From: Polyangium fumosum
GTDB taxonomy: Bacteria > Myxococcota_A > Polyangia > Polyangiales > Polyangiaceae
Length of the DNA stretch: 64,000 nt
Direction of reading: 5' to 3'
NCBI RefSeq assembly: GCF_005144585.1
Contig: NZ_SSMQ01000042.1
Coordinates: forward strand, 1-64,000
Shown here: piece after piece, positions 1-64,000 of the stretch
Position numbering within the stretch: the first letter of the stretch is position 1
Layout of the letters: each line of letters begins with the position of its first letter
The notes under the pieces: model-generated
What the model saw: only the letters and a program-made list of their open reading frames with translations
What the model was told of the DNA's origin: nothing
Database searches by the model: none
Program-made: the position numbers and the translations under genes

Positions 1-249
1 TACCGCGCTGCCGCCGCCGCTGCCGCCGCCGCCGCCGCTCCCGCCCGCGCCGCCGCCGCCGCTCCCGCCGCCGCCGCCGCTCCCGCTCGCGCTGCTGCTC
101 GCGCTTCCGCCGCCGGATCCGGGCCCTGCGCCTGCGCCGAGGCTCGTGCCCGAGGGGGTGCCGCCCAATTCATCGCCCCCGCATCCGAGGGCCGCGAGCG
201 CGGCGAAGGAGACGAAGCACGAGCCCAGGGTGTTGCGAAGCACGTTCAT
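1..249 (-). CDS. Lipoprotein with Gly/Ser linker, N-terminus only
   Basis: The gene runs off the left edge of the window, so only its first 83 codons are visible. ATG at 249-247 opens a short signal peptide (MNVLRNTLG, then a hydrophobic stretch rich in Phe and Ala) ending in a lipobox LAALGC. This predicts signal peptidase II processing and lipidation. From about residue 45 it becomes a long low-complexity linker of Gly and Ser, encoded by GCC/GCT-type triplet tracts that continue to the edge. Linkers of this kind after the lipidated Cys are common in myxobacterial lipoproteins and hold a surface domain away from the membrane. The functional domain lies outside the window, so no role can be given. 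It is divergent from the transporter gene starting at 320. Confidence 0.75.
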   Translation of the reverse strand, partial: MNVLRNTLGSCFVSFAALAALGCGGDELGGTPSGTSLGAGAGPGSGGGSASSSASGSGGGGGSGGGGAGGSGGGGGSGGGSAV

Positions 250-319
250 GATGAGAAAACACGTCGCGTTTTCGCCCCGCTTGTCAAGCCCGAAGCGATT
301 TGCGGTATCGTCCCGAACC

Positions 320-1690
320 ATGACCGCCCTCGCCGCCGTCCCCCGGGCCAGGCTCTCGTTTTGGAACAAGCTCGTCTACGCCGCGGGGAACACGGGGAAC
401 GTCATCGGCTACCAGCTCGTCACGACCTACGTCCTCCGGCTCTACGCGCCACCCGACGACAAAGGCACGGCGCTCATCCCCGCGTTTCTCGCCGGCGCGA
501 TCCCGACCTACCTCCTCCTCAACCTCGTCGCGCGGGGCTTCGATACCTTCTGGGACCCGATCGTCGCGAACTGGTCCGATCGCAGCAAGCACCGCCTCGG
601 CCGCCGCCGCGCCTTCATGATCGCGGGTGTCTTTCCCCTCGCGCTCACGGCGGGCCTCATCTTTTTCCCGCCCACGGCCGCCACCTCGCTCGTCAACGTC
701 GTCTGGCTCGGCGCCATGCTCACGGCCTATTACGCGATGTTTTCGGTCTACGTCGCGCCCTACCTCGCGCTCCTGCCCGAAATCGCCCCCGACAAGCAGG
801 AAAACACCTCGCTCTCGACCCTGCTCGCGGCCGCGGCCCTCCTCGGCGCGCTCGGCGTCATGGTCGTCGCCCCGGCCCTCTTCCTCGGCAAAGGCGGCAA
901 CGACCGCGTCGAGCTCCAGACCATGGCCGGAGCCCTCGCCCTGCTCTCGTTCGTCCTGATGCTCCTGCCCGTCGTGTTCCTCGACGAACGGCGCCTCGTG
1001 ATCCGCGCGGAGGCCTCCGGCGCCGAGCCGAGCCACCTCGGCCTCGTGGATTCGCTGCGCGCCACCTTCGCGGACCGCGCCTTTTTGACGTATGTCCTCG
1101 GGTACACGCTGTATTTCTTTGCGTTCAACATGATCTCGACGGGCGTGCCGTTTTATGTCGAGGTGCTCATGGGCCGCCCGCTCGCGGAGGTGGGCAAGCT
1201 CCTCGGCCCCATGTTCGGCGTGGCCGCCCTCGCGTTTCCCTTGCTCGGCGGCCTGGCGCGGCGTTTCTCCAAAAAAGGCACGATGATCGCCTCGTCCCTC
1301 GTCTTCGGCGGATTGATGACCCTCCTCCCGTGGGTCCACGACGTCCGGCTCGGCATGGTCATCTTTGCGCTCGCGGGCGTCCCGGTCGCGATCTTCATGG
1401 CCATCCCGAACGCCATTCTCGCGGACGTGTGCGAGGCGTCCACGCGGCGCACGGGCCAGCGCCGCGAGGCCATGTTCTTCGGGGCGCAGGGATTCTTGCA
1501 GAAGATCTCGCTCGGCGTCTCGACGGGCGTCTTTCAGTGGGTGAAAGACGCCCTCGGCAGCTCCGCGGACAAGCCCCTCGGCGTGCAGGTCACGGGCCCG
1601 CTCGCCACGGCGATCCTCGTCCTCGCGGCCCTCACCTTCGCGCGGTACCCGGAGGCGCGGGTCACGAAGGAGATGGAAGGGGCGGGGTGA
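320..1690 (+). CDS. MFS transporter, GPH (sugar:cation symporter) type
   Basis: 456-residue polytopic membrane protein with about 12 hydrophobic segments. The N-terminal motif DTFWDPIVANWSDRSK followed by HRLGRRR is the loop 2-3 signature of glycoside-pentoside-hexuronide:cation symporters (MelB family). These import sugars or glycosides with H+ or Na+ across the inner membrane. ATG at 320 was chosen because MTALAAVPRARLSFWNKLVYAAGN matches the usual start of the family. Earlier in-frame starts would overlap the divergent lipoprotein gene. Substrate cannot be told from sequence. It ends 3 nt before the stop of the convergent exported protein gene, so the two share a terminator zone if any exists. 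Carbohydrate-type exported proteins follow, which fits sugar uptake, but no operon links them. Confidence 0.85.
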   Translation: MTALAAVPRARLSFWNKLVYAAGNTGNVIGYQLVTTYVLRLYAPPDDKGTALIPAFLAGAIPTYLLLNLVARGFDTFWDPIVANWSDRSKHRLGRRRAFMIAGVFPLALTAGLIFFPPTAATSLVNVVWLGAMLTAYYAMFSVYVAPYLALLPEIAPDKQENTSLSTLLAAAALLGALGVMVVAPALFLGKGGNDRVELQTMAGALALLSFVLMLLPVVFLDERRLVIRAEASGAEPSHLGLVDSLRATFADRAFLTYVLGYTLYFFAFNMISTGVPFYVEVLMGRPLAEVGKLLGPMFGVAALAFPLLGGLARRFSKKGTMIASSLVFGGLMTLLPWVHDVRLGMVIFALAGVPVAIFMAIPNAILADVCEASTRRTGQRREAMFFGAQGFLQKISLGVSTGVFQWVKDALGSSADKPLGVQVTGPLATAILVLAALTFARYPEARVTKEMEGAG

Positions 1691-1693
1691 GCC

Positions 1694-3820
1694 TCACGGC
1701 CGCGGCACCACCGCGAATTGCGGCTCCGTGCTGTAGTCCGGCTTCACGCTCCTCGCCATGAACTGGTCCCACGCCTCCTTGGCGCCCGGGATCTTCGATT
1801 CCACCGCCGCCGCGAGCGCCGGCTGGAGATTCGAAGGATACCCCTCCGTGCTGGGCGAGTAGCCGACCATCTCGCCTTCCTGGAGCATGAGCGCGGCCGC
1901 CATCTCCGCGCCGCCACAGGACGCCGATTCCAGGGCCGATTGCCCCTCCAGCGCCAGCGTCGCCTTGTAGGCCTCGGCGAACGTCGGGTAGAACGTGCCT
2001 TGGGCCGTGTCCTTCACGCGCATGTGGTAGACGCTCGCGAAGATCCAGCAGAAGTCGGGACCGACCATCCGCCCGACCGGGAACTTCGCCTTGTAGTCGA
2101 GCAGCGGCCGCGCGTCCTCGAAGCCGAGCGAAACCAGGTGGCCGACGCTCCACGTGAAGAAGTCATCCATCCACGGCGCCACCGTGCCGTCGTCGTAGAC
2201 CGAATAACCATTGGTGATGATGCCGAGCGCGTTCGCGTCCGCATGGTCGAGGTAGGTGGTCTTGTACCAGTCGAGGTTATAACCGACGCGGTCGGTGAAA
2301 TACTTCTTCATCGGATCGGCGTCCGGCGTGATGTACGCCGCCTGCCCCAGCGTCCGCAGCGACCAGGCCTGGCCGCGCGTCTGATCGAATTGCACGAGCC
2401 CCTTCTCCTGTCCGCGGTACCCCGGGTTCGACTGGAGCATGTTGAAGTTCGCCCAGAACTGGAGCTCCTCCAGGTAGTAGCGATCCCCGGTGAGCAGATA
2501 AGGCAAGTAGACAAACGAAGGCTGGTGCGCCGAGTCGGGATCGAAGGGGCTCGTGCAGTCGCCCGCGCAGGCGGGGAACGCGTCGGAGACGCCGGTCTCG
2601 GGATTGACGGCGTCGCCGGGATTGCCGAGCAAGGTCATGTACGCGTGATCTTCGAGCGAGACGGGACGATCGGTCTCCTTGTCGCGGAAGTGGATGGGCC
2701 AGCTCCCCGCGCCGTCCGCGGTCCCGAGCGTGGCCCGCTTCGCGCGTTCATCCATGGAGAGGAGCCACATCGCGCTCCAGCCCGGCATCGGGCCGATATC
2801 GGGCCTTCCCCCGGTGGCGGGCATGTAGGGGTTTGCCAGGCCGATCCCCATGGGCTCGTACACCTTTTCGCCGTACTGCGCATCGATGTTCGCGAGCGCC
2901 GCTTCGGCCGGCACCAGCGTGGGATCGAAGTGCGGGACGGCGCCGGTGGAGAGCAGATAAGGGATGTCGTGCTGGACGTCGACCTTGGGATCCTCCCCCC
3001 ACCAGAATGCCTTGCGCCAGCGCGCCCGTCGAAGATGAACGAGCCCGCTCTTCGTGGAGATGGATGCCTCGTCGGTGTCGATCGCGAGATCGTAGGTGAA
3101 GTTCTGCGGGTTCGGCTCGTACGCCCAATCGTTCTCGACGGTCACGCTCACGAACGCGCTCGGCTTGCCCGCATAGGCGCGCACGTCGAACCGCGCCGTG
3201 AGGTGCGGGTGCGCGCCGTCGGGGCCGGCCACCGGCGCCACCACGGACCACTCGGAGACCAAGGGGCCGTCGAGCCAGGCGGGTCCCTCCTTGGCCTCGA
3301 GGAGCGAGCGCGCGGACGCCTCGTAATGCGCGCCCGCGAGGTCCACCGAAACCTTGGCGTCGAACGTCGTCGCGAGGAGATCCGACGCCGCGACGGACGC
3401 GCCATTCTCGCCGGCCTCCGCGGGATACAGCTCGAGCGTCGTGCTGCCGCTGCCGGGCAACGTGGGAATACGCGCCGTCAGCACGGCGTGGCGGAGCGAG
3501 CCATCGGCGTGCGTCGCTTTGGCGTCGACCTGGAGGGGGACCTCCACGCCCTCGATACGCGCCGCCACGGTGGCGCCGGCGGGCACGTCGCCGACCACGA
3601 AGGGCTGCGCGAACGTGACCCGCACGTCCTGCCGATCGGACGCAGCGCCGCTCCGATCGACGACGACGACCTTGGTGAACGTCTCCCCCAGCGGAGAAGG
3701 ACCGCCGGTGCCGCCGGTGCCGCCGGTGCCGCCCGTACCGGCGGGATCGGTGCCGCCGCAGGCCGCCAGGAAGGCGAGCGCGGCAAAAGCTGTGGTCAAC
3801 GAAAAAGCAAGATTCCTCAT
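1694..3820 (-). CDS. Large exported lipoprotein, possible polysaccharide-active protein
   Basis: 708-residue protein starting at ATG 3820 with a lipoprotein signal MRNLAFSLTTAFAALAFLAAC. A linker of repeated Gly-Gly-Thr follows. The N-terminal half (about residues 40-250) is beta-rich, with a segment like DVRVTFAQPF and ADGSLRHAVLTARI. The C-terminal half has helical segments (HQPSFVYLPYLLTGDRYYLEELQFW) of the sort seen in alpha/alpha barrels. This arrangement resembles exported proteins with a RIFT-barrel domain and exo-rhamnogalacturonan-lyase-like enzymes, but I see no diagnostic catalytic motif, so the activity is only a suggestion. It is divergent from the Kelch-like lipoprotein gene across a 335-nt region, so the two may be co-regulated. 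Stop TGA lies at 1696-1694. Confidence 0.7.
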   Translation of the reverse strand: MRNLAFSLTTAFAALAFLAACGGTDPAGTGGTGGTGGTGGPSPLGETFTKVVVVDRSGAASDRQDVRVTFAQPFVVGDVPAGATVAARIEGVEVPLQVDAKATHADGSLRHAVLTARIPTLPGSGSTTLELYPAEAGENGASVAASDLLATTFDAKVSVDLAGAHYEASARSLLEAKEGPAWLDGPLVSEWSVVAPVAGPDGAHPHLTARFDVRAYAGKPSAFVSVTVENDWAYEPNPQNFTYDLAIDTDEASISTKSGLVHLRRARWRKAFWWGEDPKVDVQHDIPYLLSTGAVPHFDPTLVPAEAALANIDAQYGEKVYEPMGIGLANPYMPATGGRPDIGPMPGWSAMWLLSMDERAKRATLGTADGAGSWPIHFRDKETDRPVSLEDHAYMTLLGNPGDAVNPETGVSDAFPACAGDCTSPFDPDSAHQPSFVYLPYLLTGDRYYLEELQFWANFNMLQSNPGYRGQEKGLVQFDQTRGQAWSLRTLGQAAYITPDADPMKKYFTDRVGYNLDWYKTTYLDHADANALGIITNGYSVYDDGTVAPWMDDFFTWSVGHLVSLGFEDARPLLDYKAKFPVGRMVGPDFCWIFASVYHMRVKDTAQGTFYPTFAEAYKATLALEGQSALESASCGGAEMAAALMLQEGEMVGYSPSTEGYPSNLQPALAAAVESKIPGAKEAWDQFMARSVKPDYSTEPQFAVVPRP

Positions 3821-4155
3821 CAGCAATCTCCGGGCACGTCGGCCTTGGGCTGAAGCCGGCCGTGTGCTTGCAAAAGGAGGCGTTGTCGTCCGGACCGTCG
3901 ACAGCACAACCACGTCCGATTGCGAAATGCAATGGCTTCGCTCGTTTGTGTCCATGGCTTCGCGTGGGACCACATGATTCGAGTATGGATGTGGTTTTCG
4001 CGAAATCGTCCTACGACGAGGCGCGGCGTCGCTTCCCAGGGGCGGATTCGACGTGCTAGCGTCCGGTCATCGAAGTGACATCGCCGATATCGGGAGAGGT
4101 ATCGGTGCAGCGTCCCGACGCCAGATCATTGCCGTCGGGAGAAAGAGTTTTGAAT
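3821..4155. promoter_or_regulatory. Divergent intergenic region between two lipoprotein genes
   Basis: 335 nt without a convincing gene, separating two divergent lipoprotein starts. It must hold both promoters. Visible structure: a 10-nt palindrome TTTCGCGAAA at 3996-4005, the palindrome CGATATCG near 4085, and a hairpin CCCGAC/GTCGGG at 4114-4139 whose right arm runs into the Shine-Dalgarno-like GGGAGAAAG (4137-4145) of the gene at 4156. No clear sigma-54 or consensus sigma-70 boxes were recognised. Confidence 0.5.
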
Positions 4156-5619
4156 ATGCTGAAATCGACCTTGCTTTCCCCGCGGCTTTGGCTCCCGCTC
4201 GTCGGGCTCACGGTGCTGTTCGCGGCGTGCGGAGACTCGTCCAGCACGCCGAACGAGCCGACGAACGCGTCCTCCTCCTCCTCCGGAGCGGGTGGATCGG
4301 GCGGCAGCGGTGGGGCCGGCGGCGAGGGGGCCGGTGTGACGTTGCCGGGCCCCGACGCGGATTGGGGGACCGGGAGCGACATCGGCTCTCTCGAAGGCAA
4401 CGTGTGGACCCCGGGCCGCGATGAGAACGGCCTCGTCAATGCCGACTCATGGGCGCTCGTGCCCGGCGGACAATGGATCGAGGTGAACGGTACGAGGCTC
4501 GATGCCCTCGACGCCGAGGTAAAGGAGAAGGTCCCAGGCTGGAATGATTATGGCTCGGGCGACTGGAGCGCCGTCACGACCGCGTGGAACTCCCCCGCGT
4601 TCGACCCGGAGGGCAGCCGCGCGTGGTGGGTCTCCTCCGGCGGGCACGCCGATTCGAGCAACAATGGCATCTACCGGTTCGACGCGTTCCGGATGGCCTA
4701 TGCCATCGAGCACCTCCCCTCGGACACCACGAAGTGGAGCGAAGCCTACAAGTCGGCGAGCACCTTCACGAGCTGCCCGGAGTCTTCCGCGGAGTTCGAC
4801 GCCGCCGTCGCCGCGGGCACCTTGAAGGAGGAGAACGACTGGTTCTACGACGAGGTCTACTGGGATCGGCAGCCGACGGCGCGCCACACGTACTCGGGCG
4901 TGGTGTACGCGCCGAAGACCAACGAGCTCGTGATGGCCGTACGGCGCCTCTGGCGTTATTCGCGCGACGAGGGCAAGTGGGTCTACAAGCGGCTGCCCGC
5001 CATGGATTGGCAATACAAGCTGGGCGAGGAGAACCTCGCCATTTACGACGAGTACAAGGACCAGGTCCTCGTCGCGTCGTGTGGCTCCAACGGGCCGTGG
5101 AGCAACACCTTCGACATGAACACGTCGAACTGGACCGGCGAGGGCACGTCCTGGAATGGCTGGGACTGGAACGGCGCCGCCGATGCGCGCTTCGGCGATC
5201 TCGTTGGCATCATCAAGGTGCCGGAAGATCCCGCGACCGGCCAGTACGCGGCCAAGGGCCTGTACCAGCTCTTCAACGTGAAGGAACGCAAGGTCGTGAA
5301 GAGCGGCACCGTGCAATACGCGGACGGCCTCTCGGCGGTCGATTTCCCGGTGGGCGACGGTGGCGCCGGTATGGTGTACATCCCGCCGCTCGACCGCTAC
5401 TGGGTGGCGGCGAAGACCAAGGAAGGCAAGCTCGGCTGGTTCGAGCTCAATCCCACGACGGAGCCGTGGACGCTCGGCCGGCTGGTGCAGGACGGCCCGA
5501 CCCCCTCGCTCACGGAGGGCAACACCCTCGTGCGCCGCCGCATGCTCTGGATGCCGAAGCTCCACGCGCTCGTCTTCCTCGGGGTCGCGGAGAAGAACAT
5601 CCTGGTCTATCGATTCTGA
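4156..5619 (+). CDS. Lipoprotein with Kelch-like beta-propeller
   Basis: 487 residues. ATG 4156 follows a good Shine-Dalgarno sequence (GGGAGAAAG) and opens a signal peptide with lipobox LFAAC. A Ser/Gly linker follows (SSSSSGAGGSGGSGGAGG). The remainder is rich in Trp, Tyr and Gly, with motifs such as WWVSSGGHADSSNNGIYRFD and HTYSGVVYAPKTNELVMAV. These are spaced like blades of a Kelch or galactose-oxidase-type beta-propeller (GGH, then an aromatic and a summary of values). No catalytic residues are evident. It probably sits on the outer membrane or cell surface. Its 3' end is followed by a strong hairpin, then by a convergent DUF1428 gene. Identification of the propeller is by motif appearance only. 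Confidence 0.65.
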   Translation: MLKSTLLSPRLWLPLVGLTVLFAACGDSSSTPNEPTNASSSSSGAGGSGGSGGAGGEGAGVTLPGPDADWGTGSDIGSLEGNVWTPGRDENGLVNADSWALVPGGQWIEVNGTRLDALDAEVKEKVPGWNDYGSGDWSAVTTAWNSPAFDPEGSRAWWVSSGGHADSSNNGIYRFDAFRMAYAIEHLPSDTTKWSEAYKSASTFTSCPESSAEFDAAVAAGTLKEENDWFYDEVYWDRQPTARHTYSGVVYAPKTNELVMAVRRLWRYSRDEGKWVYKRLPAMDWQYKLGEENLAIYDEYKDQVLVASCGSNGPWSNTFDMNTSNWTGEGTSWNGWDWNGAADARFGDLVGIIKVPEDPATGQYAAKGLYQLFNVKERKVVKSGTVQYADGLSAVDFPVGDGGAGMVYIPPLDRYWVAAKTKEGKLGWFELNPTTEPWTLGRLVQDGPTPSLTEGNTLVRRRMLWMPKLHALVFLGVAEKNILVYRF

Positions 5620-5635
5620 GGGGGATCGCGCGGAG

Positions 5636-5664
5636 GCACGGCACCTGCGAACCGGGTGCCGTGC
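5636..5664. terminator. Bidirectional hairpin terminator
   Basis: Perfect 10-bp stem GCACGGCACC / GGTGCCGTGC with a 9-nt loop. It lies 16 nt after the stop of the Kelch-like lipoprotein gene and 17 nt before the stop of the convergent DUF1428 gene. No T-tract follows on either side. It is placed to end transcription from both directions. Confidence 0.65.
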
Positions 5665-5681
5665 GCCGACGCGGGGCTCGA

Positions 5682-6041
5682 TCAGAGCGCGACCAGAACG
5701 GAGAAGCCGCCCCAGAACATGCGCTTGCCGTCGAAGGGCGTGTCCTCCGGCTTGTGGTTCGCGACGCGCGGGTCCTTCATGACCTGCTCGTTGACGCGAT
5801 CGCGATGCTCGCGCGACTCGTAGACGATGTAGGAGAAGACGACCGTCTCGTCCTCCTTCAGGTGAACGGCCTGCGGGAACGACGTGAGCTTGCCGGGCTG
5901 GACGTCGTCGGCCACGCACTCGATGTACTCGAGCGCGCCGTACTCCCGCCATACCTTGCCCATCTCCTCCGCCATCTTGCGATATGCCTCCACGTTGGCC
6001 TTGGGGACGGGGACCACGAAACCATCGACGTACTTCGCCAT
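5682..6041 (-). CDS. DUF1428 family protein (YbaA-like)
   Basis: 119 residues, close to the length of E. coli YbaA. Start ATG 6041 gives MAKYVDGFVVPVPKANVEAY, and AAGGTTGTC-like sequence with GAGG lies upstream. The family signature is clear across the protein: YVDGFVVPVP, ALEYIECVADDVQPGKLTSFP, VVFSYIVYESREHRD and a C-terminal MFWGGF motif. DUF1428 proteins adopt a dimeric alpha/beta (ferredoxin-like) barrel fold; their physiological function is not established. A longer in-frame start at 6068 exists but is less likely. Confidence 0.88.
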   Translation of the reverse strand: MAKYVDGFVVPVPKANVEAYRKMAEEMGKVWREYGALEYIECVADDVQPGKLTSFPQAVHLKEDETVVFSYIVYESREHRDRVNEQVMKDPRVANHKPEDTPFDGKRMFWGGFSVLVAL

Positions 6042-6159
6042 GACAACCTCCTCGGTTTGTCTTAGCACGGCCTCGCGACCGTCGAGGGGTTCATGGGACC
6101 CGACCGGGCAGAACCTTGGGTCCTTTGCGCGCGGGCCCGGCCGGGGTAGAGTGCCCCCC

Positions 6160-6843
6160 GTGTATACCCTCTACATCGCGAACAAAAACTATTCGTCCTG
6201 GTCGCTTCGGCCGTGGGTCCTCATGCAGGAGGCCGGCATTCCCTTCGAGGAGCGGCTGCTCCCGTTCGGCGACGAGGCCGCGTGGGCGCCCTTCCGCGCG
6301 CTCACGCCGGCCGGGAAGGTGCCGGCGCTCGTCGACGAGGGGCGCGTGATATGGGATTCGCTCGCGATCGTCGAATATCTGGCCGAGCGGCACCCCGGCG
6401 TCTGGCCGCGCGACGCCGAGGCCCGCGCCTTTGCGCGCAGCGCGGCCGCCGAGATGCACGCGGGCTTCACCGTGCTGCGTTCGTTTTGCAGCATGAACGT
6501 CGGCATTCGCGTGCGTTTGCGCGAGACGCCGCCCGCGCTCCTGCGTGACGTCGGGCGGATCTCGGCCTTGTGGACCGAGGGGCTCACGCGGTTCGGCGGG
6601 CCCTATCTCGCAGGGGACACGTTCACGGCGGTGGACGCCTTTTTCGCGCCGGTCGTCTTCCGCGTGCAGACGTACGGGCTCGCCCTCGGGGACGCCGCCG
6701 CGGCCTACACGACGCGGATGCTCGACCGCCCGTCGATGCGGCTTTGGTACACGCAAGGGCTCGCCGAGACCTTGCGCGACGAATCCCACGACGCCGAATG
6801 CCGCACCGTCGGGGAATGGACGGCGGATCTCCGGGCGATCTGA
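6160..6843 (+). CDS. Glutathione S-transferase family protein
   Basis: 227 residues from a GTG start (6160; an alternative in-frame GTG lies at 6151). The N-terminal thioredoxin-like domain has YIANKNYSSWSLRPWVLMQEAG, where the Ser cluster occupies the catalytic position of bacterial GSTs. It also has GKVPALVDEGRVIWDSLAIVEYLAE, holding the cis-Pro (VPAL) and the glutathione gamma-glutamyl binding motif (DSLAI). The C-terminal part is all helical, with GPYLAGDTFTAVDAFFAPVVFR as the N-capping/hydrophobic staple region. Cytosolic, likely detoxification or thiol chemistry; substrate unknown. It ends 6 nt from the stop of the convergent SDR gene. Confidence 0.88.
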   Translation: MYTLYIANKNYSSWSLRPWVLMQEAGIPFEERLLPFGDEAAWAPFRALTPAGKVPALVDEGRVIWDSLAIVEYLAERHPGVWPRDAEARAFARSAAAEMHAGFTVLRSFCSMNVGIRVRLRETPPALLRDVGRISALWTEGLTRFGGPYLAGDTFTAVDAFFAPVVFRVQTYGLALGDAAAAYTTRMLDRPSMRLWYTQGLAETLRDESHDAECRTVGEWTADLRAI

Positions 6844-6849
6844 ATCCCC

Positions 6850-7602
6850 TCAGCGGATCATGTATCCGCCGTCGATGGCGAGAGACGTCCCCGTCACGTA
6901 CGACGACCAATCCGAGAGCAGGAACACCACGGGCCTGCCGATCTCTTCCGGGCGCGCATAACGGTTCATCGGCACGCCCGACGTGAAGGCCGCGAAGACC
7001 GCGTCGCCCTGGTTCACGTGGCTCCAGATCTCCGTCTCCACCGGCCCGGGCAGCACCGCGTTCACGCGGATCCCCTCGGCGGCGTAATCGAGCGCCGCGG
7101 CCTTGGTCAACCCGACGAGCGCGTGCTTCGCCGTCGAATACGCGCCGAAGGTCTGCGCACCGACCATGCCCAGGATCGAGGCGCAGTTGACGATGGCCCC
7201 GCCCCCGCTCTTGCGCATGGCCCGGATCTGGTGCTGCATGCACAGGAGCACGGAATCCAGGTTGACGGTCATCAGCTTGCGGTATTCGTCCAGCGGCAGG
7301 TCCGCGAGTGATCCGAGCGGCCCGGGGATCCCCGCGTTGTTGAACGCGCCGTCCAGACGCTCGAAGGCCTGCAGCGTGCGCGCCACGAGCGCCTCGATGT
7401 CCGCGGGCACGGAGACGTCCGTGCGCACGAACAGCGCCTTGCCGCCCTCGCCGCGGATGCGCTCCGCGAGCGCCTCGCCCTTCTCCTCGCGCCGGCCCGC
7501 GAGCACCACCTTCGCGCCCTGACGCGCGGCCTCCAGCGCCGTCGCTTCGCCGATGCCCGACGTCGCGCCGGTGACAATGATCACCTTATCCCTGAGAAGC
7601 AT
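6850..7602 (-). CDS. SDR family oxidoreductase
   Basis: 250 residues, the usual length for classical short-chain dehydrogenases. ATG 7602 follows GGAAGAGG. The cofactor motif TGATSGIG is at residues 11-18, and the basic GRREEK after beta-2 suggests NADP(H) or tolerance of it. NNAGIPG lies in beta-4, the catalytic Ser is in NCASILGM, and the Tyr-Lys pair is in YSTAKHA. The C-terminal RPEEIGRPVVFLLSDWSSYVTGTSLAIDGGYMIR is typical. Substrate unknown; family members reduce or oxidise sugars, acyl thioesters and steroids. No operon partner: upstream is a 279-nt G-rich intergenic region. Confidence 0.92.
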   Translation of the reverse strand: MLLRDKVIIVTGATSGIGEATALEAARQGAKVVLAGRREEKGEALAERIRGEGGKALFVRTDVSVPADIEALVARTLQAFERLDGAFNNAGIPGPLGSLADLPLDEYRKLMTVNLDSVLLCMQHQIRAMRKSGGGAIVNCASILGMVGAQTFGAYSTAKHALVGLTKAAALDYAAEGIRVNAVLPGPVETEIWSHVNQGDAVFAAFTSGVPMNRYARPEEIGRPVVFLLSDWSSYVTGTSLAIDGGYMIR

Positions 7603-7881
7603 GCTCGTTCCACCTCTTCCACGTCCCCCCGTGGCGCCGCATACTCCGCAGGTGGTGCCGAGGTCAACGCAATTCCATCCGCTCCCGCGTGGCATACCTG
7701 CTCTCGTCAGCGCTTGCTTTCGAGGGCGCGGCCGAGGAGCTCCACGAGCTCGTGGGATCTTCGAATACGGTGGGGAGAGGGGGCGGCGGGGGCGGCGGGG
7801 GCGGCGGAGGAGCGGCTCCGTAGGCGGGAGGGAACGTGGCGGGTTATGGGCCCCGAGCGCCGGCGGCAGGAGCGCGTCGGC
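7603..7881. other. Intergenic region with GGGGGCGGC tracts
   Basis: 279 nt between the SDR start and the stop of the HhH lipoprotein, both on the minus strand. About 7776-7810 it carries a run of G-rich units (GGGGGCGGC repeated three to four times). No gene is supported. Similar purine-rich short-unit tracts recur downstream of other genes in the window (12.39, 18.86 and 24.16 kb). Confidence 0.5.
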
Positions 7882-8898
7882 TCATTCGCTCCAGTACGAT
7901 TCCGTCAGCACGCTGAAGCCGGAGACGGTATCGACGAAGAACGCGACGTTGTTCCCGCTCCAGGGATCATGCGCGTAGCTGAAATAGCAGCCCTTGAAGG
8001 AGCGCCCCGTGATCCGCGCGTCGAGGTTCGCGAGCCCTTGCGCGACGACGCTCGGAGGGAGCTGATCATATCGGTTCGCATAATCGACCGTGGCCTCGAC
8101 CTCCGCGCGCACCTCTGCCGCGTCGGCGAGGTTGGATCGGATGCTCGTGCCATAGGGGAGGGAGTCAGGATCGATCCCGAAGCACTCCAGCCCCTGCATG
8201 GAATAGTACTGCGACCCCGTCGTGAGCTCGTACCTGTCGAAGTGGCGGGCCATGATCGCGCCGAAATCAGGCTGCGGCAGCGCGTTCACCGCCGCGATCA
8301 GGTCCTCGAGGGGATCACTCAACGTCGCGGCGTTCCGGAGGTTCCGCAGGCTCACCGAGCCGATCCCCGCCGTGGCGGCGATGCTCTCGACCGTCGTGAA
8401 GGGTCGCAGGTTGAGGAGGTTCACCGCGCCGTTCCACGCGTAGGGCAGGATGTCGTGCAGCTCCGTGGAGCTGACCGAATTCACCAGCGAAACCATCCGG
8501 GACGCGTCGTCGGCGGAGACCGCCAGCTCGTCGATGATTCCGACACAGCTCGCCCCGATATACCCCTCGCTCCGCGCCCCGCCTTCGATTTGCTCGAGGC
8601 GCGCGGAACCGACGAGCGGAACGGAAGAGACGTCCGCCAGCGTCGCGAAGGGCGAAAGGGCGCGATACCCCACGAGGTTCGATGCCACGTCGCTCGGCAG
8701 ATACTGATCCAGCGTCTGGAACGATGCCACGTTGAGGAAATCGATGATCCCCTGGCATTCCGGCGCCACATCGACATCGGTCTCGGTGAGCGGCGCTTCT
8801 TGTGTCCCGAGCAGCTCGGACGGCTCCTGGGAATCGATACCACCACAACCAACGACGAAAAAGCTCATGGCAAGAAAGGGCAGAGCTAGACAGCGCAT
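7882..8898 (-). CDS. Lipoprotein with helix-hairpin-helix-like repeats
   Basis: 338 residues. ATG 8898 is preceded by GAGGAG and opens MRCLALPFLAMSFFVVGC, a lipoprotein signal. The mature part contains two related helical units. One is IIDFLNVASFQTLDQYLP, then SPFATLADVSSVPLVGSARLEQI. The other is MVSLVNSVSSTELHDILP, then RPFTTVESIAATAGIGSVSLRNL. The core pattern (PF-T-hydrophobic, then VPLVG/AGIGS, S-L-L) is that of helix-hairpin-helix motifs as in ComEA-like proteins. Those bind DNA, but DNA binding by this lipoprotein is untested inference. The C-terminal 120 residues show no known motif. Earlier in-frame starts reach into the repeat array upstream and are unlikely. Confidence 0.7.
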   Translation of the reverse strand: MRCLALPFLAMSFFVVGCGGIDSQEPSELLGTQEAPLTETDVDVAPECQGIIDFLNVASFQTLDQYLPSDVASNLVGYRALSPFATLADVSSVPLVGSARLEQIEGGARSEGYIGASCVGIIDELAVSADDASRMVSLVNSVSSTELHDILPYAWNGAVNLLNLRPFTTVESIAATAGIGSVSLRNLRNAATLSDPLEDLIAAVNALPQPDFGAIMARHFDRYELTTGSQYYSMQGLECFGIDPDSLPYGTSIRSNLADAAEVRAEVEATVDYANRYDQLPPSVVAQGLANLDARITGRSFKGCYFSYAHDPWSGNNVAFFVDTVSGFSVLTESYWSE

Positions 8899-9590
8899 TG
8901 GAGACTCCTCGTGGTAAGCAGGTCGAGGCGCCGAAGATAGCAGCGAAGACTCTGACGGCAAATCCATATAATTTTCTTCGTATACGATCAGGTGACCGAG
9001 CAAGCAGCGCCGCGCGTGTGGGGGGCGACAGGTGCAATTCTGTGTTTCTTTTTCGTGAAGATCACGAAACGCCCTGAAGGCACACGCGACGGCGCCGGGT
9101 GGGAGGAGACCGTCTCCGGGAGGGGGAGGACGGTCTCCAGAGACAGAGGCGCGTGTCTTCCGGGAGGGTGCGACCCTCTTGCAAGAGGGTCGGGAGCGTC
9201 GTCGAGGGGGAGGAGAGCCTCCTCCGGAAGGGGCGCGGGTGTCTCGGGGAGGAAGGACAGGGCCTCCAGGGAAGGACGCGACCCTCCTGCAAGAGGGTCG
9301 CGCGTGTCCTTGGGGTGCATGAGAACCCTGTCCCGGAAGGGACGAGGGGTCGCGAGCGGCGGTCGGGAGGGTCTCGGAGAGGGGGGATGGCATTCGAGGG
9401 GAGGGACGAGAGCGTCCTCCGGGAGGGGCGAGAGCCTCTTGAAGAGGGATGGCGGTGTTTTCGAAAAGGGTTGGGAGCGTTTTTGGGGGGGATGGGACCG
9501 TCGTGGGGGAGGGGCGAGAGGGGCGCCCGACTTCCGCCTTGCCCCTGCCCGTTCGTCCTGCGACCCTCGACCTCTCCGCAGGAGACCGTC
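8899..9590. other. Intergenic region between divergent genes, mostly repeat array
   Basis: 692 nt between the divergent starts of the HhH lipoprotein (8898, minus) and the frameshifted exported-protein gene (9591, plus). 8899-9100 is of ordinary composition and presumably holds the minus-strand promoter; an AT-rich stretch at 8962-8985 is the best candidate. 9101-9523 is the palindrome array listed separately. Several frames stay open across the array on both strands, but none starts or codes convincingly. Confidence 0.6.
9101..9523. repeat. Tandem array of short palindromes, ~21-22 nt period
   Basis: About 20 degenerate units of 19-24 nt, roughly CGAGAGCGTCCTCCGGGAGG in consensus. Most are centred on a small palindrome: GACCCTCTTGCAAGAGGGTC (9172-9191, perfect 20-mer), GACCCTCCTGCAAGAGGGTC (9280-9299), TCCCGGAAGGGA (9331-9342), CCTCCGGGAGG (9416-9426), CCTCTTGAAGAGG (9435-9447) and TTTTCGAAAA (9458-9467). 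Centres fall at a near-constant step; the first two listed are 108 nt apart, five units of 21.6. The sequence differs between units while the palindrome is kept. Unit lengths are not all multiples of three, so a protein repeat is unlikely. Confidence 0.75.
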
Positions 9591-10318
9591 TTGAGCCGCG
9601 CAACCGTCCTCCTCGCCGTCCTCGCCGTCCTCGCCGCGAGCCCCGCGTGCGCCGTGACCCCCGCCGGCAGCCACCCCGACGTCGTCACCATCGAGTCCCC
9701 GCGCCCCGCAGCCCCGCAACCCGGCCCCCGCGCGGCCTCCGTGATCACCACGTCGGCCACCCTCGACGTCCCCGCCGCCGTGATACGGGCGCATTCGAAC
9801 GCGTGGAGAAGATCCCCGACTCGGCGCTCGTTCTTCGATCCGACGAATCGGGCGCGAAGGACATCACCTTCCACGCCCCCGACGGCCGCGTGCACGAGGG
9901 CGATCTGCTCCGCCCAGGGACGGGCGTCGGCGCGCACGTCGTCGGCGACGTCGCCGTCATCCTCTCTTTGCCCCGTCCCGCGACGAACGACGACGTGGTG
10001 CTCGATCGCCCGCTCGAATTCGCACTTCTGCCGCGCGCGAGCACCACGGCGCGCCGGCTCCCGGGGCGTTACGCGAAGCACCTCTTCGACGCTGGGCCGG
10101 CCCTCTGGATCGGCAGCCACATGCTTTCGGGCCCGCTGGTCTTCTCGCTCATCGACAAACGCTCCCAGGACATCCTCGCCTCCGCCGTGGCGCGCGACGA
10201 TGCCCAGGGGGGATGTGCGATCGCAGGCGCCGCCGCCGGCGGCCAGAATGCGCTGGCATTCGTGGAGGCCGGCGCGGATTGCCGGCCGCGGATCCGGGTC
10301 GTGCGGGTTTCGCGCTGA
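9591..10318 (+). pseudogene. Exported/lipoprotein gene with single-base frameshift
   Basis: The likely start is TTG 9591, six to seven nt after GGAG. It gives a signal peptide LSRATVLLAVLAVLAASPAC and a proline-rich segment up to about PAAV (9782). The sensible continuation (DTGAFERVEKIPDSALVLRS through RVVRVSR) is in a different frame and ends at TGA 10316-10318. Restoring one lost base in the run CCGCCGCCGTG (about 9772-9783) joins the two frames into a ~242-residue exported protein. Neither frame alone makes a plausible gene: the first loses its end, the second its signal. This is either a true recent inactivation or an indel in the assembly within a GC-rich run. The function is not recognised. 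Confidence 0.6.
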
Positions 10319-10330
10319 CGTCGCCGAGCA

Positions 10331-11458
10331 TCAGCGCAAGAGCGCGTCTTGCAGGTACGTCACCCAGCTCCCGGTCTTGACATCCATGGCCTTCATGCTG
10401 CCCCCATCGTCCCAGTAGGCCCAGGCAATGCCTCGCAGCTCGGCTTCGCGCCGGATCAGGCGCACGTAGGTCGCGCGTGATGGCTGATCGGCGTTGTCGA
10501 TGCAGCCGAACTCGCCCATGTAGACCCGGCGCCCGGTGGCCTGGATGTAGCGGTCCACCTTCTCGAACTCGGCCCGCACCCCCGCCGGCCCATTGGGGTT
10601 CTGCGACGCGGGCTGTGTATTGTAGCGGGTGAACCAATCGTTCACCCAGCCCACCCGCTGCGCCGCGGGGACAGGCGTGAGCGGCGCGGCCGGGGGGCCG
10701 GGGAAGACGATCCCGGTCGTGCCATATTCCGGATCCATCCACGGCGAGCCCTGGTGCGTGAAGAGGATGGGCTGATACATGTGAAACGTGGGGATCAGGT
10801 TGGGGTCGTCCTCGGGCAGGACGAGCTCGTCCAGCCAATCCGCCGAGGCCCAGAAGTAGCCGTCGACGATGATCCGCCGCGTGGGGTTTTTCGCCCGGAT
10901 GAGGGTGATGGCCTTGTTGGAGATCTCATTGACGATGGCGGCGTTCAAGTTTCCGTTGGGCTCGTTGAGCAGCTCGAAGACCACGCTCGGGGGGCGATTC
11001 GCGTAGCGCTCGGCGAGCTGCGCCCAGATCCCCAGGAACCGCTCCTTGTGCGCGGCCGGGTCCTTCATCAGCTCCTCATAGTGGTGGAAATCGACGATCA
11101 CCGAGAGCCCCCGCGCCGTCGCCCGATCGAGCGCCCAGTCGACGCGCCCGAGGAAGGCCGCGTCGAGGGTGAACGGCTCGCTCGCCTGCGCGTGCGCGTT
11201 GAAGCGCACCGGGAGCCGGACGTGATCCAGGCCGGCGGCGGCCGCCATCTCGAAATGGCGCTCGTCGAGCGTCACCCCCCAGGCCCCCTCGCTCGGCGCG
11301 TCGAGGGCGTTGCCCAGGTTGATGCCGCGCCGGAAACCCTCGAATGGCGCGGAATGCGCGACCCCGGCGGGGTTCGGCGTGATGTCCCGGGCCGAGCCCC
11401 GAGGGATGCAACCGGAGACCAGGGGAATCCACAAAAGTACAGGCCACGACGCGCGCAT
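10331..11458 (-). CDS. Glycoside hydrolase family 5 lipoprotein (cellulase-like)
   Basis: 375 residues. ATG 11458 follows GGAGG. Signal peptide with lipobox LVSGC. The catalytic domain begins FRRGINLGNALDAPSEGAWG, the classic GH5 opening (RG-NLGN). It continues with HVRLPVRF, VIVDFHHYEELM, ELLNEPNG (acid/base Glu166 in NEP), TFHMYQPILFTH and VYMGEFG (nucleophile Glu316), then ends with WAYWDDGG. All eight-barrel landmarks of clan GH-A are present, so it should be an active retaining beta-glycosidase, most likely an endo-glucanase or mannanase, tethered to the membrane by lipid. It converges on the frameshifted gene with a 12-nt gap. In-frame starts at 11488 and 11698 are poorer. Confidence 0.92.
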   Translation of the reverse strand: MRASWPVLLWIPLVSGCIPRGSARDITPNPAGVAHSAPFEGFRRGINLGNALDAPSEGAWGVTLDERHFEMAAAAGLDHVRLPVRFNAHAQASEPFTLDAAFLGRVDWALDRATARGLSVIVDFHHYEELMKDPAAHKERFLGIWAQLAERYANRPPSVVFELLNEPNGNLNAAIVNEISNKAITLIRAKNPTRRIIVDGYFWASADWLDELVLPEDDPNLIPTFHMYQPILFTHQGSPWMDPEYGTTGIVFPGPPAAPLTPVPAAQRVGWVNDWFTRYNTQPASQNPNGPAGVRAEFEKVDRYIQATGRRVYMGEFGCIDNADQPSRATYVRLIRREAELRGIAWAYWDDGGSMKAMDVKTGSWVTYLQDALLR

Positions 11459-11690
11459 TCGAATCGCCTCCAGCCGCCACGCTGCCATGACGAGCGGCCG
11501 GCGGCAAGACCGGTTCCGCGGCATTGCGTGGGGAGACGATTCCGCTGCCGCACGAGGCCGCTGCGCTCGAAGTGGCGCCCACGTGTGTCCCTCGACGACT
11601 GTGAAGCCCGTGTGAAGGAATGTTGGGACAGTGCCTTCCCCTTCGCCGGGCGTGGACGTGCCGCTACAGTGCGCGGCACGAGGTGATTCG

Positions 11691-12386
11691 ATGGACACGA
11701 CGACGGCTTCCCCGAACTCGCTGAACCGCGCGGATGTGCGCGACCTGCTCGACCGGCTGCACCGCCGCGCGCGTGGAGACTACCTGAAGCTCCCCTTCAA
11801 GGTGCCGGCCCTGGCCAAGGGCCTTCTCCGCGGCCAGACGGTGACGGAAATCTTCACGGCCGGGGTGGCGCGTGATCTTTATCTGCCCGTCTCGCCCGAG
11901 CAGGGGCGTTTTCTCTACCTGATGGCGCGCACCGTGGGCGCGCGGTCGATCGTCGAGTTCGGGACATCGTTCGGCCTTTCGACCCTCTACCTCGCCGCGG
12001 CGGTGACCGACAATGGGGGAGGGAAGGTGATCGGCACGGAGCTTGAGCCGGGCAAGCACGCGGTCGCGACCGACAACCTCCGGGTCGCGGGTTTCGGCGA
12101 GGTGGCCGAGGTGCGGCTCGGCGACGCCCTCCAGACGCTGCGCGATGTGCCAGGGCCGGTGGACATGGTGCTGCTCGACGGCTGGAAAGACCTGTACATG
12201 CCGGTGCTCGAGCTGCTCAAGCCGAAGCTCCGCAAAGGTTCGGTGGTGCTCGCGGACAACATCTTCACGTTCAAGAAGGCGCTGCGGCCGTTCGTAGAAT
12301 ATATGCAATCGGGGAAGAACGGATTTCAGTCGACGACGCTCTCCATCGCCGACGGCTTCGAATATTCGTATTACGAAGGGGCGTAA
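11691..12386 (+). CDS. SAM-dependent O-methyltransferase family protein
   Basis: 231 residues; ATG 11691 follows GAGGTG. Motif I of class I methyltransferases is VEFGTSFGLST (residues 88-98). GTELEPGKHAVATDNLR gives the acidic end of beta-2 and the helix after it, LGDALQTL is the beta-3/4 region, and VDMVLLDGWKDLYMPVLELL holds the metal/substrate Asp of the catechol O-methyltransferase-like family. VVLADN completes the metal site (Asp-Asn). It probably transfers a methyl group to a phenolic or small-molecule hydroxyl in a metal-dependent way; substrate unknown. It is divergent from the GH5 gene over 232 nt. Confidence 0.85.
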   Translation: MDTTTASPNSLNRADVRDLLDRLHRRARGDYLKLPFKVPALAKGLLRGQTVTEIFTAGVARDLYLPVSPEQGRFLYLMARTVGARSIVEFGTSFGLSTLYLAAAVTDNGGGKVIGTELEPGKHAVATDNLRVAGFGEVAEVRLGDALQTLRDVPGPVDMVLLDGWKDLYMPVLELLKPKLRKGSVVLADNIFTFKKALRPFVEYMQSGKNGFQSTTLSIADGFEYSYYEGA

Positions 12387-12393
12387 TCGCTCG

Positions 12394-12421
12394 CGGGAGG
12401 CGGAGGCGGGAGCAGGAGCGG
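12394..12421 (+). repeat. Short purine-rich hexamer tract
   Basis: GGGAGGCGGAGGCGGGAGCAG and neighbouring bases just after the methyltransferase stop form a short run of GGAGGC/GGGAGC units. It is like those at 18.86 and 24.16 kb. Confidence 0.5.
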
Positions 12422-12525
12422 CCGAAATCTGTTTGTGGACCGTTCTCGAGGAAGGCAGGGCAGGTCGAGCGCCAGAACCGTCGCCTTCGCCGCGGCGGCA
12501 CGGTAGAAGGACGCAGAACGGACCC

Positions 12526-13680
12526 ATGACCCGCCGCCACCTCAGCCTCCTCGCGCTCGGCGCGCTCCTCATCGGCTTCCTCGTGATCCTGCTCCGCGAG
12601 CCCGCATGGGCCGCGCGCAACGCGGCCATCCTCGTGGGTTTGATCGCGGCCGTTCTCTGGACCCTCGCGCGAGATTTCGTGATGGGGCAGGTCCCGGAAG
12701 AGGACTACAGCGCGCTTTCGTCATGGCTCGTCGCCCCCAGCCGCCGTAACACCTATCCCGTCGCCCAGATCGCCATCGTCGGACGCCAGGGGTGCGCGCG
12801 CGCCGACAGCCGCGCGCTCCGCGACGAGCTACGCGCCGCGCGACGCGCGCTCGCCAGCGAGGGTGTGTACGTGAAGCGCACGGACTGGGAACAGTTCGCG
12901 GATCGGCTCGACAAAGCGCCGCTCGTCCTCGATAGGGGCGAGGACGACCTCTTTCGGCTCGCCGTGCTCGGCCAGCTCGACCGCGGGCGAGAGCACCTCG
13001 CCGCCCGGGTCGCCGATCTGCGGAACGGCGGCAACGAGGAGGCCCGTGCCCTCGCGCTGCTGCTCGAATGGATGGCCTCCGGCGCGGCCGACGAGGCGGA
13101 GGCGGAGAGGATCGCGGAGAAGCTCGATCCGGACGCCACCCACTTCGAGTCCTGCGCGCCCTGGCTCCTCTTCGCTCGCCCCAACAAACGAGCGCGGCGC
13201 CTGCTGTCGCAGGCGCGCAAGGAGTGGAAGAAGGACTTCGCGGAAGCCGATGAGGAGGACAGCGATGAAGATTTCGCCGACCACGTCCATCGGACGGGCG
13301 CCGTGGTCGAGCTGCTGTCCGTCGTGGTGGCGGCCTGGGACGGCGGCGACGCGCGCGCGAGGCTCCCGCAGGCCTTCCGCACGTACTACGAGAAGTCCGT
13401 CGACTTTTACGGGCTCATCGCCCCCGTCTCGGCCGCCTGGCTGGAGACGAAGATCACCGGAGAGCCACGATCGCCCCGTGAGGCGCTGGCGCAGCTTCGA
13501 GCCTACATCCCGCCCATCACCCCGCCCCCCGATCAAAAGGCCGCCGCCGCCCCCGCGATCCGGGCGATCGACGCGACCCTCGAGAAGCTCGTGCTGGGCA
13601 TGGGGCTGACGGTGCGTGAGGGCCCAGGTGGGATCTGGCTCGTGGCGAAGCCGCAGGAGGTCAGCCGGGACTTCATCTGA
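12526..13680 (+). CDS. Membrane protein of unknown function, cytosolic helical domain
   Basis: 384 residues from ATG 12526. Two transmembrane helices close together at the N-terminus (LSLLALGALLIGFLVILL and NAAILVGLIAAVLWTLA) form a hairpin anchor. About 330 mainly helical, charged residues follow, including an acidic stretch EADEEDSDEDF near residue 245. Most of the protein is therefore on the cytosolic side. The arrangement of paired helices (LRDELRAARRALASEGVYVKRTDWEQF; LAVLGQLDRGREHLAARVADL) suggests a TPR-like solenoid. I do not recognise a family. It is followed by 241 nt before the kinase gene, so it is probably monocistronic. Confidence 0.7.
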   Translation: MTRRHLSLLALGALLIGFLVILLREPAWAARNAAILVGLIAAVLWTLARDFVMGQVPEEDYSALSSWLVAPSRRNTYPVAQIAIVGRQGCARADSRALRDELRAARRALASEGVYVKRTDWEQFADRLDKAPLVLDRGEDDLFRLAVLGQLDRGREHLAARVADLRNGGNEEARALALLLEWMASGAADEAEAERIAEKLDPDATHFESCAPWLLFARPNKRARRLLSQARKEWKKDFAEADEEDSDEDFADHVHRTGAVVELLSVVVAAWDGGDARARLPQAFRTYYEKSVDFYGLIAPVSAAWLETKITGEPRSPREALAQLRAYIPPITPPPDQKAAAAPAIRAIDATLEKLVLGMGLTVREGPGGIWLVAKPQEVSRDFI

Positions 13681-13861
13681 CGGCGCGCGGCCGCTCCCGC
13701 GCCACGTCCTCCAGGATGGACCGCGCGATGCGTCAGCACGCGCCAATGGCAAGAACACGGGGCGCTTCGTCTGGCACGGGATCCAGGCGGATTGACGGTG
13801 CCGCAATGGAGGGCGCTGAAGGAGGCGCGTGATCCAGGTAGGTCGTCCATCCCCCTCTTCC

Positions 13862-13917
13862 ACCCTACCCGATGCCCGGATATACCCTACCATCCGTGGC
13901 TCGAGCCCCCGTAGGGT
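13862..13917 (+). promoter_or_regulatory. Leader with repeats complementary to the kinase Shine-Dalgarno
   Basis: Two copies of ACCCTAC (13862-13868 and 13884-13890) face one GTAGGGT (13911-13917). The latter contains the only Shine-Dalgarno-like sequence (GTAGGG) in front of ATG 13922. Pairing of either upstream copy with it would hide the ribosome binding site, giving two alternative stems. A regulatory role is inference. Confidence 0.4.
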
Positions 13918-13921
13918 TGTG

Positions 13922-15574
13922 ATGACGAACGACTGCGCGTTGAGAGACGTTGATTCAGCGACGGCAAGCGAGTCCATAGACAGCTTCGTTCGCAAAGTGG
14001 CCCGCGCGCCGGCGATGCAGCCCCCCGTCTCCTTGGAAGTGGGCTCCGTCATCGATGATACATTCCGCGTCGAGCGGGCTCTGGGTCGCGGAGGCATGGG
14101 AATCGTCTTCCTTGCGCGCGACATCCGGCTCGATCGACCGGTCGCGATCAAGGTTCTACGCTTCGCCGACGCGCGCGCCGAAAAGCTCATGCTCCGTGAG
14201 GCGAGGGTCCTGGCGCGTTGCGCGCACCCCAACGTCGTCACCATCTACGAAGCTGGGACACACGCGGGGCAGGTCTTCCTCGCCATGGAGTACGTGGACG
14301 CGGGGACGCTTCGGAGCTGGTTGAACGAGCGATCCCGCACCTGGCAGGAGATCCTCGAGAAGTTCTTGCAAGCCGCGCGGGGACTCGCGGCGGCCCACAA
14401 GGCGGGCCTCGTGCACCACGATTTCAAGCCGGATAACGTGCTCATCGGCGAGGACGCCCGCGTGAGGGTGGCTGATTTCGGGCTCGCTCGGGTGATCGCC
14501 CCCCAGATGGACAGCGAGGAGCACCTCGGCATCGGTCAAAGCCACGTCCCTGCAGGCACACCGACGTACGCATCACCGGAGCAGCGCACGGGGATCACGG
14601 ATGCGCGATCGGACCAATACTCGTTTTGTGTTGCCCTTCGTGAGGGGCTCGACGGCGTTCCGCGCGTCCCGAGTCGGATCCGTCGAATCATCGCTCGCGG
14701 GCTCGAAGAAGACCCGAGCCGTCGCTGGGAATCGATGGAGGTCCTGGCGACGCAGCTCGAGCTCGCGCGTCGGTCGAGCGCGCGGCGGCTCGTGGCGCTC
14801 GGTATCTCCATCGCAATGGCAGCATCGCTCGGGTTCGTCGCATTGCGCCCCAAAGCGCTGGTCGTCGACCCCTATGCGTGGACCGGCAGCACCTACGATG
14901 GGTACGACGCGGACTTGGGTGCGACGGACGAGCGTACGTGTTTCCTCACGGGATTCTCCGCCAACCTCGAGGGCGTCGACTGGACGAGGCCCGCACGCGC
15001 GGGTATTTACGAGGATCCACAGTCCAAGCGGTGGGGGCTGGAAGTGGACTCTGCCAGAGGAGGGGTCGTGCATGTCGAATCGGCGTGTGTCGATAGCATA
15101 ACTGGATACATCGGTGTCAAGAGCTGGGACAGCGCGTCGAGCGATCCCCATCCGATCCAGCTCGCAGCCGTGACGCCGCGTCGTCAATGTTTCTTCACCG
15201 AAATCGCCGTCGTGGATGGTCTGGAATCCGAATTGGATGACGTGCGTGTTTGGCACGACGGGCAAAATTGGTGGCTCGGGGGGAGCCGCGCGAGCCCGGG
15301 AAAGCTTGGGCTCCGCGCCTACGCGGCGTGTATGGACATCGGTCGCGCGTTCACGTCCGGGAGCGTCGAGGGTCAAGCGACACCCTTGAAGAACGGCGTA
15401 CCGGGGCAGGACCTGTCCCCTGACGCCAAAGTATGTTTTCTCTCCAGTGTTGGTGGGAGGTTTCGCTCGGACGAGCTCTACGACGGAGCGGGCATCCGCT
15501 ACGATAAGCGGACAAAGAAGTGGCAGGTTTATGCCACGAAGGGAAAGCGCGTGTCGTACGTCTGCGTCAAGTAG
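13922..15574 (+). CDS. Membrane Ser/Thr protein kinase with short C-lobe and exported triple repeat
   Basis: 550 residues. The kinase domain (about 45-270) has the Gly loop GRGGMGIVF, VAIKVL (ATP Lys), a catalytic loop HHDFKPDN (residues 165-172; His replaces Arg of HRD) and VADFGLAR (Asp185), then GTPTYASPEQR. After SDQYSFCVALREGLDG the sequence goes directly to VPSRIRRIIARGL, skipping the 30-40 residues that normally carry helices F-G. A transmembrane helix (about 290-308) follows, then an exported region with three related ~65-residue units, each opening with a CFL/CFF/CFL motif and closing with a second Cys. It lies 27 nt upstream of an ECF-like sigma factor, so a membrane signal may control that factor by phosphorylation. 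Kinase activity despite the gap is uncertain. Confidence 0.8.
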   Translation: MTNDCALRDVDSATASESIDSFVRKVARAPAMQPPVSLEVGSVIDDTFRVERALGRGGMGIVFLARDIRLDRPVAIKVLRFADARAEKLMLREARVLARCAHPNVVTIYEAGTHAGQVFLAMEYVDAGTLRSWLNERSRTWQEILEKFLQAARGLAAAHKAGLVHHDFKPDNVLIGEDARVRVADFGLARVIAPQMDSEEHLGIGQSHVPAGTPTYASPEQRTGITDARSDQYSFCVALREGLDGVPRVPSRIRRIIARGLEEDPSRRWESMEVLATQLELARRSSARRLVALGISIAMAASLGFVALRPKALVVDPYAWTGSTYDGYDADLGATDERTCFLTGFSANLEGVDWTRPARAGIYEDPQSKRWGLEVDSARGGVVHVESACVDSITGYIGVKSWDSASSDPHPIQLAAVTPRRQCFFTEIAVVDGLESELDDVRVWHDGQNWWLGGSRASPGKLGLRAYAACMDIGRAFTSGSVEGQATPLKNGVPGQDLSPDAKVCFLSSVGGRFRSDELYDGAGIRYDKRTKKWQVYATKGKRVSYVCVK

Positions 15575-15601
15575 ACCTTGTGCTCCTTTGGAGGCGAAGG
15601 T

Positions 15602-16213
15602 ATGTCGAAAGTGCCTGGAAATTCGGCCGACAGAATCGAATTCGAAGCGGAGATGCAGAGCTTATTTCGTGCCGGTGAGCTCAGGCAGGTGGTCACACGG
15701 ACGTTGCAAGCGTATGGGCCCGAGGTCTTCGGCTTCTTGTTCGCGATCGTCGGCTCGGAGCACGATGCAGCGGACATCTTTGGTGAATTCAGCTTCGACC
15801 TATGGGCAGGCATCGCTGCCTTCGAGTGGCGCTGTTCGCTGAGAACGTGGGTCTACACGCTCGCTCGGCATCAACTTGGGCGATTCGATCGCACGCAAAA
15901 GAGGGAGCGGCGGCACCTGCGTCAAACCCCTTTTTCGGACATTGCGGAAATCCTGCAGTTCGCGGCGCAGCTCAGCTCCGAGACGCTGCCCCATTTGAAG
16001 AGCAACGCCAAGTCGGCCTTTGTTCGCATGCGTGAAGAGCTCGATCCGGAGGACCAAATGCTGCTCATCCTCCGCGTGGATCGGAACCTCTCTTGGACCG
16101 ACGTGGCGAGCGTGATGGGGGGGGTCAACACCGCGGCGCTTCGCAAGCGCTTCGAACGGCTCAAGGAGCGGCTGCACGAGATGGCTCGCGCGGAGAAGCT
16201 CTTGCCGGAGTGA
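15602..16213 (+). CDS. ECF-like RNA polymerase sigma factor
   Basis: 203 residues; ATG 15602 follows GGAGGCGAAG. The sigma-2 region is visible as TLQAYGPEVFGFLFAIVG and DAADIFGEFSFDLWAGIAAF, followed by WRCSLRTWVYTLARHQLGRF (region 2.3-2.4, promoter melting and -10 contact). After a linker, sigma-4 is LDPEDQMLLILRVDRNLSWTDVASVMG and LRKRFERLKERL, the helix-turn-helix for the -35 element. It is the second gene after a membrane Ser/Thr kinase, with no anti-sigma gene nearby. Kinase-linked ECF groups without anti-sigma factors are known, the best studied being EcfP/PpkT2 of Vibrio parahaemolyticus. Its G+C is lower than that of neighbours outside 13.9-18.8 kb. Target promoters are unknown. Confidence 0.85.
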   Translation: MSKVPGNSADRIEFEAEMQSLFRAGELRQVVTRTLQAYGPEVFGFLFAIVGSEHDAADIFGEFSFDLWAGIAAFEWRCSLRTWVYTLARHQLGRFDRTQKRERRHLRQTPFSDIAEILQFAAQLSSETLPHLKSNAKSAFVRMREELDPEDQMLLILRVDRNLSWTDVASVMGGVNTAALRKRFERLKERLHEMARAEKLLPE

Positions 16214-16563
16214 CAATCCGCGAGGGCGCGACGCGTCGAACGCGTGGCCCGAGGCCTGCGCGCACGACCGATCGACGCGGGGGCGGGAGGCCAAGGGCCG
16301 GCGAGATGGGGTAGCTTGCGCGGCCTCATTCCCGCCCTCGACGCTCTTTTTTGTCCCCAGCAAGATTTCGACGGTCACGCGTCGAGCGAGCGTGGCTCTA
16401 CCACAGATGTCACGCGCCGCGCATGGCGCATCACGCTCGATCTATCCATTGCTCGATGGCTGGAAGAAATGCCGCCATGGCGGAGCTACGTGATTTTTGT
16501 CTCTGCCGAAGATGATCGGACGGCGTGAACGAGGCGGCCGAAAGAAAGGATGAGGAGATTCAT
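16214..16563. other. Intergenic region of lower G+C before the beta-lactamase-fold gene
   Basis: 350 nt. A 94-codon open frame (16244-16528, plus) is present, but its product matches nothing I recognise and it lacks a Shine-Dalgarno sequence, so it is not annotated as a gene. The last 130 nt have reduced G+C and probably include the promoter of the gene at 16564. That gene is a candidate target of the sigma factor just upstream. Confidence 0.4.
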
Positions 16564-18822
16564 ATGAAGCGATGGTATATCGGATTGGGCGCGTTCGCCA
16601 CGCTACTGTCTTTCCACCTCGATGCGCGTGCGACTTGTACCGAGGGCATGAAACAGGACTGCATCAGCGCGAGCGGCTGCCCAGGAGAGAAGGAATGTAT
16701 CCTGGGATTCGACTGGGGCACGTGTGAATACATTCCGGGTGCCAAGATAAGCTGTACGGCTCCGACCGCGACTTGCGGCAATACCGCGGGGACCAGGACA
16801 TGCGACGAATACGGTAATGCCGGTGCATGTACCGCTACACAATCGTTCTGCAATACCAATGACTGCGACGCCGTCAACTACGCAGAGCTTTCCTCGCTTG
16901 CGAATCGAATCGAGGACCACTTCAACCCGTATGGCGGAACGCAGCTCGCGGTTGTTCGCAAGCAGAGCAATGGCCAGCTCTGCACGGTCACCCGTAACCA
17001 CGGATTCGCTGTGAGTGCCTGGGATGTGTACAATCACAGCACGGCGATTTCGACCATGACCTACGACATTCCGATGAACATCTGGAGCGTTTCCAAGGCC
17101 CTTACCGGGGCGCGCATGGCGGAAGTTCTCGCGGCGCTCCAAATAAGTCCCCAGGCCGCGATCGGTCCCTACATCCCCAATTGGCTGTCCCCAGGCCCCG
17201 GTGTCGAAAAGATCACGTTCGAGGAGCTGTTGGAGCACAAAAGCGGTATGCCGCAGCCAGCCGGGGACTGCAACGTCCCGTCCGTGTTCCATGACTGGTT
17301 GGAAGAGGGTTGCGAGATACACTTCATCACACAGGAGTGCCTCAACAACGGCACCGATGAGTACAACAGCATGACGTACGTGTTGCTGCAGGTGCTCATC
17401 GCCAACATGACAACCAACCTGTCGCAGGAGATGACGAATTACGGCAAGTCGGACGCTTGGACGGCAGGGAAACTGCTGGATCTGCATGTAAGGGGCAGCT
17501 ATTTCATGGGGGAAGCTGCGTACTCAGGCTGCACCCACACGCTTTCTCATTCCCCTTTTGCGTATCCGCCGAATGCCACGAGTACAACGGCGGGCTACCA
17601 GTACGGCACGGATTTCAACACAGGATGCGGCACAGGAGGATTCGCTTTGACAGCGTATGACCTGGCCAAAACCTTCTCTTTGCTGTATGCTGGAGACATC
17701 ATGCAGCAGGAAGCTGTCGATATGGTTTTCGATTCAGGCTACGGTATGGACTGGGCTGGAACGACCATCGGCGGGACTCCTTTTGTGATGAAGGGTGGCG
17801 GATTCGAGACGAGCGGCACGGAGCAGCAGTCGATTCTGTTCGTCTTCAAGGACCATCCCGGAACGGTCGTCGTTCAGAACACCAATATCCACTCAGATGA
17901 CAACGTGGGCATGCTCGTCAACGCTTGGGATGAAGCCAGGCTCTGTGCCAATGGGGTGCCTGCTGAAGCGTTGGGCAATCAGATGTGGGGGTGCCCAGGT
18001 TCGGAATCCTACGCAAATAAGGCGACGCTTTGCGGATCCGAGACCCACGTCTGCACACCTGCCGAGTGGGAAGCCAGGAGATTCTCAGGGGCCGCCGGGA
18101 CCCCGGATCACATCTACTGGACGGACTATGGGTCCACCGAACTGGGCTATTCCGGAAGCTCGAGCAACTGTTCCGCGCGCTACGTGAATGCTTCGCCGGC
18201 GGGCACGACGTGTGGCAGCAGCGGGAACGCACCGATGCGAATCTGCTCGGGAACTTCGGATGCGGAGGGGAATGCGTGCAACTGGACGGGGTGCAAGTAC
18301 GAGTCGTCAACCAATACGAATTATTGGGGTGGATGCCTCGGCAACACGACGGCAGGCGCACTCTGTTGTGCGAATCGTCCTTGTGCGGATGGCACTGCCG
18401 AACAGAGCTGGGGCACGAACATGTATGGCTGTGCGGGCTCCGTTTCCTATGCCAACCGAGAGAGCCTTTGCGGCCATCGGATGCATGTGTGCACCGCCGA
18501 GGAGTGGAACGCCAAACGGGCGTCAACAGCCCCCACGCACATTTATTGGACGGACAATGGGGCGTCGGACCTCGGTTTTTCTGGCTCGGGTTCGAACAAC
18601 TGCGCCGCCAAGGCATACCCCTCGACAGGGACCACGAGCTGCGGCACGCTTGACAGCAATGGCGACAGCACCCGTCCGATGCGCGTTTGCTCGGGAACCT
18701 CGGATGCGGAAGGAAACACCTGCACGTGGACGGGGTGCAAGTATGAGAGCGAAGCCGCGGCCAACTACTTCGGTGGCTGTGTGGGCAATGCAAATGCGGG
18801 TGCTCTCTGCTGTCCTGACTGA
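16564..18822 (+). CDS. Secreted beta-lactamase-fold serine hydrolase with two Cys-rich repeats
   Basis: 752 residues; ATG 16564 follows GGATGAGGAG. Signal peptide to about residue 24 (FHLDARA), then a Cys-rich segment (CTEGMKQDC, CPGEKEC). The beta-lactamase/penicillin-binding-like domain (about 115-455) has SxxK as IWSVSKALTG and a HKSGM segment. The second motif, usually YSNTGY in this superfamily, reads YNSMTY, so the Asn is displaced. The KTG-equivalent is MKGGGFE. Then come two ~142-residue repeats (about 462-603 and 608-752). Each has WGC/YGC, SYAN, HVCT-EW, IYWTD-G, a Cys before PMR-CSGTSDAEGN, WTGCKYES, and GGC-GN-AG-LCC. Extracellular, disulfide-rich. G+C of sampled lines is 53-55%, clearly below the surroundings. 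Confidence 0.75.
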   Translation: MKRWYIGLGAFATLLSFHLDARATCTEGMKQDCISASGCPGEKECILGFDWGTCEYIPGAKISCTAPTATCGNTAGTRTCDEYGNAGACTATQSFCNTNDCDAVNYAELSSLANRIEDHFNPYGGTQLAVVRKQSNGQLCTVTRNHGFAVSAWDVYNHSTAISTMTYDIPMNIWSVSKALTGARMAEVLAALQISPQAAIGPYIPNWLSPGPGVEKITFEELLEHKSGMPQPAGDCNVPSVFHDWLEEGCEIHFITQECLNNGTDEYNSMTYVLLQVLIANMTTNLSQEMTNYGKSDAWTAGKLLDLHVRGSYFMGEAAYSGCTHTLSHSPFAYPPNATSTTAGYQYGTDFNTGCGTGGFALTAYDLAKTFSLLYAGDIMQQEAVDMVFDSGYGMDWAGTTIGGTPFVMKGGGFETSGTEQQSILFVFKDHPGTVVVQNTNIHSDDNVGMLVNAWDEARLCANGVPAEALGNQMWGCPGSESYANKATLCGSETHVCTPAEWEARRFSGAAGTPDHIYWTDYGSTELGYSGSSSNCSARYVNASPAGTTCGSSGNAPMRICSGTSDAEGNACNWTGCKYESSTNTNYWGGCLGNTTAGALCCANRPCADGTAEQSWGTNMYGCAGSVSYANRESLCGHRMHVCTAEEWNAKRASTAPTHIYWTDNGASDLGFSGSGSNNCAAKAYPSTGTTSCGTLDSNGDSTRPMRVCSGTSDAEGNTCTWTGCKYESEAAANYFGGCVGNANAGALCCPD

Positions 18823-18856
18823 GATAAGAAGCCCGGACGAGCCCATGGAACGCGCT

Positions 18857-18915
18857 TCCCGGCAGCGGAGGCGGAAGCCCGAACGGAAGCGGGCGTGGCG
18901 CCGGAGGCGGAAGCC
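18857..18915. repeat. Purine-rich GGAGGC/GGAAGC tract between convergent genes
   Basis: The 93-nt gap between the convergent beta-lactamase-fold and SEC-C genes consists largely of GGAGGC and GGAAGC hexamers, partly interrupted. The same unit type recurs at 24.16-24.29 kb and, shorter, at 12.39 kb. No hairpin with a T-tract is seen here. Confidence 0.55.
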
Positions 18916-20376
18916 CTACGAATCGGAAGGCCCGAGCAGCGCCGCGCTCTTCGATTCGGCCTCCGTTTCCTCGCAACAACGCTTGTACTTCTTGCCGCTT
19001 CCGCAGGGGCACGGGCCTTTGCGGGCGGGGCCCTCGGGGGGCGCCTGTCTCCTGCCAGGGGCCACGTGATCCCGCATCGCGCGCAGCACGCCGAGCGTGA
19101 GATCCGGCCGGAAGGGCACGTGGACTGCCGCGATCGCGGCGCGCGGCAGGTAGAGCGCCTCCGGCGCGGCGCGGGCGGCCCACGGGGTCAACATGAAGAG
19201 CCACGTCAATGCGTTTGAAAGGCCCTGCGACCCGCGCAGATAACATTGGAAGGTATTCGCCACGACCGCGCAGGCGAGATCCTCCGGGACGTCCTCCGGT
19301 CGCTCGTACCGGAGGGGGCCCGCGGGCCTCGATTGCATGAGGGCCACCCATAGGTGCGCGCCGAGGTCCCGCACGCATGCTTGCCGCGCCTCGGGCGAAT
19401 CCCGATCCGTCTCCGCGATCCCGCGCGCGAGCTTGCGTATCGCGCCCGTGACCTTGCCGTGGGGCGTGCCTCTCCATTTGACGGGGATGTCTGCGCCGAG
19501 CGTCTTCTCCGCCTCGGCGCGGAGCCGCGCGTGGCGCATTCCGATCGCGAGGATCCCGAGCGCGCCGTCGATGTTCTGAAGCTCGCTCTCCGCTTCCTGG
19601 TAAAACCGTTTGTACTTGGCGAGCAGGGGCTTGCCGACCCGGGCCGTGGCCCAGGCGCCGCGGATCGCGAAGGGCAAGAATCCTTGCCGCGTGGTGGGCC
19701 AGGAGAACGTGCCGCCCTCGCCGAACATGTCGAGGAGACCTGGGGGAAACGTCTCTTGGCCGTCGAGGGTCGCGAGGATGGCGAAATGGCTCATGGCCCA
19801 GAGGGTCCGCCAGTACGCGCTGAGCGCGTCGTCGTAGATGGGCTTTGGCTTGTCGGTCTTGCGGAGCAGCGGCAGGAGGATCTGGCGGGCTTCGTCGAGC
19901 TCGACCGCGGCGCGGAGGTAGAGGTGCAAGAATTCGAAGCCGTAGAGCGGCTGGAGCGCCGAGATCGCGACGAACTCCTCGCGCGAGAGCTCGTCGGCGG
20001 CCTCGTAGATCCGCCGGAGCAGCGCTTTGACCCCTTTCCCCCCGGCGAGCGCCTTCGCGGCCTCCATGCGCTCGCGCAGCTCCCCGACCTTGGCGGCGAT
20101 TGCGTCGATCTGCCCGCGCGTGACCACGGGCAGGTTCGAGACCTTCATGCCCGCGCCGAGGCAGGTGACGAACCTCCCGTCGCGCGTGACGATGAGGAAA
20201 GGCCCCTCCTCGGGGTGATCGAGCGAGAGCGCGACACGCTCGGCGCCCTCGGGCACGCGAGCCCGGTCGAAGAGGTACCGGAGCAGGCCCTCGTCCCGGT
20301 ACAGGGAGAGCGCGAGCTCGACATGCGGGAGCGAGACACGATCGAGCCGGGAGAGGAAGTGGTGCGCGTGTCCCAT
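18916..20376 (-). CDS. SEC-C motif protein of unknown function
   Basis: 486 residues from ATG 20376 (MGHAHHFLSRLDRVSLPHVELAL). The C-terminal GPCPCGSGKKYKRCC is a full SEC-C zinc-binding motif (C-x-C-x8-C-C), as at the tail of SecA and many unrelated proteins. It often mediates contact with ribosomes, chaperones or nucleic acid. The 450 residues before it are mainly helical, with no family I can name. The N-terminal 100 residues hold an alpha/beta segment (VALSLDHPEEGPFLIVTRDGRFVTCLGAGM). Cytosolic. It diverges from the PepSY-like gene at 20560. An in-frame ATG 126 nt upstream exists but gives an atypical Arg/Pro-rich leader. Confidence 0.75.
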   Translation of the reverse strand: MGHAHHFLSRLDRVSLPHVELALSLYRDEGLLRYLFDRARVPEGAERVALSLDHPEEGPFLIVTRDGRFVTCLGAGMKVSNLPVVTRGQIDAIAAKVGELRERMEAAKALAGGKGVKALLRRIYEAADELSREEFVAISALQPLYGFEFLHLYLRAAVELDEARQILLPLLRKTDKPKPIYDDALSAYWRTLWAMSHFAILATLDGQETFPPGLLDMFGEGGTFSWPTTRQGFLPFAIRGAWATARVGKPLLAKYKRFYQEAESELQNIDGALGILAIGMRHARLRAEAEKTLGADIPVKWRGTPHGKVTGAIRKLARGIAETDRDSPEARQACVRDLGAHLWVALMQSRPAGPLRYERPEDVPEDLACAVVANTFQCYLRGSQGLSNALTWLFMLTPWAARAAPEALYLPRAAIAAVHVPFRPDLTLGVLRAMRDHVAPGRRQAPPEGPARKGPCPCGSGKKYKRCCEETEAESKSAALLGPSDS

Positions 20377-20559
20377 CGAAGCGATGGAAGAGCAAGCGCA
20401 TCCCCGGTGCAACGAGGAAATGCAAGCAGCCCCGCCAGGCACGAATCGAACGACCCCGGGCAGCGCGGGCCGCGTCGACGCCGGCCGACGGCGGCGCGGC
20501 ACTCCGTTCGCATGCGTGATCCGGCGGGCCCCTACATGCCCGGAAGGAGGAATGAATTC

Positions 20560-20937
20560 ATGACGAGGCTGGAACGATGGCCGCTCTTGGCGTCGCTCGC
20601 GTTCGCTTTGATCGCCCTGCCGGCCGCCGCCGGCGCGCAGGGGGCGCAGCCGGACAAGATGACGCCGTCACCCGTGGACACGGGCGGCAAGTCGCTCGAG
20701 GCGTTCCTCGACCAAGGCAAGGAGTGGGAGGTCTCGCTCAGCTCCGCCTCGCCGGCGGCGCGCGACACCATCCTGAAGTGGGCACAAGGCGGCAAGCTCG
20801 ACAAGGTCGAGATGTATACCCTGCCCGGTGGCCAGGTGTTTTTCGAGGCTCACATCAGCAAGGGAGGGGAAGAGCTCGAGGTGCTCGTGACGTCCGATGG
20901 GCAGACAGTCGCCGCGGGTCGTGACATCGCCGATTGA
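20560..20937 (+). CDS. Small exported PepSY-like protein
   Basis: 125 residues; ATG 20560 lies about 10 nt after GGAAGGAGG. The signal peptide (residues 1-26, ending PAAAGAQG) lacks a lipobox Cys, so the product should be periplasmic or secreted. The mature part has AARDTILKWAQGGKLDKVE, then YTLPGGQVFFEAHISKGGEELEVLVTSDGQTV. This is the helix plus beta-meander order of PepSY-type domains (PepSY, or the putative beta-lactamase-inhibitor-like PepSY relative). Such domains often bind or inhibit peptidases or sense metals; this role is inference. It converges on the spermidine-synthase fusion with a 30-nt gap. Confidence 0.65.
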   Translation: MTRLERWPLLASLAFALIALPAAAGAQGAQPDKMTPSPVDTGGKSLEAFLDQGKEWEVSLSSASPAARDTILKWAQGGKLDKVEMYTLPGGQVFFEAHISKGGEELEVLVTSDGQTVAAGRDIAD

Positions 20938-20967
20938 CGCGGCGTTCGCCGGACCGAGCGCGCGCAT

Positions 20968-23900
20968 TCACAAACACGTCAGCCATCCCCGCCATCCCAC
21001 ACACGCCGCCCGCCGCTCCGTCGCGCGCGAGGCCTCCGCCGCGAGCGGGTGCATGAAGCGCGCATAACAATCACGCCGGAGCCCGAGCATGCGTTCGTCC
21101 CACGGCGGATGGGGTTCGAAGATGGCAAAGGCGGCCACGCACGCGTTTTCCTCGGGGAGCACCTCGGAGAGGTCGACACGCAGGCTCCTCCGCGTCGATT
21201 CGAGCACCAGCACCGAGAAGGGCGTGTCGAGCGCTGCAAAGAGGCGCCTCGCGTCGGCGGGCGCGCTCTGGCCGAGTTCGCGCGTGAGGTCCATGGCCCG
21301 GTTCATGACCGCCGTCGAGGGCCACGGATCACGCCGGTAGGCGGCGAACGCGCCTTCGAGCAGCTTGACGGCCTCGGCGCGTCGGCCCTTCGCGTATTCG
21401 TAGCGGGCGCGGATCACGTCGGCCTCGATCGGGAAATCACGCGCGTGCCGTTCGAGCAGCGGGAGCACGGCGTCGTCGGCCTTCCACGCGAGCCCTTCGG
21501 CCACGAGCGTCGTCTCCACCGGGCCGACCGGGGCTTGCTCCTGGAATCCCCATTTCGCGAGCGCACCTTCGAGGTTGCCCGCCGCGTAATTGACGAGCGC
21601 CTGCACGCGCACCTCCGCCTCCGGCGTGAGGTGCTCGGGCATGGCCGGGTCCGAGCCGTCGCCGGCGACCTGCGCCGCGCGATCCTCCGCGACCCGCACG
21701 AAATCGAGGTTGCCCGATTTCAGCTTCGGGCGATCCTCCTTGCGGTGCCGGACGGGCTCGAAGAACGTCGAGACCGAGCCGAAATTGCCGACGGCCCGCG
21801 CGAAGCCGAACTCCACGCGGTTCCGGTCGTCCGTGTTGTAGACGGCGCCGGGCACGTCGGCGAGGGCCCGCGCGAAGGGAGGGCCGGCGACGTAATGCGC
21901 GAAGAGCCCCTCGATGCCCTCGGTGCGCCAGGCATTCAAGAGGGCCCGCCGATAAGGCTCTGCGGCGAGCTTCGTCCGGAGGAGATCCGTATCGTGCACG
22001 AGCGGGGCCTCGGACGCGACGAGGACGAGATCACTCCAGCCGAGATACCACGTCTCCACGGCCGGAAAGACCGAGGCGAGCGTCGCATAGATCGTGCGGA
22101 GCGTCTCGACGTCGATCTCGTAGATCTGCACCCATTGCAGGAAGAGCCCGCCCTCCTTGAGGCGGCCGCGCACGGCGCGGTAATACTCCTGCGTGAACAG
22201 GCTCGCGACGCCGGCGCGGTACGGGTTCGACGGCTCGGAGAAGACGACGTCGTAGCGGGCCGGTACGGTGGGGAGGATTTCGCGCGCGTCGCCGAGGAGG
22301 ACACGAACCTTCGGGTTCGAAAGGACGTCCTCGTTCACCGGCGCGCAGCGGCGGCCGATTTCCAGCATGGAGGGCTCGAGCTCGGCGACGTCCACGCGCT
22401 CCATGGCGGGCACCTTGCCGAGCCACCCGGCCGAGCTGCCGGTGCCGAAGCCAATCACCATGGCGTGCTTCGGATCGGGGTGGAGCAAGGCGCCGAGGAG
22501 GCCGCCCATCACCTGCGTCGAGGCGTCGCCGCGCGCATTGCCGTCGATCTTGCCATTGACGACCATCGCGATGCCGTCGGTGCCGTCGATGGCCACGCTG
22601 CTCTCGCGCCCCTCGGTTTGCCAGATGATCAAGCGCTTGACGTCCTCGATCCAGGCGCGCGTGAACGCGGGGGTGTCGAGCAAGACGCGATCGACGCGGC
22701 CCGCGCCGATGGGCGTATGCCGGAGGACGGCCGAGGGGCCCGGCGTGAGAATGGCGGCGAAGGCGAGGGCGGCCGAGAGCGGGGCGGCGATCATGCGCCG
22801 CAAAGCAGGGACCCGAAACGCGAAGAACGCCGCGCCGGCCGCCATGGCGAGGAGCCCGAACACCACGACGCGCATGGATCCGAGGGCGCCGAGCGAGGGG
22901 ACGAGGAGAAACCCACCGGCGAGCGAGCCGACCATGGCGCCGAGGGTGTTGTGCGCGCCGACGGTGCCGAGGTGCGATCCGACGCGGGTCCGGCCCTCGC
23001 CGAGCAATGCGACGAGGAGCGGATATTGCACGCCGGCCACGAGCGCCGCCGGGAACGCCATGATGGCCGTGAGCGCGATCCAGCCGGGCACGTAATGAAA
23101 GAGGCCCGCGCCCGCCTCGGGACGGACCGCGAGCGCGAGCACCGCGAGCCGATCGCCGAGCGCAAAAGGAACGGCCACGAAGAGCGCTTCGAGCGCGGCC
23201 GTGAGCGCGAGGCCGCGCGCCGACGGGGCGCGCTTGCGGAAAAGGAGGGGATACAAGAGGCCCCCGAGCCCGATCCCGAGGAGGACGACGGCGAGGATGA
23301 CGCCGAACGTATACACCGTGCCGCCGAGCAGCGGGCCGAGGAGCCGATACCAGACGAGCTCGAGCCAGAAGAACAAGAACCCCGAGAGCGCGGCGAACAC
23401 GAGGACGAACCGCGGCGGCATGTTCGCCTTCGATTCCGCGGCGTTCTCGTCGGCCTTCGAGGTGGGCTCCTCGGTCATGGGGGCGAGCCGTTGGTCCACG
23501 AGGAGCGCGAGGCCCGCGACGATCGCATTGAGCAGCGCGGCGACCCAGAGCGCGCCGCGGGTGCCGAGCGTCTCCAGGAGGAGGAGCGTGCAAAGCGTGG
23601 CGCCCGCGACCGCGCCGAGGGTGTTCGCCGCATACAACCAGCCGACGGCGCGCCTCTGCGTATCCGTTTGGCTCTCGGCCGAGCGCGCGGCCGAGGGCAA
23701 GGTGCCGCCCATGAGGACCGTGGGCGCGCCGATGACGAGGGCCGCGAGCGCGAGGCGAAGGGCCGTGCCGAGCGTCATTCCGAGGAGAAAGGTGCCGCCC
23801 GCGGCGCGATACACGATGCGCGCGAGGTCGATCGCGAACGGGCTGACGGCGGCGAGGGCGGCAATGGCAAGCTCGAGGCGGCCATAAAGGCGGAGCGGCC

Positions 23901-24132
23901 GGGGCGAGGCGTCGCTGCGCTTGCCGAAGAGCAAGCTGCCCGCGCCGGCGCCGCCGATGAAAATCGCGAGCACGGCGGCGCTCGCGGCCGTGGAGGACCC
24001 GAACACGAGGCGAAGCTCACGTTGCCAGGCCGTCTGGTACACGAGCGCCGAGAGGCCGGAGCCGAAGAGCAGGAGCGCGACCTTGAGGGGATGGGCCGAG
24101 GAGCTCGGAGGGGAGGGGCGGGGCTGGGTCAT
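20968..24132 (-). CDS. Fused MFS-like membrane / spermidine synthase-like protein with C-terminal repeats
   Basis: 1054 residues; ATG 24132 (MTQPRPSPPSSSAHPLKVALLLFGSGLSALVYQ). Residues 1 to about 500 are polytopic (two blocks of 5-6 helices), with GSGLSALVYQTAWQRELRLVFGSS, the standard opening of fused MFS/spermidine-synthase proteins. The Rossmann aminopropyltransferase-like domain follows: VIGFGTGSSAGWL (motif I), VDVAELEPSMLEIGRR, VRVLLGDAREIL and DVVFSEPSNPYRAGVASLFTQEYY. The SxPSNP replaces the usual DxxDP of true spermidine synthases, so the substrate may not be a polyamine. The last ~250 residues look TPR-like. Inner-membrane; substrate unknown. Confidence 0.82.
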   Translation of the reverse strand: MTQPRPSPPSSSAHPLKVALLLFGSGLSALVYQTAWQRELRLVFGSSTAASAAVLAIFIGGAGAGSLLFGKRSDASPRPLRLYGRLELAIAALAAVSPFAIDLARIVYRAAGGTFLLGMTLGTALRLALAALVIGAPTVLMGGTLPSAARSAESQTDTQRRAVGWLYAANTLGAVAGATLCTLLLLETLGTRGALWVAALLNAIVAGLALLVDQRLAPMTEEPTSKADENAAESKANMPPRFVLVFAALSGFLFFWLELVWYRLLGPLLGGTVYTFGVILAVVLLGIGLGGLLYPLLFRKRAPSARGLALTAALEALFVAVPFALGDRLAVLALAVRPEAGAGLFHYVPGWIALTAIMAFPAALVAGVQYPLLVALLGEGRTRVGSHLGTVGAHNTLGAMVGSLAGGFLLVPSLGALGSMRVVVFGLLAMAAGAAFFAFRVPALRRMIAAPLSAALAFAAILTPGPSAVLRHTPIGAGRVDRVLLDTPAFTRAWIEDVKRLIIWQTEGRESSVAIDGTDGIAMVVNGKIDGNARGDASTQVMGGLLGALLHPDPKHAMVIGFGTGSSAGWLGKVPAMERVDVAELEPSMLEIGRRCAPVNEDVLSNPKVRVLLGDAREILPTVPARYDVVFSEPSNPYRAGVASLFTQEYYRAVRGRLKEGGLFLQWVQIYEIDVETLRTIYATLASVFPAVETWYLGWSDLVLVASEAPLVHDTDLLRTKLAAEPYRRALLNAWRTEGIEGLFAHYVAGPPFARALADVPGAVYNTDDRNRVEFGFARAVGNFGSVSTFFEPVRHRKEDRPKLKSGNLDFVRVAEDRAAQVAGDGSDPAMPEHLTPEAEVRVQALVNYAAGNLEGALAKWGFQEQAPVGPVETTLVAEGLAWKADDAVLPLLERHARDFPIEADVIRARYEYAKGRRAEAVKLLEGAFAAYRRDPWPSTAVMNRAMDLTRELGQSAPADARRLFAALDTPFSVLVLESTRRSLRVDLSEVLPEENACVAAFAIFEPHPPWDERMLGLRRDCYARFMHPLAAEASRATERRAACVGWRGWLTCL

Positions 24133-24159
24133 CGGGTGGGGCGCGCATCCTAGATCGAG

Positions 24160-24290
24160 AGGAAGCGGGAGCGGAAGCGGCAAGCGGGCGCGGAGGCGGG
24201 GGCGGAAACGGAGGCGGACCCGGAAAATGGAGGCGGAGGCGGAGGTGGGAGGCGGAAACCGAGGCGGGGGCGGGGGCGGAAACCGAGGCG
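24160..24290. repeat. Tract of GGAGGC/GGAAGC/GGAAAC hexamers
   Basis: The 201-nt gap between two minus-strand genes is largely a degenerate array of purine-rich hexamers (GCGGAA, GAGGCG, GGGGGC). On the minus strand it reads as a C-rich leader ahead of the LysM gene's 3' end. It is the longest of four or five such tracts in the window. No gene is present. Confidence 0.6.
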
Positions 24291-24333
24291 TCGGAACAGG
24301 CGCGGCGTCAATCGGGGGTGGGCGCGGAAGGGC

Positions 24334-25083
24334 CTACTCGAGCGCCGAAATGCCGTAGGAGAAGCACTGGTGGATGTCCTCGGTCGCGTAGTCGGTGGAG
24401 AAGCTGCCCTCGCCGCTGGCAAGTTGTTCGAATGCCTGCACGGCCTGGGCGAACTTCTTCGTTCGAACGCCGGCTGCGCGAAGGTGCTCCACGACAGGGC
24501 GGAGCGCGCTGGCGGCGGCGTCGAGCTCGAGCTTCGCCGCGGCGGTCGGCCGATACGGCCCCATCCCCGGCTTTTGCGAACGAAGCTGCCGATCGATCTC
24601 GGGCTCGGCGCGGCGGAAGTGGGCGTACGACGCGGCGACCGCGCTCATTTCGCTCGCCCATTTCGCCGCGACGTGCTCGCGCGCCAGGGTCTCGAAAGGC
24701 GGAATCTTCAAGGTCTCGCCGGCGCGAAGACCCTTCCGCTCGTGGTGGTTGTGCGACACGAGGAGGTCTTGATACGTGCGGCTCCCATAGCAGCGGTTGG
24801 TGATGGACTCGAAGGAATCCCCTTTTTCGACGCGGAGGGTGCTCGGGCACGAAGGCGACGCCGTCTGCGGCGTCGATCCAGGCGCCTCCTGGACGTCCGA
24901 AGCCTTCGCATCCGGCGGTGTCGCCGGCGGCGCTGCGGACGCGGTGGCGCTCGGCGCTGCGGATGCGATGGCGCTCGGCACGGGAGCGACGGCGCTCGGC
25001 GCGGCAACCGCGGCCCCGTCCGGCTGGCCACGCGTGCATCCCCCCACGCTGAGGCAAAGGGCCAAACCCTGCGCCCGTCGCAT
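24334..25083 (-). CDS. LysM-domain lipoprotein
   Basis: 249 residues from ATG 25083 (an in-frame ATG at 25113 is possible). Lipobox LSVGGC. A ~75-residue Ala/Pro/Ser linker follows with repeated PSA and ATASA-type runs. The LysM domain (about 83-130) reads STLRVEKGDSFESITNRCYG, DLLVSHNHHERKGLRAGETLKIP. Such domains bind the GlcNAc-MurNAc backbone of peptidoglycan, so the protein probably bridges a membrane and the cell wall. The C-terminal 120 residues are helical, with no recognised catalytic motif. It may be a wall-anchored structural or envelope-maintenance factor. Confidence 0.75.
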   Translation of the reverse strand: MRRAQGLALCLSVGGCTRGQPDGAAVAAPSAVAPVPSAIASAAPSATASAAPPATPPDAKASDVQEAPGSTPQTASPSCPSTLRVEKGDSFESITNRCYGSRTYQDLLVSHNHHERKGLRAGETLKIPPFETLAREHVAAKWASEMSAVAASYAHFRRAEPEIDRQLRSQKPGMGPYRPTAAAKLELDAAASALRPVVEHLRAAGVRTKKFAQAVQAFEQLASGEGSFSTDYATEDIHQCFSYGISALE

Positions 25084-25262
25084 CAGGCGTGTGATCCCTG
25101 AAGCCCTCTCCATACAAGATCGGTTGCGATACCAGAGCCCCATGCGCCGCGACCTCCTGCCGGAGGCCTAGCAGGCGTCCCGATGTGCCAGCAAGTTCCC
25201 CTCGACGGTTCAGCGGAGGTTCTGCGTCCCGGGGACCACCTTGGGCGGTTCGCTGAGGCTCT

Positions 25263-25772
25263 TCAATCCGCGCCGGCCGAGACCTCGGCGCCTCGAAGGG
25301 CGCCTCGCGGTTCAGGCTCGTCACGCCGAGTCGCTTGTCGCGGCCGCGCGCGCTCTTGCCAGATGGACGCGGCCACGAGCACCGCAATCGACGACCACGC
25401 GAGGACCTGAATCTCCCCGAGGACGTGGCTCGCGACGAGCCCGGCCGAGCCGGCGAGCGAGAGCATGAGCGGACCCGCGCGACGCGAGCGGGCATAACGA
25501 CGGCCGCTCACGGCGAGCGTGATCACGACCGCGGCGACGAGCAAAATGAGGTGCTGCGTCTCGGTGACCACGAATCCGACGCCGAGCGCAGAGAGCGCCT
25601 GCGCCCACGCGCCGAGGCAGGTCGGGCACACGGCGCAGGCGAGCACCGGAAGCACGGCGCCGAGGAAAGACGAGCGGCCGGGCGTCGTGGTCCGCGTCTC
25701 GGGGGGGTGACCTCCGCAGCAACCGGCGTGATGCTTCTCGGAAGGCTCGGCCTGGCGCGTGGGTGCGTTCAC
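25263..25772 (-). CDS. MerC-like small membrane protein
   Basis: 169 residues from a GTG at 25772; no clear Shine-Dalgarno sequence. After a 30-residue hydrophilic leader with HHAGCCGGH, about four transmembrane helices follow. The first carries ACAVCPTCLGAWAQALSALGVGF, which resembles the CC/CPxC-like metal-binding segment of MerC mercury uptake proteins. A His-rich, Cys-paired N-terminus also fits metal handling. No merR, merA or merT lies nearby, so a mercury resistance role is not supported by context. It could equally be a general heavy-metal or unknown membrane protein. Confidence 0.55.
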   Translation of the reverse strand: MNAPTRQAEPSEKHHAGCCGGHPPETRTTTPGRSSFLGAVLPVLACAVCPTCLGAWAQALSALGVGFVVTETQHLILLVAAVVITLAVSGRRYARSRRAGPLMLSLAGSAGLVASHVLGEIQVLAWSSIAVLVAASIWQERARPRQATRRDEPEPRGALRGAEVSAGAD

Positions 25773-25898
25773 GACGTGAACATGAACGCGGGGGCCGTTG
25801 ATGCAATCCCGCTTTCGTCGCAGCGCCGCTGCTTCGTCGGGGACGATTCACCGCCATGGGGGATTTCCTCCGTCCCCATCGTTTGGCGGGAATGTACG

Positions 25899-25926
25899 GA
25901 ATTCCATTGGTGCGACCGAATTCCAT
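25899..25926 (+). promoter_or_regulatory. Direct repeat GAATTCCAT upstream of FIST-STAS operon
   Basis: Two exact copies of GAATTCCAT (25899-25907, 25918-25926) start 19 nt apart and end 48 nt before the FIST start. The surrounding sequence is AT-richer than the genome average. They may be operator half-sites or part of the promoter; not tested. Confidence 0.35.
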
Positions 25927-25974
25927 CGTGTAACATGAAAAATAGCGTCATCGCGTCGACATTGGGGGGAAAAG

Positions 25975-27132
25975 ATGCGAGCAGCCACAGTATCCATCGT
26001 GCATACGGATGCCCTGACCGCGGGTCGGGAGGTCGCCGAAGAGCTGACCTTCGAGCTCGGCGGTCCGCCGGAGACCGTCCTTCTTTTCGTATCGAGCCAG
26101 CACGATCCCGTGCAGGTGCTCGCGGGCCTCCGGGGCCGCCTGCCCGCGGGGGTCGTGGTCGCGGGTTGTTCGAGTTTCGCCGAGATCAATACGGACGAAG
26201 GCCTCACCTCGTCCGTGACGGCCATGGGCCTGCGGGGGATCGAATGCGCCGCGTTCAAGGTCGATAGTCTGCTGCCCGACAGCCGGCGCGCCGGGCATGC
26301 GCTCGCGGAGAAGGTTCGAGGCTTCGGCCCGAGCCTGCTCGTCACGTTTCCCGATGGCATCCATGGGAGCCCCGCCGCGTACGTCCGCGGGTTGCAGGAC
26401 GTGCTCGGCGCGACGTTCCCCATCGTGGGCGGCGTCTCCGCGGAGCACCTCGCATTCGAGCGCACCTCCCAGATTTGCAATCGCGAGGTGCTCACCGGCG
26501 GCGCCGTCGCCCTCGCCATCCGCGGCACGAGGGCGATCGCCACGGCCGCAAAGTCGGGGTTTCGGCCGCTCGGCGCCGTCCGCACCGTGACGCGCGTGGA
26601 GGGGAAGAACCTCATCCTGGAGCTCGACGGAAAACCCGCGCTCCGGATCTACAAAGACTTTCTCGGGCACGCGTTCCGGGATCAGCAGATGATCGGGATC
26701 GAGTTCCCGCTGCTCGTCATCCTCGATTTCGAGGGCAGCTACATGGATTCGGACGAGCGCGTGAACGTGGTGCGCGTGGTGCGCAAGCTCGACGAGGAGA
26801 AAGGTGGCCTCTTGCTCAGCAGCGAGATCGCCGTGGGCATGAAGATTCGTCTGACGTGCTCGACCCGGGACGATCTGCTGCTCGCCGCGGCCCAGGCGGC
26901 CGAGGAAGTCCATCGGAAGATGCCTTCGCCCTCGCTCGCGCTCGTTTTTGGTTGCGCCGGGCGCAAGCTCATCCTCGGCACGCGTTATCAGGAGGAGATC
27001 CGGCGCGCGTTCTCCGCCCTCGCGCCGGGCGTGCCCAAGGTCGGGTTTTATACCTACGGCGAGCTTTGCCCCGTGCGTGACATCACCCTCTGTCACGACG
27101 AGACGTTCACCGTGGTCCTCCTCGGGGCGTGA
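25975..27132 (+). CDS. FIST domain sensor protein
   Basis: 385 residues; ATG 25975 follows GGGGGGAAAAG. FIST N-domain (about 20-215): TVLLFVSSQHDPVQVLAGLRGRLP, VVAGCSSFAEI, LLVTFPDGIHGSPAAYVRGL, PIVGGVSAEH. FIST C-domain (about 220-375): HAFRDQQMIGIEFPLLVIL, VVRKLDEEKGGLLLSSEI, LVFGCAGRKLILGTRYQEEI, KVGFYTYGELCPV. Such proteins are cytosolic sensors proposed to bind small ligands such as amino acids. The stop overlaps the GTG of the next gene (GTGA), so FIST and STAS proteins are translationally coupled. This suggests that FIST sensing feeds STAS-mediated partner switching. The 3' end of the FIST gene shows typical high-GC codon use. Confidence 0.87.
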   Translation: MRAATVSIVHTDALTAGREVAEELTFELGGPPETVLLFVSSQHDPVQVLAGLRGRLPAGVVVAGCSSFAEINTDEGLTSSVTAMGLRGIECAAFKVDSLLPDSRRAGHALAEKVRGFGPSLLVTFPDGIHGSPAAYVRGLQDVLGATFPIVGGVSAEHLAFERTSQICNREVLTGGAVALAIRGTRAIATAAKSGFRPLGAVRTVTRVEGKNLILELDGKPALRIYKDFLGHAFRDQQMIGIEFPLLVILDFEGSYMDSDERVNVVRVVRKLDEEKGGLLLSSEIAVGMKIRLTCSTRDDLLLAAAQAAEEVHRKMPSPSLALVFGCAGRKLILGTRYQEEIRRAFSALAPGVPKVGFYTYGELCPVRDITLCHDETFTVVLLGA

Positions 27133-27818
27133 GCATGCATTGTGATCGTTGCATCCTCGAGGATGAATCGCGCGCCGAGCTGCCCCTGGATGCCTTTCTC
27201 TCCGATTTTCTCGCCTGCGATGCGTGCACAGAGGCGGCCGCAGGGCCCCTCGCGCTCCGGCTCGCGCTGGATCGGCTCCGGCAGAGCGCCCATTCGCTCC
27301 GCCGGACGCGGAGCTTGCTCCGGCAGCGCGAAAAGGACCTCGAAGCAGCCCTGGAGGCGACGGCGCAATACGAGGCGCGCATCGAGAACATGGAGCGCGT
27401 GTACAAGCAAAGCACGCGCGAGCTCGAGCCCCACGTCGCGGTGGTGGAGAAGCAGGCCGAGACCATCCGCGCGCTCTCCGCGCCGATCCTGGAGGTCGGC
27501 GAAGGCGTGGTGGCCATGCCGATCATCGGCGCGCTCGACGGCGAGCGCGCCGCGCTCGTGACGGAGGCGCTGCTCGCGAGGATCCACGCGCAGCCGGCGC
27601 GCTGGGTGATCCTCGACCTCACGGGGCTCGACGAGGTCGACGATACGACGGCGGTCGCTTTTTTGCGGGTCTGCGCGGCGCTCCGCCTGCTCGGGGCCCG
27701 GGTCGTGCTTTGTGGATTGCGGAGCCGGGTGGCCCAGGAGCTCGTTCGGCTGGGGGCCGATCTCTCGGCGCTTCAAATGCTCCCCACGTTGCGCGCCGCG
27801 CTCGCGCGGTGCCGGTGA
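27129..27818 (+). CDS. Coiled-coil STAS protein (RsbR-like)
   Basis: 229 residues from GTG 27129, which overlaps the FIST stop (an in-frame ATG lies at 27135). A CDRC pair is at the extreme N-terminus. Residues about 45-110 are a coiled coil (SLLRQREKDLEAALEATAQY, HVAVVEKQAETIR). The STAS domain (about 115-225) opens LSAPILEVGEGVVAMPIIG and has VILDLTGLDEVDDTTAVAF, where the D-T-T is at the phosphorylation position of RsbR/RsbS-type proteins. These take part in stressosome-like partner switching with a serine kinase. No kinase or phosphatase is adjacent. It converges on the TDO-like fusion with 12 nt between stops. Confidence 0.85.
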   Translation: MSMHCDRCILEDESRAELPLDAFLSDFLACDACTEAAAGPLALRLALDRLRQSAHSLRRTRSLLRQREKDLEAALEATAQYEARIENMERVYKQSTRELEPHVAVVEKQAETIRALSAPILEVGEGVVAMPIIGALDGERAALVTEALLARIHAQPARWVILDLTGLDEVDDTTAVAFLRVCAALRLLGARVVLCGLRSRVAQELVRLGADLSALQMLPTLRAALARCR

Positions 27819-27830
27819 AGGGCGGCGCCT

Positions 27831-29519
27831 CTATTCTTCCAGGGGGCAAGCGACGCGCTCGGCCCCCGAGAGCATCTGCCGCGCGATGTCGCGGGGATCG
27901 TCGAGCACGGTGACGCGGACGATCTCTCCCGCGGGGGAGAACGAGAATCGCTCGGTGCCCGTATACGAAATGGGGATTCCCTGGTGCCGGACGTCGAGTT
28001 GCCAGTCGACCTCGGCGCGGCCCTCGCGGGCGTCGATGCGGACGGCGCGCTCGGTCACGACGACGCCGCGCTCGAAGACCTTCATGAAGTTGCGGAAGAA
28101 CACGCGTAGGCCGTGATGCCCGCGGAAGGGTCGGCTGCCTTCGGGCGATTCGATGGCGCCGTTCGTCGCGAACAGCCGGACCCAGCGATCGAGATCCATG
28201 TCGCGCATGGCGTCGAAATAGGCGGCGACGGCGGCGCGCATGCGGCTCGTGTCGAGGGCCGCGGGGGGCGGGGCCGGCGGCGGATCGGCCGGGGCGCGCT
28301 CCAGATCGCTGATGATACGCCCTGCGTGGTTTCCGTGGGCGAAGCTCGTGATGACGCTGTGCCGGTAGCGCGCCCGATCCAGGTCCGGGTAGAGCGGCTT
28401 GACGAAATGGTCGACCAGCGTCTGCACCTCGACGCCGAGGGAGCCGAGGCTCTCCGTCCCGAGGACACGCACGGCCAGTTTGTAATGGTTGAAGAGGAAG
28501 AGGGAGAGGCGATTCTCGAGGGTCGTGAGCGCCTCGAAAAACGCGTGCTCGTCCCGATGGATCTCGGGGCGTCGATAGATCGTGAGGAGAGAGGTGCCGC
28601 GCTCGGCCCGATCGGCGTCGAGGCGCTGGAAGAGCCTCCGGGCCGCCGCGAGGGCGCTCGCGAACTGGCGCGACTGCGCCCCGCTCGCGTCACGCAGGCG
28701 GACGCGGAGCGGGTGGTAATCGGAGAGGACCATCGTTTCGAGGATCAAGATGGCCTCGGCGAGGGAACTCACGATGCACGCGGCTTGCTGGATGGAGCGG
28801 GCCCCCGCGAGCCAATCGCGAAGGTTCGCCGCGGATTCGGCTGCGGCGAGCGCCCGGAGCGTGAGGAACATCCAGCATTCGACGCCCTGGTGGGTGGAGG
28901 CGAAGAGGCGATCCTCGGCGTTGAACGTGCGGCGCTGGAAGAGCGCGGCGACGGCGAGGGGCGCGGCCCAGGCGTCATAAGGGAGGGTCGGGACGTCCGT
29001 CCGGGGGCGTCGCTCGGGGAGTCCGTGGGCAGCCCGGAGGGCATCGATCGCGGGTTCGAGGCCCAGCAAGAAAGGGACGTCGGCACAGGTGGCGTCGTAG
29101 GTGTCGGCCCATTGCCGGACGAGCCGCGTGGGGACGCCGAGCTTCGTCGTATGGTGCGCGAGGTCCGCGAGCACGTGGAGATTCGTGGCGCGCGAGGGCG
29201 CTCCCGGCGGGAGCGTCGTCGGCGGCGGCGTCGAGGCGAGCACGTCGCCGAGCAGCCGAATTTGCGCGACCGCGCCGCTCCACAGGCGCGACATGCGCTC
29301 GTCCCTGGGCGCCGCGGCCCGGGCGTCGCGCGCGGTATCGGCGATCAGCAGGAACACGAGCTCGAGCGAGACGAGCGCCGCGCGCAGAGGCGCCTCGTTC
29401 TCCCAGCCCGACGTCCCCGACCAGAGCGGGGCCAGATCATCGAGGGAAATGTAAAGCTCATAAGGTCGGCCATCCATGGAATGCACCCCCACGATAACGT
29501 ATCGGAGATGCATGGCCAT
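27831..29519 (-). CDS. Tryptophan 2,3-dioxygenase-like protein fused to SnoaL/NTF2-like domain
   Basis: 562 residues (start ATG 29519; in-frame ATGs at 29513 and 29477 remain possible). Residues about 180-385 read like tryptophan 2,3-dioxygenase. THQGVECWMFLT (His210) is in the place of TDO's HQxYELWF distal-His motif. ILETMVLSDYHPLRVRLRDASGAQSRQF matches LETM-PLDF-FR--L-PASGFQS-QFR. FNHYKLAVRVLG (His345) sits where TDO keeps its heme-ligand His. Residues about 425-550 are a SnoaL/NTF2-like fold (MRAAVAAYFDAMRDMDLDRW, HHGLRVFFRNFMKVFERG). Residues 1-175 match nothing I know. The TDO match is by eye over two motifs and is the weakest part. Cytosolic; substrate unknown. Confidence 0.65.
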   Translation of the reverse strand: MAMHLRYVIVGVHSMDGRPYELYISLDDLAPLWSGTSGWENEAPLRAALVSLELVFLLIADTARDARAAAPRDERMSRLWSGAVAQIRLLGDVLASTPPPTTLPPGAPSRATNLHVLADLAHHTTKLGVPTRLVRQWADTYDATCADVPFLLGLEPAIDALRAAHGLPERRPRTDVPTLPYDAWAAPLAVAALFQRRTFNAEDRLFASTHQGVECWMFLTLRALAAAESAANLRDWLAGARSIQQAACIVSSLAEAILILETMVLSDYHPLRVRLRDASGAQSRQFASALAAARRLFQRLDADRAERGTSLLTIYRRPEIHRDEHAFFEALTTLENRLSLFLFNHYKLAVRVLGTESLGSLGVEVQTLVDHFVKPLYPDLDRARYRHSVITSFAHGNHAGRIISDLERAPADPPPAPPPAALDTSRMRAAVAAYFDAMRDMDLDRWVRLFATNGAIESPEGSRPFRGHHGLRVFFRNFMKVFERGVVVTERAVRIDAREGRAEVDWQLDVRHQGIPISYTGTERFSFSPAGEIVRVTVLDDPRDIARQMLSGAERVACPLEE

Positions 29520-29638
29520 TGCGAGCGAAATGGGAATGCGCGGGCGCGATTCCGTGATTCCGTATGCGACGGAGGAGATCCGTCCGGCGCGCCGGATCCG
29601 CGTCGACGGCGACAGGCCTTCTGCTACCTTGGCAGCGT

Positions 29639-30076
29639 ATGACGGCCGCCTCCTCCGACGAATACGTGTTTCCCGTCGTCGCCTCGCCCGACGACATCGA
29701 CGAGCTCGGGCACGTGTCGAACGTCGTCTACGTGCGCTGGGTGCAGGACGCAGCCCGGGCCCACTCCGAGGCCGTCGGCTGGGACAGGTCGGCCTACGTG
29801 CGCGCCGGCGCCGTGTTCGTCGTGCGGCGCCACGAGATCGATTACCTCGCGCCGGTGTTTCTGGGCGATCGCATCGAGGTCCGGACCCACGTCGCCAAAT
29901 TCGGCGCCGCCACGTGCGAGCGCAGGACCCGCCTCGTGCGCTCGTCCGACAGCGTCGAGGTGGCCCGCTCCGTCACCTCATGGGCGTTCGTCGCGACCGC
30001 GACCCAAAGGCCCGCCCGGATCCCCCAGGAGATTCGCGACGTCTTCCCCGCCGCCCTGCCGCGCGTCAGCCCCTGA
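29639..30076 (+). CDS. Thioesterase (4-hydroxybenzoyl-CoA type, hotdog fold)
   Basis: 145 residues; ATG 29639, the usual length for single-hotdog thioesterases. Motif DDIDELGHVSNVVYVRWVQDA contains the DxxGHVNNxxY signature with the catalytic Asp (a Ser replaces the first Asn). GAVFVVRRHEIDYLAPVFLGDRIEVRTHV follows, the central beta-strands of the fold. It should hydrolyse an acyl-CoA or acyl-carrier-protein thioester in the cytosol. Its last 99 nt overlap the 3' end of the convergent symporter gene. It diverges from the TDO-like gene across 119 nt. Confidence 0.85.
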   Translation: MTAASSDEYVFPVVASPDDIDELGHVSNVVYVRWVQDAARAHSEAVGWDRSAYVRAGAVFVVRRHEIDYLAPVFLGDRIEVRTHVAKFGAATCERRTRLVRSSDSVEVARSVTSWAFVATATQRPARIPQEIRDVFPAALPRVSP

Positions 30077-31444
30077 ACCATTGCCGTTGCCGTCGCCCAC
30101 GTCGAGGAGCACGGCGACGAGCATGTCGCTCATCACGTTCACGCCCGAGCGACACCTGGCAATGAACCAGTCGACCGTCATCACGAGCGGAATGGCCGTG
30201 GCGATCAAGGCGTCCGGCAGCCCCGCCGCGGTGAGCACGAGCGGCAGCACGACGAGCCCCGCCTCCGGGATCCCCGCGATGCCCGCCGCCGCCATCACCG
30301 AGGCGAGCCCGATCGTGATCTCCTCGCCGAGCCCGAGCGTCATCCCCGTCGCCTGCGTCAAGAAGACGGCCGTGATCGCCTCGTAGAGCAGAATGCCGTC
30401 GTTGTTGAGGTTCGTCCCGATGCACGCCGCGAGGCGCGCCGACGCGGGCGAGACGCCCATGCGATCGAGCGCCTTCAGCGTGACGGGCACCGTGGCGAGG
30501 CTCGAGTTCGTCGAGAGGCCCGTCAGGATCGCGTCCGCGCCAATGCCGAGGTACACGCGCGGGGGCTTTCCCCCCACGAGCCAGGCGACGAGCGGGTAAT
30601 ACACGAGCGAATGCAGCACCATCGCCGCGAGCACCGTGAACAAGAAGACCCAGATCGATTGAAAGACCCGCAGCCCGGCCTTGCCCACGACGTCCGCGAC
30701 GACCCCGAGCACCGCGATCGGCACGATGCCCACGACGATATCGAGCGCCTCGACGAGGATCGCATACACCGCGCCGATGCCCTGCTCGACCACCGTCATC
30801 GCGGGCCCCGTCCCCTCGTCCGACCGCGCCCGCGCGCGCCGCAGCGCGACGCCCACGAGCAGGCCGAGCAGGACGACCGTGATCACGCTGTTCTCGGAGA
30901 ACGGGTCGACGAGGCTGCGCGGGACATACCCCGAGAGGTTATCGAGGAAGCCGAGGCTGCCCTTTTTCGAGGCCGCGAGGAGCTCCTGCGCCGCATCCGA
31001 AGGCACGTCGCCCGGCCGGTGGAGCTCGGAGAGCGTGCCCGCGAGGTGCCGTCCCGGCGAGAAGCCGTTCATGATCGAAAGGCCGATGCCGAGCGCCACC
31101 GTCGCATTGACCGCGCAGATGAGGACGAGGCGCGCCCCTTTGCGGAGCGATATGTCCGTCTTGACGAATGCGTCGAGGATCGCGAAAAACACGAGCGGGA
31201 CGGCGAGCGCCTTGAGGAGCTTCACCACGAGCAGCCCCAGGCGGCCGAGCTCGGCGTTGCCCACGCTTCCGAAGAGGTACTTTCGTTCCTTGAAGACGAG
31301 GCCGAGCAAGATGCCGGCGACGACGCCGGAGAGCACGCGCACGTAGAGTGGTACGCGTCGTTTGGGTTGCTCACCCCCGCGGCTTTTTTGCTCCCCCATG
31401 ACCGTGCTGTTTTCACGCGGGTCCGGAGCGCCGTCAATTGTCAT
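29978..31444 (-). CDS. Dicarboxylate/amino acid:cation symporter (DAACS family)
   Basis: 488 residues (ATG 31444; an in-frame ATG at 31399 gives 473). Eight or so transmembrane helices plus re-entrant loops. The family signatures are GLSTNSSLATVPVTL (the serine-rich HP1 tip), GTNLNNDGILLYE (TM7 NMDGT-like motif) and GIPEAGLVVLPLVL (HP2). It imports glutamate, aspartate or C4-dicarboxylates with Na+ or H+. The C-terminal tail (VGDGNGNGSGADARQGGGEDVANLLGDP) is a Gly/Asp-rich extension lying entirely over the end of the convergent thioesterase gene (99-nt overlap). This suggests the stop was lost and the frame extended into the neighbour. Confidence 0.9.
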   Translation of the reverse strand: MTIDGAPDPRENSTVMGEQKSRGGEQPKRRVPLYVRVLSGVVAGILLGLVFKERKYLFGSVGNAELGRLGLLVVKLLKALAVPLVFFAILDAFVKTDISLRKGARLVLICAVNATVALGIGLSIMNGFSPGRHLAGTLSELHRPGDVPSDAAQELLAASKKGSLGFLDNLSGYVPRSLVDPFSENSVITVVLLGLLVGVALRRARARSDEGTGPAMTVVEQGIGAVYAILVEALDIVVGIVPIAVLGVVADVVGKAGLRVFQSIWVFLFTVLAAMVLHSLVYYPLVAWLVGGKPPRVYLGIGADAILTGLSTNSSLATVPVTLKALDRMGVSPASARLAACIGTNLNNDGILLYEAITAVFLTQATGMTLGLGEEITIGLASVMAAAGIAGIPEAGLVVLPLVLTAAGLPDALIATAIPLVMTVDWFIARCRSGVNVMSDMLVAVLLDVGDGNGNGSGADARQGGGEDVANLLGDPGGPLGRGRDERP

Positions 31445-31527
31445 GGTGAGCGGTCTACGTGAGGGCTAGCATGGAGGGATGCTCGCGCGTGTCTTCGCAG
31501 CGAGCGTCGGCGGAGAGGATCGGGGCG

Positions 31528-34500
31528 ATGAACCGGGAGCCATCGCGAGGGTCGGAGGAGACGGAGCGAGGTCAACCCGCGACGAGCGCGCCCCCGACGC
31601 GCGGCGCAGGGGCGGACCTCGGCGCGGCGACGACGCTCTCGAAAAGCCAGGCGCCGTCGGGCGTCACGACCCACGTGCCGTCGTCGGGGCGGTGGAGCGC
31701 GGCGCGGCTGCCGCTCGTCGATCGGGCGAGTTATGCGGTGGAGACCGAAGTCGCGCAGGGCGGGATCGGGCGGGTCCTCTCGGCGCGGGACCAGCGGCTC
31801 GATCGGCGGGTGGCGCTGAAGGAGCTGCTCGACTCCGGCTCCGCCGCCGAGGATCGGTTCGTCCGCGAGGCGCTCTTGACGGCGCGGCTGCAGCACCCGT
31901 CGATCGTGCCGGTGTACGAGGCCGGGCGCTGGCCGACGGGTGAGCCCTTTTATTCGATGAAGCTCGTCTCCGGGCGCCCGCTGTCCGAGATCATCGACGG
32001 CGCCCGCACGATCGACGAGCGGCTCCCGCTGCTCACGCACGTGCTCGCGGTGGCCGATGCGGTGGCGTACGCGCATGAGAAACGCATCATTCATCGAGAT
32101 CTGAAGCCCGCGAACGTGCTCGTCGGCGCGCACGGCGAGACACTCGTGATCGACTGGGGCCTCGGCAAGGATCTGTCCGAGCCCACGGGGAACGGGCAGG
32201 GGAGCCGCGAAGGCGAGCGGAGTTCGGCCCCCGAAGGCGGTGACGACGTGGACGAGGCCGCGCTGGGCGACGGGATCACGCTCGTGGGCTCGGTGATGGG
32301 GACACCCGCGTACATGCCGCCCGAGCAAGCAGCGGCGGAGGCCGTGGACGAGCGTGCGGACGTGTACGCGCTCGGGGCGATCCTTTATCACGTGCTCGCG
32401 GGGCGCCCGCCGTACGCGGGCGTGAGCGGCATCAAGGTCCTGCAGCGGGTGCTCGAGGGCCCGCCCACGCCGCTGCGGAAAATGCAGCGCGGGATCCAGC
32501 TTGATCTCCTGGCGATCGTGGACAAAGCGATGGCCCGGGATCCGGCCGGCCGGTACCCGACGGCGAAGGCGCTGGCGGAGGATCTACGGCGGTTTCTCGC
32601 GGGGCAACTCGTGGGCGTGCACTCCTACACGACCCGCGAGAAGATATGGCGGTTCGCCCGCAGGCACCGGGCGGCGCTCTCCGTGGCGGTGGCGGCGTTT
32701 TGTGTGCTCGTCACGGCCGGGGGGCTCTTCGTCACGGGCGTGCTGAAGGAGCGCGATCGCGTGACGCGGGAGCATGCGATGGCGGAGGAGGCGCGCAAAA
32801 AAGCGGTGGAAGCCGAGCAACGGGCCGTCGCGCACGCCGACGAGCTCACGCTGGTCCAGGCGCGCGCGGCCGTGCTGCGGGATCCGAACGAGGCGCTCGC
32901 GTGGCTGAAGACGCTCTCGCCGACGTTCGATCAATGGAGCTCGGCGCGCGTCGTGGCCGCGGACGCCTGGGTGCACGGGCCGGCGCAGGTGCTTCGCGAC
33001 CAAAAAGGGGCAGTCAATCGCGTCGATATCTCGAAGGACGGAAAGCGGCTCGTCGTGGCCAGCGACGATCACACGGCGCGCATTTACGATCTCACGACGG
33101 GCGTGTCGATCGAGCTGCGCGGGCACGAGGACGAGGTCTGGTTCGCCACGTTTTTCCCGGACGAACAGCGCGTGCTCACGACGGGGAAGGACCGGACGAT
33201 CCGCATCTGGGACGCCGCCACGGGCGCCGTGATCTCCACGCTGCGCGGGCACGCGCGCCCCATCGTCTTTGCGCTCCCGTCGCGCGACGGCAAAGAGGTC
33301 GTGAGCCAGGCGGACGACTGGACCGTGCGGGCCTGGGACGTGGCGACGGGCAAACACCGCGTGCTCGCGTCGGACCCGGAGATGACCCGAAAAGGGGCAT
33401 TCGCGCCGAACGAGCGCCATTTCGTGACCGCAGGGAAACACGGCACCCTGACCCTGTTCGATCGGAAGACCGGGGAGTCGTTCGTGCTGCCCGAGATGCG
33501 CGTCCACGACGCCACGGCCCAGTTCCTGCCGCGGTTTCCCATGGGTTTTTCGCCAGACTCGCGCGTGCTCGCCGCCGGCGACCCGGACGGGACGTTGTGG
33601 CTCTGGGACATGCAAAAGAAGGACAAACCGCGGAAGCTCGAAGGGCAGGCCTCGGCCATCCAGCGGCTCGCGTTCGCGCCCGACAGCCAGCGGCTCGCGA
33701 CCGCCACGGTGGATGGAACGGTTCGGGTCTGGGACCTCGCGACGGGCACGGCCACGACGCTGCCCACGTACGACGGTTCGGTGTTCGCGCTCGCCTTCTC
33801 CCTCGACGGGCGCATGCTCGCGTACGGCGGCAACGATCACGAGGTGCGGCTCGTGAATTTCGCGACCGGGGAGCGGCGGCGGTTCGTCGGCATGCGCGAC
33901 AACGTGTCGGACGTGTTGTTCTCGGACGACGGCACGCGCCTGGTCGTCGCGAGCGTGGACGGCACCGCGCGTGTCTTCACGCTCGACACCACGCCGGGCC
34001 GCGTGCTCGGGCGGCACGAAGGGGCAGCCTTCGAGGTCGACATCACGCCCGGCGGGGATCACGTGCTCTCCGCCGGCGCCGACGGCGTCGCGCAGCTCTG
34101 GCCCACGCGAGGCAGCGGCCGCGCAAAGCCCGTCACGCTCACGGGGCACGTGGGACGGGTGATCCACACGGAGATGTCCCCCGCCGGGGATGTGGTCGCC
34201 ACCGCAGGCGAAGACGGCACGGTGCGGCTCTGGGACATGCAAGGCCACGAGATCCGGGCGGCGCGCGCGGACGGCGCGAGGCCGCCGGTGATCAAGTTCT
34301 CCCCGGATGGCGGGTCGGTCGCGATCGGCCACACGAGGGGCGACGTCGAGCTCTGGAACGTCGACTCCGGCGAGGCGCGCGTGATCGGCCGCCACGAAGC
34401 GTCGGTCCTGGCGCTCGCGTTCTCCGCGGATGGATCGAGGCTCGCGACGGGCAGCGCCGACAAGACCGCGCGCATCTGGATGCTCACCACCGGCGAGAGC

Positions 34501-35076
34501 CGCGTGCTCGGCGGTCACGAGGAGGCCGTCGAGTCGGTGGCGTTCTCGCCCGACGGGAAGGTCTTCGCTTCGGGCTGCTTGGATCACAAGCTGCGGCTCT
34601 GGGACGAGGGCGCCGCCGCGCCCCGCACCTACGACGCGAGCGGGTATCGCGTCGCGGGTTTGTCGTTCACGCCGGACAGCGAGACGCTGCTCAGCCTGGG
34701 CGACGACGCCACGGTGCGGGTCTGGGACGTCGGCACGGGCGCGATTCGCAGCGCGCTCCGCGGGCACAACGGTCCCATTCGTACGCTCGCGCTCGCGGCG
34801 AACGGCGCGGCGCTCGTGACGGGCAGCGACGACAAGACCGTGCGTCTCTGGGATCTCGCGATCGGCGAGGGGCGCGTGCTCGGCACCCACGAGAGCGTCG
34901 TGCGGGACGTGGACATCGCCCCCGACGGGAGCTGGGCCGTGTCCGTGGGCCGCGACGGCACGGTGCGGGTGTGGCCGGACGATCTACCCCGCGAGCCCGA
35001 GGCGTTACGCACGTGGATCGCCCGATCGGTCCCCGATACGGTCGAGCATTTCGCGGGCCATCTGCTCGCCGACTGA
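31528..35076 (+). CDS. Ser/Thr protein kinase with C-terminal WD40 repeats
   Basis: 1182 residues; ATG 31528 is preceded by GGAGAGGATCGGGG (upstream GTG 31459 and ATG 31471 are less likely). Kinase domain, about 65-355: AQGGIGRVLSARD, RRVALKELL (ATP Lys), HRDLKPAN (from residue 189), VIDWGLGKDL (DWG instead of DFG) and GTPAYMPPEQA. A transmembrane helix (about 383-405, VAVAAFCVLVTAGGLFVTGVL) is followed by a short coiled coil (TREHAMAEEARKKAVEAEQ). About 16 WD40 repeats then fill residues 487-1165, ending in motifs such as RIWDAATG and RLWDLAI. These would form two beta-propellers in the periplasm if the helix is spanning. It ends 6 nt before the stop of the convergent sensor gene. Confidence 0.9.
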   Translation: MNREPSRGSEETERGQPATSAPPTRGAGADLGAATTLSKSQAPSGVTTHVPSSGRWSAARLPLVDRASYAVETEVAQGGIGRVLSARDQRLDRRVALKELLDSGSAAEDRFVREALLTARLQHPSIVPVYEAGRWPTGEPFYSMKLVSGRPLSEIIDGARTIDERLPLLTHVLAVADAVAYAHEKRIIHRDLKPANVLVGAHGETLVIDWGLGKDLSEPTGNGQGSREGERSSAPEGGDDVDEAALGDGITLVGSVMGTPAYMPPEQAAAEAVDERADVYALGAILYHVLAGRPPYAGVSGIKVLQRVLEGPPTPLRKMQRGIQLDLLAIVDKAMARDPAGRYPTAKALAEDLRRFLAGQLVGVHSYTTREKIWRFARRHRAALSVAVAAFCVLVTAGGLFVTGVLKERDRVTREHAMAEEARKKAVEAEQRAVAHADELTLVQARAAVLRDPNEALAWLKTLSPTFDQWSSARVVAADAWVHGPAQVLRDQKGAVNRVDISKDGKRLVVASDDHTARIYDLTTGVSIELRGHEDEVWFATFFPDEQRVLTTGKDRTIRIWDAATGAVISTLRGHARPIVFALPSRDGKEVVSQADDWTVRAWDVATGKHRVLASDPEMTRKGAFAPNERHFVTAGKHGTLTLFDRKTGESFVLPEMRVHDATAQFLPRFPMGFSPDSRVLAAGDPDGTLWLWDMQKKDKPRKLEGQASAIQRLAFAPDSQRLATATVDGTVRVWDLATGTATTLPTYDGSVFALAFSLDGRMLAYGGNDHEVRLVNFATGERRRFVGMRDNVSDVLFSDDGTRLVVASVDGTARVFTLDTTPGRVLGRHEGAAFEVDITPGGDHVLSAGADGVAQLWPTRGSGRAKPVTLTGHVGRVIHTEMSPAGDVVATAGEDGTVRLWDMQGHEIRAARADGARPPVIKFSPDGGSVAIGHTRGDVELWNVDSGEARVIGRHEASVLALAFSADGSRLATGSADKTARIWMLTTGESRVLGGHEEAVESVAFSPDGKVFASGCLDHKLRLWDEGAAAPRTYDASGYRVAGLSFTPDSETLLSLGDDATVRVWDVGTGAIRSALRGHNGPIRTLALAANGAALVTGSDDKTVRLWDLAIGEGRVLGTHESVVRDVDIAPDGSWAVSVGRDGTVRVWPDDLPREPEALRTWIARSVPDTVEHFAGHLLAD

Positions 35077-35082
35077 GTCCCG

Positions 35083-38000
35083 TCACTCGGGAGTTCGTCC
35101 CATCGCCGCGGGCCAGCGCGGGTTTTTCCCGGCCGCGCGTTTCCCGTGCGGGGAGGGGAGCCGCAGGTTCTGGAGCGCGTCCTTCAACGAGGCGCGGGTC
35201 TCGACGCGGCCGAGGCCGATCCCGAGCGAGACGATCGTGCGCGCGACGTCGGGCTGGATCCCGACGATGAGCGCGCGCGCGCCGAGCAGCTCGACCGCGC
35301 GCACGATCCGGAGCAGGTGCTCGGCCGTCACGGCGTCGACGCTCGCGACGCCCGTCAAATCCAGGATGGCGCAATGGACGGCGCGCTGCGCGATCGTGCC
35401 GAGCAGGACCTCCATGGCCCGCGCCGCGCGGGACTCGTCGAGGGCGCCGAGCACGGGCATGGCCACGACCCCGTCCCACACGTCGAGCAGCGGCGTCGAG
35501 AGGGTGCGGATGTCCTCGCGCTGGCGGTGGATGATCTCGAGCTGCTCGCGCAGCGTCTCCTCGGCGTGCTTGCGCGCCGTCACGTCGAAGAAGAAGCCCG
35601 AAAGGAGCCTTTGCCCGCCCTCGCGCTCGGCGACGCTGACGACCATGTGCAGCCACACGGCGCGGCCGTCCTTGGTGCGCAGGCGGTATTCGAGCCCGCC
35701 GGGGGTCTCGTCGGAGGCGGCGCGCGTGAAGGCCGCGAGGGCGAGGTCCCGGTCTTCGGGGTGCGCGTGATCGCGCAGGAAGTTCGGCTTGTACCAGGCG
35801 CTCGTGGGCCAGCCGAGCCGCTCCTCGGCCTGCGGGCCGACGAAGGTGAAGCGCTCGGTCTCGGCGTCGGCCTCCCAGGGGATCACGCCGGCGATCTCGA
35901 CGAGGCGGCGCATGCGCTCCTCGCTCCGGCGGAGCGTCTGCTCGGTGCGCCGCCGCTCGCTGTTCTCGCGGGCGAGGTCGGCGTAGAGCTGGGCGTGATC
36001 GAGGGAGATCGCGGCCTGGGCGGCGAGGAACTCGAGCAGCGAGAGGCGCCGCGGGGTGAACGCGCCCGGGACGAGGTTGTTCTCCATGTAGAAGATGCCG
36101 ATGAGCTTGGTTTGCCGCGTGATCGGCATGCAGAGGACCGAGCGCGGGCGGGCGCGGGCGATGTACGGATCGGTGGAGAACATGGGCTCCGCGGTCGCGT
36201 CTTCGAGCAGGATCGGCTCGCCCGTGCGCCGGACGTAGCCGATGACGGACGCGGGCAGGAGCGTGGAGATGTCGCGGGCGCGGCCGCCGGGGACCTCGAT
36301 GTCGAGGCCCTGCGAGGTCACGAGGGCGCGGCCCGCGTGGGAGAGCTCGCCGCCGTCCGTCGCGAGCAGGACGTGGCAGCGCTGGGCCCCGCCGTGCTCG
36401 ATGACGATCCGCATGAGCGTGACGATGAGGCGCTGCAGGACGATCTCCTCAGAGACGGCGTGCGCGGTCTGGACCGCGGCGAGGACGTCGATGTCGAGGC
36501 TCGATCCGCCGCGGAGCGGGGGCTTCGAGGTGCCCGTGACCGGGTCCTCGACGAGCTTGGCGTACCGGCGATCGAGCTTCTCGACCTTGCCGCCCGCGCC
36601 CCAGCGGGCGTAGGCCGCGCGCGCGAGGCGCAAGTAGGCCGCGGCGATCGTGGGGAAGCCGCGGTCGACGTAGAACCGGACGGCGGCGTCGGCGGCGATG
36701 GCCTCGCCGTGGGTAAAGCCGTTGTCGCGGGCGGCGGCGATGGCCTGGTCGTAGAGGCGCATCGCGTCGACGTCGCGGCCGGCGAGGCGGCTGCGCTCGG
36801 CGAGGACGAGCGCGTGTTTGTGCTGGAAGTTCTCGGGGCAACGATCGGCCCAGCGCTCGAGGTCCGAGGCGAGGTCGTCGAGCGCGGCGAGGCGTGCGGC
36901 GAGCGTCGCGGGCGTGCGGCGGCCCGCCTCGGCGAGGGCCGCGAAATACCGCTCCTCCGGGAGGAGGACCTGCGAGGCGAACGCGGGGGCGTGGGCCCGG
37001 AGCGAGGCGCTCACGAGGAGCGCGTCGTCGTTCTCGCCGGCGAGGACGAGCGCGGCGAGGTCGAGGACACGCCGCACGAGCGTGCCGAAGCGCATCGGGG
37101 CCGCGGGGGTCCGCGGGTCGACGTGCGGTTCGGGCGCGAGATCGTCCCGGCGCGCAGGCGGCGGGACGGCGCGGCCCTTTTGTTGTGCAACGAATCGCTC
37201 GATCGCGCCGACGAGCTCGCCGATGCCGTCGGGATCACTTGCATCCAGGCGCGACGCCTCATGGTTTCGCACCTCGCGGGCGACGTCGTCGAGCGGATCG
37301 CCTTTCAGGAGCATGAAGAGCGCGACGAGGGCGCCGCTGCGCCGCGCGCACGGGGTGTTGCCGGAGGAGAGGGCCGCTTCGTGGGCGCGCCTCGAATAGG
37401 CGATGCTCGCGCGCAGGTGGTGGGTCCAGATAGAGATGTTCGTGGCGAAGCACGCGCCGACGATGCCCTGGAGCAGCGCCGAGCCCATCTGCTCGGAGAG
37501 GTCCATCGCGACCTTGCCGAAGCGGTAGCCGCCCCGGTGATCCCCGCGACGCCCGACGAGCGCCGCGCCGAACGCGACGTGCCCGACCACGGACGCGGCC
37601 GCGTTGCCGTGGAGGAGCGAGAGCCGCACGAGGTGGCACGCCACGATGTCGGCGACGTCGGGCCCGAGCGCATGCGCGGAGGGGTGGACCGCAAAGAGCG
37701 CCGCCGTGGTCGCGAGCGCCTCGGGGTTCGTCATGGGCTCGAGGTCGGCGATCTCCTCGATCGCGCGGTCGCCGAGCGCATCCCAGGTGGCCTCGAACGC
37801 CGCCGCGACGTCGTCGGGGCCCGGCCGCTCGGGCAGGCGCACGCCGAGGGGCGCGAGGCAGGCCGCGGCGCAGGCGTAGGCCTGTTCGTGCTCGCCGAGG
37901 CCCGCGTGCAGGTCGATGAGGAGCCGCGCCGCGGCGTGTCCCTCCAGCTCGTTTCGCGCGCGCCGCCGGAGCTCTCCGACGCGCGCTTCGGTCGCGCGTC

Positions 38001-39429
38001 GATCGCCGCGCCTGGCGGCGCACTCGGCCTGCGCGAGGCGGATTTTCCAGGTGAGGTCGGGCGGGATCTCCGCGGGATCGTCGTGGCCATCGAGCAGGTC
38101 GCCCGCCGCGCCGAGGTGGTCGGCCGCGACGCTTGAAGCGCCCGCGGACCGCGCGCGCCGGGCTGCGGCGAACGTGATCGCGCAGAGCCGCGCCCTCTCT
38201 CCGGGCGCGAGCGTCGCGCGGCAGGCCGCGGTTTTTCCGAGAAGGATGTGTCCGGCTGCCTCGTAGAGCCGCGCGTTCGGCTCGTCCTCGCCCATCCCGC
38301 GCGTGAGGAAGGCGCCGATGCGCAGGTGCATCTCCGCGAGGCGCGCGGGGTCGCTTTTCGTGGCCTCGCGCCGGAGGTCCTGCGCGGCGAGCGCGTCGGC
38401 GAACACGTACGCGGCGCCCTCGCGGCCGAGCAGATCGGACGTCTCGGCGGGCGCGAGACGGGCGGCGGCCTCGACCGGGGTCGTGCCGAGCGCCGCGGCG
38501 ACGGCATCGAGAGGGGCCGACCTGCCGAGGCAAGCGGCGGCGGCGAGCGCGAGGCGCGAGGGCTCCGGGAGAAACGCGACGGCGGCGTGCCTCGCCAGCA
38601 TCTCCGCGTCGACCTGCGGGCCGAGGTGCACGCCGTCCACGCGGGGCCCGCTCTTCTGGAGCCACGGCCCGAGCGTCTCCTTCCAGGCCGCGTGCGCGCC
38701 GTCCGACAACGTCGCGACGATCAGCAGGTACCGGCACGTGGTGCTCTCCAGCAGGCGCATGACGAGGCGCAACGTCGCGCCGTCGGCCGCGTCGATGTGC
38801 GAGAGCGCGAGCACGATCGGCCGCTCGGGCACGGCGAGCGCCGCGAACAGGCGGAGCAGGGTCGTCGTCATGCGCTCGTCGGCGAGCGCGGGGGGCAGGG
38901 GTTCCGCGGGACGATCGTCGGGCACGAACGAGGCGAGCGCCGGGCAGAGGTCGAGCAGCAGGCGGCCGTTGCCGAGCATGGCCTCCTCAGCGCGCTGGCG
39001 GAGGAGCGGGCCGAGGGAGCCGGGCTCGCTGCCGAGCGTCGGGGCGACGCGGCGGAGCGCGGCGACAATCGGGCCGTAGGGTTCGCCCGCGTGGATCAGG
39101 TTGCCCTCGCCCGAGAGCACGAGCGTGCACAGCCCGATCGCGCTCTCGCAGAACGAGCGCAGGAGCTGGGAGCGGGTGGCGCCTGTCCCGCCGCCCAAAA
39201 GGAGCAGCTCGGGCGCGCCGCCGGCCGCGACGCGGAGCATCGCGCTTTCCAGACGGAGGTGCGCGTCGTCAGGGGGGTGTGCCGCCGTGGGCGGCGTCGC
39301 ATTGCGGTGGGACGCTGTCGATTCCACGAAAGGTTTCCTGGGACGCACCACGCGCCGTTCGACCCAATCGCGGGCGAAAGGTCGGGCTGCGTGTAAGCGA
39401 GGGGCCTCGTACGGTATCGAGCCCGTCAC
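35083..39429 (-). CDS. Large ATPase-like/GAF/PAS/STAS signalling protein
   Basis: 1448 residues; the start is uncertain (GTG 39429, no Shine-Dalgarno). Residues about 60-400 resemble the STAND/AAA-type predicted ATPase of multi-domain sensor kinases. However, the P-loop reads LLGGGTGATRSQL, lacking the GK[ST] lysine. Residues about 400-970 are TPR-like helices. A GAF domain (about 975-1150, SVLCMPITRQTKLIGIFYMEN) and a PAS domain (about 1165-1300, with PEDRDLALAAF and GFFFDVTARKHAEETL) follow. The STAS domain (about 1310-1415) is RsbR-like: LSTPLLDVWDGVVAMPVLG and AILDLTGVASVDAVTAEHLLR. No histidine-kinase or Ser/Thr-kinase domain is present. Presumably cytosolic; it probably relays signals to a stressosome-like partner-switching kinase. 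The gap to the convergent kinase-WD40 gene is 6 nt. Confidence 0.82.
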   Translation of the reverse strand: MTGSIPYEAPRLHAARPFARDWVERRVVRPRKPFVESTASHRNATPPTAAHPPDDAHLRLESAMLRVAAGGAPELLLLGGGTGATRSQLLRSFCESAIGLCTLVLSGEGNLIHAGEPYGPIVAALRRVAPTLGSEPGSLGPLLRQRAEEAMLGNGRLLLDLCPALASFVPDDRPAEPLPPALADERMTTTLLRLFAALAVPERPIVLALSHIDAADGATLRLVMRLLESTTCRYLLIVATLSDGAHAAWKETLGPWLQKSGPRVDGVHLGPQVDAEMLARHAAVAFLPEPSRLALAAAACLGRSAPLDAVAAALGTTPVEAAARLAPAETSDLLGREGAAYVFADALAAQDLRREATKSDPARLAEMHLRIGAFLTRGMGEDEPNARLYEAAGHILLGKTAACRATLAPGERARLCAITFAAARRARSAGASSVAADHLGAAGDLLDGHDDPAEIPPDLTWKIRLAQAECAARRGDRRATEARVGELRRRARNELEGHAAARLLIDLHAGLGEHEQAYACAAACLAPLGVRLPERPGPDDVAAAFEATWDALGDRAIEEIADLEPMTNPEALATTAALFAVHPSAHALGPDVADIVACHLVRLSLLHGNAAASVVGHVAFGAALVGRRGDHRGGYRFGKVAMDLSEQMGSALLQGIVGACFATNISIWTHHLRASIAYSRRAHEAALSSGNTPCARRSGALVALFMLLKGDPLDDVAREVRNHEASRLDASDPDGIGELVGAIERFVAQQKGRAVPPPARRDDLAPEPHVDPRTPAAPMRFGTLVRRVLDLAALVLAGENDDALLVSASLRAHAPAFASQVLLPEERYFAALAEAGRRTPATLAARLAALDDLASDLERWADRCPENFQHKHALVLAERSRLAGRDVDAMRLYDQAIAAARDNGFTHGEAIAADAAVRFYVDRGFPTIAAAYLRLARAAYARWGAGGKVEKLDRRYAKLVEDPVTGTSKPPLRGGSSLDIDVLAAVQTAHAVSEEIVLQRLIVTLMRIVIEHGGAQRCHVLLATDGGELSHAGRALVTSQGLDIEVPGGRARDISTLLPASVIGYVRRTGEPILLEDATAEPMFSTDPYIARARPRSVLCMPITRQTKLIGIFYMENNLVPGAFTPRRLSLLEFLAAQAAISLDHAQLYADLARENSERRRTEQTLRRSEERMRRLVEIAGVIPWEADAETERFTFVGPQAEERLGWPTSAWYKPNFLRDHAHPEDRDLALAAFTRAASDETPGGLEYRLRTKDGRAVWLHMVVSVAEREGGQRLLSGFFFDVTARKHAEETLREQLEIIHRQREDIRTLSTPLLDVWDGVVAMPVLGALDESRAARAMEVLLGTIAQRAVHCAILDLTGVASVDAVTAEHLLRIVRAVELLGARALIVGIQPDVARTIVSLGIGLGRVETRASLKDALQNLRLPSPHGKRAAGKNPRWPAAMGRTPE

Positions 39430-39553
39430 GTTCGCGTCAACGCCGCGTCAACGAGCTTGCGTGCGTAATCGTTTTCGCTCCCCGGAAACGCGCATCAAAT
39501 TCGCGTGGGGACGGCCTTTTCGGCGGTGGGACAGAATGCGGGGGGAGAGCGGG

Positions 39554-41308
39554 TCAGTGAATGGCGCTCGCCGTGGCCTCGGCGGCCTTGGCGCGGTCTT
39601 CGGCGGCCTTGCGCTGGGCGGCGTCGCCGAGCAGGCCCGCGGCCTCGCGGAATCGCGCCGCGACGTCGCGGAAATAGGCCGCGTCCGCGCCGATGGGCGC
39701 CGTGATCTGCTTGATCAGCGCGGCGTCGAAGGCCGCGGCGCCCGCAAAGGGGCCTTTCGCCTTCGTGATCGTGTCGAGGCCGGCGATCTGCCCCATGCCG
39801 AGCATCGACACCGGCGCCGTGCGGACCATCGTGGCCGCGTCCTCGGGCCCGTTTCGCAGCGCGCCGACGAGCGCGGCGAAAAACGCGTCCTCGTCCGTGC
39901 GGGCTCCCTCGGGCAGACCGGCATACAACGCCGCGGCTTGATCGAAATCGACGGCGCGCAGGTAGACGCGCCCGAGCTCGATGCGCGCACGGGCATACAT
40001 GCGGCGCGCGTCGTCGGGGAGCTTCTCGGTTTTGAGCGCGGCGCGGTACGAAAGCGGCACCCCGCGCTCGATCAGGGCGCGCAGCACGCCGGCCTTCGCC
40101 GCGGCGTCCTTCGGCAGGAGCTGGCCCGCGTAGAATGTCGGCAGCTTCGTCGCGAGCCGCTCGGTCACGTCCGCGGGCGCGGCCTTCGACAGCGGCGGCA
40201 CCACGAGCCCGTCGAGCGCGTCGATGCGCCGCCCGCCGTAGAGGCGCGAGAGCAGCCCGCGGGCGCGGTCGATCCGCGCGTCGCGCAGGACGCCCACGAC
40301 CGCGAGATCCCGCAGGCCCACCAGCGTGGCGTCACGGCCGCGGTCCTTGCGCGGGTCGAGCGTCTGATCGAGCTCGGCGTAGTAGACGTTCCGCGCTTCG
40401 GGGTCCTTCGCGAGCTCGGGCGGCAGCGGCACCGCGCGGACGGCCTCGACGAGCCGGAGATCGGCCATGCCGGCCTCGATGGCCGCGACGCCGCGCGCAT
40501 ACGAGCGCAGGCCCGCGCCCTCGTTCGAGAGCGCCTGGATGGCCGTCGCTTGTTCGGCGACCCAGTCCTTCATCGGACCGCCGATGAACGTGAGCAGCTT
40601 CTTCTTGTCGTACGGCGCCGCGATCTTGGGGGGCGCGTCGCCGGCGCGCGAGAGCCGGGCGGCTGTCGCGAGGCCACGCATCGTGGTGTAGATGGCGCCG
40701 TCGATGCCCTTCGGGGGCGCGGCGATCACGGGCTCCAGGATCACGTCGGCGCAGGCCGTGGGCGCGAGCTCGGCGCGGAGCGCGCGCGTGAGGCCCGGCG
40801 GCAATCCCGCGCACGACTCCAGACCAGCGAGGGCAACGTCTCGTTTGTCCGCGTTCCCTTCGGCGAGGGCCTTGTCGAGCGCTTCGAGCGCCTGCGCGCG
40901 CTCGGCGCACACGGGCGCGGCGGCGGGCTTTCGTTTGACGAACGCGTCGCACGCCTTGGGCGCCGCGGACAGGCCTTTCGGGGCCGCGGGCAGGGGCGTG
41001 ATCACGAGATCGAACTTCGGCTCGCTGAGCTCCTCCTCGCGGTAGGCGGCTTTCTCGCCGCCGGCCGGCTTGGCCTCGTCGGGCTTGGGTTTGGGCTCGG
41101 CGCTGGCGGTCGCATCCGGCGCGGGCGGCTTCGTGGTGTCCGGGGTGGGGGTTTCGTTGCCCGCGTTCGCGGGCGTCTGGGGGCCGGGGGTCGGGGACGC
41201 GCTGCATCCGGCCATGGCGACAAGGAGGAGAAACAGGGGGACGGGGGTTCGGGGGCGCAACGCGGCTTGTCCGCGTGGAGCCCCCGCGCGTTGAAGAAGC
41301 TTGCGCAT
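39554..41308 (-). CDS. Lipoprotein of unknown function, Ala-rich helical
   Basis: 584 residues; ATG 41308. Signal peptide with a lipobox at LLVAMAGC. A Thr/Pro/Lys linker (TPTPDTTKPPAPDATASAEP) follows, then about 480 residues of Ala-, Leu- and Asp-rich helices. Repeating pairs such as ARGLLSRLYGG, LPDDARRMYARARIELGRVYL and DFDQAAALYAGLP suggest a TPR-like solenoid. Cys occurs in a few places (CDAFVKRKPAAAPVC, ESC, TAC), which may pair. It diverges from the M16 peptidase pair. I recognise no family or active site. The gap to the large signalling gene upstream is 124 nt. Confidence 0.72.
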   Translation of the reverse strand: MRKLLQRAGAPRGQAALRPRTPVPLFLLLVAMAGCSASPTPGPQTPANAGNETPTPDTTKPPAPDATASAEPKPKPDEAKPAGGEKAAYREEELSEPKFDLVITPLPAAPKGLSAAPKACDAFVKRKPAAAPVCAERAQALEALDKALAEGNADKRDVALAGLESCAGLPPGLTRALRAELAPTACADVILEPVIAAPPKGIDGAIYTTMRGLATAARLSRAGDAPPKIAAPYDKKKLLTFIGGPMKDWVAEQATAIQALSNEGAGLRSYARGVAAIEAGMADLRLVEAVRAVPLPPELAKDPEARNVYYAELDQTLDPRKDRGRDATLVGLRDLAVVGVLRDARIDRARGLLSRLYGGRRIDALDGLVVPPLSKAAPADVTERLATKLPTFYAGQLLPKDAAAKAGVLRALIERGVPLSYRAALKTEKLPDDARRMYARARIELGRVYLRAVDFDQAAALYAGLPEGARTDEDAFFAALVGALRNGPEDAATMVRTAPVSMLGMGQIAGLDTITKAKGPFAGAAAFDAALIKQITAPIGADAAYFRDVAARFREAAGLLGDAAQRKAAEDRAKAAEATASAIH

Positions 41309-41445
41309 GGGTATCTCGCTCTCGTTGTGCCTGGCTTAGGCTGGTCTTCGGAGCGCGACAACAGCTTGCTGCGCGGAGTTCCCGGAAGGCCGGGAGGGGC
41401 GGATCCCGAGGGCCGCGGGCCCGAGAATTTGCTACAAGGGCCGCG

Positions 41446-42888
41446 ATGCTGCGCCGAACACCGAGGAGGGCCGCCTTCGGGCTCGTGTCCCTCGCTTTGC
41501 TCGCCGTGCCGACGGGCCTTTCCCTGGCCCAGGTGGCCGCCCCCACGCCGCCCGCACCCGCGCCTGCCGCGGCGCCGGGCATGCGCGTGTCTTTGCCGTT
41601 CGAGAAGTACGTCCTTTCGAACGGCCTCGAAGTGATCCTGCACGAGGATCACCGCACGCCCGTGGTCGCCGTGAACGTCTGGTACCACGTGGGATCCAAG
41701 GACGAGGGACCCGGGCGGAATGGCTTCGCGCACCTCTTCGAGCACGTGATGTTCCAGGGCTCGCGCAACGTCGGCGAGGATCAGTTCTTCCGCTACCTCG
41801 AGCGCGCCGGCGCGAGCGACAGGAACGGCACGACGAACACGGACCGGACAAACTATTACGAGACCGTACCGTCCGGGGAGCTCGGCCTCGCGCTCTGGCT
41901 GGAGAGCGATCGCATGGGTTTCCTCCTCGACCACGCCAACGACGAGACGTTCAAGAGCCAGCGCGAGGTCGTGAAAAACGAGCGCCGGCAGAACTACGAG
42001 AACGCGCCCTACGGCCTCGTACGGCAGTTCGTGCGCTCCACGTTGTTCCCGAAGACGCACCCCTACCACCGGCTCACGATCGGCACGCCGCAGGACCTCG
42101 ACGCCGCGACGTTCGAGGACGTGCGCGGATTCTTCAAGCGGTACTACGTGCCGAACAACGCGACGCTCGTCATCGCGGGGGATCTCCAGCCGGCGAAGGC
42201 GAAGGAGCTCGTCGCGAAGTATTTCGGAGGCCTGCCGCGCGGGGCCGACGCGAAGCCCATTCGCGGGCCCGTGCCTTCGCCGCTCACGAAGGAAGTGCGC
42301 CTCGACGTCGAGGCGGGCGTCACGCTCCCGCGGATCGTGATCTCGTGGACGACGCCGCCGCATTACGCGCCCGGCGACGCGGAGCTCGACATGGTCTCCG
42401 ACGTGCTCGCGAGCGGGAAATCGAGCCGCCTTTACAAGCGGCTCGTCTACGACATGCAGATCGCCCAGAGCGTCACGGCCTCGCAGGAGTCCGCGGAGCT
42501 CGCCAGCGTCTTCGAGATCACGGTCACCCTGCAGAAGGACAAGAACCTCGACGAGGCCTTCAAGGTCGTCGACGAGGAGCTCGACAAGCTGCGCGCCGCG
42601 CCGCCCGCCGCCGCGGAGGTGGATCGGGCCAAGACGCGCGCGCTCTCCGGGCTCGTCTTCGGCGCCGAGCGCGTCACGGGGCGGGCCGATCTGTTGAACA
42701 ACTACAATCGACGCACCGGGGATCCCGGGTTTTTCGAGAAAGACCTCGCCCGGTACGAGAAGGTCGCCCCCGGCGACGTGACCCGGGCGCTCGCGACGTA
42801 CCTGCCGAAGGACAAACGCGTCGTCACGTTCGTGCGGCCCGTCGCGGACGCGCCGCGCGCCGGTCGCCTCGTGGGAGGGATGCCGTGA
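41446..42888 (+). CDS. M16 family zinc peptidase, catalytic subunit
   Basis: 480 residues; ATG 41446 with a signal peptide (LVSLALLAVPTGLSLAQ). FEKYVLSNGLEVILHEDHRTPVVAVNVWYHVGSKDE is the family opening. The inverted zinc motif HLFEH is at residues 96-100, with E179 in NERR as likely third ligand. The C-terminal half carries the non-catalytic M16 partner fold (RIVISWTTPPHY, ASGKSSRLYKRLVYD). It is the first of two genes whose stop and start overlap (GTGA), the usual arrangement of heterodimeric bacterial M16B peptidases: this is the chain with metal, the next supplies the Arg/Tyr pair. The pair should cleave peptides in the periplasm. Substrate unknown. Confidence 0.92.
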   Translation: MLRRTPRRAAFGLVSLALLAVPTGLSLAQVAAPTPPAPAPAAAPGMRVSLPFEKYVLSNGLEVILHEDHRTPVVAVNVWYHVGSKDEGPGRNGFAHLFEHVMFQGSRNVGEDQFFRYLERAGASDRNGTTNTDRTNYYETVPSGELGLALWLESDRMGFLLDHANDETFKSQREVVKNERRQNYENAPYGLVRQFVRSTLFPKTHPYHRLTIGTPQDLDAATFEDVRGFFKRYYVPNNATLVIAGDLQPAKAKELVAKYFGGLPRGADAKPIRGPVPSPLTKEVRLDVEAGVTLPRIVISWTTPPHYAPGDAELDMVSDVLASGKSSRLYKRLVYDMQIAQSVTASQESAELASVFEITVTLQKDKNLDEAFKVVDEELDKLRAAPPAAAEVDRAKTRALSGLVFGAERVTGRADLLNNYNRRTGDPGFFEKDLARYEKVAPGDVTRALATYLPKDKRVVTFVRPVADAPRAGRLVGGMP

Positions 42889-44504
42889 AGAAGCTCGCTC
42901 GCCGCTCGCAGATCGTGGCCTTGCTCGGCCTCTCCCTGGTCTCGCTCGCCGCCTGCCAGACGCCCACGCCCGTCGTGCCGCCGCCGCCCGATCCGCCGCC
43001 GGATCCCGCGGCCACCGAGCAGGCGCCCAAGGAGGCCGCCGCGCCTCCGCCCGAGGATCCCTCGTTCCGCAAGACCCCGCCGCAAGCCGGGGCCGACATG
43101 CCGTTCCTCGCGCCCAAGATCGACGAGGCGCGCCTGCCGAACGGGCTGCGCGTGCTCTACGTGATGCGGCGCGAGATGCCGGTCGTCGCGGTGAACATCG
43201 TGGTGGACCGCGGCGCGGAGCAGGAGCCCTCGCCGGGGCTCACGAGCACCATGGCCGCCATGATGCTCTCCGGCACGAAGCAACGCTCGGCCATCAAGCT
43301 CTCCGAGGAGCTCGGCGCCCTCGGCGCGCGGTACGGCGCGTGGGCGGATCACGACGGCGTGGGCCTGACGGCCCAAGCGCTGCGCGAGAAGACGCCCGAG
43401 CTCTTCGCGGTCCTCGCCGACGTGGTGCTGAACCCGGCCTTCGATGCGGCGGAGCTCGAGCGCGAGCGCGCGCGGCGGCTCACGTCGATCCTGCAGCAGG
43501 CCGATCAGCCGGGCGTGCTCCTCCAGAATGCCATCACCGAGCGGCTTTACCCGGCGGGGCACCCCTACCGCGAGCCGCTCATCGGCACCGAGGTGTCCGT
43601 CAAGGCGATCAAGCCCGCGGAGCTTTCGCGCCAGCACGCGGCGCTCTTCCGGCCGGAGCACACGACGGTCACGATCGCGGGCGATATCGACAAGGCCGCG
43701 GCCCTCGCGCTCGTCGAGAAGAGCTTCGGCGGCTGGACGGGCAAGGCGACCGCGGCCAAGGCGCCGAAGGATCCGCCGGCCGTGGGCAAGGGCGAGAAGC
43801 GGGTGTTCCTCGTGGATCGACCGGGCGCCACGCAATCGTACGTCGCCGTGACGCTCGCGGGGGTGCCCCGGAAAAACCCGGACTTCGACGCCCTGATGGT
43901 CATGAACACGCTGCTCGGCGGTCAGTTCACGAGCCGGCTCAACATGAACCTGCGCGAGAAACACGCCTACACGTACGGCGCGCGGAGCAGCTTCGACATG
44001 CGCCACGGCCCCGGGCCTTTCACCGCGGGCGGGGCGATCATGACGCCCGCGACGGCCAAGGCCGTGCGGGAGATCTTCGCCGAGATCGAGCGGCTGCGGA
44101 AGGAGCCGGTGTCCGCGGAGGACCTCGCCGACGCCAAGGCGAGCCTCGTCCGGCAGCTCCCGGCGCGCTTCGAGACGGCCGGCGAGACGGCGGGGACGCT
44201 CGCATCGCTGGCGGTGCTAGGGCTGCCGCTCGATGAGCTCGCCACGCGTCCTTCGCGGATCTCGAAGATCACGCCCGAGGACGTGAAGCGGGTGGCCGAG
44301 AAGTACCTGCGGACCGATCAGATGCGCGTGATCGTGGTCGGAGACGCGGCCGTCGTGGAGACGGAGCTCGCGGCGCTGGATCTCGGCGGCGTCGAGGTGC
44401 GCAAGGCGCCGGCGAAGAAGGACACGAAGCCGGGGTCGAAGAAAGATGCGGGCGCGCCGGTCGGGCCGACCGGGCGGCCGAAGGTCGACCTCGGGCGGCG
44501 GTAG
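42885..44504 (+). CDS. M16 family peptidase, non-catalytic partner, lipoprotein
   Basis: 539 residues from GTG 42885, which overlaps the previous stop and follows GGGAGGGA. Signal with lipobox VSLAAC, then a Pro-rich linker (PPPPDPPPDPA). The region where HxxEH should be reads GLTSTMAAMMLSGTKQRSA, so no zinc is bound. The Arg/Tyr substrate-binding pair is present as GGQFTSRLNMNLREKHAYTYGARSS. This is the pattern of the inactive partner chain in heterodimeric M16 peptidases. The lipid anchor would hold the complex at a membrane face. C-terminal tail Lys/Gly-rich (KKDTKPGSKKDAGAP). Confidence 0.92.
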   Translation: MKKLARRSQIVALLGLSLVSLAACQTPTPVVPPPPDPPPDPAATEQAPKEAAAPPPEDPSFRKTPPQAGADMPFLAPKIDEARLPNGLRVLYVMRREMPVVAVNIVVDRGAEQEPSPGLTSTMAAMMLSGTKQRSAIKLSEELGALGARYGAWADHDGVGLTAQALREKTPELFAVLADVVLNPAFDAAELERERARRLTSILQQADQPGVLLQNAITERLYPAGHPYREPLIGTEVSVKAIKPAELSRQHAALFRPEHTTVTIAGDIDKAAALALVEKSFGGWTGKATAAKAPKDPPAVGKGEKRVFLVDRPGATQSYVAVTLAGVPRKNPDFDALMVMNTLLGGQFTSRLNMNLREKHAYTYGARSSFDMRHGPGPFTAGGAIMTPATAKAVREIFAEIERLRKEPVSAEDLADAKASLVRQLPARFETAGETAGTLASLAVLGLPLDELATRPSRISKITPEDVKRVAEKYLRTDQMRVIVVGDAAVVETELAALDLGGVEVRKAPAKKDTKPGSKKDAGAPVGPTGRPKVDLGRR

Positions 44505-44516
44505 GCGAGCCCTGCC

Positions 44517-45437
44517 TTGCCGTTCCACGTGATTGAGCCTCTCCGGCAGCAGGAGAGCCTCCACCATCGCAAGGGCCTCTTCGCGCCTTCGCTCCGCCCG
44601 ACGGGGCTCCCCACGGAGCCCATCCGGCGGGCCCTCGTCTTCGGCGGGGTCGCAGCGGGCCTCATGGCCTACATCTTGTGGGGCTCCTTCGTGGACCGGT
44701 CCTTCGAGCTGGAGGACATTTACCTCATCCCGCTCGTGTTCGTCGCGATCACGCTCCTCACCGCGGCGGTCACCCTCGTCGGCCCGTTTTTGCAGGCCCT
44801 GCGCGTGGAGCTCGCGCTCGACGAGGCCGGCCTGCGTTGCGTGGCCTCGGGCCTCGTCACGTATTATCCGTGGATGCTCCTCGGCCCCGCGCAAATCGAG
44901 CCCGATTGGCGCGGCATTCCGACGTTGACCCTGACGAACGCGAGCGGGCGCGCCTTCATGCGGGTGCCGCTGTTCGGCAAACGCGTGCATGCGAGCGCGG
45001 TTGCGCTCTTGCGATCGTACGAGCTGCGTCGCGCGGGGCCGATCCTGCCGGCGCCGCCCATCGCGCGGACGCTCGCGCGGCAGGGCCGGCCGATGGCCGC
45101 GTGGCTCGAGGCGCTCGCGGCGCTCGCGGCGGCCGGGAACAAACGGGCGGGGTATCGCGAGCAGGCGCCCCTCGAGCTCGGCGAGCTGCCGTCGATCGTG
45201 GCCGACCTCGGGCAAACCCCGGAGCACCGCGCGGCGGCGGCGTACGTCTTGCTCGCGCAACGCGCGCCCGACCTCGACGTCGTGAAAGACGCGGTCACGG
45301 CGGCGGCGCCTCCGCTCGTTCAGCTCCTCGTGCACCTGTCTCCGGCGGGCAAGGCCATCGTCTCGCGGGAATCGATCGAGGACGTGCGGCCGTTTCTGGA
45401 GCCCGACGAGGCGGCGGCGATCGACGGCGCCGCCTAG
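44517..45437 (+). CDS. Membrane protein of unknown function
   Basis: 306 residues with a TTG start at 44517 (GTG 44529 is a close alternative). Two transmembrane helices (LVFGGVAAGLMAYILWGSFV and IYLIPLVFVAITLLTAAVTLVGPFL) form a hairpin. A PH-like beta region follows (LDEAGLRCVASGLVTYYPWMLLGPAQIEPDW), then a helical C-terminus of about 140 residues with no known motif. It starts 12 nt after the M16 partner stop on the same strand, so it is probably co-transcribed with the peptidase pair. Function unknown. Confidence 0.65.
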   Translation: MPFHVIEPLRQQESLHHRKGLFAPSLRPTGLPTEPIRRALVFGGVAAGLMAYILWGSFVDRSFELEDIYLIPLVFVAITLLTAAVTLVGPFLQALRVELALDEAGLRCVASGLVTYYPWMLLGPAQIEPDWRGIPTLTLTNASGRAFMRVPLFGKRVHASAVALLRSYELRRAGPILPAPPIARTLARQGRPMAAWLEALAALAAAGNKRAGYREQAPLELGELPSIVADLGQTPEHRAAAAYVLLAQRAPDLDVVKDAVTAAAPPLVQLLVHLSPAGKAIVSRESIEDVRPFLEPDEAAAIDGAA

Positions 45438-45498
45438 AGCGATCGGGCGAACGACGCGCTTCTCGCATCCCGCGGGTTCTGGCATCATCGGCCTCCTC

Positions 45499-46584
45499 GT
45501 GGATTTCTTTGCTCGATCTCTCGCGATCGCAGGACTTTCCGTCTCCCTGGCTGCTTGCTCGGGCGCACCCGCGCAGAGCCGCCCCGCCGCCGTCGCGCAG
45601 ACCGCGGCCGCGCCGACCCCCATGGCTCCGCCCGGCCCTTGCGCGCTCCGGCCTTCGTGTGACACGCCCTTTCCCGCGCCGTCGAAGCGGGAATTCCGGC
45701 ACAACCGCTCGGGGCTGCTCGCGAGCGCGCTGGGTCCGCGGCACCGGGGTCGGGATCTGTTCCTGCTCCCGGGCACCCCGCAATGGGTGCTCGGGAAATT
45801 CGCATACGGGCCCGCGGACAAGGATCTGAAGGACGAAGACATCGACGTGTATTTGCTCCGCGGCTGCGGAGCGGCGTGGGAGAAGGTCGGGACGTACCGC
45901 ACGACCGAGGACGAGGGCTCGCACCCGGCGGTGGTCGGCGTCGCGGACGAGGGCGGGCAGATCTTCGTGAATCTCGCGCAGGTGCTGCCCGGCGGTCCGC
46001 TCGGCGAGGGGCGGCACCGGATCAAAATGGTGGTCGCGGGCGACGGGACGAGCGTGGACTTGTTCCTCGAAGTGCTGCCGGCCGGCGCGCGGATCGTGGT
46101 GACGGACATCGACGGGACGTTGACCGAAAAGGAAGAGGCGCTCGTGGGGGACGTGCTCACGGGGAACCATTCCCAGACGCACCCGGGCGCGGTGGACGTG
46201 ATGCGGTCGCTCTCGGGTCGCGGGTTTTTCATGTTTTACCTGACGGCGCGGCCGCACTGGCTCGAACCGCGGACGCGGGAATGGCTCAGGCTGCGGGGGT
46301 TTCCGCCGGGAATCGTGCACACCTCGGTGACGGCCACGGGGCGCATGGGCGGGGCCGCCGCGTCGTTCAAATCGGGCGAGCTCAGCCTGCTGAAGACGGC
46401 GACGGGGCTCTTGCCCGAGCTCGCGTTCGGCAACATGCCGAGCGACGTGGACGCGTATTGGAGCTCCGGGATCCCGCGGACGTTTTATTACAAGCTCGCC
46501 GACGACGCGCGGGGCGGGGTGAAGCACGACGATTATCGAACGCTCTTGCCTTCGCTCGGCGAGCTGCCGGCGGTGTGTCCGTGA
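45499..46584 (+). CDS. LNS2 (lipin/Ned1/Smp2) domain lipoprotein
   Basis: 361 residues from GTG 45499. Lipobox LSVSLAAC. The C-terminal domain (about 195-350) is the HAD-type LNS2 fold: IVVTDIDGTLT (the DxDGT nucleophile motif), VLTGNHSQTHPGAVDVMRSL, GFFMFYLTARPHWLEPRTREWL (motif II) and LPELAFGNMPSDVDAY (motif IV Asp region). In eukaryotes this fold is the phosphatidate phosphatase of lipins; in bacteria lipid phosphatase activity is plausible but unproven. A beta-sandwich-like domain lies between residues 60 and 190. The stop overlaps the next GTG (GTGA), coupling it to the YkgJ-like gene. Confidence 0.82.
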   Translation: MDFFARSLAIAGLSVSLAACSGAPAQSRPAAVAQTAAAPTPMAPPGPCALRPSCDTPFPAPSKREFRHNRSGLLASALGPRHRGRDLFLLPGTPQWVLGKFAYGPADKDLKDEDIDVYLLRGCGAAWEKVGTYRTTEDEGSHPAVVGVADEGGQIFVNLAQVLPGGPLGEGRHRIKMVVAGDGTSVDLFLEVLPAGARIVVTDIDGTLTEKEEALVGDVLTGNHSQTHPGAVDVMRSLSGRGFFMFYLTARPHWLEPRTREWLRLRGFPPGIVHTSVTATGRMGGAAASFKSGELSLLKTATGLLPELAFGNMPSDVDAYWSSGIPRTFYYKLADDARGGVKHDDYRTLLPSLGELPAVCP

Positions 46585-47360
46585 AGAGCCCGCGCAAGGC
46601 GTACGAGGACGCGAAGGTGCACCTGCACGTGCTCGGCGAGGAGCACGAGATCGAATGCAAGGTGCGGGTCGGGCGCACGCAGTTGCACGAGCTTTTGCCG
46701 CTCGCGCGGTCGCTCTCGGCGTCGATCCTGGCGATCTCGACGGCGCACGCGCGGGCGCAGGGCAAGGAGATCTCGTGCCAGAAGGGCTGCACCCATTGCT
46801 GCCGCCAGCTCGTGCCGGCCTCGCCGATCGAGGCGCGGCGGCTCGGCGAGGTCGTGGCCGCGATGCCGGAGCCGCGCCGCGCGGAGGTGCGCGAGCGGTT
46901 CGTCCGGGCGATCGAGCGGCTCGAACAGGCGGGGCTCGTGGATCCAAGGGCGCCGAAGGGTCGGTCCTCGCTGGTTTCGAAGGAGGCGACGTCCTCGGCG
47001 GCGTGGGACGACGTGAGCCGGCGGTATTACGAGCTCCGGATCGATTGCCCGTTCCTCGAAGGCGACCTGTGCAGCATTTACGAGGAGCGGCCGATCGCGT
47101 GCCGCGAATACAACGCGGTGACGGATCCGGCGTTGTGCGAGGCGCTCGATCCGGGGATCGAGATTGCCCCGCGGCCGTCGCCGATGGGCGACGTGCTCAC
47201 GAAAGCCACGGGGGAGCTCACGGGCAAGAGGCAGGCGGGCATCCCGCTGCCGCTCGCGCTCGAATGGGCGCGCGTGCACGGAAAGACGGTCGAACGCGAG
47301 CGGGACGGCGAGGCGATGTTCTGGGCGCTGCTCCGCGTGATGGAAGAGGACGGCGCCTGA
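46581..47360 (+). CDS. YkgJ family cysteine-cluster protein
   Basis: 259 residues; GTG 46581 overlaps the LNS2 stop. A central Cys cluster CQKGCTHCCRQ (CxxxCxxCC) lies near residue 67. A second half, IDCPFLEGDLCSIYEERPIACREYNAVTDPALC, gives C-x7-C-x9-C-x10-C. These match the YkgJ/UPF0153 zinc- or iron-chelate family, presumably cytosolic. The pairing with an exported lipid-phosphatase-like lipoprotein is not one I know. It converges on the PDZ lipoprotein gene with 7 nt between stops. Other starts of the same frame extend upstream into the LNS2 gene and are not used. Confidence 0.85.
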   Translation: MKSPRKAYEDAKVHLHVLGEEHEIECKVRVGRTQLHELLPLARSLSASILAISTAHARAQGKEISCQKGCTHCCRQLVPASPIEARRLGEVVAAMPEPRRAEVRERFVRAIERLEQAGLVDPRAPKGRSSLVSKEATSSAAWDDVSRRYYELRIDCPFLEGDLCSIYEERPIACREYNAVTDPALCEALDPGIEIAPRPSPMGDVLTKATGELTGKRQAGIPLPLALEWARVHGKTVERERDGEAMFWALLRVMEEDGA

Positions 47361-47367
47361 GGGGCGC

Positions 47368-48207
47368 TCATTTCTCGACGATGCGATACACGAATTTCTG
47401 CGGGGCCCCGCGCCGTTCGAGCGTCATCTCGACCTTCTTCGCGCCCCGGAGCTTCGAATAAGCTTCGAGCGCGAGGTCGGGGCTCGTGAGCGCGTATCCC
47501 CCGAGATCGAGCACGAGATCGCCATTCTGGAGCCCGAGCGTCGCGAGCATACTTCTCGAACGAATGCCAAAGAGCTTCAGGCCCACGATCTTTCCGTCCT
47601 TCTGCGCCGGAACGAAGCGGCCCGATCGGACGAGCCCGGCCTGATCGTCCCCCAGGAGAGCGACCGACGCTTGCGTGATCTCGTATTCGGTCTCGGAGAC
47701 CTTTCGCACGCCCGCCGCGAATTTCTCCACGGACGCGTCCGACGGCGCAGGGGCACGCTCGGACGGCTCGGCCTGCGCGCTCACGCTACCTGCGCAGGTC
47801 GCGGGCAGGGGTTTGTCCGGGATGCGGCGCACGACGAGGCCGCCGGTCTCGCTCTCGACGAGCGAGAGCCCGGCCGGATCGAGGGCCTCGCGGAGGAGGC
47901 GGATCGCATTCGGAAGGGGCACGGGGCCGCCGGTGAAGAGCGTGATCCGCGCGCAATGGGCGACGGCCTGGGCGTCGGCATCGATGGCGAAGGGTTTGCC
48001 CGCCGCGGACGCGAGCTTCTCGGCGACGACGTCGACGGGCTCGTTGCGAAGCTCGAGGGAGACCGCGCCGGCAGGGACGTCCGCGGCGGCGTCGTCTCCC
48101 GCGACCGGCTGGGAAGGGCCGGGGTCGGACTTGTGGCAGGCGGCGAGGAGGAGCGCCGCAGTCAGGGCGAGGGGGAGGGCGGAGCGCAGGCGGGAGGGCG
48201 TGGGCAC
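47368..48207 (-). CDS. PDZ-domain lipoprotein (GspC-like)
   Basis: 279 residues from GTG 48207. Signal with lipobox LLLAAC. A beta-rich module (about 45-140, VSLELRNEPVDVVAEKLASAAGKPF) resembles secretin N1/STN-type domains. Residues about 175-275 form a GspC-like HR/PDZ unit: EYEITQASVALLGDDQAGLVRSGRFVP, then KDGKIVGLKLFGIRSRSMLATLGLQNGDLVLDLGGY, the ligand-binding PDZ. This is the order in the inner-membrane GspC of type II secretion, but the lipid anchor in place of a transmembrane helix is atypical. It could be an accessory or regulatory piece of a secretion or envelope-stress system. No other gsp genes are near. Confidence 0.75.
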   Translation of the reverse strand: MPTPSRLRSALPLALTAALLLAACHKSDPGPSQPVAGDDAAADVPAGAVSLELRNEPVDVVAEKLASAAGKPFAIDADAQAVAHCARITLFTGGPVPLPNAIRLLREALDPAGLSLVESETGGLVVRRIPDKPLPATCAGSVSAQAEPSERAPAPSDASVEKFAAGVRKVSETEYEITQASVALLGDDQAGLVRSGRFVPAQKDGKIVGLKLFGIRSRSMLATLGLQNGDLVLDLGGYALTSPDLALEAYSKLRGAKKVEMTLERRGAPQKFVYRIVEK

Positions 48208-48274
48208 GGCAGAGCAATGTGCATGGGCTGGCGGCGGGGAGCAATGGGCGTCACCGGCATCACGGGCCGACGGC

Positions 48275-48751
48275 TCATGGCGAGCGGCGTTTCTCTTCGA
48301 GGGTCGCTTGCAGCACGAGGAGCATGGCGCGGTCCTTCGGGCGCGTGAGCTTCTCTTTGATCTGGATGAGGCGTTCGAGAGAAAGGACGCGGACCGGCGC
48401 GCCGGCGACCTCCAGCCACAAAGCATCCTGCAGGAGGTCTTCGTAGGAGGTGTCCTCCTCGATGGTCCCGAGGACGTCGAGCACGCCGTGGCGCGTCGAA
48501 AGGAGCTTGTGCCCGGTGGAGCGAAGGTGGGACTCGTTGGGCACGAGCCTTCGAGGATCCGTGCGAAAGACGGCGTCGAGGTCTTGCAACGCGGCGAGCA
48601 GCCGCGCCACGTTCTCCTCCGCACGAGAATAAACGATATCGATGTCGAACGTGTGCACAGGCGCGCCTTGCAGGACGGCGGCCATGCCTCCGACGACGAC
48701 GAAATCCACCTGATGGTGGAGGAGCGTGCGGAGGATGTCAGCCAGCGCCAT
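48275..48751 (-). CDS. Nucleotidyltransferase-like protein (AbiEii/MNT-like)
   Basis: 158 residues; ATG 48751 lies inside the end of the upstream 59-residue gene. The N-terminus has LRTLLHHQVDFVVVGGMAAVLQGAPVHTFDIDIVYSRAEEN. GG-A-x(10)-D-D is the active-site pattern of minimal nucleotidyltransferases, with TFDIDIVY holding the two metal Asp. The rest is helical with VRVLSLERLIQIKEKLTRPKDR. Members of this superfamily can be toxins (AbiEii) or antitoxins that modify a partner. The paired small gene upstream supports a two-gene module. No toxicity evidence from sequence alone. Confidence 0.8.
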   Translation of the reverse strand: MALADILRTLLHHQVDFVVVGGMAAVLQGAPVHTFDIDIVYSRAEENVARLLAALQDLDAVFRTDPRRLVPNESHLRSTGHKLLSTRHGVLDVLGTIEEDTSYEDLLQDALWLEVAGAPVRVLSLERLIQIKEKLTRPKDRAMLLVLQATLEEKRRSP

Positions 48752-48917
48752 CGGACAGCGGGCGGACGCTCTCGACGAGGTCGATCGAGCCCTGCGCCAC
48801 CGCGAGGCGTTCGGTCGGCGACAGGCTGAGCATCCAGCGAATGAGCGAGCGATCGATCCCGTTGGCGTCGTAGGGATCCTGATCCGCTCCTACGAGGTTT
48901 TGCGGTGTCTCGAACAC
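48738..48917 (-). CDS. 59-residue partner of the nucleotidyltransferase
   Basis: A small gene found by reading the minus strand between tsaD and the nucleotidyltransferase. GTG 48917 opens VFETPQNLVGADQDPYDANG, then the conserved IDRSLIRWMLSLSPTERLAV and QGSIDLVESVR. I recognise this DRSLIRWML-LSP-ERL segment from small proteins that usually sit just upstream of nucleotidyltransferase-type genes. The stop overlaps the next start by 14 nt, so the two are translationally coupled. Helical, cytosolic. It could be the binding partner or antidote; not shown. The start is uncertain because the frame stays open further upstream. Confidence 0.7.
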   Translation of the reverse strand: MFETPQNLVGADQDPYDANGIDRSLIRWMLSLSPTERLAVAQGSIDLVESVRPLSDGAG

Positions 48918-48959
48918 GAGGGCGAGGGTATCACGGGCGCGGGGCGCAGGGGAGGCCCC

Positions 48960-50027
48960 TCACCGCAGCCCCGCCCCCTTCCGCGTGACCCGCGGCAGCG
49001 CCGTCTTGGTCGACGGTTCCAGCGCGAGGTCGTCCGCCTCCCCCGCCGCGAGCCGCAGCGCGCCCGCGTATGCGATCATCGCCGCGTTGTCCGTGCAGCT
49101 CGCGAACGACGGCACGAAGAGCGCGATCTTTTGCCGCGCGCACGCCTCCGCCATCCGCGCGCGGAGCCCCCGGTTCGCCGCGACGCCCCCCGCGAGCACG
49201 ATCCGCGGCACGCCTTCCACCTTCGCCGCGCGTACGGCCTTGTCCACGAGCGTGCCCACGACCGACGCCTGGAACGCCGCGCAGAGGTCGGCCAGCGCTT
49301 GCCCCTCGGGCGCCTTGCCCAGCGTCGCCACGTGGCGCATCACCGCCGACTTCACCCCCGAGAAGCTGAACTCCAGGCTCTCGCGATGCGCCAAAGGCCG
49401 CGGCACCACGTCCTTCGCCCGGGAAGCATCCCCCGTGGCCGCCAGTCGATCCACCACGGGGCCGCCCGGATAGCCGAGGCCGAGGAGCTTCGCCGTCTTG
49501 TCGAACGCCTCGCCCGCGGCGTCGTCGCGCGTCGCCCCGAGCTCGCGGATCGACGAGAGCCGCGGCGCGTCCACGCGGTAGAGCGCCGTGTGCCCGCCCG
49601 AGGCCAGGAGCGCGATGAACGGGTACGACGGCACCGGCGCCGCCGCCTCGGCCTCGCCCCGTCGCAGGAACACCGCGAGCAGGTGCCCGACGAGGTGATC
49701 CACCCCGACGAGCGGCTTGCCCGTCGTGAAGGACAGTCCCTTCGCCGCCGAAAGACCCACGAGCAGCGCGCCGAGCAGGCCCGGCCGCGACGTGACCGCG
49801 ATCCCGTCGACGTCGCCCGGCTTCATCTCGGCCCGCGCGAGCGCCTCGCGGATCACCGGCACGATGGCGCGCGCGTGGTCCCGCGAGGCGATCTCCGGCA
49901 CCACGCCGCCGTAGGGCGCATGCGCCTCGACCTGGCTGCGCACGACGTCGGAGAGCACCACGCCCTCCTCCGTCACCACGGCGGCGGCCGTCTCGTCGCA
50001 CGACGTCTCGATCCCTAGAACCCGCAT
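48960..50027 (-). CDS. tsaD: tRNA N6-adenosine threonylcarbamoyltransferase TsaD
   Basis: 355 residues; ATG 50027 follows GGGAGGG. TsaD transfers the threonylcarbamoyl group from TC-AMP to A37 of ANN-decoding tRNAs, with TsaB and TsaE. Motifs: GIETSCDETAAAVV (N-terminal phosphate-binding), GVVPEIASRDH, GLLGALLVGLSAAKGLS, DHLVGHLLA (the two metal-binding His in HxxGH), LLASGGHTALY, GEAFDKTAKLLGLGYPGGP, FSFSGVKSAV and VLAGGVAANRGLRARM, with the last metal Asp in CTDNAAMIA. Start codon overlaps the end of the upstream lipoprotein gene by 13 nt, so the two are probably coupled. The usual rimI/tsaB partners are elsewhere. Confidence 0.96.
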   Translation of the reverse strand: MRVLGIETSCDETAAAVVTEEGVVLSDVVRSQVEAHAPYGGVVPEIASRDHARAIVPVIREALARAEMKPGDVDGIAVTSRPGLLGALLVGLSAAKGLSFTTGKPLVGVDHLVGHLLAVFLRRGEAEAAAPVPSYPFIALLASGGHTALYRVDAPRLSSIRELGATRDDAAGEAFDKTAKLLGLGYPGGPVVDRLAATGDASRAKDVVPRPLAHRESLEFSFSGVKSAVMRHVATLGKAPEGQALADLCAAFQASVVGTLVDKAVRAAKVEGVPRIVLAGGVAANRGLRARMAEACARQKIALFVPSFASCTDNAAMIAYAGALRLAAGEADDLALEPSTKTALPRVTRKGAGLR

Positions 50028-50590
50028 TGGCCCTCCCGGCGCACCAGCGAAAACATCCCGAAGATCGGCCGCCGCCCCTCGTCCGCCTCCGGATCCTCCG
50101 AGCCCGCGCGCACGAGGCGCACCTCCACGCCCCCGTCCGAGCGCAAGGACAGGAACGCGAGCATCGCCTCGGCCAGGGGCTCGCTCGGCGAGACCGCGAA
50201 GATCGTATTGCGCACCCGGCCTTCGCCCATCTCGAACTGCGAGAGCGGATCGTGCGCGAGCGGCCGGATCGGGCGGAGCGCGGCGCCGTCGAAGAGCCGC
50301 CGCTCGGGCCTCGTCTCCGTCGCTGCCTCGAAGGTCCAGAGCCTTCCTGGCGCGTCATCGCCGTCGAGCCGCGTCGCGTCGAGCGTCAGGCGCATCTGCA
50401 CGCGGGGGCTGAGCCCCTCGCGAAACGGGCTGCCGAGCGTGATGGCGCCGCAGTACGCATGCTGCGCGTCCGTGGAGAAACGATCGACGTCGTTGCATCC
50501 GGCGAGCACGGTCCCAGCGGCGAGGAGTTGCGCGAAAAAGGGCCCATATCGCGCCCGTTTTCCGATCTTCCTCGCTCGGCCCGTGTGCAT
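50015..50590 (-). CDS. Lipoprotein of unknown function, coupled to tsaD
   Basis: 191 residues; ATG 50590 gives MHTGRARKIGKRARYGPFFA, a basic N-region. A lipoprotein signal follows with lipobox TVLAGC, and then about 160 residues (YCGAITLGSPFREGLSPRVQMRL, WTFEAATETRPERRLFDGAALRP, VEVRLVRAGSEDPEADEGRRPIFGMF) that are beta-rich, with no family recognised. It overlaps tsaD by 13 nt. The longer in-frame start at 50755 would reach across the divergent PAS-STAS start and is rejected. Envelope located. The last Cys (GQCGF) may pair with the one in YCGAI. Confidence 0.75.
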   Translation of the reverse strand: MHTGRARKIGKRARYGPFFAQLLAAGTVLAGCNDVDRFSTDAQHAYCGAITLGSPFREGLSPRVQMRLTLDATRLDGDDAPGRLWTFEAATETRPERRLFDGAALRPIRPLAHDPLSQFEMGEGRVRNTIFAVSPSEPLAEAMLAFLSLRSDGGVEVRLVRAGSEDPEADEGRRPIFGMFSLVRREGQCGF

Positions 50591-50666
50591 CGGCGCGGAT
50601 TGTGCCCTCGCCCCCCCTCTCCCGCCACCCCTCTCCGCGCGCCCTTGGTAGACTGCCCACCCTTCG

Positions 50667-52244
50667 ATGGAAACCCAAGCCCAAGGCCCCAGGATCGATC
50701 CGCGGGAGTTTTTCGAAAAGGCCCCGGCCTTGTTCTGTGTCCTCGACTCCGACAACCGGATCTACCAGCCGAACGGGGCCTGGGAGCGCGTCACGGGGTT
50801 CTCGCTCGAAGCCCTCGAAGGCATGCGGCTCGAAGACCGTTTGCACCCCGAGGACCGGGATCCGACCCGGCGCACCTCGCGCATCTCCGTCGAGGCCCAG
50901 GGCGCGATTGTACAGGAGACGCGCTTCCGTTGCGCGGACGACACGTACAAGTGGCTCGAATGGACCATGCGCGTGGTCTTCGAGCGGGGGCTCGTGTTCT
51001 GCTGCGCGCGCTCCATCGAGCAGCCGCGGCGCGCCACCGTCACCGCCGCGCGGCGCCTGGAGGCATACCTGCGAAGGGCGCCCGTCGCGATGATCGAGAC
51101 CGAGGTCGGCCGCGGGGTCGTCGAGTGGAGCTCGGGCGCCGAGCGGATCTTCGGCTACACGCGGAGCGAGGTGCTCGGTCGGAGACTCGTCGACCTCATC
51201 GTGGCCGAGCCGCAGCCCGAGACCGTCGTCGATGCCGGGTTCGCGATCCGCGACGGCCGGATCCCCTCGGGGCGCGCCGTCGCGACCGAGAACATCACGA
51301 AGGACGGCCGCACGGTCGTGTGCGAATGGCACAACGCGCCGCTCGCCGACGAGGAGGGGCGTGTGCGTGGGGTCCTCAGCATCGCCCTCGACCGGACCGA
51401 GATCGAGCGCGAGCGCGCGCGGGCCGAGGAGAGCCTCGCGCGGTTCGAGCTGCTCATGCGAGGCTCGAAGAACGGCCTCTGGGATTACGTGCCGCAGGAT
51501 CCGAAGAACCCGGGCGATCCCACGCAGCCGATCTACGTGTCCGACGGGCTCACGCGGCTGCTCGGCATCACGGCGGAGGCGGCCCCGAAGACGCTCCGCG
51601 AGTGGACGGCGTTCGTCCACCCGGAGGACCGCGAACGCGCGAGGCTGTTCTTCGCCGAACACCTCGCGTCGCGCAAGGAAGAGACGTCCTTCGAGAGCCG
51701 GCTCCTCCGCGTGGACGGCTCGTACCTGTGGGTGTCCAGCACCTTTCAATCGCTCTGGAGCGAGAGCGGGGAGCTCCTGCGGCTCGCCGCCGCGATCGTG
51801 GACATCACCGAGCGCAAGGGCGCCGAGGCGGACCTGCGCGACAAGCTCGCGGTCATCGAGCGGCAAGCCGCGTCGATCCGGGAGCTCTCGACGCCGATCC
51901 TGGAGGTGCAGGAGGGCGTTTTGTGTTTGCCCGTGATCGGCGTCGTCGACAGCGGTCGCGCCGCCGAGATGATGGATGCCGCGCTCGGCAGCGTGGTCGA
52001 GCTGCAGGCGCGGTTCTTGATCCTCGACCTCACGGGCGTGCCGGTGCTCGACACGGGGACGGCCGATCGCCTGCTCGCGATCGCCCGCGCCGCGAGCCTC
52101 GTCGGCGCGAAGACCGTGATCACCGGCCTCCGGCCCGCGGTCGCGCAGACCGTGGTGACCCTCGGGGTCGGGATGGGCGACGTGAAGACGTTACGGAACC
52201 TGAAGGACGGCCTGCGGTATTGCCTTCGCGAGGCCAGCCGGTAG
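50667..52244 (+). CDS. Triple PAS / STAS signalling protein
   Basis: 525 residues; ATG 50667. Three PAS domains in order: about 12-115 (FFEKAPALFCVLDSDNRIYQPNGAWERVTGF), about 130-250 (YLRRAPVAMIETEVGRGVVEWSSGAERIFGYTRSEVLGR) and about 260-390 (SKNGLWDYVPQ, then HPEDRERARLFFAEH, SGELLRLAAAIVDITERK). A short coiled coil (DLRDKLAVIERQAASIREL) leads to a STAS domain (about 405-520) with LSTPILEVQEGVLCLPVIG and LILDLTGVPVLDTGTADRL. The D-T-G-T is at the RsbR-type phosphorylation site. Cytosolic, no kinase domain. It is closely related in its STAS part to the proteins at 27.1 and 35.1 kb. The stop codon directly abuts the stop of the convergent transporter. Confidence 0.88.
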   Translation: METQAQGPRIDPREFFEKAPALFCVLDSDNRIYQPNGAWERVTGFSLEALEGMRLEDRLHPEDRDPTRRTSRISVEAQGAIVQETRFRCADDTYKWLEWTMRVVFERGLVFCCARSIEQPRRATVTAARRLEAYLRRAPVAMIETEVGRGVVEWSSGAERIFGYTRSEVLGRRLVDLIVAEPQPETVVDAGFAIRDGRIPSGRAVATENITKDGRTVVCEWHNAPLADEEGRVRGVLSIALDRTEIERERARAEESLARFELLMRGSKNGLWDYVPQDPKNPGDPTQPIYVSDGLTRLLGITAEAAPKTLREWTAFVHPEDRERARLFFAEHLASRKEETSFESRLLRVDGSYLWVSSTFQSLWSESGELLRLAAAIVDITERKGAEADLRDKLAVIERQAASIRELSTPILEVQEGVLCLPVIGVVDSGRAAEMMDAALGSVVELQARFLILDLTGVPVLDTGTADRLLAIARAASLVGAKTVITGLRPAVAQTVVTLGVGMGDVKTLRNLKDGLRYCLREASR

Positions 52245-53444
52245 TCATCCCTCCGCGGGCGCCTGCTCGACGGGGCGCGGCTCCCCGCGGCGCTGCAGCG
52301 CGAGCAGGAGGCCGAGCAGGCTGAAGCCCGCGCAGAGGAGGCCGTACATCACGACCTGGTTGCGGTCGATGAGCCAGCCGGCCGCCGCGGGCCCCGCGAT
52401 CTGCGCGAGGCTGCCGAGCGACTGGCTCACGCCGAGCACCGTGCCCTGCTCCTCCTTGGCGACGCTCCGCGTGATGAGCGTCGTCACGCTCGGACGCACG
52501 ACAGCCGCGCCGAACGAGCCGAGCACCACGAGCACGAGCAAAAAGCCGAGGCTCGTCGCCACGCCGAGCAGGCAGTAGCCGAGGACCATGGTCCCGAGGC
52601 CGATCGCCGTGAGCCGCTCCTCGCCGAGCCTCTTCACGAGCCGCTTGAGCAGCCCGCCCTGCACGATCGCGCCGATGAGCCCCGAGAGGCCGAAGATGAG
52701 GCCCGCCTGGTGCAGCTCGTAGTTGAACTGGCGCTTCAGGTAGACGCCGAGCGCGCCCGTGAGCGCGGCGAACGAGACGCTGAAGAAGAAGAACTCGGCG
52801 AGGTGCTTGCGCGGGCCGGGACGCGCGAGGTACTCGGCCATGCCCGAGAGCCGCCGGCCCGTCTGAGCCGCGGGCTTGCGCGCCGGCAAGAAGAACGCAG
52901 TGAGCAGGATCGCGGCCAGGCTGAGCCCAGCGGCCGCGAGCGTGGGCGGCTTGTACTTGAAGAGCGGATCGGGGTGATCCCGGAACAGGTACGTGAGCAG
53001 CGCCGTGATGCCGGGGCCGAGCAAGAAGCCGGTGCCGAACGCGATGCCGAAAAAGCCGAAGGCCTGCGTGCGCTCCTCGTTCGGCTTCGTGACGTCGGAG
53101 ATGTACGCCTGGGCGATGCTGAGGTTGCCCGCCGTGAGGCCCGCGATGATACGGCCGACGAAGAGCATCTCCAGGTTGTGCGCAGCCGCGAGCGTGAGCC
53201 AGCCGATGAGCGTGCCCACCTGGCTGAGCAGGAGCACGGGCTTTCGACCAATACGATCCGAGAGCCGGCCGAGCATCGGCCCGGACACGAACATCGCCGC
53301 CGCGTAAACCGAGGTCAGGAGCGTCGCCTGAAAATCCGACGCGCCGTAGTCCTTCGCGTAATACGGCAGCAGCGGCAGGATGAGCGTCAGGCCGAGGACG
53401 TCAACGAAGACGGTGAGGAATATCGGCAAAAGCGGGGATCGCAT
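52245..53444 (-). CDS. MFS drug transporter, TetA-like (DHA1)
   Basis: 399 residues; ATG 53444 follows GAGGCGAG. Twelve hydrophobic segments. The start FLTVFVDVLGLTLILPLLPYYAKDYGAS is typical of DHA1 exporters, with the MFS motif A loop GRLSDRIGRKPVLLLSQ between helices 2 and 3. The motif-C-like GFLLGPGITALL is in helix 5, and in the second half GTVLGVSQSLGSLAQIAGPAAAGWLID. Closest in appearance to tetracycline-type H+ antiporters, but substrate cannot be told. The stop (TGA) abuts the stop of the convergent PAS-STAS gene with no gap. No repressor gene is adjacent. Its upstream region (53445-53846) contains the nested palindromic element. Confidence 0.9.
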   Translation of the reverse strand: MRSPLLPIFLTVFVDVLGLTLILPLLPYYAKDYGASDFQATLLTSVYAAAMFVSGPMLGRLSDRIGRKPVLLLSQVGTLIGWLTLAAAHNLEMLFVGRIIAGLTAGNLSIAQAYISDVTKPNEERTQAFGFFGIAFGTGFLLGPGITALLTYLFRDHPDPLFKYKPPTLAAAGLSLAAILLTAFFLPARKPAAQTGRRLSGMAEYLARPGPRKHLAEFFFFSVSFAALTGALGVYLKRQFNYELHQAGLIFGLSGLIGAIVQGGLLKRLVKRLGEERLTAIGLGTMVLGYCLLGVATSLGFLLVLVVLGSFGAAVVRPSVTTLITRSVAKEEQGTVLGVSQSLGSLAQIAGPAAAGWLIDRNQVVMYGLLCAGFSLLGLLLALQRRGEPRPVEQAPAEG

Positions 53445-53846
53445 CGACGGCTCGCCTCGTTCGTACGGCGCGCCACGAGGCGTTCGGGTGGCGCTGGGCG
53501 CGCATCCTGACACAGGCGCCGCGAACATGCCCTTTCGTCGCGTCAACTTCTGGTCCCGCGTTGGGGCGTTGCCCCAAACCCCACCAGGGGCTGTCCGCCC
53601 CTGGACCTGGACCAGCGAGGCGCTGGACCCAGGACGATGAACTGCGCGGTGCGCAGTTCATCGCACAGGCCGGGTCAAGACTGGCAATGAAGTCAGCAGC
53701 GCTGACGTTTCGACGGGCAACCCTCCTGGCTGCTGGAAGAACTGCGCATTGCGCAGTTCTTCCATCCTCGGTCCAGGCCGTGCCTGGTCCGGGTCCAGGG
53801 GTGGACAACCCCTGGTCGGGGTCCGGGGTGAAACCCCGGCGCTGCG
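53445..53846. other. Intergenic region holding the nested palindromic element
   Basis: 402 nt between the MFS start (minus) and the speA stop (minus). About 116 nt of ordinary sequence precede the element listed next. Short open frames cross it on both strands and encode mirror-like Pro/Gly-rich peptides because the DNA is nearly symmetric. They are not genes. Confidence 0.6.
53561..53839. repeat. Nested palindromic element (nine hairpins, mirror arranged)
   Basis: Nine short perfect hairpins in a row: 53561-53577, 53584-53604, 53612-53626, 53636-53662, 53692-53706, 53735-53763, 53773-53787, 53795-53815 and 53823-53839. The fifth is central (53699). First and ninth, second and eighth, third and seventh, and fourth and sixth pair up as mirror partners. 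Their midpoints agree with 53699-53700 to within a base. The loops of the second and eighth (TGTCC and GGACA) are reverse complements, so each arm can also pair with the other. Stems reach 12 and 14 bp in the fourth and sixth. The ninth lies 8 nt from the speA stop. No transposase or target-site duplication was seen. Confidence 0.85.
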
Positions 53847-55781
53847 TCAGAAGCTCAGGTAGGTCTGATCCTTGAGGCCACGCTCGTAATCGGCGAGCAG
53901 GCGCATGCCCTCGGTGGGCTTGAGGAGGTCCTGCTTGATCGCGCCGTCGACCTGGGCCTTCACCTTCGCGATGAGGCTCTGCGTGTCGTACTGCGTCATC
54001 GCGAGGACCTCGCGGATCTGGTTCCCCGCGATCGTCTCCTCGATGTAGTAGCCGCACTCCTCGTCGTCATCGAGGAAGACGTGCACCTCGTTCACCCGGC
54101 CGAACAGGTTGTGGATGTCGCCCATGATGTCCTGGTAGGCGCCGGTGAGGAAGATGCCGAGGTAATACGGCTCGTCGCCGCGCAGCGCGTGGAGCGGCAA
54201 CGTCTCCTTCACGTCGGAGAGGTCGATGAACTTCGAGACCTTGCCCTCCGAGTCGCACGTGATGTCGACGAGCGTGCTCTCCGCGCCCGGCCGCTCGTGC
54301 AGCCGGTGGATCGGCACGACCGGGAAGAGCGCGCCGAGCGCCCAGTGATCGAGCAGCGACTGGAACACCGAGAAGTTGCAGATGTACTGGTCGGCGAGCT
54401 TGTTTCGTAGCTCGACGACGTCTTCCGGGATCTCCGCGGGATCGAGCGCGGCGATGAGCTTCTGCATGCGCTCGGCGGTCTCCCAGAAGAGGGCCTCCAC
54501 CCGCGCCTTCACGTCGAGGTTCAAGAGGCCGAGCTCGAACATCTTCTGCGACTCCTCCTTCACCTGGAGGATGTCGTGCCACGACTCGGCGAGGTTCTGG
54601 ACGGAGAGGCTGTCGCGCGTGTCGAGCACGTTCCGGATGAGCTTGTGCTCCTCCGTCTGGATGTCGATCGGCGCCTCCGGGGTCTTCTCGATCGAGCCGA
54701 ACGCTTGCACCACGAGCACCGAGTGGTGCGCGACGATCGCGCGCCCCGACTCGCTCACGATGTTCGGGTGCGGGACCTTCTCGTCGTCGCAGATGTCCGC
54801 GATGTTGAAGACGATGTCGCGCGCGTACTCCTCCACGGAGTAGTTCATGGACGAATGAAACGTCGATCGCGAGCCGTCGTAGTCGATCGCGAGGCCGCCG
54901 CCGACGTCCATGTACTCAATGCGGTGCCCCATCTTGCGCAGCTTCGCGTAGTGCCGCGCCGCCTCGCGCACCGCGCGCTTGATGACGAGGATGTCCGGGA
55001 CCTGCGAGCCGATGTGGAAGTGCAGGAGCTTGAACGCCGAGCTCATGCCCGCCTCCGCGAGGATCGCGCAGGCCGCGAGGATCTCGGCCGTGGACAGGCC
55101 GAACTTCGCGTGCTCGCCGCCGCTCTCGGCCCACTTGCCGGCGCCTTGCGTCATGAGCCGGACGCGCAGGCCGAGCATCGGCTCCACGTTCATTTCCTTT
55201 GCAACACGAACGATCGTCCGCACCTCGGAGAGCTTCTCCGCGACGAGGATGACCTTCTTGCCGAGCTTGCGGCCGATCATCGCGGTGCGGATGAAGTTTT
55301 CGTCCTTGTAGCCGTTGCAGACGATGAGCGACTCGTTGTCGGTGTGGACGCTGAGCCCCGCGAAGAGCTCGGGCTTCGAGCCGACTTCGAGGCCGTAGTG
55401 GTAGGTCCGGCCCGCTTCGAGGATCTCCTCCACGACCTCCTTGAGCTGGTTCACCTTGATGGGGAACACCCCGCGGTAGGTGCCGCGGAACTTGAGGTCG
55501 GAGATGGCGCGGTTGAACGCTTCGTTCAGCGTGCGCACGCGGTGGTGCAAGAGATCCTGGAAGCGGATCAGGAGCGGCGTGCGCAGGCCCTGCTCACGCG
55601 CCTCTTCGACGACGTCGATGAGGGCGATCTTGCGACCACGCTCCTGCAGGGGCGCCGCCGTGATGTTCCCCGTGGGGTTCACGTCGAAGTAGCCGCGGCC
55701 CCAGCGGTCGATCATGTAAAGGGCCTTCGCGTCGTCGGTGCTCCACGCGTCGGTGTCGGTGTCGTGATGGCTGCTGGTCAA
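53847..55781 (-). CDS. speA: Biosynthetic arginine decarboxylase SpeA
   Basis: 644 residues from TTG 55781 (GGGAGA about 9 nt upstream; the next in-frame ATG is internal, at MIDRWGRGYF). PLP-dependent fold III enzyme that makes agmatine from arginine, the first step of polyamine formation. Landmarks: YMIDRWGRGYFDVNPTG, GVFPIKVNQ (Lys of the PLP Schiff base), YGLEVGSKPELFAGL, LLHFHIGSQVPD, MDVGGGLAIDYDGSRS (phosphate loop), VSESGRAIVAHHSVLV, and near the C-terminus LGIFLTGAYQDIMGDIHNLFG. Mg2+-dependent in relatives. Cytosolic. The companion agmatinase or agmatine deiminase is not in the window. The hairpin at 53823-53839 could end its transcript. Confidence 0.95.
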   Translation of the reverse strand: MTSSHHDTDTDAWSTDDAKALYMIDRWGRGYFDVNPTGNITAAPLQERGRKIALIDVVEEAREQGLRTPLLIRFQDLLHHRVRTLNEAFNRAISDLKFRGTYRGVFPIKVNQLKEVVEEILEAGRTYHYGLEVGSKPELFAGLSVHTDNESLIVCNGYKDENFIRTAMIGRKLGKKVILVAEKLSEVRTIVRVAKEMNVEPMLGLRVRLMTQGAGKWAESGGEHAKFGLSTAEILAACAILAEAGMSSAFKLLHFHIGSQVPDILVIKRAVREAARHYAKLRKMGHRIEYMDVGGGLAIDYDGSRSTFHSSMNYSVEEYARDIVFNIADICDDEKVPHPNIVSESGRAIVAHHSVLVVQAFGSIEKTPEAPIDIQTEEHKLIRNVLDTRDSLSVQNLAESWHDILQVKEESQKMFELGLLNLDVKARVEALFWETAERMQKLIAALDPAEIPEDVVELRNKLADQYICNFSVFQSLLDHWALGALFPVVPIHRLHERPGAESTLVDITCDSEGKVSKFIDLSDVKETLPLHALRGDEPYYLGIFLTGAYQDIMGDIHNLFGRVNEVHVFLDDDEECGYYIEETIAGNQIREVLAMTQYDTQSLIAKVKAQVDGAIKQDLLKPTEGMRLLADYERGLKDQTYLSF

Positions 55782-56041
55782 CGTCTTCGTCTCCCTTGGG
55801 ACCCGAGGGCCATGGCCCTTGCGCGACGTGCTGTTCGGGGCAGAGCTTCCTCGCAGCGCGCGAGGAAACCAGGGGCGGCTTTGAGCGTGAAATGCTGTGC
55901 GGTGGACGTCGGTCTTCCGGTACGTCCGTGCTGCGGCTCAATACGCCAGGAAGGCCGAACCTTCAAGGGTGGGGTAGGGTGCCGCGAGGACGGGACAGAC
56001 GGACGGGAGGAGAGGCGGAAGGAGGTGCCGGGAGGGGTGGG
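55782..56041. other. Intergenic region upstream of speA
   Basis: 260 nt between speA (minus) and the small basic protein gene (minus). A 14-nt perfect palindrome AGGGCCATGGCCCT lies at 55806-55819, 25 nt from the TTG start of speA, and may be an operator. No gene is supported here; the G-rich stretch 55968-56038 on the plus strand is a C-rich leader on the transcribed strand. Confidence 0.45.
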
Positions 56042-56410
56042 TCAGGCCTTGGCGGCCGTGGCGGCCTTGGCGCGCTTGGAAGCGGCCTTGTAGTGGTCGT
56101 AGAGGCGCGGGACGGGGTAAGCCTCGAGGCGCTTCTTGTACCCCGCGTCCTTCGACCGGTTCTCGGCCGTCAAGATCGCGTCGATGAGCTTCGCCCGGGT
56201 GCCGAACTTCTCCTTGACCTCGGAGAACGTGGCGTGGAGGCGCAGGAGCTTGGCGTTCGAGACGTGATCGAGGCCCTTGTCGCCGCCGCGGTCCGAGCTC
56301 GTCCGGCCGACCCACAGGTCCTCCGTCATGAAGCCCTTGACCGCCTCGACGAGCTTCGCCTTCTCGCTGAACTTCTCCTTCACGATCGCGAGCGGTGCCT
56401 TGCGTGCCAT
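56042..56410 (-). CDS. Small basic protein with internal repeat, function unknown
   Basis: 122 residues; ATG 56410 follows GGAGG. Two related helical segments, VKEKFSEKAKLVEAVKGF (about 10-27) and VKEKFGTRAKLIDAI (about 70-84), are joined by a Gly/Asp-rich loop (SSDRGGDKGLDH). The C-terminus is Lys/Ala-rich (KAASKRAKAATAAKA), like the tails of histone-H1-like or nucleoid-associated proteins. This hints at RNA or DNA binding but proves nothing. Cytosolic. It diverges from the ferritin-like gene with 262 nt between them. The family is not recognised. Confidence 0.7.
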   Translation of the reverse strand: MARKAPLAIVKEKFSEKAKLVEAVKGFMTEDLWVGRTSSDRGGDKGLDHVSNAKLLRLHATFSEVKEKFGTRAKLIDAILTAENRSKDAGYKKRLEAYPVPRLYDHYKAASKRAKAATAAKA

Positions 56411-56672
56411 GTCGTTACCTCCGTGTTGCGCGAGATCACTCGCGCGGTGATGGATAGGGGGCGCCATGTAGCAGACAGGGAGGGGGGAGCGCAAGCCGCC
56501 CGGGGGAGGGTGACTTGGGCGCTCGGGGTTCGCCTGGGCGCGCGCGCTCGGGGCCCCGTCTGGCAGGAAAAACCTCCCGTGGCCCGCGCGACGCTTGCGG
56601 GTGATACGTGGCCTCGCCACGTAGCCCCCGAGGGCGCGGTGCCCTCCACGGGACGAAAGGGAAGAGGCGGAC

Positions 56673-57167
56673 ATGGACGAGAAGATCATCCAGTGTCTGA
56701 ACGAGCTCATCGCGCTCGATCTCGCGTGCTCCGCGGCCTACGAGGTGGCGTGTGGGGTCTGCCGAGACGAGGAGATTAAGGGGACGTTCTCCGCGTTCCG
56801 GGAGGACCACCTCCGGCACGTGCGCGAGCTCGGCGAGCACGTCCGCAGCGCGGGCATCGAACCTCCGAGCGAGCTCGATACGAAGGGCGTGATCGTCCAG
56901 GGGTTCACCACGCTCGCCTCGCAGGAGGACCGGACGGCGGTGCTGTCGATGCGCGGCAACGAGGAGCTCTCGAACAACGCGTACGCGTCGGCGTTGCGCG
57001 CGGGGCTGCCGGAGGAAATCCGCGCGCTCGTCGCGGCGAACTTCGAGGACGAACGGCGGCACATGAGCTGGATCCGCGGCACCGTGCTCCTGCGCGGCTG
57101 GGACGTCGAGCAGCCGGAGATCCGCGAGCTCGCGGCCGAGGCGCGAGGGGCGCGCAAGGCTGCCTGA
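56673..57167 (+). CDS. Ferritin-like domain protein (DUF2383-like)
   Basis: 164 residues; ATG 56673 follows GGAAGAGGCGG. Four-helix bundle: ELIALDLACSAAYEVACGVC (helix 1), FREDHLRHVRELGEHV (Glu-x-x-His on helix 2), ELSNNAYASALRAGLP (helix 3) and ANFEDERRHMSWIRGTVL (Glu-x-x-x-His on helix 4). The Glu/His pairs fit a di-iron or similar metal site of ferritin-like proteins. It would act in the cytosol in iron storage or peroxide detoxification. The C-terminal 30 residues are basic and charged. No rubredoxin domain, so not a rubrerythrin. Next gene starts 50 nt later on the same strand and may be co-transcribed. Confidence 0.82.
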   Translation: MDEKIIQCLNELIALDLACSAAYEVACGVCRDEEIKGTFSAFREDHLRHVRELGEHVRSAGIEPPSELDTKGVIVQGFTTLASQEDRTAVLSMRGNEELSNNAYASALRAGLPEEIRALVAANFEDERRHMSWIRGTVLLRGWDVEQPEIRELAAEARGARKAA

Positions 57168-57217
57168 CGAGGGCGTGCGGAGGGCGTGGCCGTTCTGCCA
57201 TGGTACGTTCCCGACCC

Positions 57218-58045
57218 ATGCACGAGGTGTTCACGTCGAGGCCCGCGACAGCGGCCGACTACGACGTTTACGCGCGTCTGCTTCCAGAGCTCGGCGTCGA
57301 TGATCCCACGCTGCCGCGCGAGGCATGGGCCGTCGATCTCATGCCGCATACCCTGATCCTGGAGCGAGGCGGCGACATCGCGGGGTATGCGTACGTCGTG
57401 GCCCTGAAGGAGACGGGCTACGTGCGTCACGTGGTGGTCGCGCCCGAGGCACGCGGCAAAGGCGGAGGGCGCGCGCTGCTGCGGGCGAGCGCCGAGCGAT
57501 TCCGCGCGGCCGGATGCTCGCGCTGGTGCCTCAACGTGAAGGTCGGCAACGTCGTCGCGATCGCGCTGTATTCGTCCGTCGGCATGACCAGGAACTACGC
57601 GTCCACGGCGATGCGGCTCGGCTGGAACGTGCTTTCGCGCTTGCCAGGCGGCGAGCAGGGGATCATGGCGCGGAGGGTCGAGCCGCATGAGGACGCCGCG
57701 CTGGAGGCGGCCTTTGGCCTGCCCCTCGGTACGATCGCGCTGAACCGCGCGCGGGCAGGGGCGGTGCTCCTGCGCCTCGTCGATGCGGCCCGGCCGGACG
57801 AGGCGCGGCTCGGGATCGCGTGCTTCCATCCGAGCTACCCGGGGTCATTCCCGTTCCGCGTGGCCAGGCCGACGCTCGCGCGGCCGCTGCTCGAAGCCGT
57901 CCGAGCGCATGCGCCGCCGGAGCAAGACGTCACGCATGTCGTGGTGGAGGACGACGCCGAGACGAAACGGGCGCTCGTCGAGGCAGGCGCGTTGGTGCGG
58001 GTCGAGATCCTCAACATGGGAGGCCCGATCCCGGAACGCGTTTGA
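57218..58045 (+). CDS. GNAT family N-acetyltransferase
   Basis: 275 residues from ATG 57218 (an in-frame ATG at 57200 is possible but adds only six residues). MHEVFTSRPATAADYDVYARLLPEL is a standard GNAT opening. The acetyl-CoA motif A is VRHVVVAPEARGKGGGRALLRASAERF, with the pyrophosphate loop RGKGGG. The B region reads LNVKVGNVVAIALYSSVGM. The last 130 residues are a second, acetyltransferase-like half with TLARPLLEAVRAHAPPEQDVTHVVVEDDAETKRALVEAGA. Cytosolic; acceptor unknown. It ends one base before the hairpin terminator shared with the convergent TPR/HEAT gene. Confidence 0.86.
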   Translation: MHEVFTSRPATAADYDVYARLLPELGVDDPTLPREAWAVDLMPHTLILERGGDIAGYAYVVALKETGYVRHVVVAPEARGKGGGRALLRASAERFRAAGCSRWCLNVKVGNVVAIALYSSVGMTRNYASTAMRLGWNVLSRLPGGEQGIMARRVEPHEDAALEAAFGLPLGTIALNRARAGAVLLRLVDAARPDEARLGIACFHPSYPGSFPFRVARPTLARPLLEAVRAHAPPEQDVTHVVVEDDAETKRALVEAGALVRVEILNMGGPIPERV

Positions 58046-58046
58046 C

Positions 58047-58068
58047 GGGACGGAAACGACTCCGTCCC
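58047..58068. terminator. Hairpin terminator between convergent genes
   Basis: Perfect 8-bp stem GGGACGGA/TCCGTCCC with a 6-nt loop. It fills nearly the whole 23-nt gap between the GNAT stop and the stop of the TPR/HEAT gene. It could act for both transcripts. No T-tract. Confidence 0.6.
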
Positions 58069-61000
58069 TCAGTTCGTGGTTTTGCCGGCGAGCAGGTCCG
58101 CGGCCGTCTTGCGGATGCGCGGCTCCGGGTCGCTCGCGGAGAGCTTGCGCAGGATGGGCTCGGCGGCGGCGCGATCGAGCGAGGCCATCGAGAGGGCTGC
58201 GGCCTCGCGCACGAGGGCATACGGGTCCTCTTGCGCGATCGTGGTGAGGGTCTCGAACGCGACCCGGCCCGTCGCGCCCGCGCCGAGGCGGCCGAGCGCT
58301 TCGGCGGCGCGCACACGGAGCGGCCAGCTCGGCGCTTCACGGCCGAGGCGCGCGACGGCGGAAATGGTGGCCGGGTGTTTGACCCGGCCGAGCGCGGCGA
58401 GCGCCGCCCGTCGCACGCTCTCCTCGGGATCGGAGAGCGCGTCGATCACGGCGTCCTGCGCCTCCTTTTCGGGCCTCCGCGCGAGGAGCTCGACCGCGCG
58501 CGTGCGGACCTCGAGCGCCGGATGGCGGACGAGCGCGACGAACGCAGGCACGACGGCCGCGGCGATGCGCTCGATCGCGGCCGAGGTCGCGCGCGCCGAT
58601 TCGGGGTCGAGTTTGTCGTCGGGGCCGAGGAGCGGCGCGAGGGACAGCTCTACGTCGTTCGCAAGGAGCGCGTCCGCGACGACGCGCGCGCGATCGGGCG
58701 AGGTCGAGGCTGCGGCCACGGCGGCTCGTTCGAGCGAGGGCGCGAGCGCGACGAGCGCGCGGGCGCGGGCTCCCGCGACGCGCGCCGCGTCCGGGCCGAG
58801 GCCTGCGAGGATCTCCTTCATGGAGAGCGGACCATCGGGCACGGGCAGCGCCTCGCCCGTGCGGGAGAAGTTTTTCGTGGCGAGGGCGGTCGCGGCCGCG
58901 ACGGCGGTGCGGCGCATCGACTCGTCGGTCGCGAACAGGCTCGACGCGAGGGCGTTCTCGGCCGAGGCGCTCTGCGCGGCGTCACCCTTCGGCGCGAGGC
59001 GCGCGAGGGCGACGAGGGCCGCTTGCCGGAGGACCGGCTCGTTCGTGTCGGCGAGCGCGACGAGCATGTGGAGGTTGTCGCTCTGCGAGGTGCCGAGCTC
59101 CGCGAGCGCGTGCACGGCGGCGGCGCGCGCGGTGGCGCCGGCCTCGGGCGCGCGGGCGAGGGCCACGAGCGCGGTCGTGTATTTCTTGTCGTGCGTGAGC
59201 CCGAGGCCGAGGGCCGCGACGCCGCGCACCTCCGGCGAGGTCGAGCCGAGAAGTTTGACCAGCAAAGGTTCGGCCTTCTTGTCGCCCATGCGCGCCACGC
59301 CCCAGGCCGCGGCGACGGCGATGGAGTCGCTCGGCAGGAGGGCCGCGCCCGTGTCCTTCGGCGCGAGCATCTGCTCGTACCGCGGCAGGATCGACGGGTC
59401 GCGCAGGGCGCCGCAGGCGATCATGGCCCGCACGCGCAGGCTCTTGTCGGCCTGGCCCGTCGCGTAGTTGTAGAGGGCCGGGCCGGCGCTCTTGTTCTCG
59501 ACGTACGCGAGGACCTCGATCGCGATCTTCTGCTGCGACTCCTTGTCGTCGGCGAGCGCGTCGAGCAGCGGCTTGATCGCACGCGCGCCGATCTTCCCGA
59601 GCTCCGCGCGGGCCGCCCGCGCTGCGGGCGACGTGCCGCCCTCGTGGCGCACCTTCTGCACGAGCGGCAGCGTCATCGCGCCGTAAAGCTCGACGAGCAG
59701 GCGCCGGTAGATGCCCTTCTGCGGGTTGCCGACGGCGACGGGCAAGAGCTCGCGTTCGAGCGATTCGAGCGAGTTCTTGCCGAGGTTGATCTGCATGCTC
59801 ATGCGCGCCGCGCGCGAGACGAGCTCCTCGTCGGGCGAGGAGCGCACGACGCGGCGGAAGAGCCTGTCGGCCTCGTCGACCTGGCCACTCGACAGGAGCA
59901 GCTCGGCGAGGTCGAAGTAGACCGGGAAGAGCCTGTCGTTCCGCTGGATGGCTTGCCTGTACTCGGCGATCGCGTGCGGAAAATCCTGCCGCCGTCGGTA
60001 CATGTCGCCGAGCTTCTGGTGGCCGTTCGCGTCCTCGGGCGAGAGCTCGACGGCGCGCGCCGCGTACTTGATGGAATCGTCGTCGCGGTAGAGCTCGGCC
60101 GCGTACTGGGCCATGCGCTGGTAGAACTCGCGCGCGCGCTTCGGGTTCACCTCGACGAGCTTTTCGAGGACGCCGATCGCGCCGAGCAGGTTCTGCTCCA
60201 GCACGAGGATCCGTTCGAGCGCGAGCAGGCTCTCCTCGTCGCCGGGCGCGAGCTCGGTGACCTTGCGCAACGTGGCCTCGGCGTCCGCGAGGCGATGCAG
60301 GCGGCGCTGCACCTCGGCGAGCAGCCGGCCGGCTTCGAGGTCGGGCGGGGTGCCGTTGAAGCGCGCGGTGAGCGGCGCGACGCGGCTCGGCAGCTCGTGC
60401 GCGAGCGACCACAGGCTCACGATGTGCGTGCGCGCCTCGCGTGCGAGGAGTTTGTCGTTCTGCGACCCGGCGAGCAGCTCCTCCCAGATCACGCGCGCCT
60501 CGGCGTACCGCTGCGCCGCGCTGCCGAGCGTCGCGGCCGTGCGCTCGATCGCGACGGCGAGGTTTTTCTTGTACCGGACGTTGGTCGGTTCGAGCTGGAC
60601 GGCCTCGCGCAGCGCGTTCAGCGCTTCGAGCGGCATGTCGTGGTCGAGGTAGACCTCGCCGAGGAGGGAGTTCGCCCGCGCGCGGTTCGGCACGACCTGC
60701 TTGATGCGCGCCCACGTCTCCAGCGCCTTTTTTTTGTCGCCGGCCTGGTAGTAGCGATCGCCGAGGTCGACGATGTACGTGTGGTCGGCGCCGCCGGAGG
60801 CCGCGAGCTTCTGCAGGACCTTGAGGGCCTTGTCCTTCTCCTCGACGCGCTCGTAGAAGTCGGCGACGGCGGCGAGGATCTCGGGCTCGCTGCCGACGCG
60901 CGCCTCGAGCTCGGTCAGGAGCTTCAGCGCCTTCGGGCGATCGCCGCGCTGGATGAGCGTCTCGCAGAGCTCGAAGACGAAGTCCGGGTTGCCGGGCGCG

Positions 61001-62214
61001 GCCTTGATGAGCGCCTCGTATTCCTTGATCGCCGCGTCGAGCTCGCCCGCGGTCTGCAGGAGGTGCACGAGCTTCAGGCGTACGTCGATCGCGCGGCTGT
61101 CGATGCCGAGCACCTTGCGGTACGTGGCGATCGCCTTGTCGACGTCGCCGGTCTCTTCGTAGAGGCCGCCCAGCGTGGCGAGGCGCTGCGCGTCCTGCGC
61201 CTTTTCGGCTTCGAGGATCGGGATGAGCTCGGCGAGCTTGCCTTCGGCGCGGAAGGCGTCGGTCATGATGACCAGGATCTCGGCGCGCACGCCGGCCGCG
61301 CCGCCCGCGACCGTGAGCGCGCGCTTGAGCACGCTGAGCGCCTCCTCGGTCTTCTTCTGCCGCGCGAGGACCTGGCCGAGATCGCGGAGCGCCGGCGCGA
61401 GGGCGCGGTTGTCGCCGGCGGCCGCTTTCACGAGCTCGCGGAACTCGACCTCGGCGCGATCGTAGAGCGAGCGCGCGAGCAGCTCCCGGCCGAGCTCGGC
61501 CTTCACGAAGAGCGAGCCCTGCGCGGCCTTCACGAGCGCGTCGTGGTGCTTCTTCGCGGCCTCGAAGTCCTTCAGATCGAGGCAAAGCCCGAGGAGCGTG
61601 CGTGTCGTCTGCTCGAAGTCCGGGCCGGGCTTGAGCAGGGCGAGGGCTTTTTCGTAGCTCGCGCGGGAGGCGGACTTGTCGCCGCGCTCGGACTGGAGCT
61701 GCGCGAGGGCGAGGATGGCCTGCGGATCGTTCGGCTTCTCGGCGATCGCGGCCTCGTACGTCTTGACGGCGTCCTCAGGGCGGCCGTCGAGCTTGTAGAT
61801 GCCGGCGAGCGCGACCTTCGCGGCCCAGGCGTCGGTGCCCGGCGTGGCGGCACGTTTTTCGAACTCCTCGACGAGCTTCTTGATGTTGCCGTCGCGCTCC
61901 CGATAGAGCTGCGAGAGCCGCTGGAGCGGGAACGGCGCGCTCGGCTGCGAGATGACGATCGCCGTGTACCGCGCGATGAGCGCGTCGCTCCCCGGGCCTT
62001 TGCCCGTCGCGTCGGCGTCGCCCTGCGGCTGCTTCGGCTGCTTCGGCTGCGCGGGCCGGCTCCCGCCGCCGGGCTGCGGGTTCGGCTTCGGGGGCTTCTT
62101 GCGGTTGCGCCCGGACGGGTCGAAGTCTGCGGCCTCGGCGCTGGGCGGCGCGAGGACGGTCGCGGCGAAGGGCAAGCCGAGGAGCAAGCAGCCGGCGAGG
62201 ACGTGGGAGCGCAC
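58069..62214 (-). CDS. Exported TPR and HEAT-repeat protein
   Basis: 1381 residues from GTG 62214. Signal peptide (LAGCLLLGLPFAATVLAPPSAEA). Basic Pro/Lys/Gln linker (NRKKPPKPNPQPGGG). About 20 TPR-like helix pairs fill residues 80-850 (for example AIAEKPNDPQAILALAQLQSE, LKLVHLLQTAGELDAAIKEYEALI, GHQKLGDMYRRRQDFPHAIAEYRQAI). The C-terminal 500 residues are HEAT repeats of the PBS-lyase type (IAVAAAWGVARMGDKKAEPLLVKLLG, VRGVAALGLGL, SVRRAALAALGRVKHPATISAVARL). It is a scaffold, probably periplasmic. No enzyme motif. Single gene with a convergent partner 23 nt away. Confidence 0.85.
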   Translation of the reverse strand: MRSHVLAGCLLLGLPFAATVLAPPSAEAADFDPSGRNRKKPPKPNPQPGGGSRPAQPKQPKQPQGDADATGKGPGSDALIARYTAIVISQPSAPFPLQRLSQLYRERDGNIKKLVEEFEKRAATPGTDAWAAKVALAGIYKLDGRPEDAVKTYEAAIAEKPNDPQAILALAQLQSERGDKSASRASYEKALALLKPGPDFEQTTRTLLGLCLDLKDFEAAKKHHDALVKAAQGSLFVKAELGRELLARSLYDRAEVEFRELVKAAAGDNRALAPALRDLGQVLARQKKTEEALSVLKRALTVAGGAAGVRAEILVIMTDAFRAEGKLAELIPILEAEKAQDAQRLATLGGLYEETGDVDKAIATYRKVLGIDSRAIDVRLKLVHLLQTAGELDAAIKEYEALIKAAPGNPDFVFELCETLIQRGDRPKALKLLTELEARVGSEPEILAAVADFYERVEEKDKALKVLQKLAASGGADHTYIVDLGDRYYQAGDKKKALETWARIKQVVPNRARANSLLGEVYLDHDMPLEALNALREAVQLEPTNVRYKKNLAVAIERTAATLGSAAQRYAEARVIWEELLAGSQNDKLLAREARTHIVSLWSLAHELPSRVAPLTARFNGTPPDLEAGRLLAEVQRRLHRLADAEATLRKVTELAPGDEESLLALERILVLEQNLLGAIGVLEKLVEVNPKRAREFYQRMAQYAAELYRDDDSIKYAARAVELSPEDANGHQKLGDMYRRRQDFPHAIAEYRQAIQRNDRLFPVYFDLAELLLSSGQVDEADRLFRRVVRSSPDEELVSRAARMSMQINLGKNSLESLERELLPVAVGNPQKGIYRRLLVELYGAMTLPLVQKVRHEGGTSPAARAARAELGKIGARAIKPLLDALADDKESQQKIAIEVLAYVENKSAGPALYNYATGQADKSLRVRAMIACGALRDPSILPRYEQMLAPKDTGAALLPSDSIAVAAAWGVARMGDKKAEPLLVKLLGSTSPEVRGVAALGLGLTHDKKYTTALVALARAPEAGATARAAAVHALAELGTSQSDNLHMLVALADTNEPVLRQAALVALARLAPKGDAAQSASAENALASSLFATDESMRRTAVAAATALATKNFSRTGEALPVPDGPLSMKEILAGLGPDAARVAGARARALVALAPSLERAAVAAASTSPDRARVVADALLANDVELSLAPLLGPDDKLDPESARATSAAIERIAAAVVPAFVALVRHPALEVRTRAVELLARRPEKEAQDAVIDALSDPEESVRRAALAALGRVKHPATISAVARLGREAPSWPLRVRAAEALGRLGAGATGRVAFETLTTIAQEDPYALVREAAALSMASLDRAAAEPILRKLSASDPEPRIRKTAADLLAGKTTN

Positions 62215-62335
62215 GAGCGCAGGGTATCACGCGGAGACGCGTCGAGCCTGCTCGCACCACGCGGCGCGGGCGGGCCCGTCCGCGCGCCCTGGGAAGCCCG
62301 GCATCACGGGACATTCTCCGCGGACGCACGTGGTC

Positions 62336-64000
62336 TCAGGGCTGCGTCGCGGCGGCAAATGCGGCGCGGTAGGCGGGCAGGAGGCGGCGCGCGCCCGCGG
62401 GGGTGAGGTGATGGTGGTCGCAGTAGAGGGAGCGGCCGTCGACGCCCGCGATCGGGAGGCCCTCCGTGGTGGAGAGCGCGCCGATGGAGTCGACGAGCGT
62501 CGCGCCGGCGGCGACGATCTCCGATTCGAAGGCTTGCATCGGGCTCGGCACGTGAAGCTCCGCCAGCGTGACCTCGCCGCTCGGCGGAGCGAGGCCGACG
62601 AGGGCGCGCCGCGCGAGCTCTTGCGGCACGTCGACCGCGTATTTCGGCACCTCGCGCTGGAACCAGACGCGCACGCCGAGCGCCCGGAGATCCTTGATGG
62701 TCAAAAGGAGGGCCTTCACGAGCGGGTCGTGGCTCGGCGGATCTTCGCGGAAGTACGAGCTCCAGTAGGCGACCAGGACGACGTCGGTGATGCCGGCGGT
62801 CGGGATCAACTCGAAGAGGGACTCGCTGTACGGCAAGGCCCGTTCGTTGAGGCCATACGTTTCACGCACGTAATATCCCCGCACGGGCGCGGTCGAGGCG
62901 TGGGTCGCGACGAGCCCTTTCCAGCCGACGTCGCGGCATGCCTCATCGATCGCAGACATGACGGCCATGGCGTGGCTGTCGCCCCAGACGAGGACCGTCG
63001 GGTCTTTGTCCTCGTCGCGGACGCCGATCGAAGGCAGGTTCCGCGCGCGCATTCGATCGAGGCCGACGATGTGCAGGTATTTCGGGTCGATCTTGGCGTC
63101 GAGCCATCCGAGCGCGGCCGGCGGGACCTGCGAAATCTCTCCATGCGCGGAAATGGAGGCGCCGCCGAGCAGGAGCGCGCCCATGGCGACGGCGGTCCCG
63201 ACCCCGACCCAGGCGCGGCTCCGGCGCGGCCGAGGTTTGCGGAAGGGTTGCTCGACGAAACGCCACGAAAGCACGGCCAGCACGAACGCGCCGAGGACGA
63301 CCGCGCTGCGAAAGAGCCACGCGTCGCCGCCCACTTTCCAGGAATGGGCGATCGCGAGCGGAGGCCAGTGCCAGAGGTAAAACGAATACGAGACGAGGCC
63401 GAGGAAGACGAACGGGCGTGAGGCGAGCGCGAGGCCGCTCCAGGTGGGCGGCGGTCCGGCCACGCTGCGCAGGTTTGCCAGGAGGAACAGGAGCGCCCCG
63501 AGGCACGGCGCGGCGGCGGCCACCCCGGGGAAGGGGGTTTCCCGGGTGAAGAGAAGGGAGCACGCGGCGATCAGCGTGAGGCCGCCGATCGAAAGGAGCT
63601 CACGCGCGTGGCCGAGGCGCGCGAGGGGTTTGGCAGGGACGAAGGCGAGGAGCGCGCCGGCGAGCAGTTCGAAGGCGCGCGCGGGGAGGAGGTAGAAGGC
63701 CGACGGTGGGTCGATCCGCGTGATGCGGATGCTCGCGGCCAGGCTCAGCGCGGCGGTGATCCCGAGGACGAGCGCGAGGCGCAGGTGCGAGCGCTTCACG
63801 AGGCGAAACGCGAGGAGGAGCAGGGGCGGGAACAGGAGGTAAAACTGCTCCTCGACGGCGAGCGACCACGTGTGGAGCAAGGGTTGCTCCTCGGCGCGCG
63901 CGGAGAAGTAGCCGAGGTTGTTCCGGTAAAACACGTTCGAGGCGAAGGCCGCGAGGTACATGGCCGAGCGGCCGACGCCTTCGAGCGCGTCCGGCGGGAG
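62336..64000 (-). CDS. Acyltransferase (OafA/YrhL type) with SGNH domain, cut at window end
   Basis: 554 residues are visible; the N-terminus lies beyond 64000, and the frame is open to the window edge. The first visible part reads ALEGVGRSAMYLAAFASNVF, the helix before the catalytic loop. LLHTWSLAVEEQFYLLFPPL (His-x(9)-E-E-Q-F) is the acyltransferase-3 core. About nine transmembrane helices follow. An SGNH-type domain at the C-terminus has VLVWGDSHAMAV (block I, GDS), then DHHHLTPAGARRL (Asp-x-x-His of block V). This full set is that of O-antigen or peptidoglycan O-acetylases. Inner membrane, catalytic SGNH part facing the periplasm. Acceptor unknown. It is 121 nt from the TPR/HEAT gene start. 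Confidence 0.9.
   Translation of the reverse strand, partial: LPPDALEGVGRSAMYLAAFASNVFYRNNLGYFSARAEEQPLLHTWSLAVEEQFYLLFPPLLLLAFRLVKRSHLRLALVLGITAALSLAASIRITRIDPPSAFYLLPARAFELLAGALLAFVPAKPLARLGHARELLSIGGLTLIAACSLLFTRETPFPGVAAAAPCLGALLFLLANLRSVAGPPPTWSGLALASRPFVFLGLVSYSFYLWHWPPLAIAHSWKVGGDAWLFRSAVVLGAFVLAVLSWRFVEQPFRKPRPRRSRAWVGVGTAVAMGALLLGGASISAHGEISQVPPAALGWLDAKIDPKYLHIVGLDRMRARNLPSIGVRDEDKDPTVLVWGDSHAMAVMSAIDEACRDVGWKGLVATHASTAPVRGYYVRETYGLNERALPYSESLFELIPTAGITDVVLVAYWSSYFREDPPSHDPLVKALLLTIKDLRALGVRVWFQREVPKYAVDVPQELARRALVGLAPPSGEVTLAELHVPSPMQAFESEIVAAGATLVDSIGALSTTEGLPIAGVDGRSLYCDHHHLTPAGARRLLPAYRAAFAAATQP

Follow-up and report, generated by a model that had tools for sequence, protein, structure and literature searches.

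A hairpin element behind speA in Polyangium fumosum is one copy of a genus-wide palindromic family, probably a MITE mobilized by a Tn5-like insertion sequence

What is the block of hairpins that lies between the arginine decarboxylase gene speA and an MFS transporter gene in Polyangium fumosum? The window analyzed here is a stretch of 64,000 nucleotides (nt) of contig NZ_SSMQ01000042.1, from the genome that we call G000. An earlier note had described nine consecutive perfect hairpins in this spacer, arranged as a mirror about position 53699, and had proposed a miniature mobile element or an RNA attenuator for speA. All nine hairpins were found as perfect inverted repeats. The features are given below in window coordinates, with strands for the two genes.

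52245..53444, minus strand: MFS transporter gene, downstream (MFS_1, E 3.4e-63; start taken at the ATG at 53444)
53549..53846: whole element (core, ~298 bp), with homology to other copies over ~53556-53846
53561..53577: H1, outer hairpin of arm A (TTGGGGC-GTT-GCCCCAA)
53584..53604: H2, arm A (CCAGGGGC-TGTCC-GCCCCTGG)
53612..53626: H3, arm A (CCAGCG-AGG-CGCTGG); in other copies, the IS lands in the corresponding hairpin
53635..53663: H4, arm A (CGATGAACTGCGC-GGT-GCGCAGTTCATCG); source of the family search pattern
53664..53733: central segment with the small hairpin H5 (53692-53706)
53734..53764: H6, which is H4 of arm B (TGGAAGAACTGCGC-ATT-GCGCAGTTCTTCCA; A-T pair at the loop)
53773..53787: H7, which is H3 of arm B (CCAGGC-CGT-GCCTGG); its inner 9 bp, GGCCGTGCC, are a frequent IS target in other copies
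53795..53815: H8, which is H2 of arm B (CCAGGGGT-GGACA-ACCCCTGG)
53823..53839: H9, which is H1 of arm B (CCGGGGT-GAA-ACCCCGG)
53847..55781, minus strand: speA, biosynthetic arginine decarboxylase (TIGR01273, E 1.2e-218; NF003763, E 8.7e-256)

Arm A is thus on the left and arm B on the right. The outer 12 bp of the element were set from the end consensus GGRGSCGYNKCG, which the left side here matches poorly. The mirror order was borne out, with averaged partner midpoints at 53700, 53699.5, 53699.5, and 53699 and the center at 53699. The symmetry is not base-exact as had been claimed, the arms being only 79% complementary over 63 nt and 76% over 38 nt. Both strands fold far better than shuffled sequence: the plus strand RNA reached -214.7 kcal/mol versus -136 +/- 5.9 for 100 shuffles, none of which folded as well (z -13.3), and the other strand gave a z of -11.9.

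The element lies 3' of speA and directly adjoins its stop codon, and this contact is what speaks for an attenuator or riboswitch specific to speA. When the same spacer was compared across Polyangium, the element was present in G000, G002, and G003, with the A arm left in the first two and the B arm left in G003. The spacer of G001 measures some 43-50 bp only and lacks the element, and in G004 and G005 (L086/L090 loci) the spacer holds a different palindromic family instead, with repeated units around GGTGGTTCGAAACCACTTCGAAGG. Members of the family analyzed here adjoin many unrelated genes (see below), and searching 53000-54400 against Rfam gave no match at gathering score (best E 0.61, 20.3 bits versus 100). 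An attenuator or riboswitch dedicated to speA is already contradicted by these data, and its probability is next to nil.

Searching for the H4 hairpin pattern with up to two mismatches in G000 yielded 304 and 300 matches on the two strands (control, 0 and 2). The pattern is near-palindromic, so these matches would represent roughly 300 hairpins, or about 150 two-armed copies. All six Polyangium genomes contained the pattern, with 51-545 matches per genome (both strands summed), and none of 102 other genomes of Polyangiaceae had a match. A sequence search of 59 genomes agreed: the family was found in 6/6 Polyangium genomes, in 1/31 genomes of other genera of the family, as a weak match (E 3e-4) in a genome that has none by pattern count, and in 0/22 from other families of the order. 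Among the matches listed, 74 of the 80 named loci belonged to Polyangium; the other six were single hairpins in scattered taxa. The window element is therefore one copy of a dispersed, Polyangium-wide family, so far found only in this genus, at tens to hundreds of copies in each genome. The earlier note had made a mobile or structural reading depend on occurrence in other genomes, and the element is indeed present in relatives. A literature search found no description of this hairpin family, which is no proof of absence. The plasmid collection searched with the element gave no match and the phage collection gave two 50-bp matches: MT837043 and MT838741, unannotated "Bacteriophage sp." entries from human feces, match about 50 bp of H1-H2 (53553-53607) at 87-90%.

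The family is unevenly spread on the G004 chromosome. Among 40 evenly spaced 20-kb samples, arms were detected in 10/22 samples at 2.3-9.3 Mb, limits that earlier lists had suggested, versus 0/18 elsewhere (p 8e-4). Cumulative GC skew is weak in these samples and has its maximum near 7.3 Mb, so the family-bearing half is probably the terminus half.

Each copy consists of two inverted, non-identical arms with four hairpins each, and the distance from H4 to H4 is 56-122 nt (6 nt trimmed on each side; 54 copies listed). The 143 copies with two H4 hairpins comprised 117 A/B copies, one A/A copy, one B/B copy that was due to spurious pairing, and 24 with another hairpin on one or both sides; a further B/B copy was encountered at site B of G004 (see below). 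Solo four-hairpin arms ending in GTGCATC...GATGCA occur at L204 and L205. At L212, L128 (near 4443), and L206, another arm type, with the hairpin GCGACGACTGCGC...GCGCAGTCGTCGC or a relative, is nested in or beside copies.

How the hairpins are conserved was read from a joint alignment of the 122 orientable copies among these 143 (21/143 could not be oriented), in which the H1-H4 stems are paired nearly always. The two arms differ from each other by compensated pairs at fixed columns (columns 100/128 in 120/121 copies and columns 103/125 in 120/122). These differences keep the local stems and break pairs between the arms. The alternative in which the arms pair with each other as a long cruciform, this pairing being the conserved structure, draws on the fold of one RNA strand as a single long hairpin at the -214.7 kcal/mol given above. 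It is already contradicted by the A/B differences, and we consider it highly improbable. The earlier note had also suggested drift limited to compensating positions and had made its reading depend on covariation between mirror partners; both were found inside each local hairpin and not between the partners.

The local pairing is nearly complete. With a fixed structure, 99.9% of 1020 cells were paired in 34 arms, which represent 17 of 22 listed copies (five were omitted without a stated rule); 78 cells were changed on both sides and none on one side, and slid-structure controls on the same arms gave 33-49% paired. The unselected counts come from the 122-copy alignment: the stem cells of its 244 arms comprise 7788 Watson-Crick pairs, 83 G-T, 44 A-C, 83 other combinations, and 54 cells with gaps. 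Eleven pairs of copies in orthologous spacers were compared as well (a twelfth pair could not be oriented; three of the 11 are comparisons among the three copies at the speA site). Their pair changes were 55 compensated, seven one-sided (G-T), and none broken; unpaired positions differed at 0-25 of 77-79, and six pairs had opposite orientations. Among thousands of stem pairs, changes on one side only are almost absent, and this calls for a mechanism. The scarcity of G-T pairs fits pairing at the DNA level, folding of the transcripts from both strands, or the swapping of preformed modules, and the data do not separate these.

Comparison of the same sites across Polyangium genomes revealed real turnover, together with in-place inversion or replacement. 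G002, G003, and G005 have no copy at site E, where their spacers measure 25-28 bp. At site C, G002 has an empty spacer of 22 bp, and the copies of G003 and G005 are in opposite orientation. At site A, G004 and G003 have one arm only, with another H4, where G000 has a full copy; at site B, the outer hairpins are kept in four genomes and the inner hairpins differ. Site D is occupied in five genomes by copies of different length classes and both orientations. Two further loci do not represent clean insertions, since the relatives have 0.5-3 kb of other DNA there. Near L193:16790-17124, where G000 has the element, G004, G005, and G002 have 1.9-3.0 kb of coding-looking DNA, and L193 was rejected as a clean empty site because this DNA is also missing from G000. 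Near L194:12990-13325, the element of G000 corresponds to other coding-looking DNA of 1.0 kb in G004 and 0.5 kb in G002. At L192:6535-6861, repeats of ~330 bp around GGAAACGTTGCGCGAGC lie beside a copy, and both are absent together in G002, G003, and G005.

A minority of copies carry terminal repeats. The 18-bp sequence CTGAGCAYNGGTCTCATC was present on both sides of eight and on one side of 23 of 189 copies (31/189; chance level, 11/3960 random windows), and a direct search detected 8-64 such sites per genome (control, 0). A complete member measures 350-392 bp, with inverted CTGAGCAYNGGTCTCATC repeats flanking the A and B arms around a variable center. The remaining 158/189 copies have no terminal repeat, and the window copy, which lacks it on either side, is one of them.

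The earlier note had suggested looking for flanking direct repeats, and these exist at the terminal-repeat ends. Exact 9-bp flanking repeats were found in 10/24 units bounded by terminal repeats, and repeats with at most one mismatch in 15/24, where shuffling expects 0.7 and 1.0; the count covers set size classes only and keeps a spurious inner pairing (L324 170-1637). A 3.5-kb pairing at L332, outside the size classes, is without duplication. Considering the MITE-sized units separately, 5/15 have an exact 9-bp duplication, 9/15 have one with at most one mismatch, and 6/15 have at least four mismatches, one of which (L337) has a 10-bp repeat by eye. No such signal accompanies the core's own ends, where 3-, 5-, and 8-bp direct repeats showed no clear excess at any offset in 109 copies. 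Conservation of the core stops sharply at -12 from H1, inside the terminal repeat. The most alike copy pairs (96-97%) carry a terminal repeat on one side or both; pairs without any (L020/L023 and L008/L014) reach 95%, so that lacking the repeat is not always a matter of age.

We also considered whether the MITE aims at hairpin targets. The pooled p of 2e-5 had mixed in IS copies sitting in H3, and the claim was dropped. For the 15 MITE-sized units, p was 0.009 versus random, 0.08 versus GC-matched, and 0.03 versus shuffled sites, with strong hairpin targets in three (L030, L337, and L338).

The search for terminal repeats led to a 1.5-kb insertion sequence (IS) with the same ends, encoding a 475-amino-acid transposase. 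The protein matched NF033590 (E 2.8e-71; 240.6 bits, cutoff 160), exceeded the Pfam cutoffs for Tnp_DNA_bind, Dimer_Tnp_Tn5, and DDE_Tnp_1, and aligned with the Tn5 transposase structure 1mus (E 7.7e-31). Target duplications of exactly 9 bp flank the units at L324, L327, and L329; the duplication at L326 has one mismatch, and L273/L328 has no duplication. Excerpts of PMC2266710 give duplications of 9 bp for IS10 and 8-9 bp for IS50, and in the table there the IS50 row agrees with the 1.5-kb element in size, in the 5'-CT end, and in the 9-bp repeat. With its DDE transposase and 9-bp duplication, the partner IS belongs to the IS4 family and is of the IS50 type. The complete IS was read in G002 and G004; the evidence in G000 comes from 24 fetched contig ends that carry a terminal repeat, 19 of which had a BLAST match to the IS.

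This IS lands preferentially in hairpin 3 of the family. In G002 and G004, 4/6 units of IS size or larger sit exactly in a family H3 hairpin (L324, L325, L327, and L329); at L273/L328, half of an H3 is present on just one side, and L326 lies elsewhere. In G000, 20/24 terminal-repeat contig ends begin exactly at H3 when read by eye, although two ends may represent one insertion. A script flagged H3 at 21/24 ends and at 16/19 of those matching the IS, including L358, which by eye is at H2. The unit at L325:138-2227 is 2.09 kb long, shares the terminal repeats, and sits in H3 with an exact duplication of 9 bp. It contains a 537-amino-acid open frame without a Pfam match, and no transposase was found in it; possibly, it is a passenger-carrying unit.

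Where do the copies reside? Neighboring genes, predicted with a home-made gene caller, were convergent for 72, tandem for 43, and divergent for five of 120 copies; 23/143 copies were excluded (17 overlapping a called gene, six at locus edges), and the count includes copies of one site in several genomes, which are not independent. Control spacers in the same loci were distributed 14/100/61 (>=60 bp) and 46/216/77 (all sizes). The convergent excess, 72/120 against 14/175 or 46/339, gave Fisher values of 1.8e-22 and 1e-21, respectively. Copies of G000 alone were distributed 18/15/1, plus four overlaps, and in the G004 samples from 2.3-9.3 Mb a copy was present in 6/69 convergent versus 6/243 other spacers (p 0.03). 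In tandem pairs, the median distance of the copy was 16 bp from the upstream stop versus 77 bp to the downstream start. Native convergent spacers have medians of 13-18 bp, and thus abutting both stop codons is expected of any insertion there.

This location raises the possibility that copies were exapted as bidirectional terminators or 3'-end RNA structures and retained because their hairpins, on either strand, would halt or protect convergent transcripts; this would be compatible with a MITE origin. Besides the convergent excess and the proximity to upstream stops, the state of the hairpins points this way. In 96 oriented copies without terminal repeats, 95.5% (H1), 92.3% (H2), 98.7% (H3), and 99.5% (H4) of the pairs are still Watson-Crick, the value for H4 being biased by ascertainment because H4 was the search key, and pairs that are almost only Watson-Crick are expected if both strands must fold. 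Against this, no terminator-like site (GC-rich hairpin plus T run) was detected in the window between 53400 and 53900, an insertion of any kind is safest in a convergent spacer, and one-side changes would be absent under DNA-level correction or module exchange, too. We hold retention as a terminator tentatively, as a possibility somewhat short of an even chance.

Taken together, the shared ends of the small units and the 1.5-kb IS make the family best read as a MITE. We propose, with a probability of roughly 0.7, that the window element is an old resident copy of a Polyangium MITE mobilized in trans by the Tn5-like IS transposase, and that it formerly had terminal repeats. The miniature mobile element of the earlier note thus holds up in genus-wide dispersal and site polymorphism and, for a minority of copies, in terminal inverted repeats, fixed-length duplications flanking MITE-sized units, and an autonomous IS that shares these ends and occurs in the same genomes. 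Several observations count against this reading: the 158/189 copies without a terminal repeat, the end of core conservation at -12 from H1, and orthologous spacers that often hold the opposite orientation or another length class, a pattern not accounted for by simple insertion and descent. The core may spread otherwise, or the IS ends may have been captured late.

These observations could be accommodated if the core were a REP/BIME-like repeat spreading by its own means, one subfamily having captured IS4-type ends and the IS merely landing there. The many copies without terminal repeats, the sharp stop of conservation within the repeat, and the 95% identity of pairs lacking it would then be expected, and the inverted A/B heterodimers at gene 3' ends are arranged as in BIMEs. 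There is also a precedent in an IS4-family IS that has all nine copies in REPs, according to excerpts of PMC1525189. The REP/BIME likeness seen in the earlier note therefore stands for architecture and 3'-end location. It does not extend to the transposase: no RAYT was found, and the single PF01797 (Y1-type) match in the 201-contig assembly of G000 is an ordinary IS200 (L196:1350-2010) with its own ends, CCCCCGGC...GCCGGGGG, and none of these arms. A RAYT/IS200 mover of the family was therefore rejected. Moreover, the most alike pairs have a terminal repeat on one or both sides. We regard an independently spreading core as unlikely, though worth keeping in mind.

According to the MITE proposal, the IS50-type transposase would move MITEs in trans, making 9-bp duplications, and copies would build up directly downstream of stop codons, chiefly between convergent genes, presumably because insertion there is least harmful. 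Most copies would then lose their terminal repeats while their hairpins stay intact, either because modules are exchanged between copies or arms or because hairpins are selected at gene 3' ends. A bolder version, which we find rather doubtful, is a self-reinforcing pair. The IS would spread the MITE to 3' ends, H3 would serve as its landing pad, selection for the landing pad together with arm inversion and module exchange would keep the eight compensated hairpins of each copy with hardly any intermediates, and the pair would have filled the terminus half of the chromosome. In this scenario, further IS copies and passenger units would land by preference in the third hairpin of the MITE.

How REP-like palindromes arise and why they lie at gene ends has long been asked. 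In this family, a single genus offers a form with terminal repeats, a REP-like form lacking them, and an autonomous IS4-family element that shares the ends and lands in the palindrome. A route from MITE to REP and hairpin-targeted transposition of the Tn5 type thereby become directly testable in Polyangium.

REPs, BIMEs, and REPINs of enterobacteria and pseudomonads are high-copy extragenic palindromes that form inverted pairs of two unit types at gene 3' ends. The Polyangium element differs from them in its length of ~300 bp, its eight arm hairpins, the IS4-type ends on some copies, and the fact that no RAYT gene was found in G000. The partner IS resembles IS50/Tn5 in its 475-amino-acid transposase with DNA-binding, DDE, and dimerization domains, its size of ~1.5 kb, its 5'-CT ends, and its 9-bp duplication, and it differs in its CTGAGCAYNGGTCTCATC ends, its genus-confined partner MITE, and its strong preference for H3. 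In excerpts of PMC10969869, QMITE2 of Coxiella burnetii is a MITE with a palindrome targeted by IS1111, which recognizes a GTAG palindrome, and truncated MITE copies without terminal repeats resemble REPs. The Polyangium family is similar to what is described there in that a MITE palindrome is an IS target and copies without ends are REP-like; unlike IS1111 as presented in these excerpts, the Polyangium IS shares the ends of the MITE. The IS4-family element ISRm22 of Sinorhizobium meliloti inserts in REPs, which often lie between convergent genes (PMC1525189, in excerpt), and provides another case of an IS4-family element landing in extragenic palindromes. In contrast to ISRm22 as described in that excerpt, some of the palindromes here carry the terminal repeats of the IS, so that target and cargo are one family.
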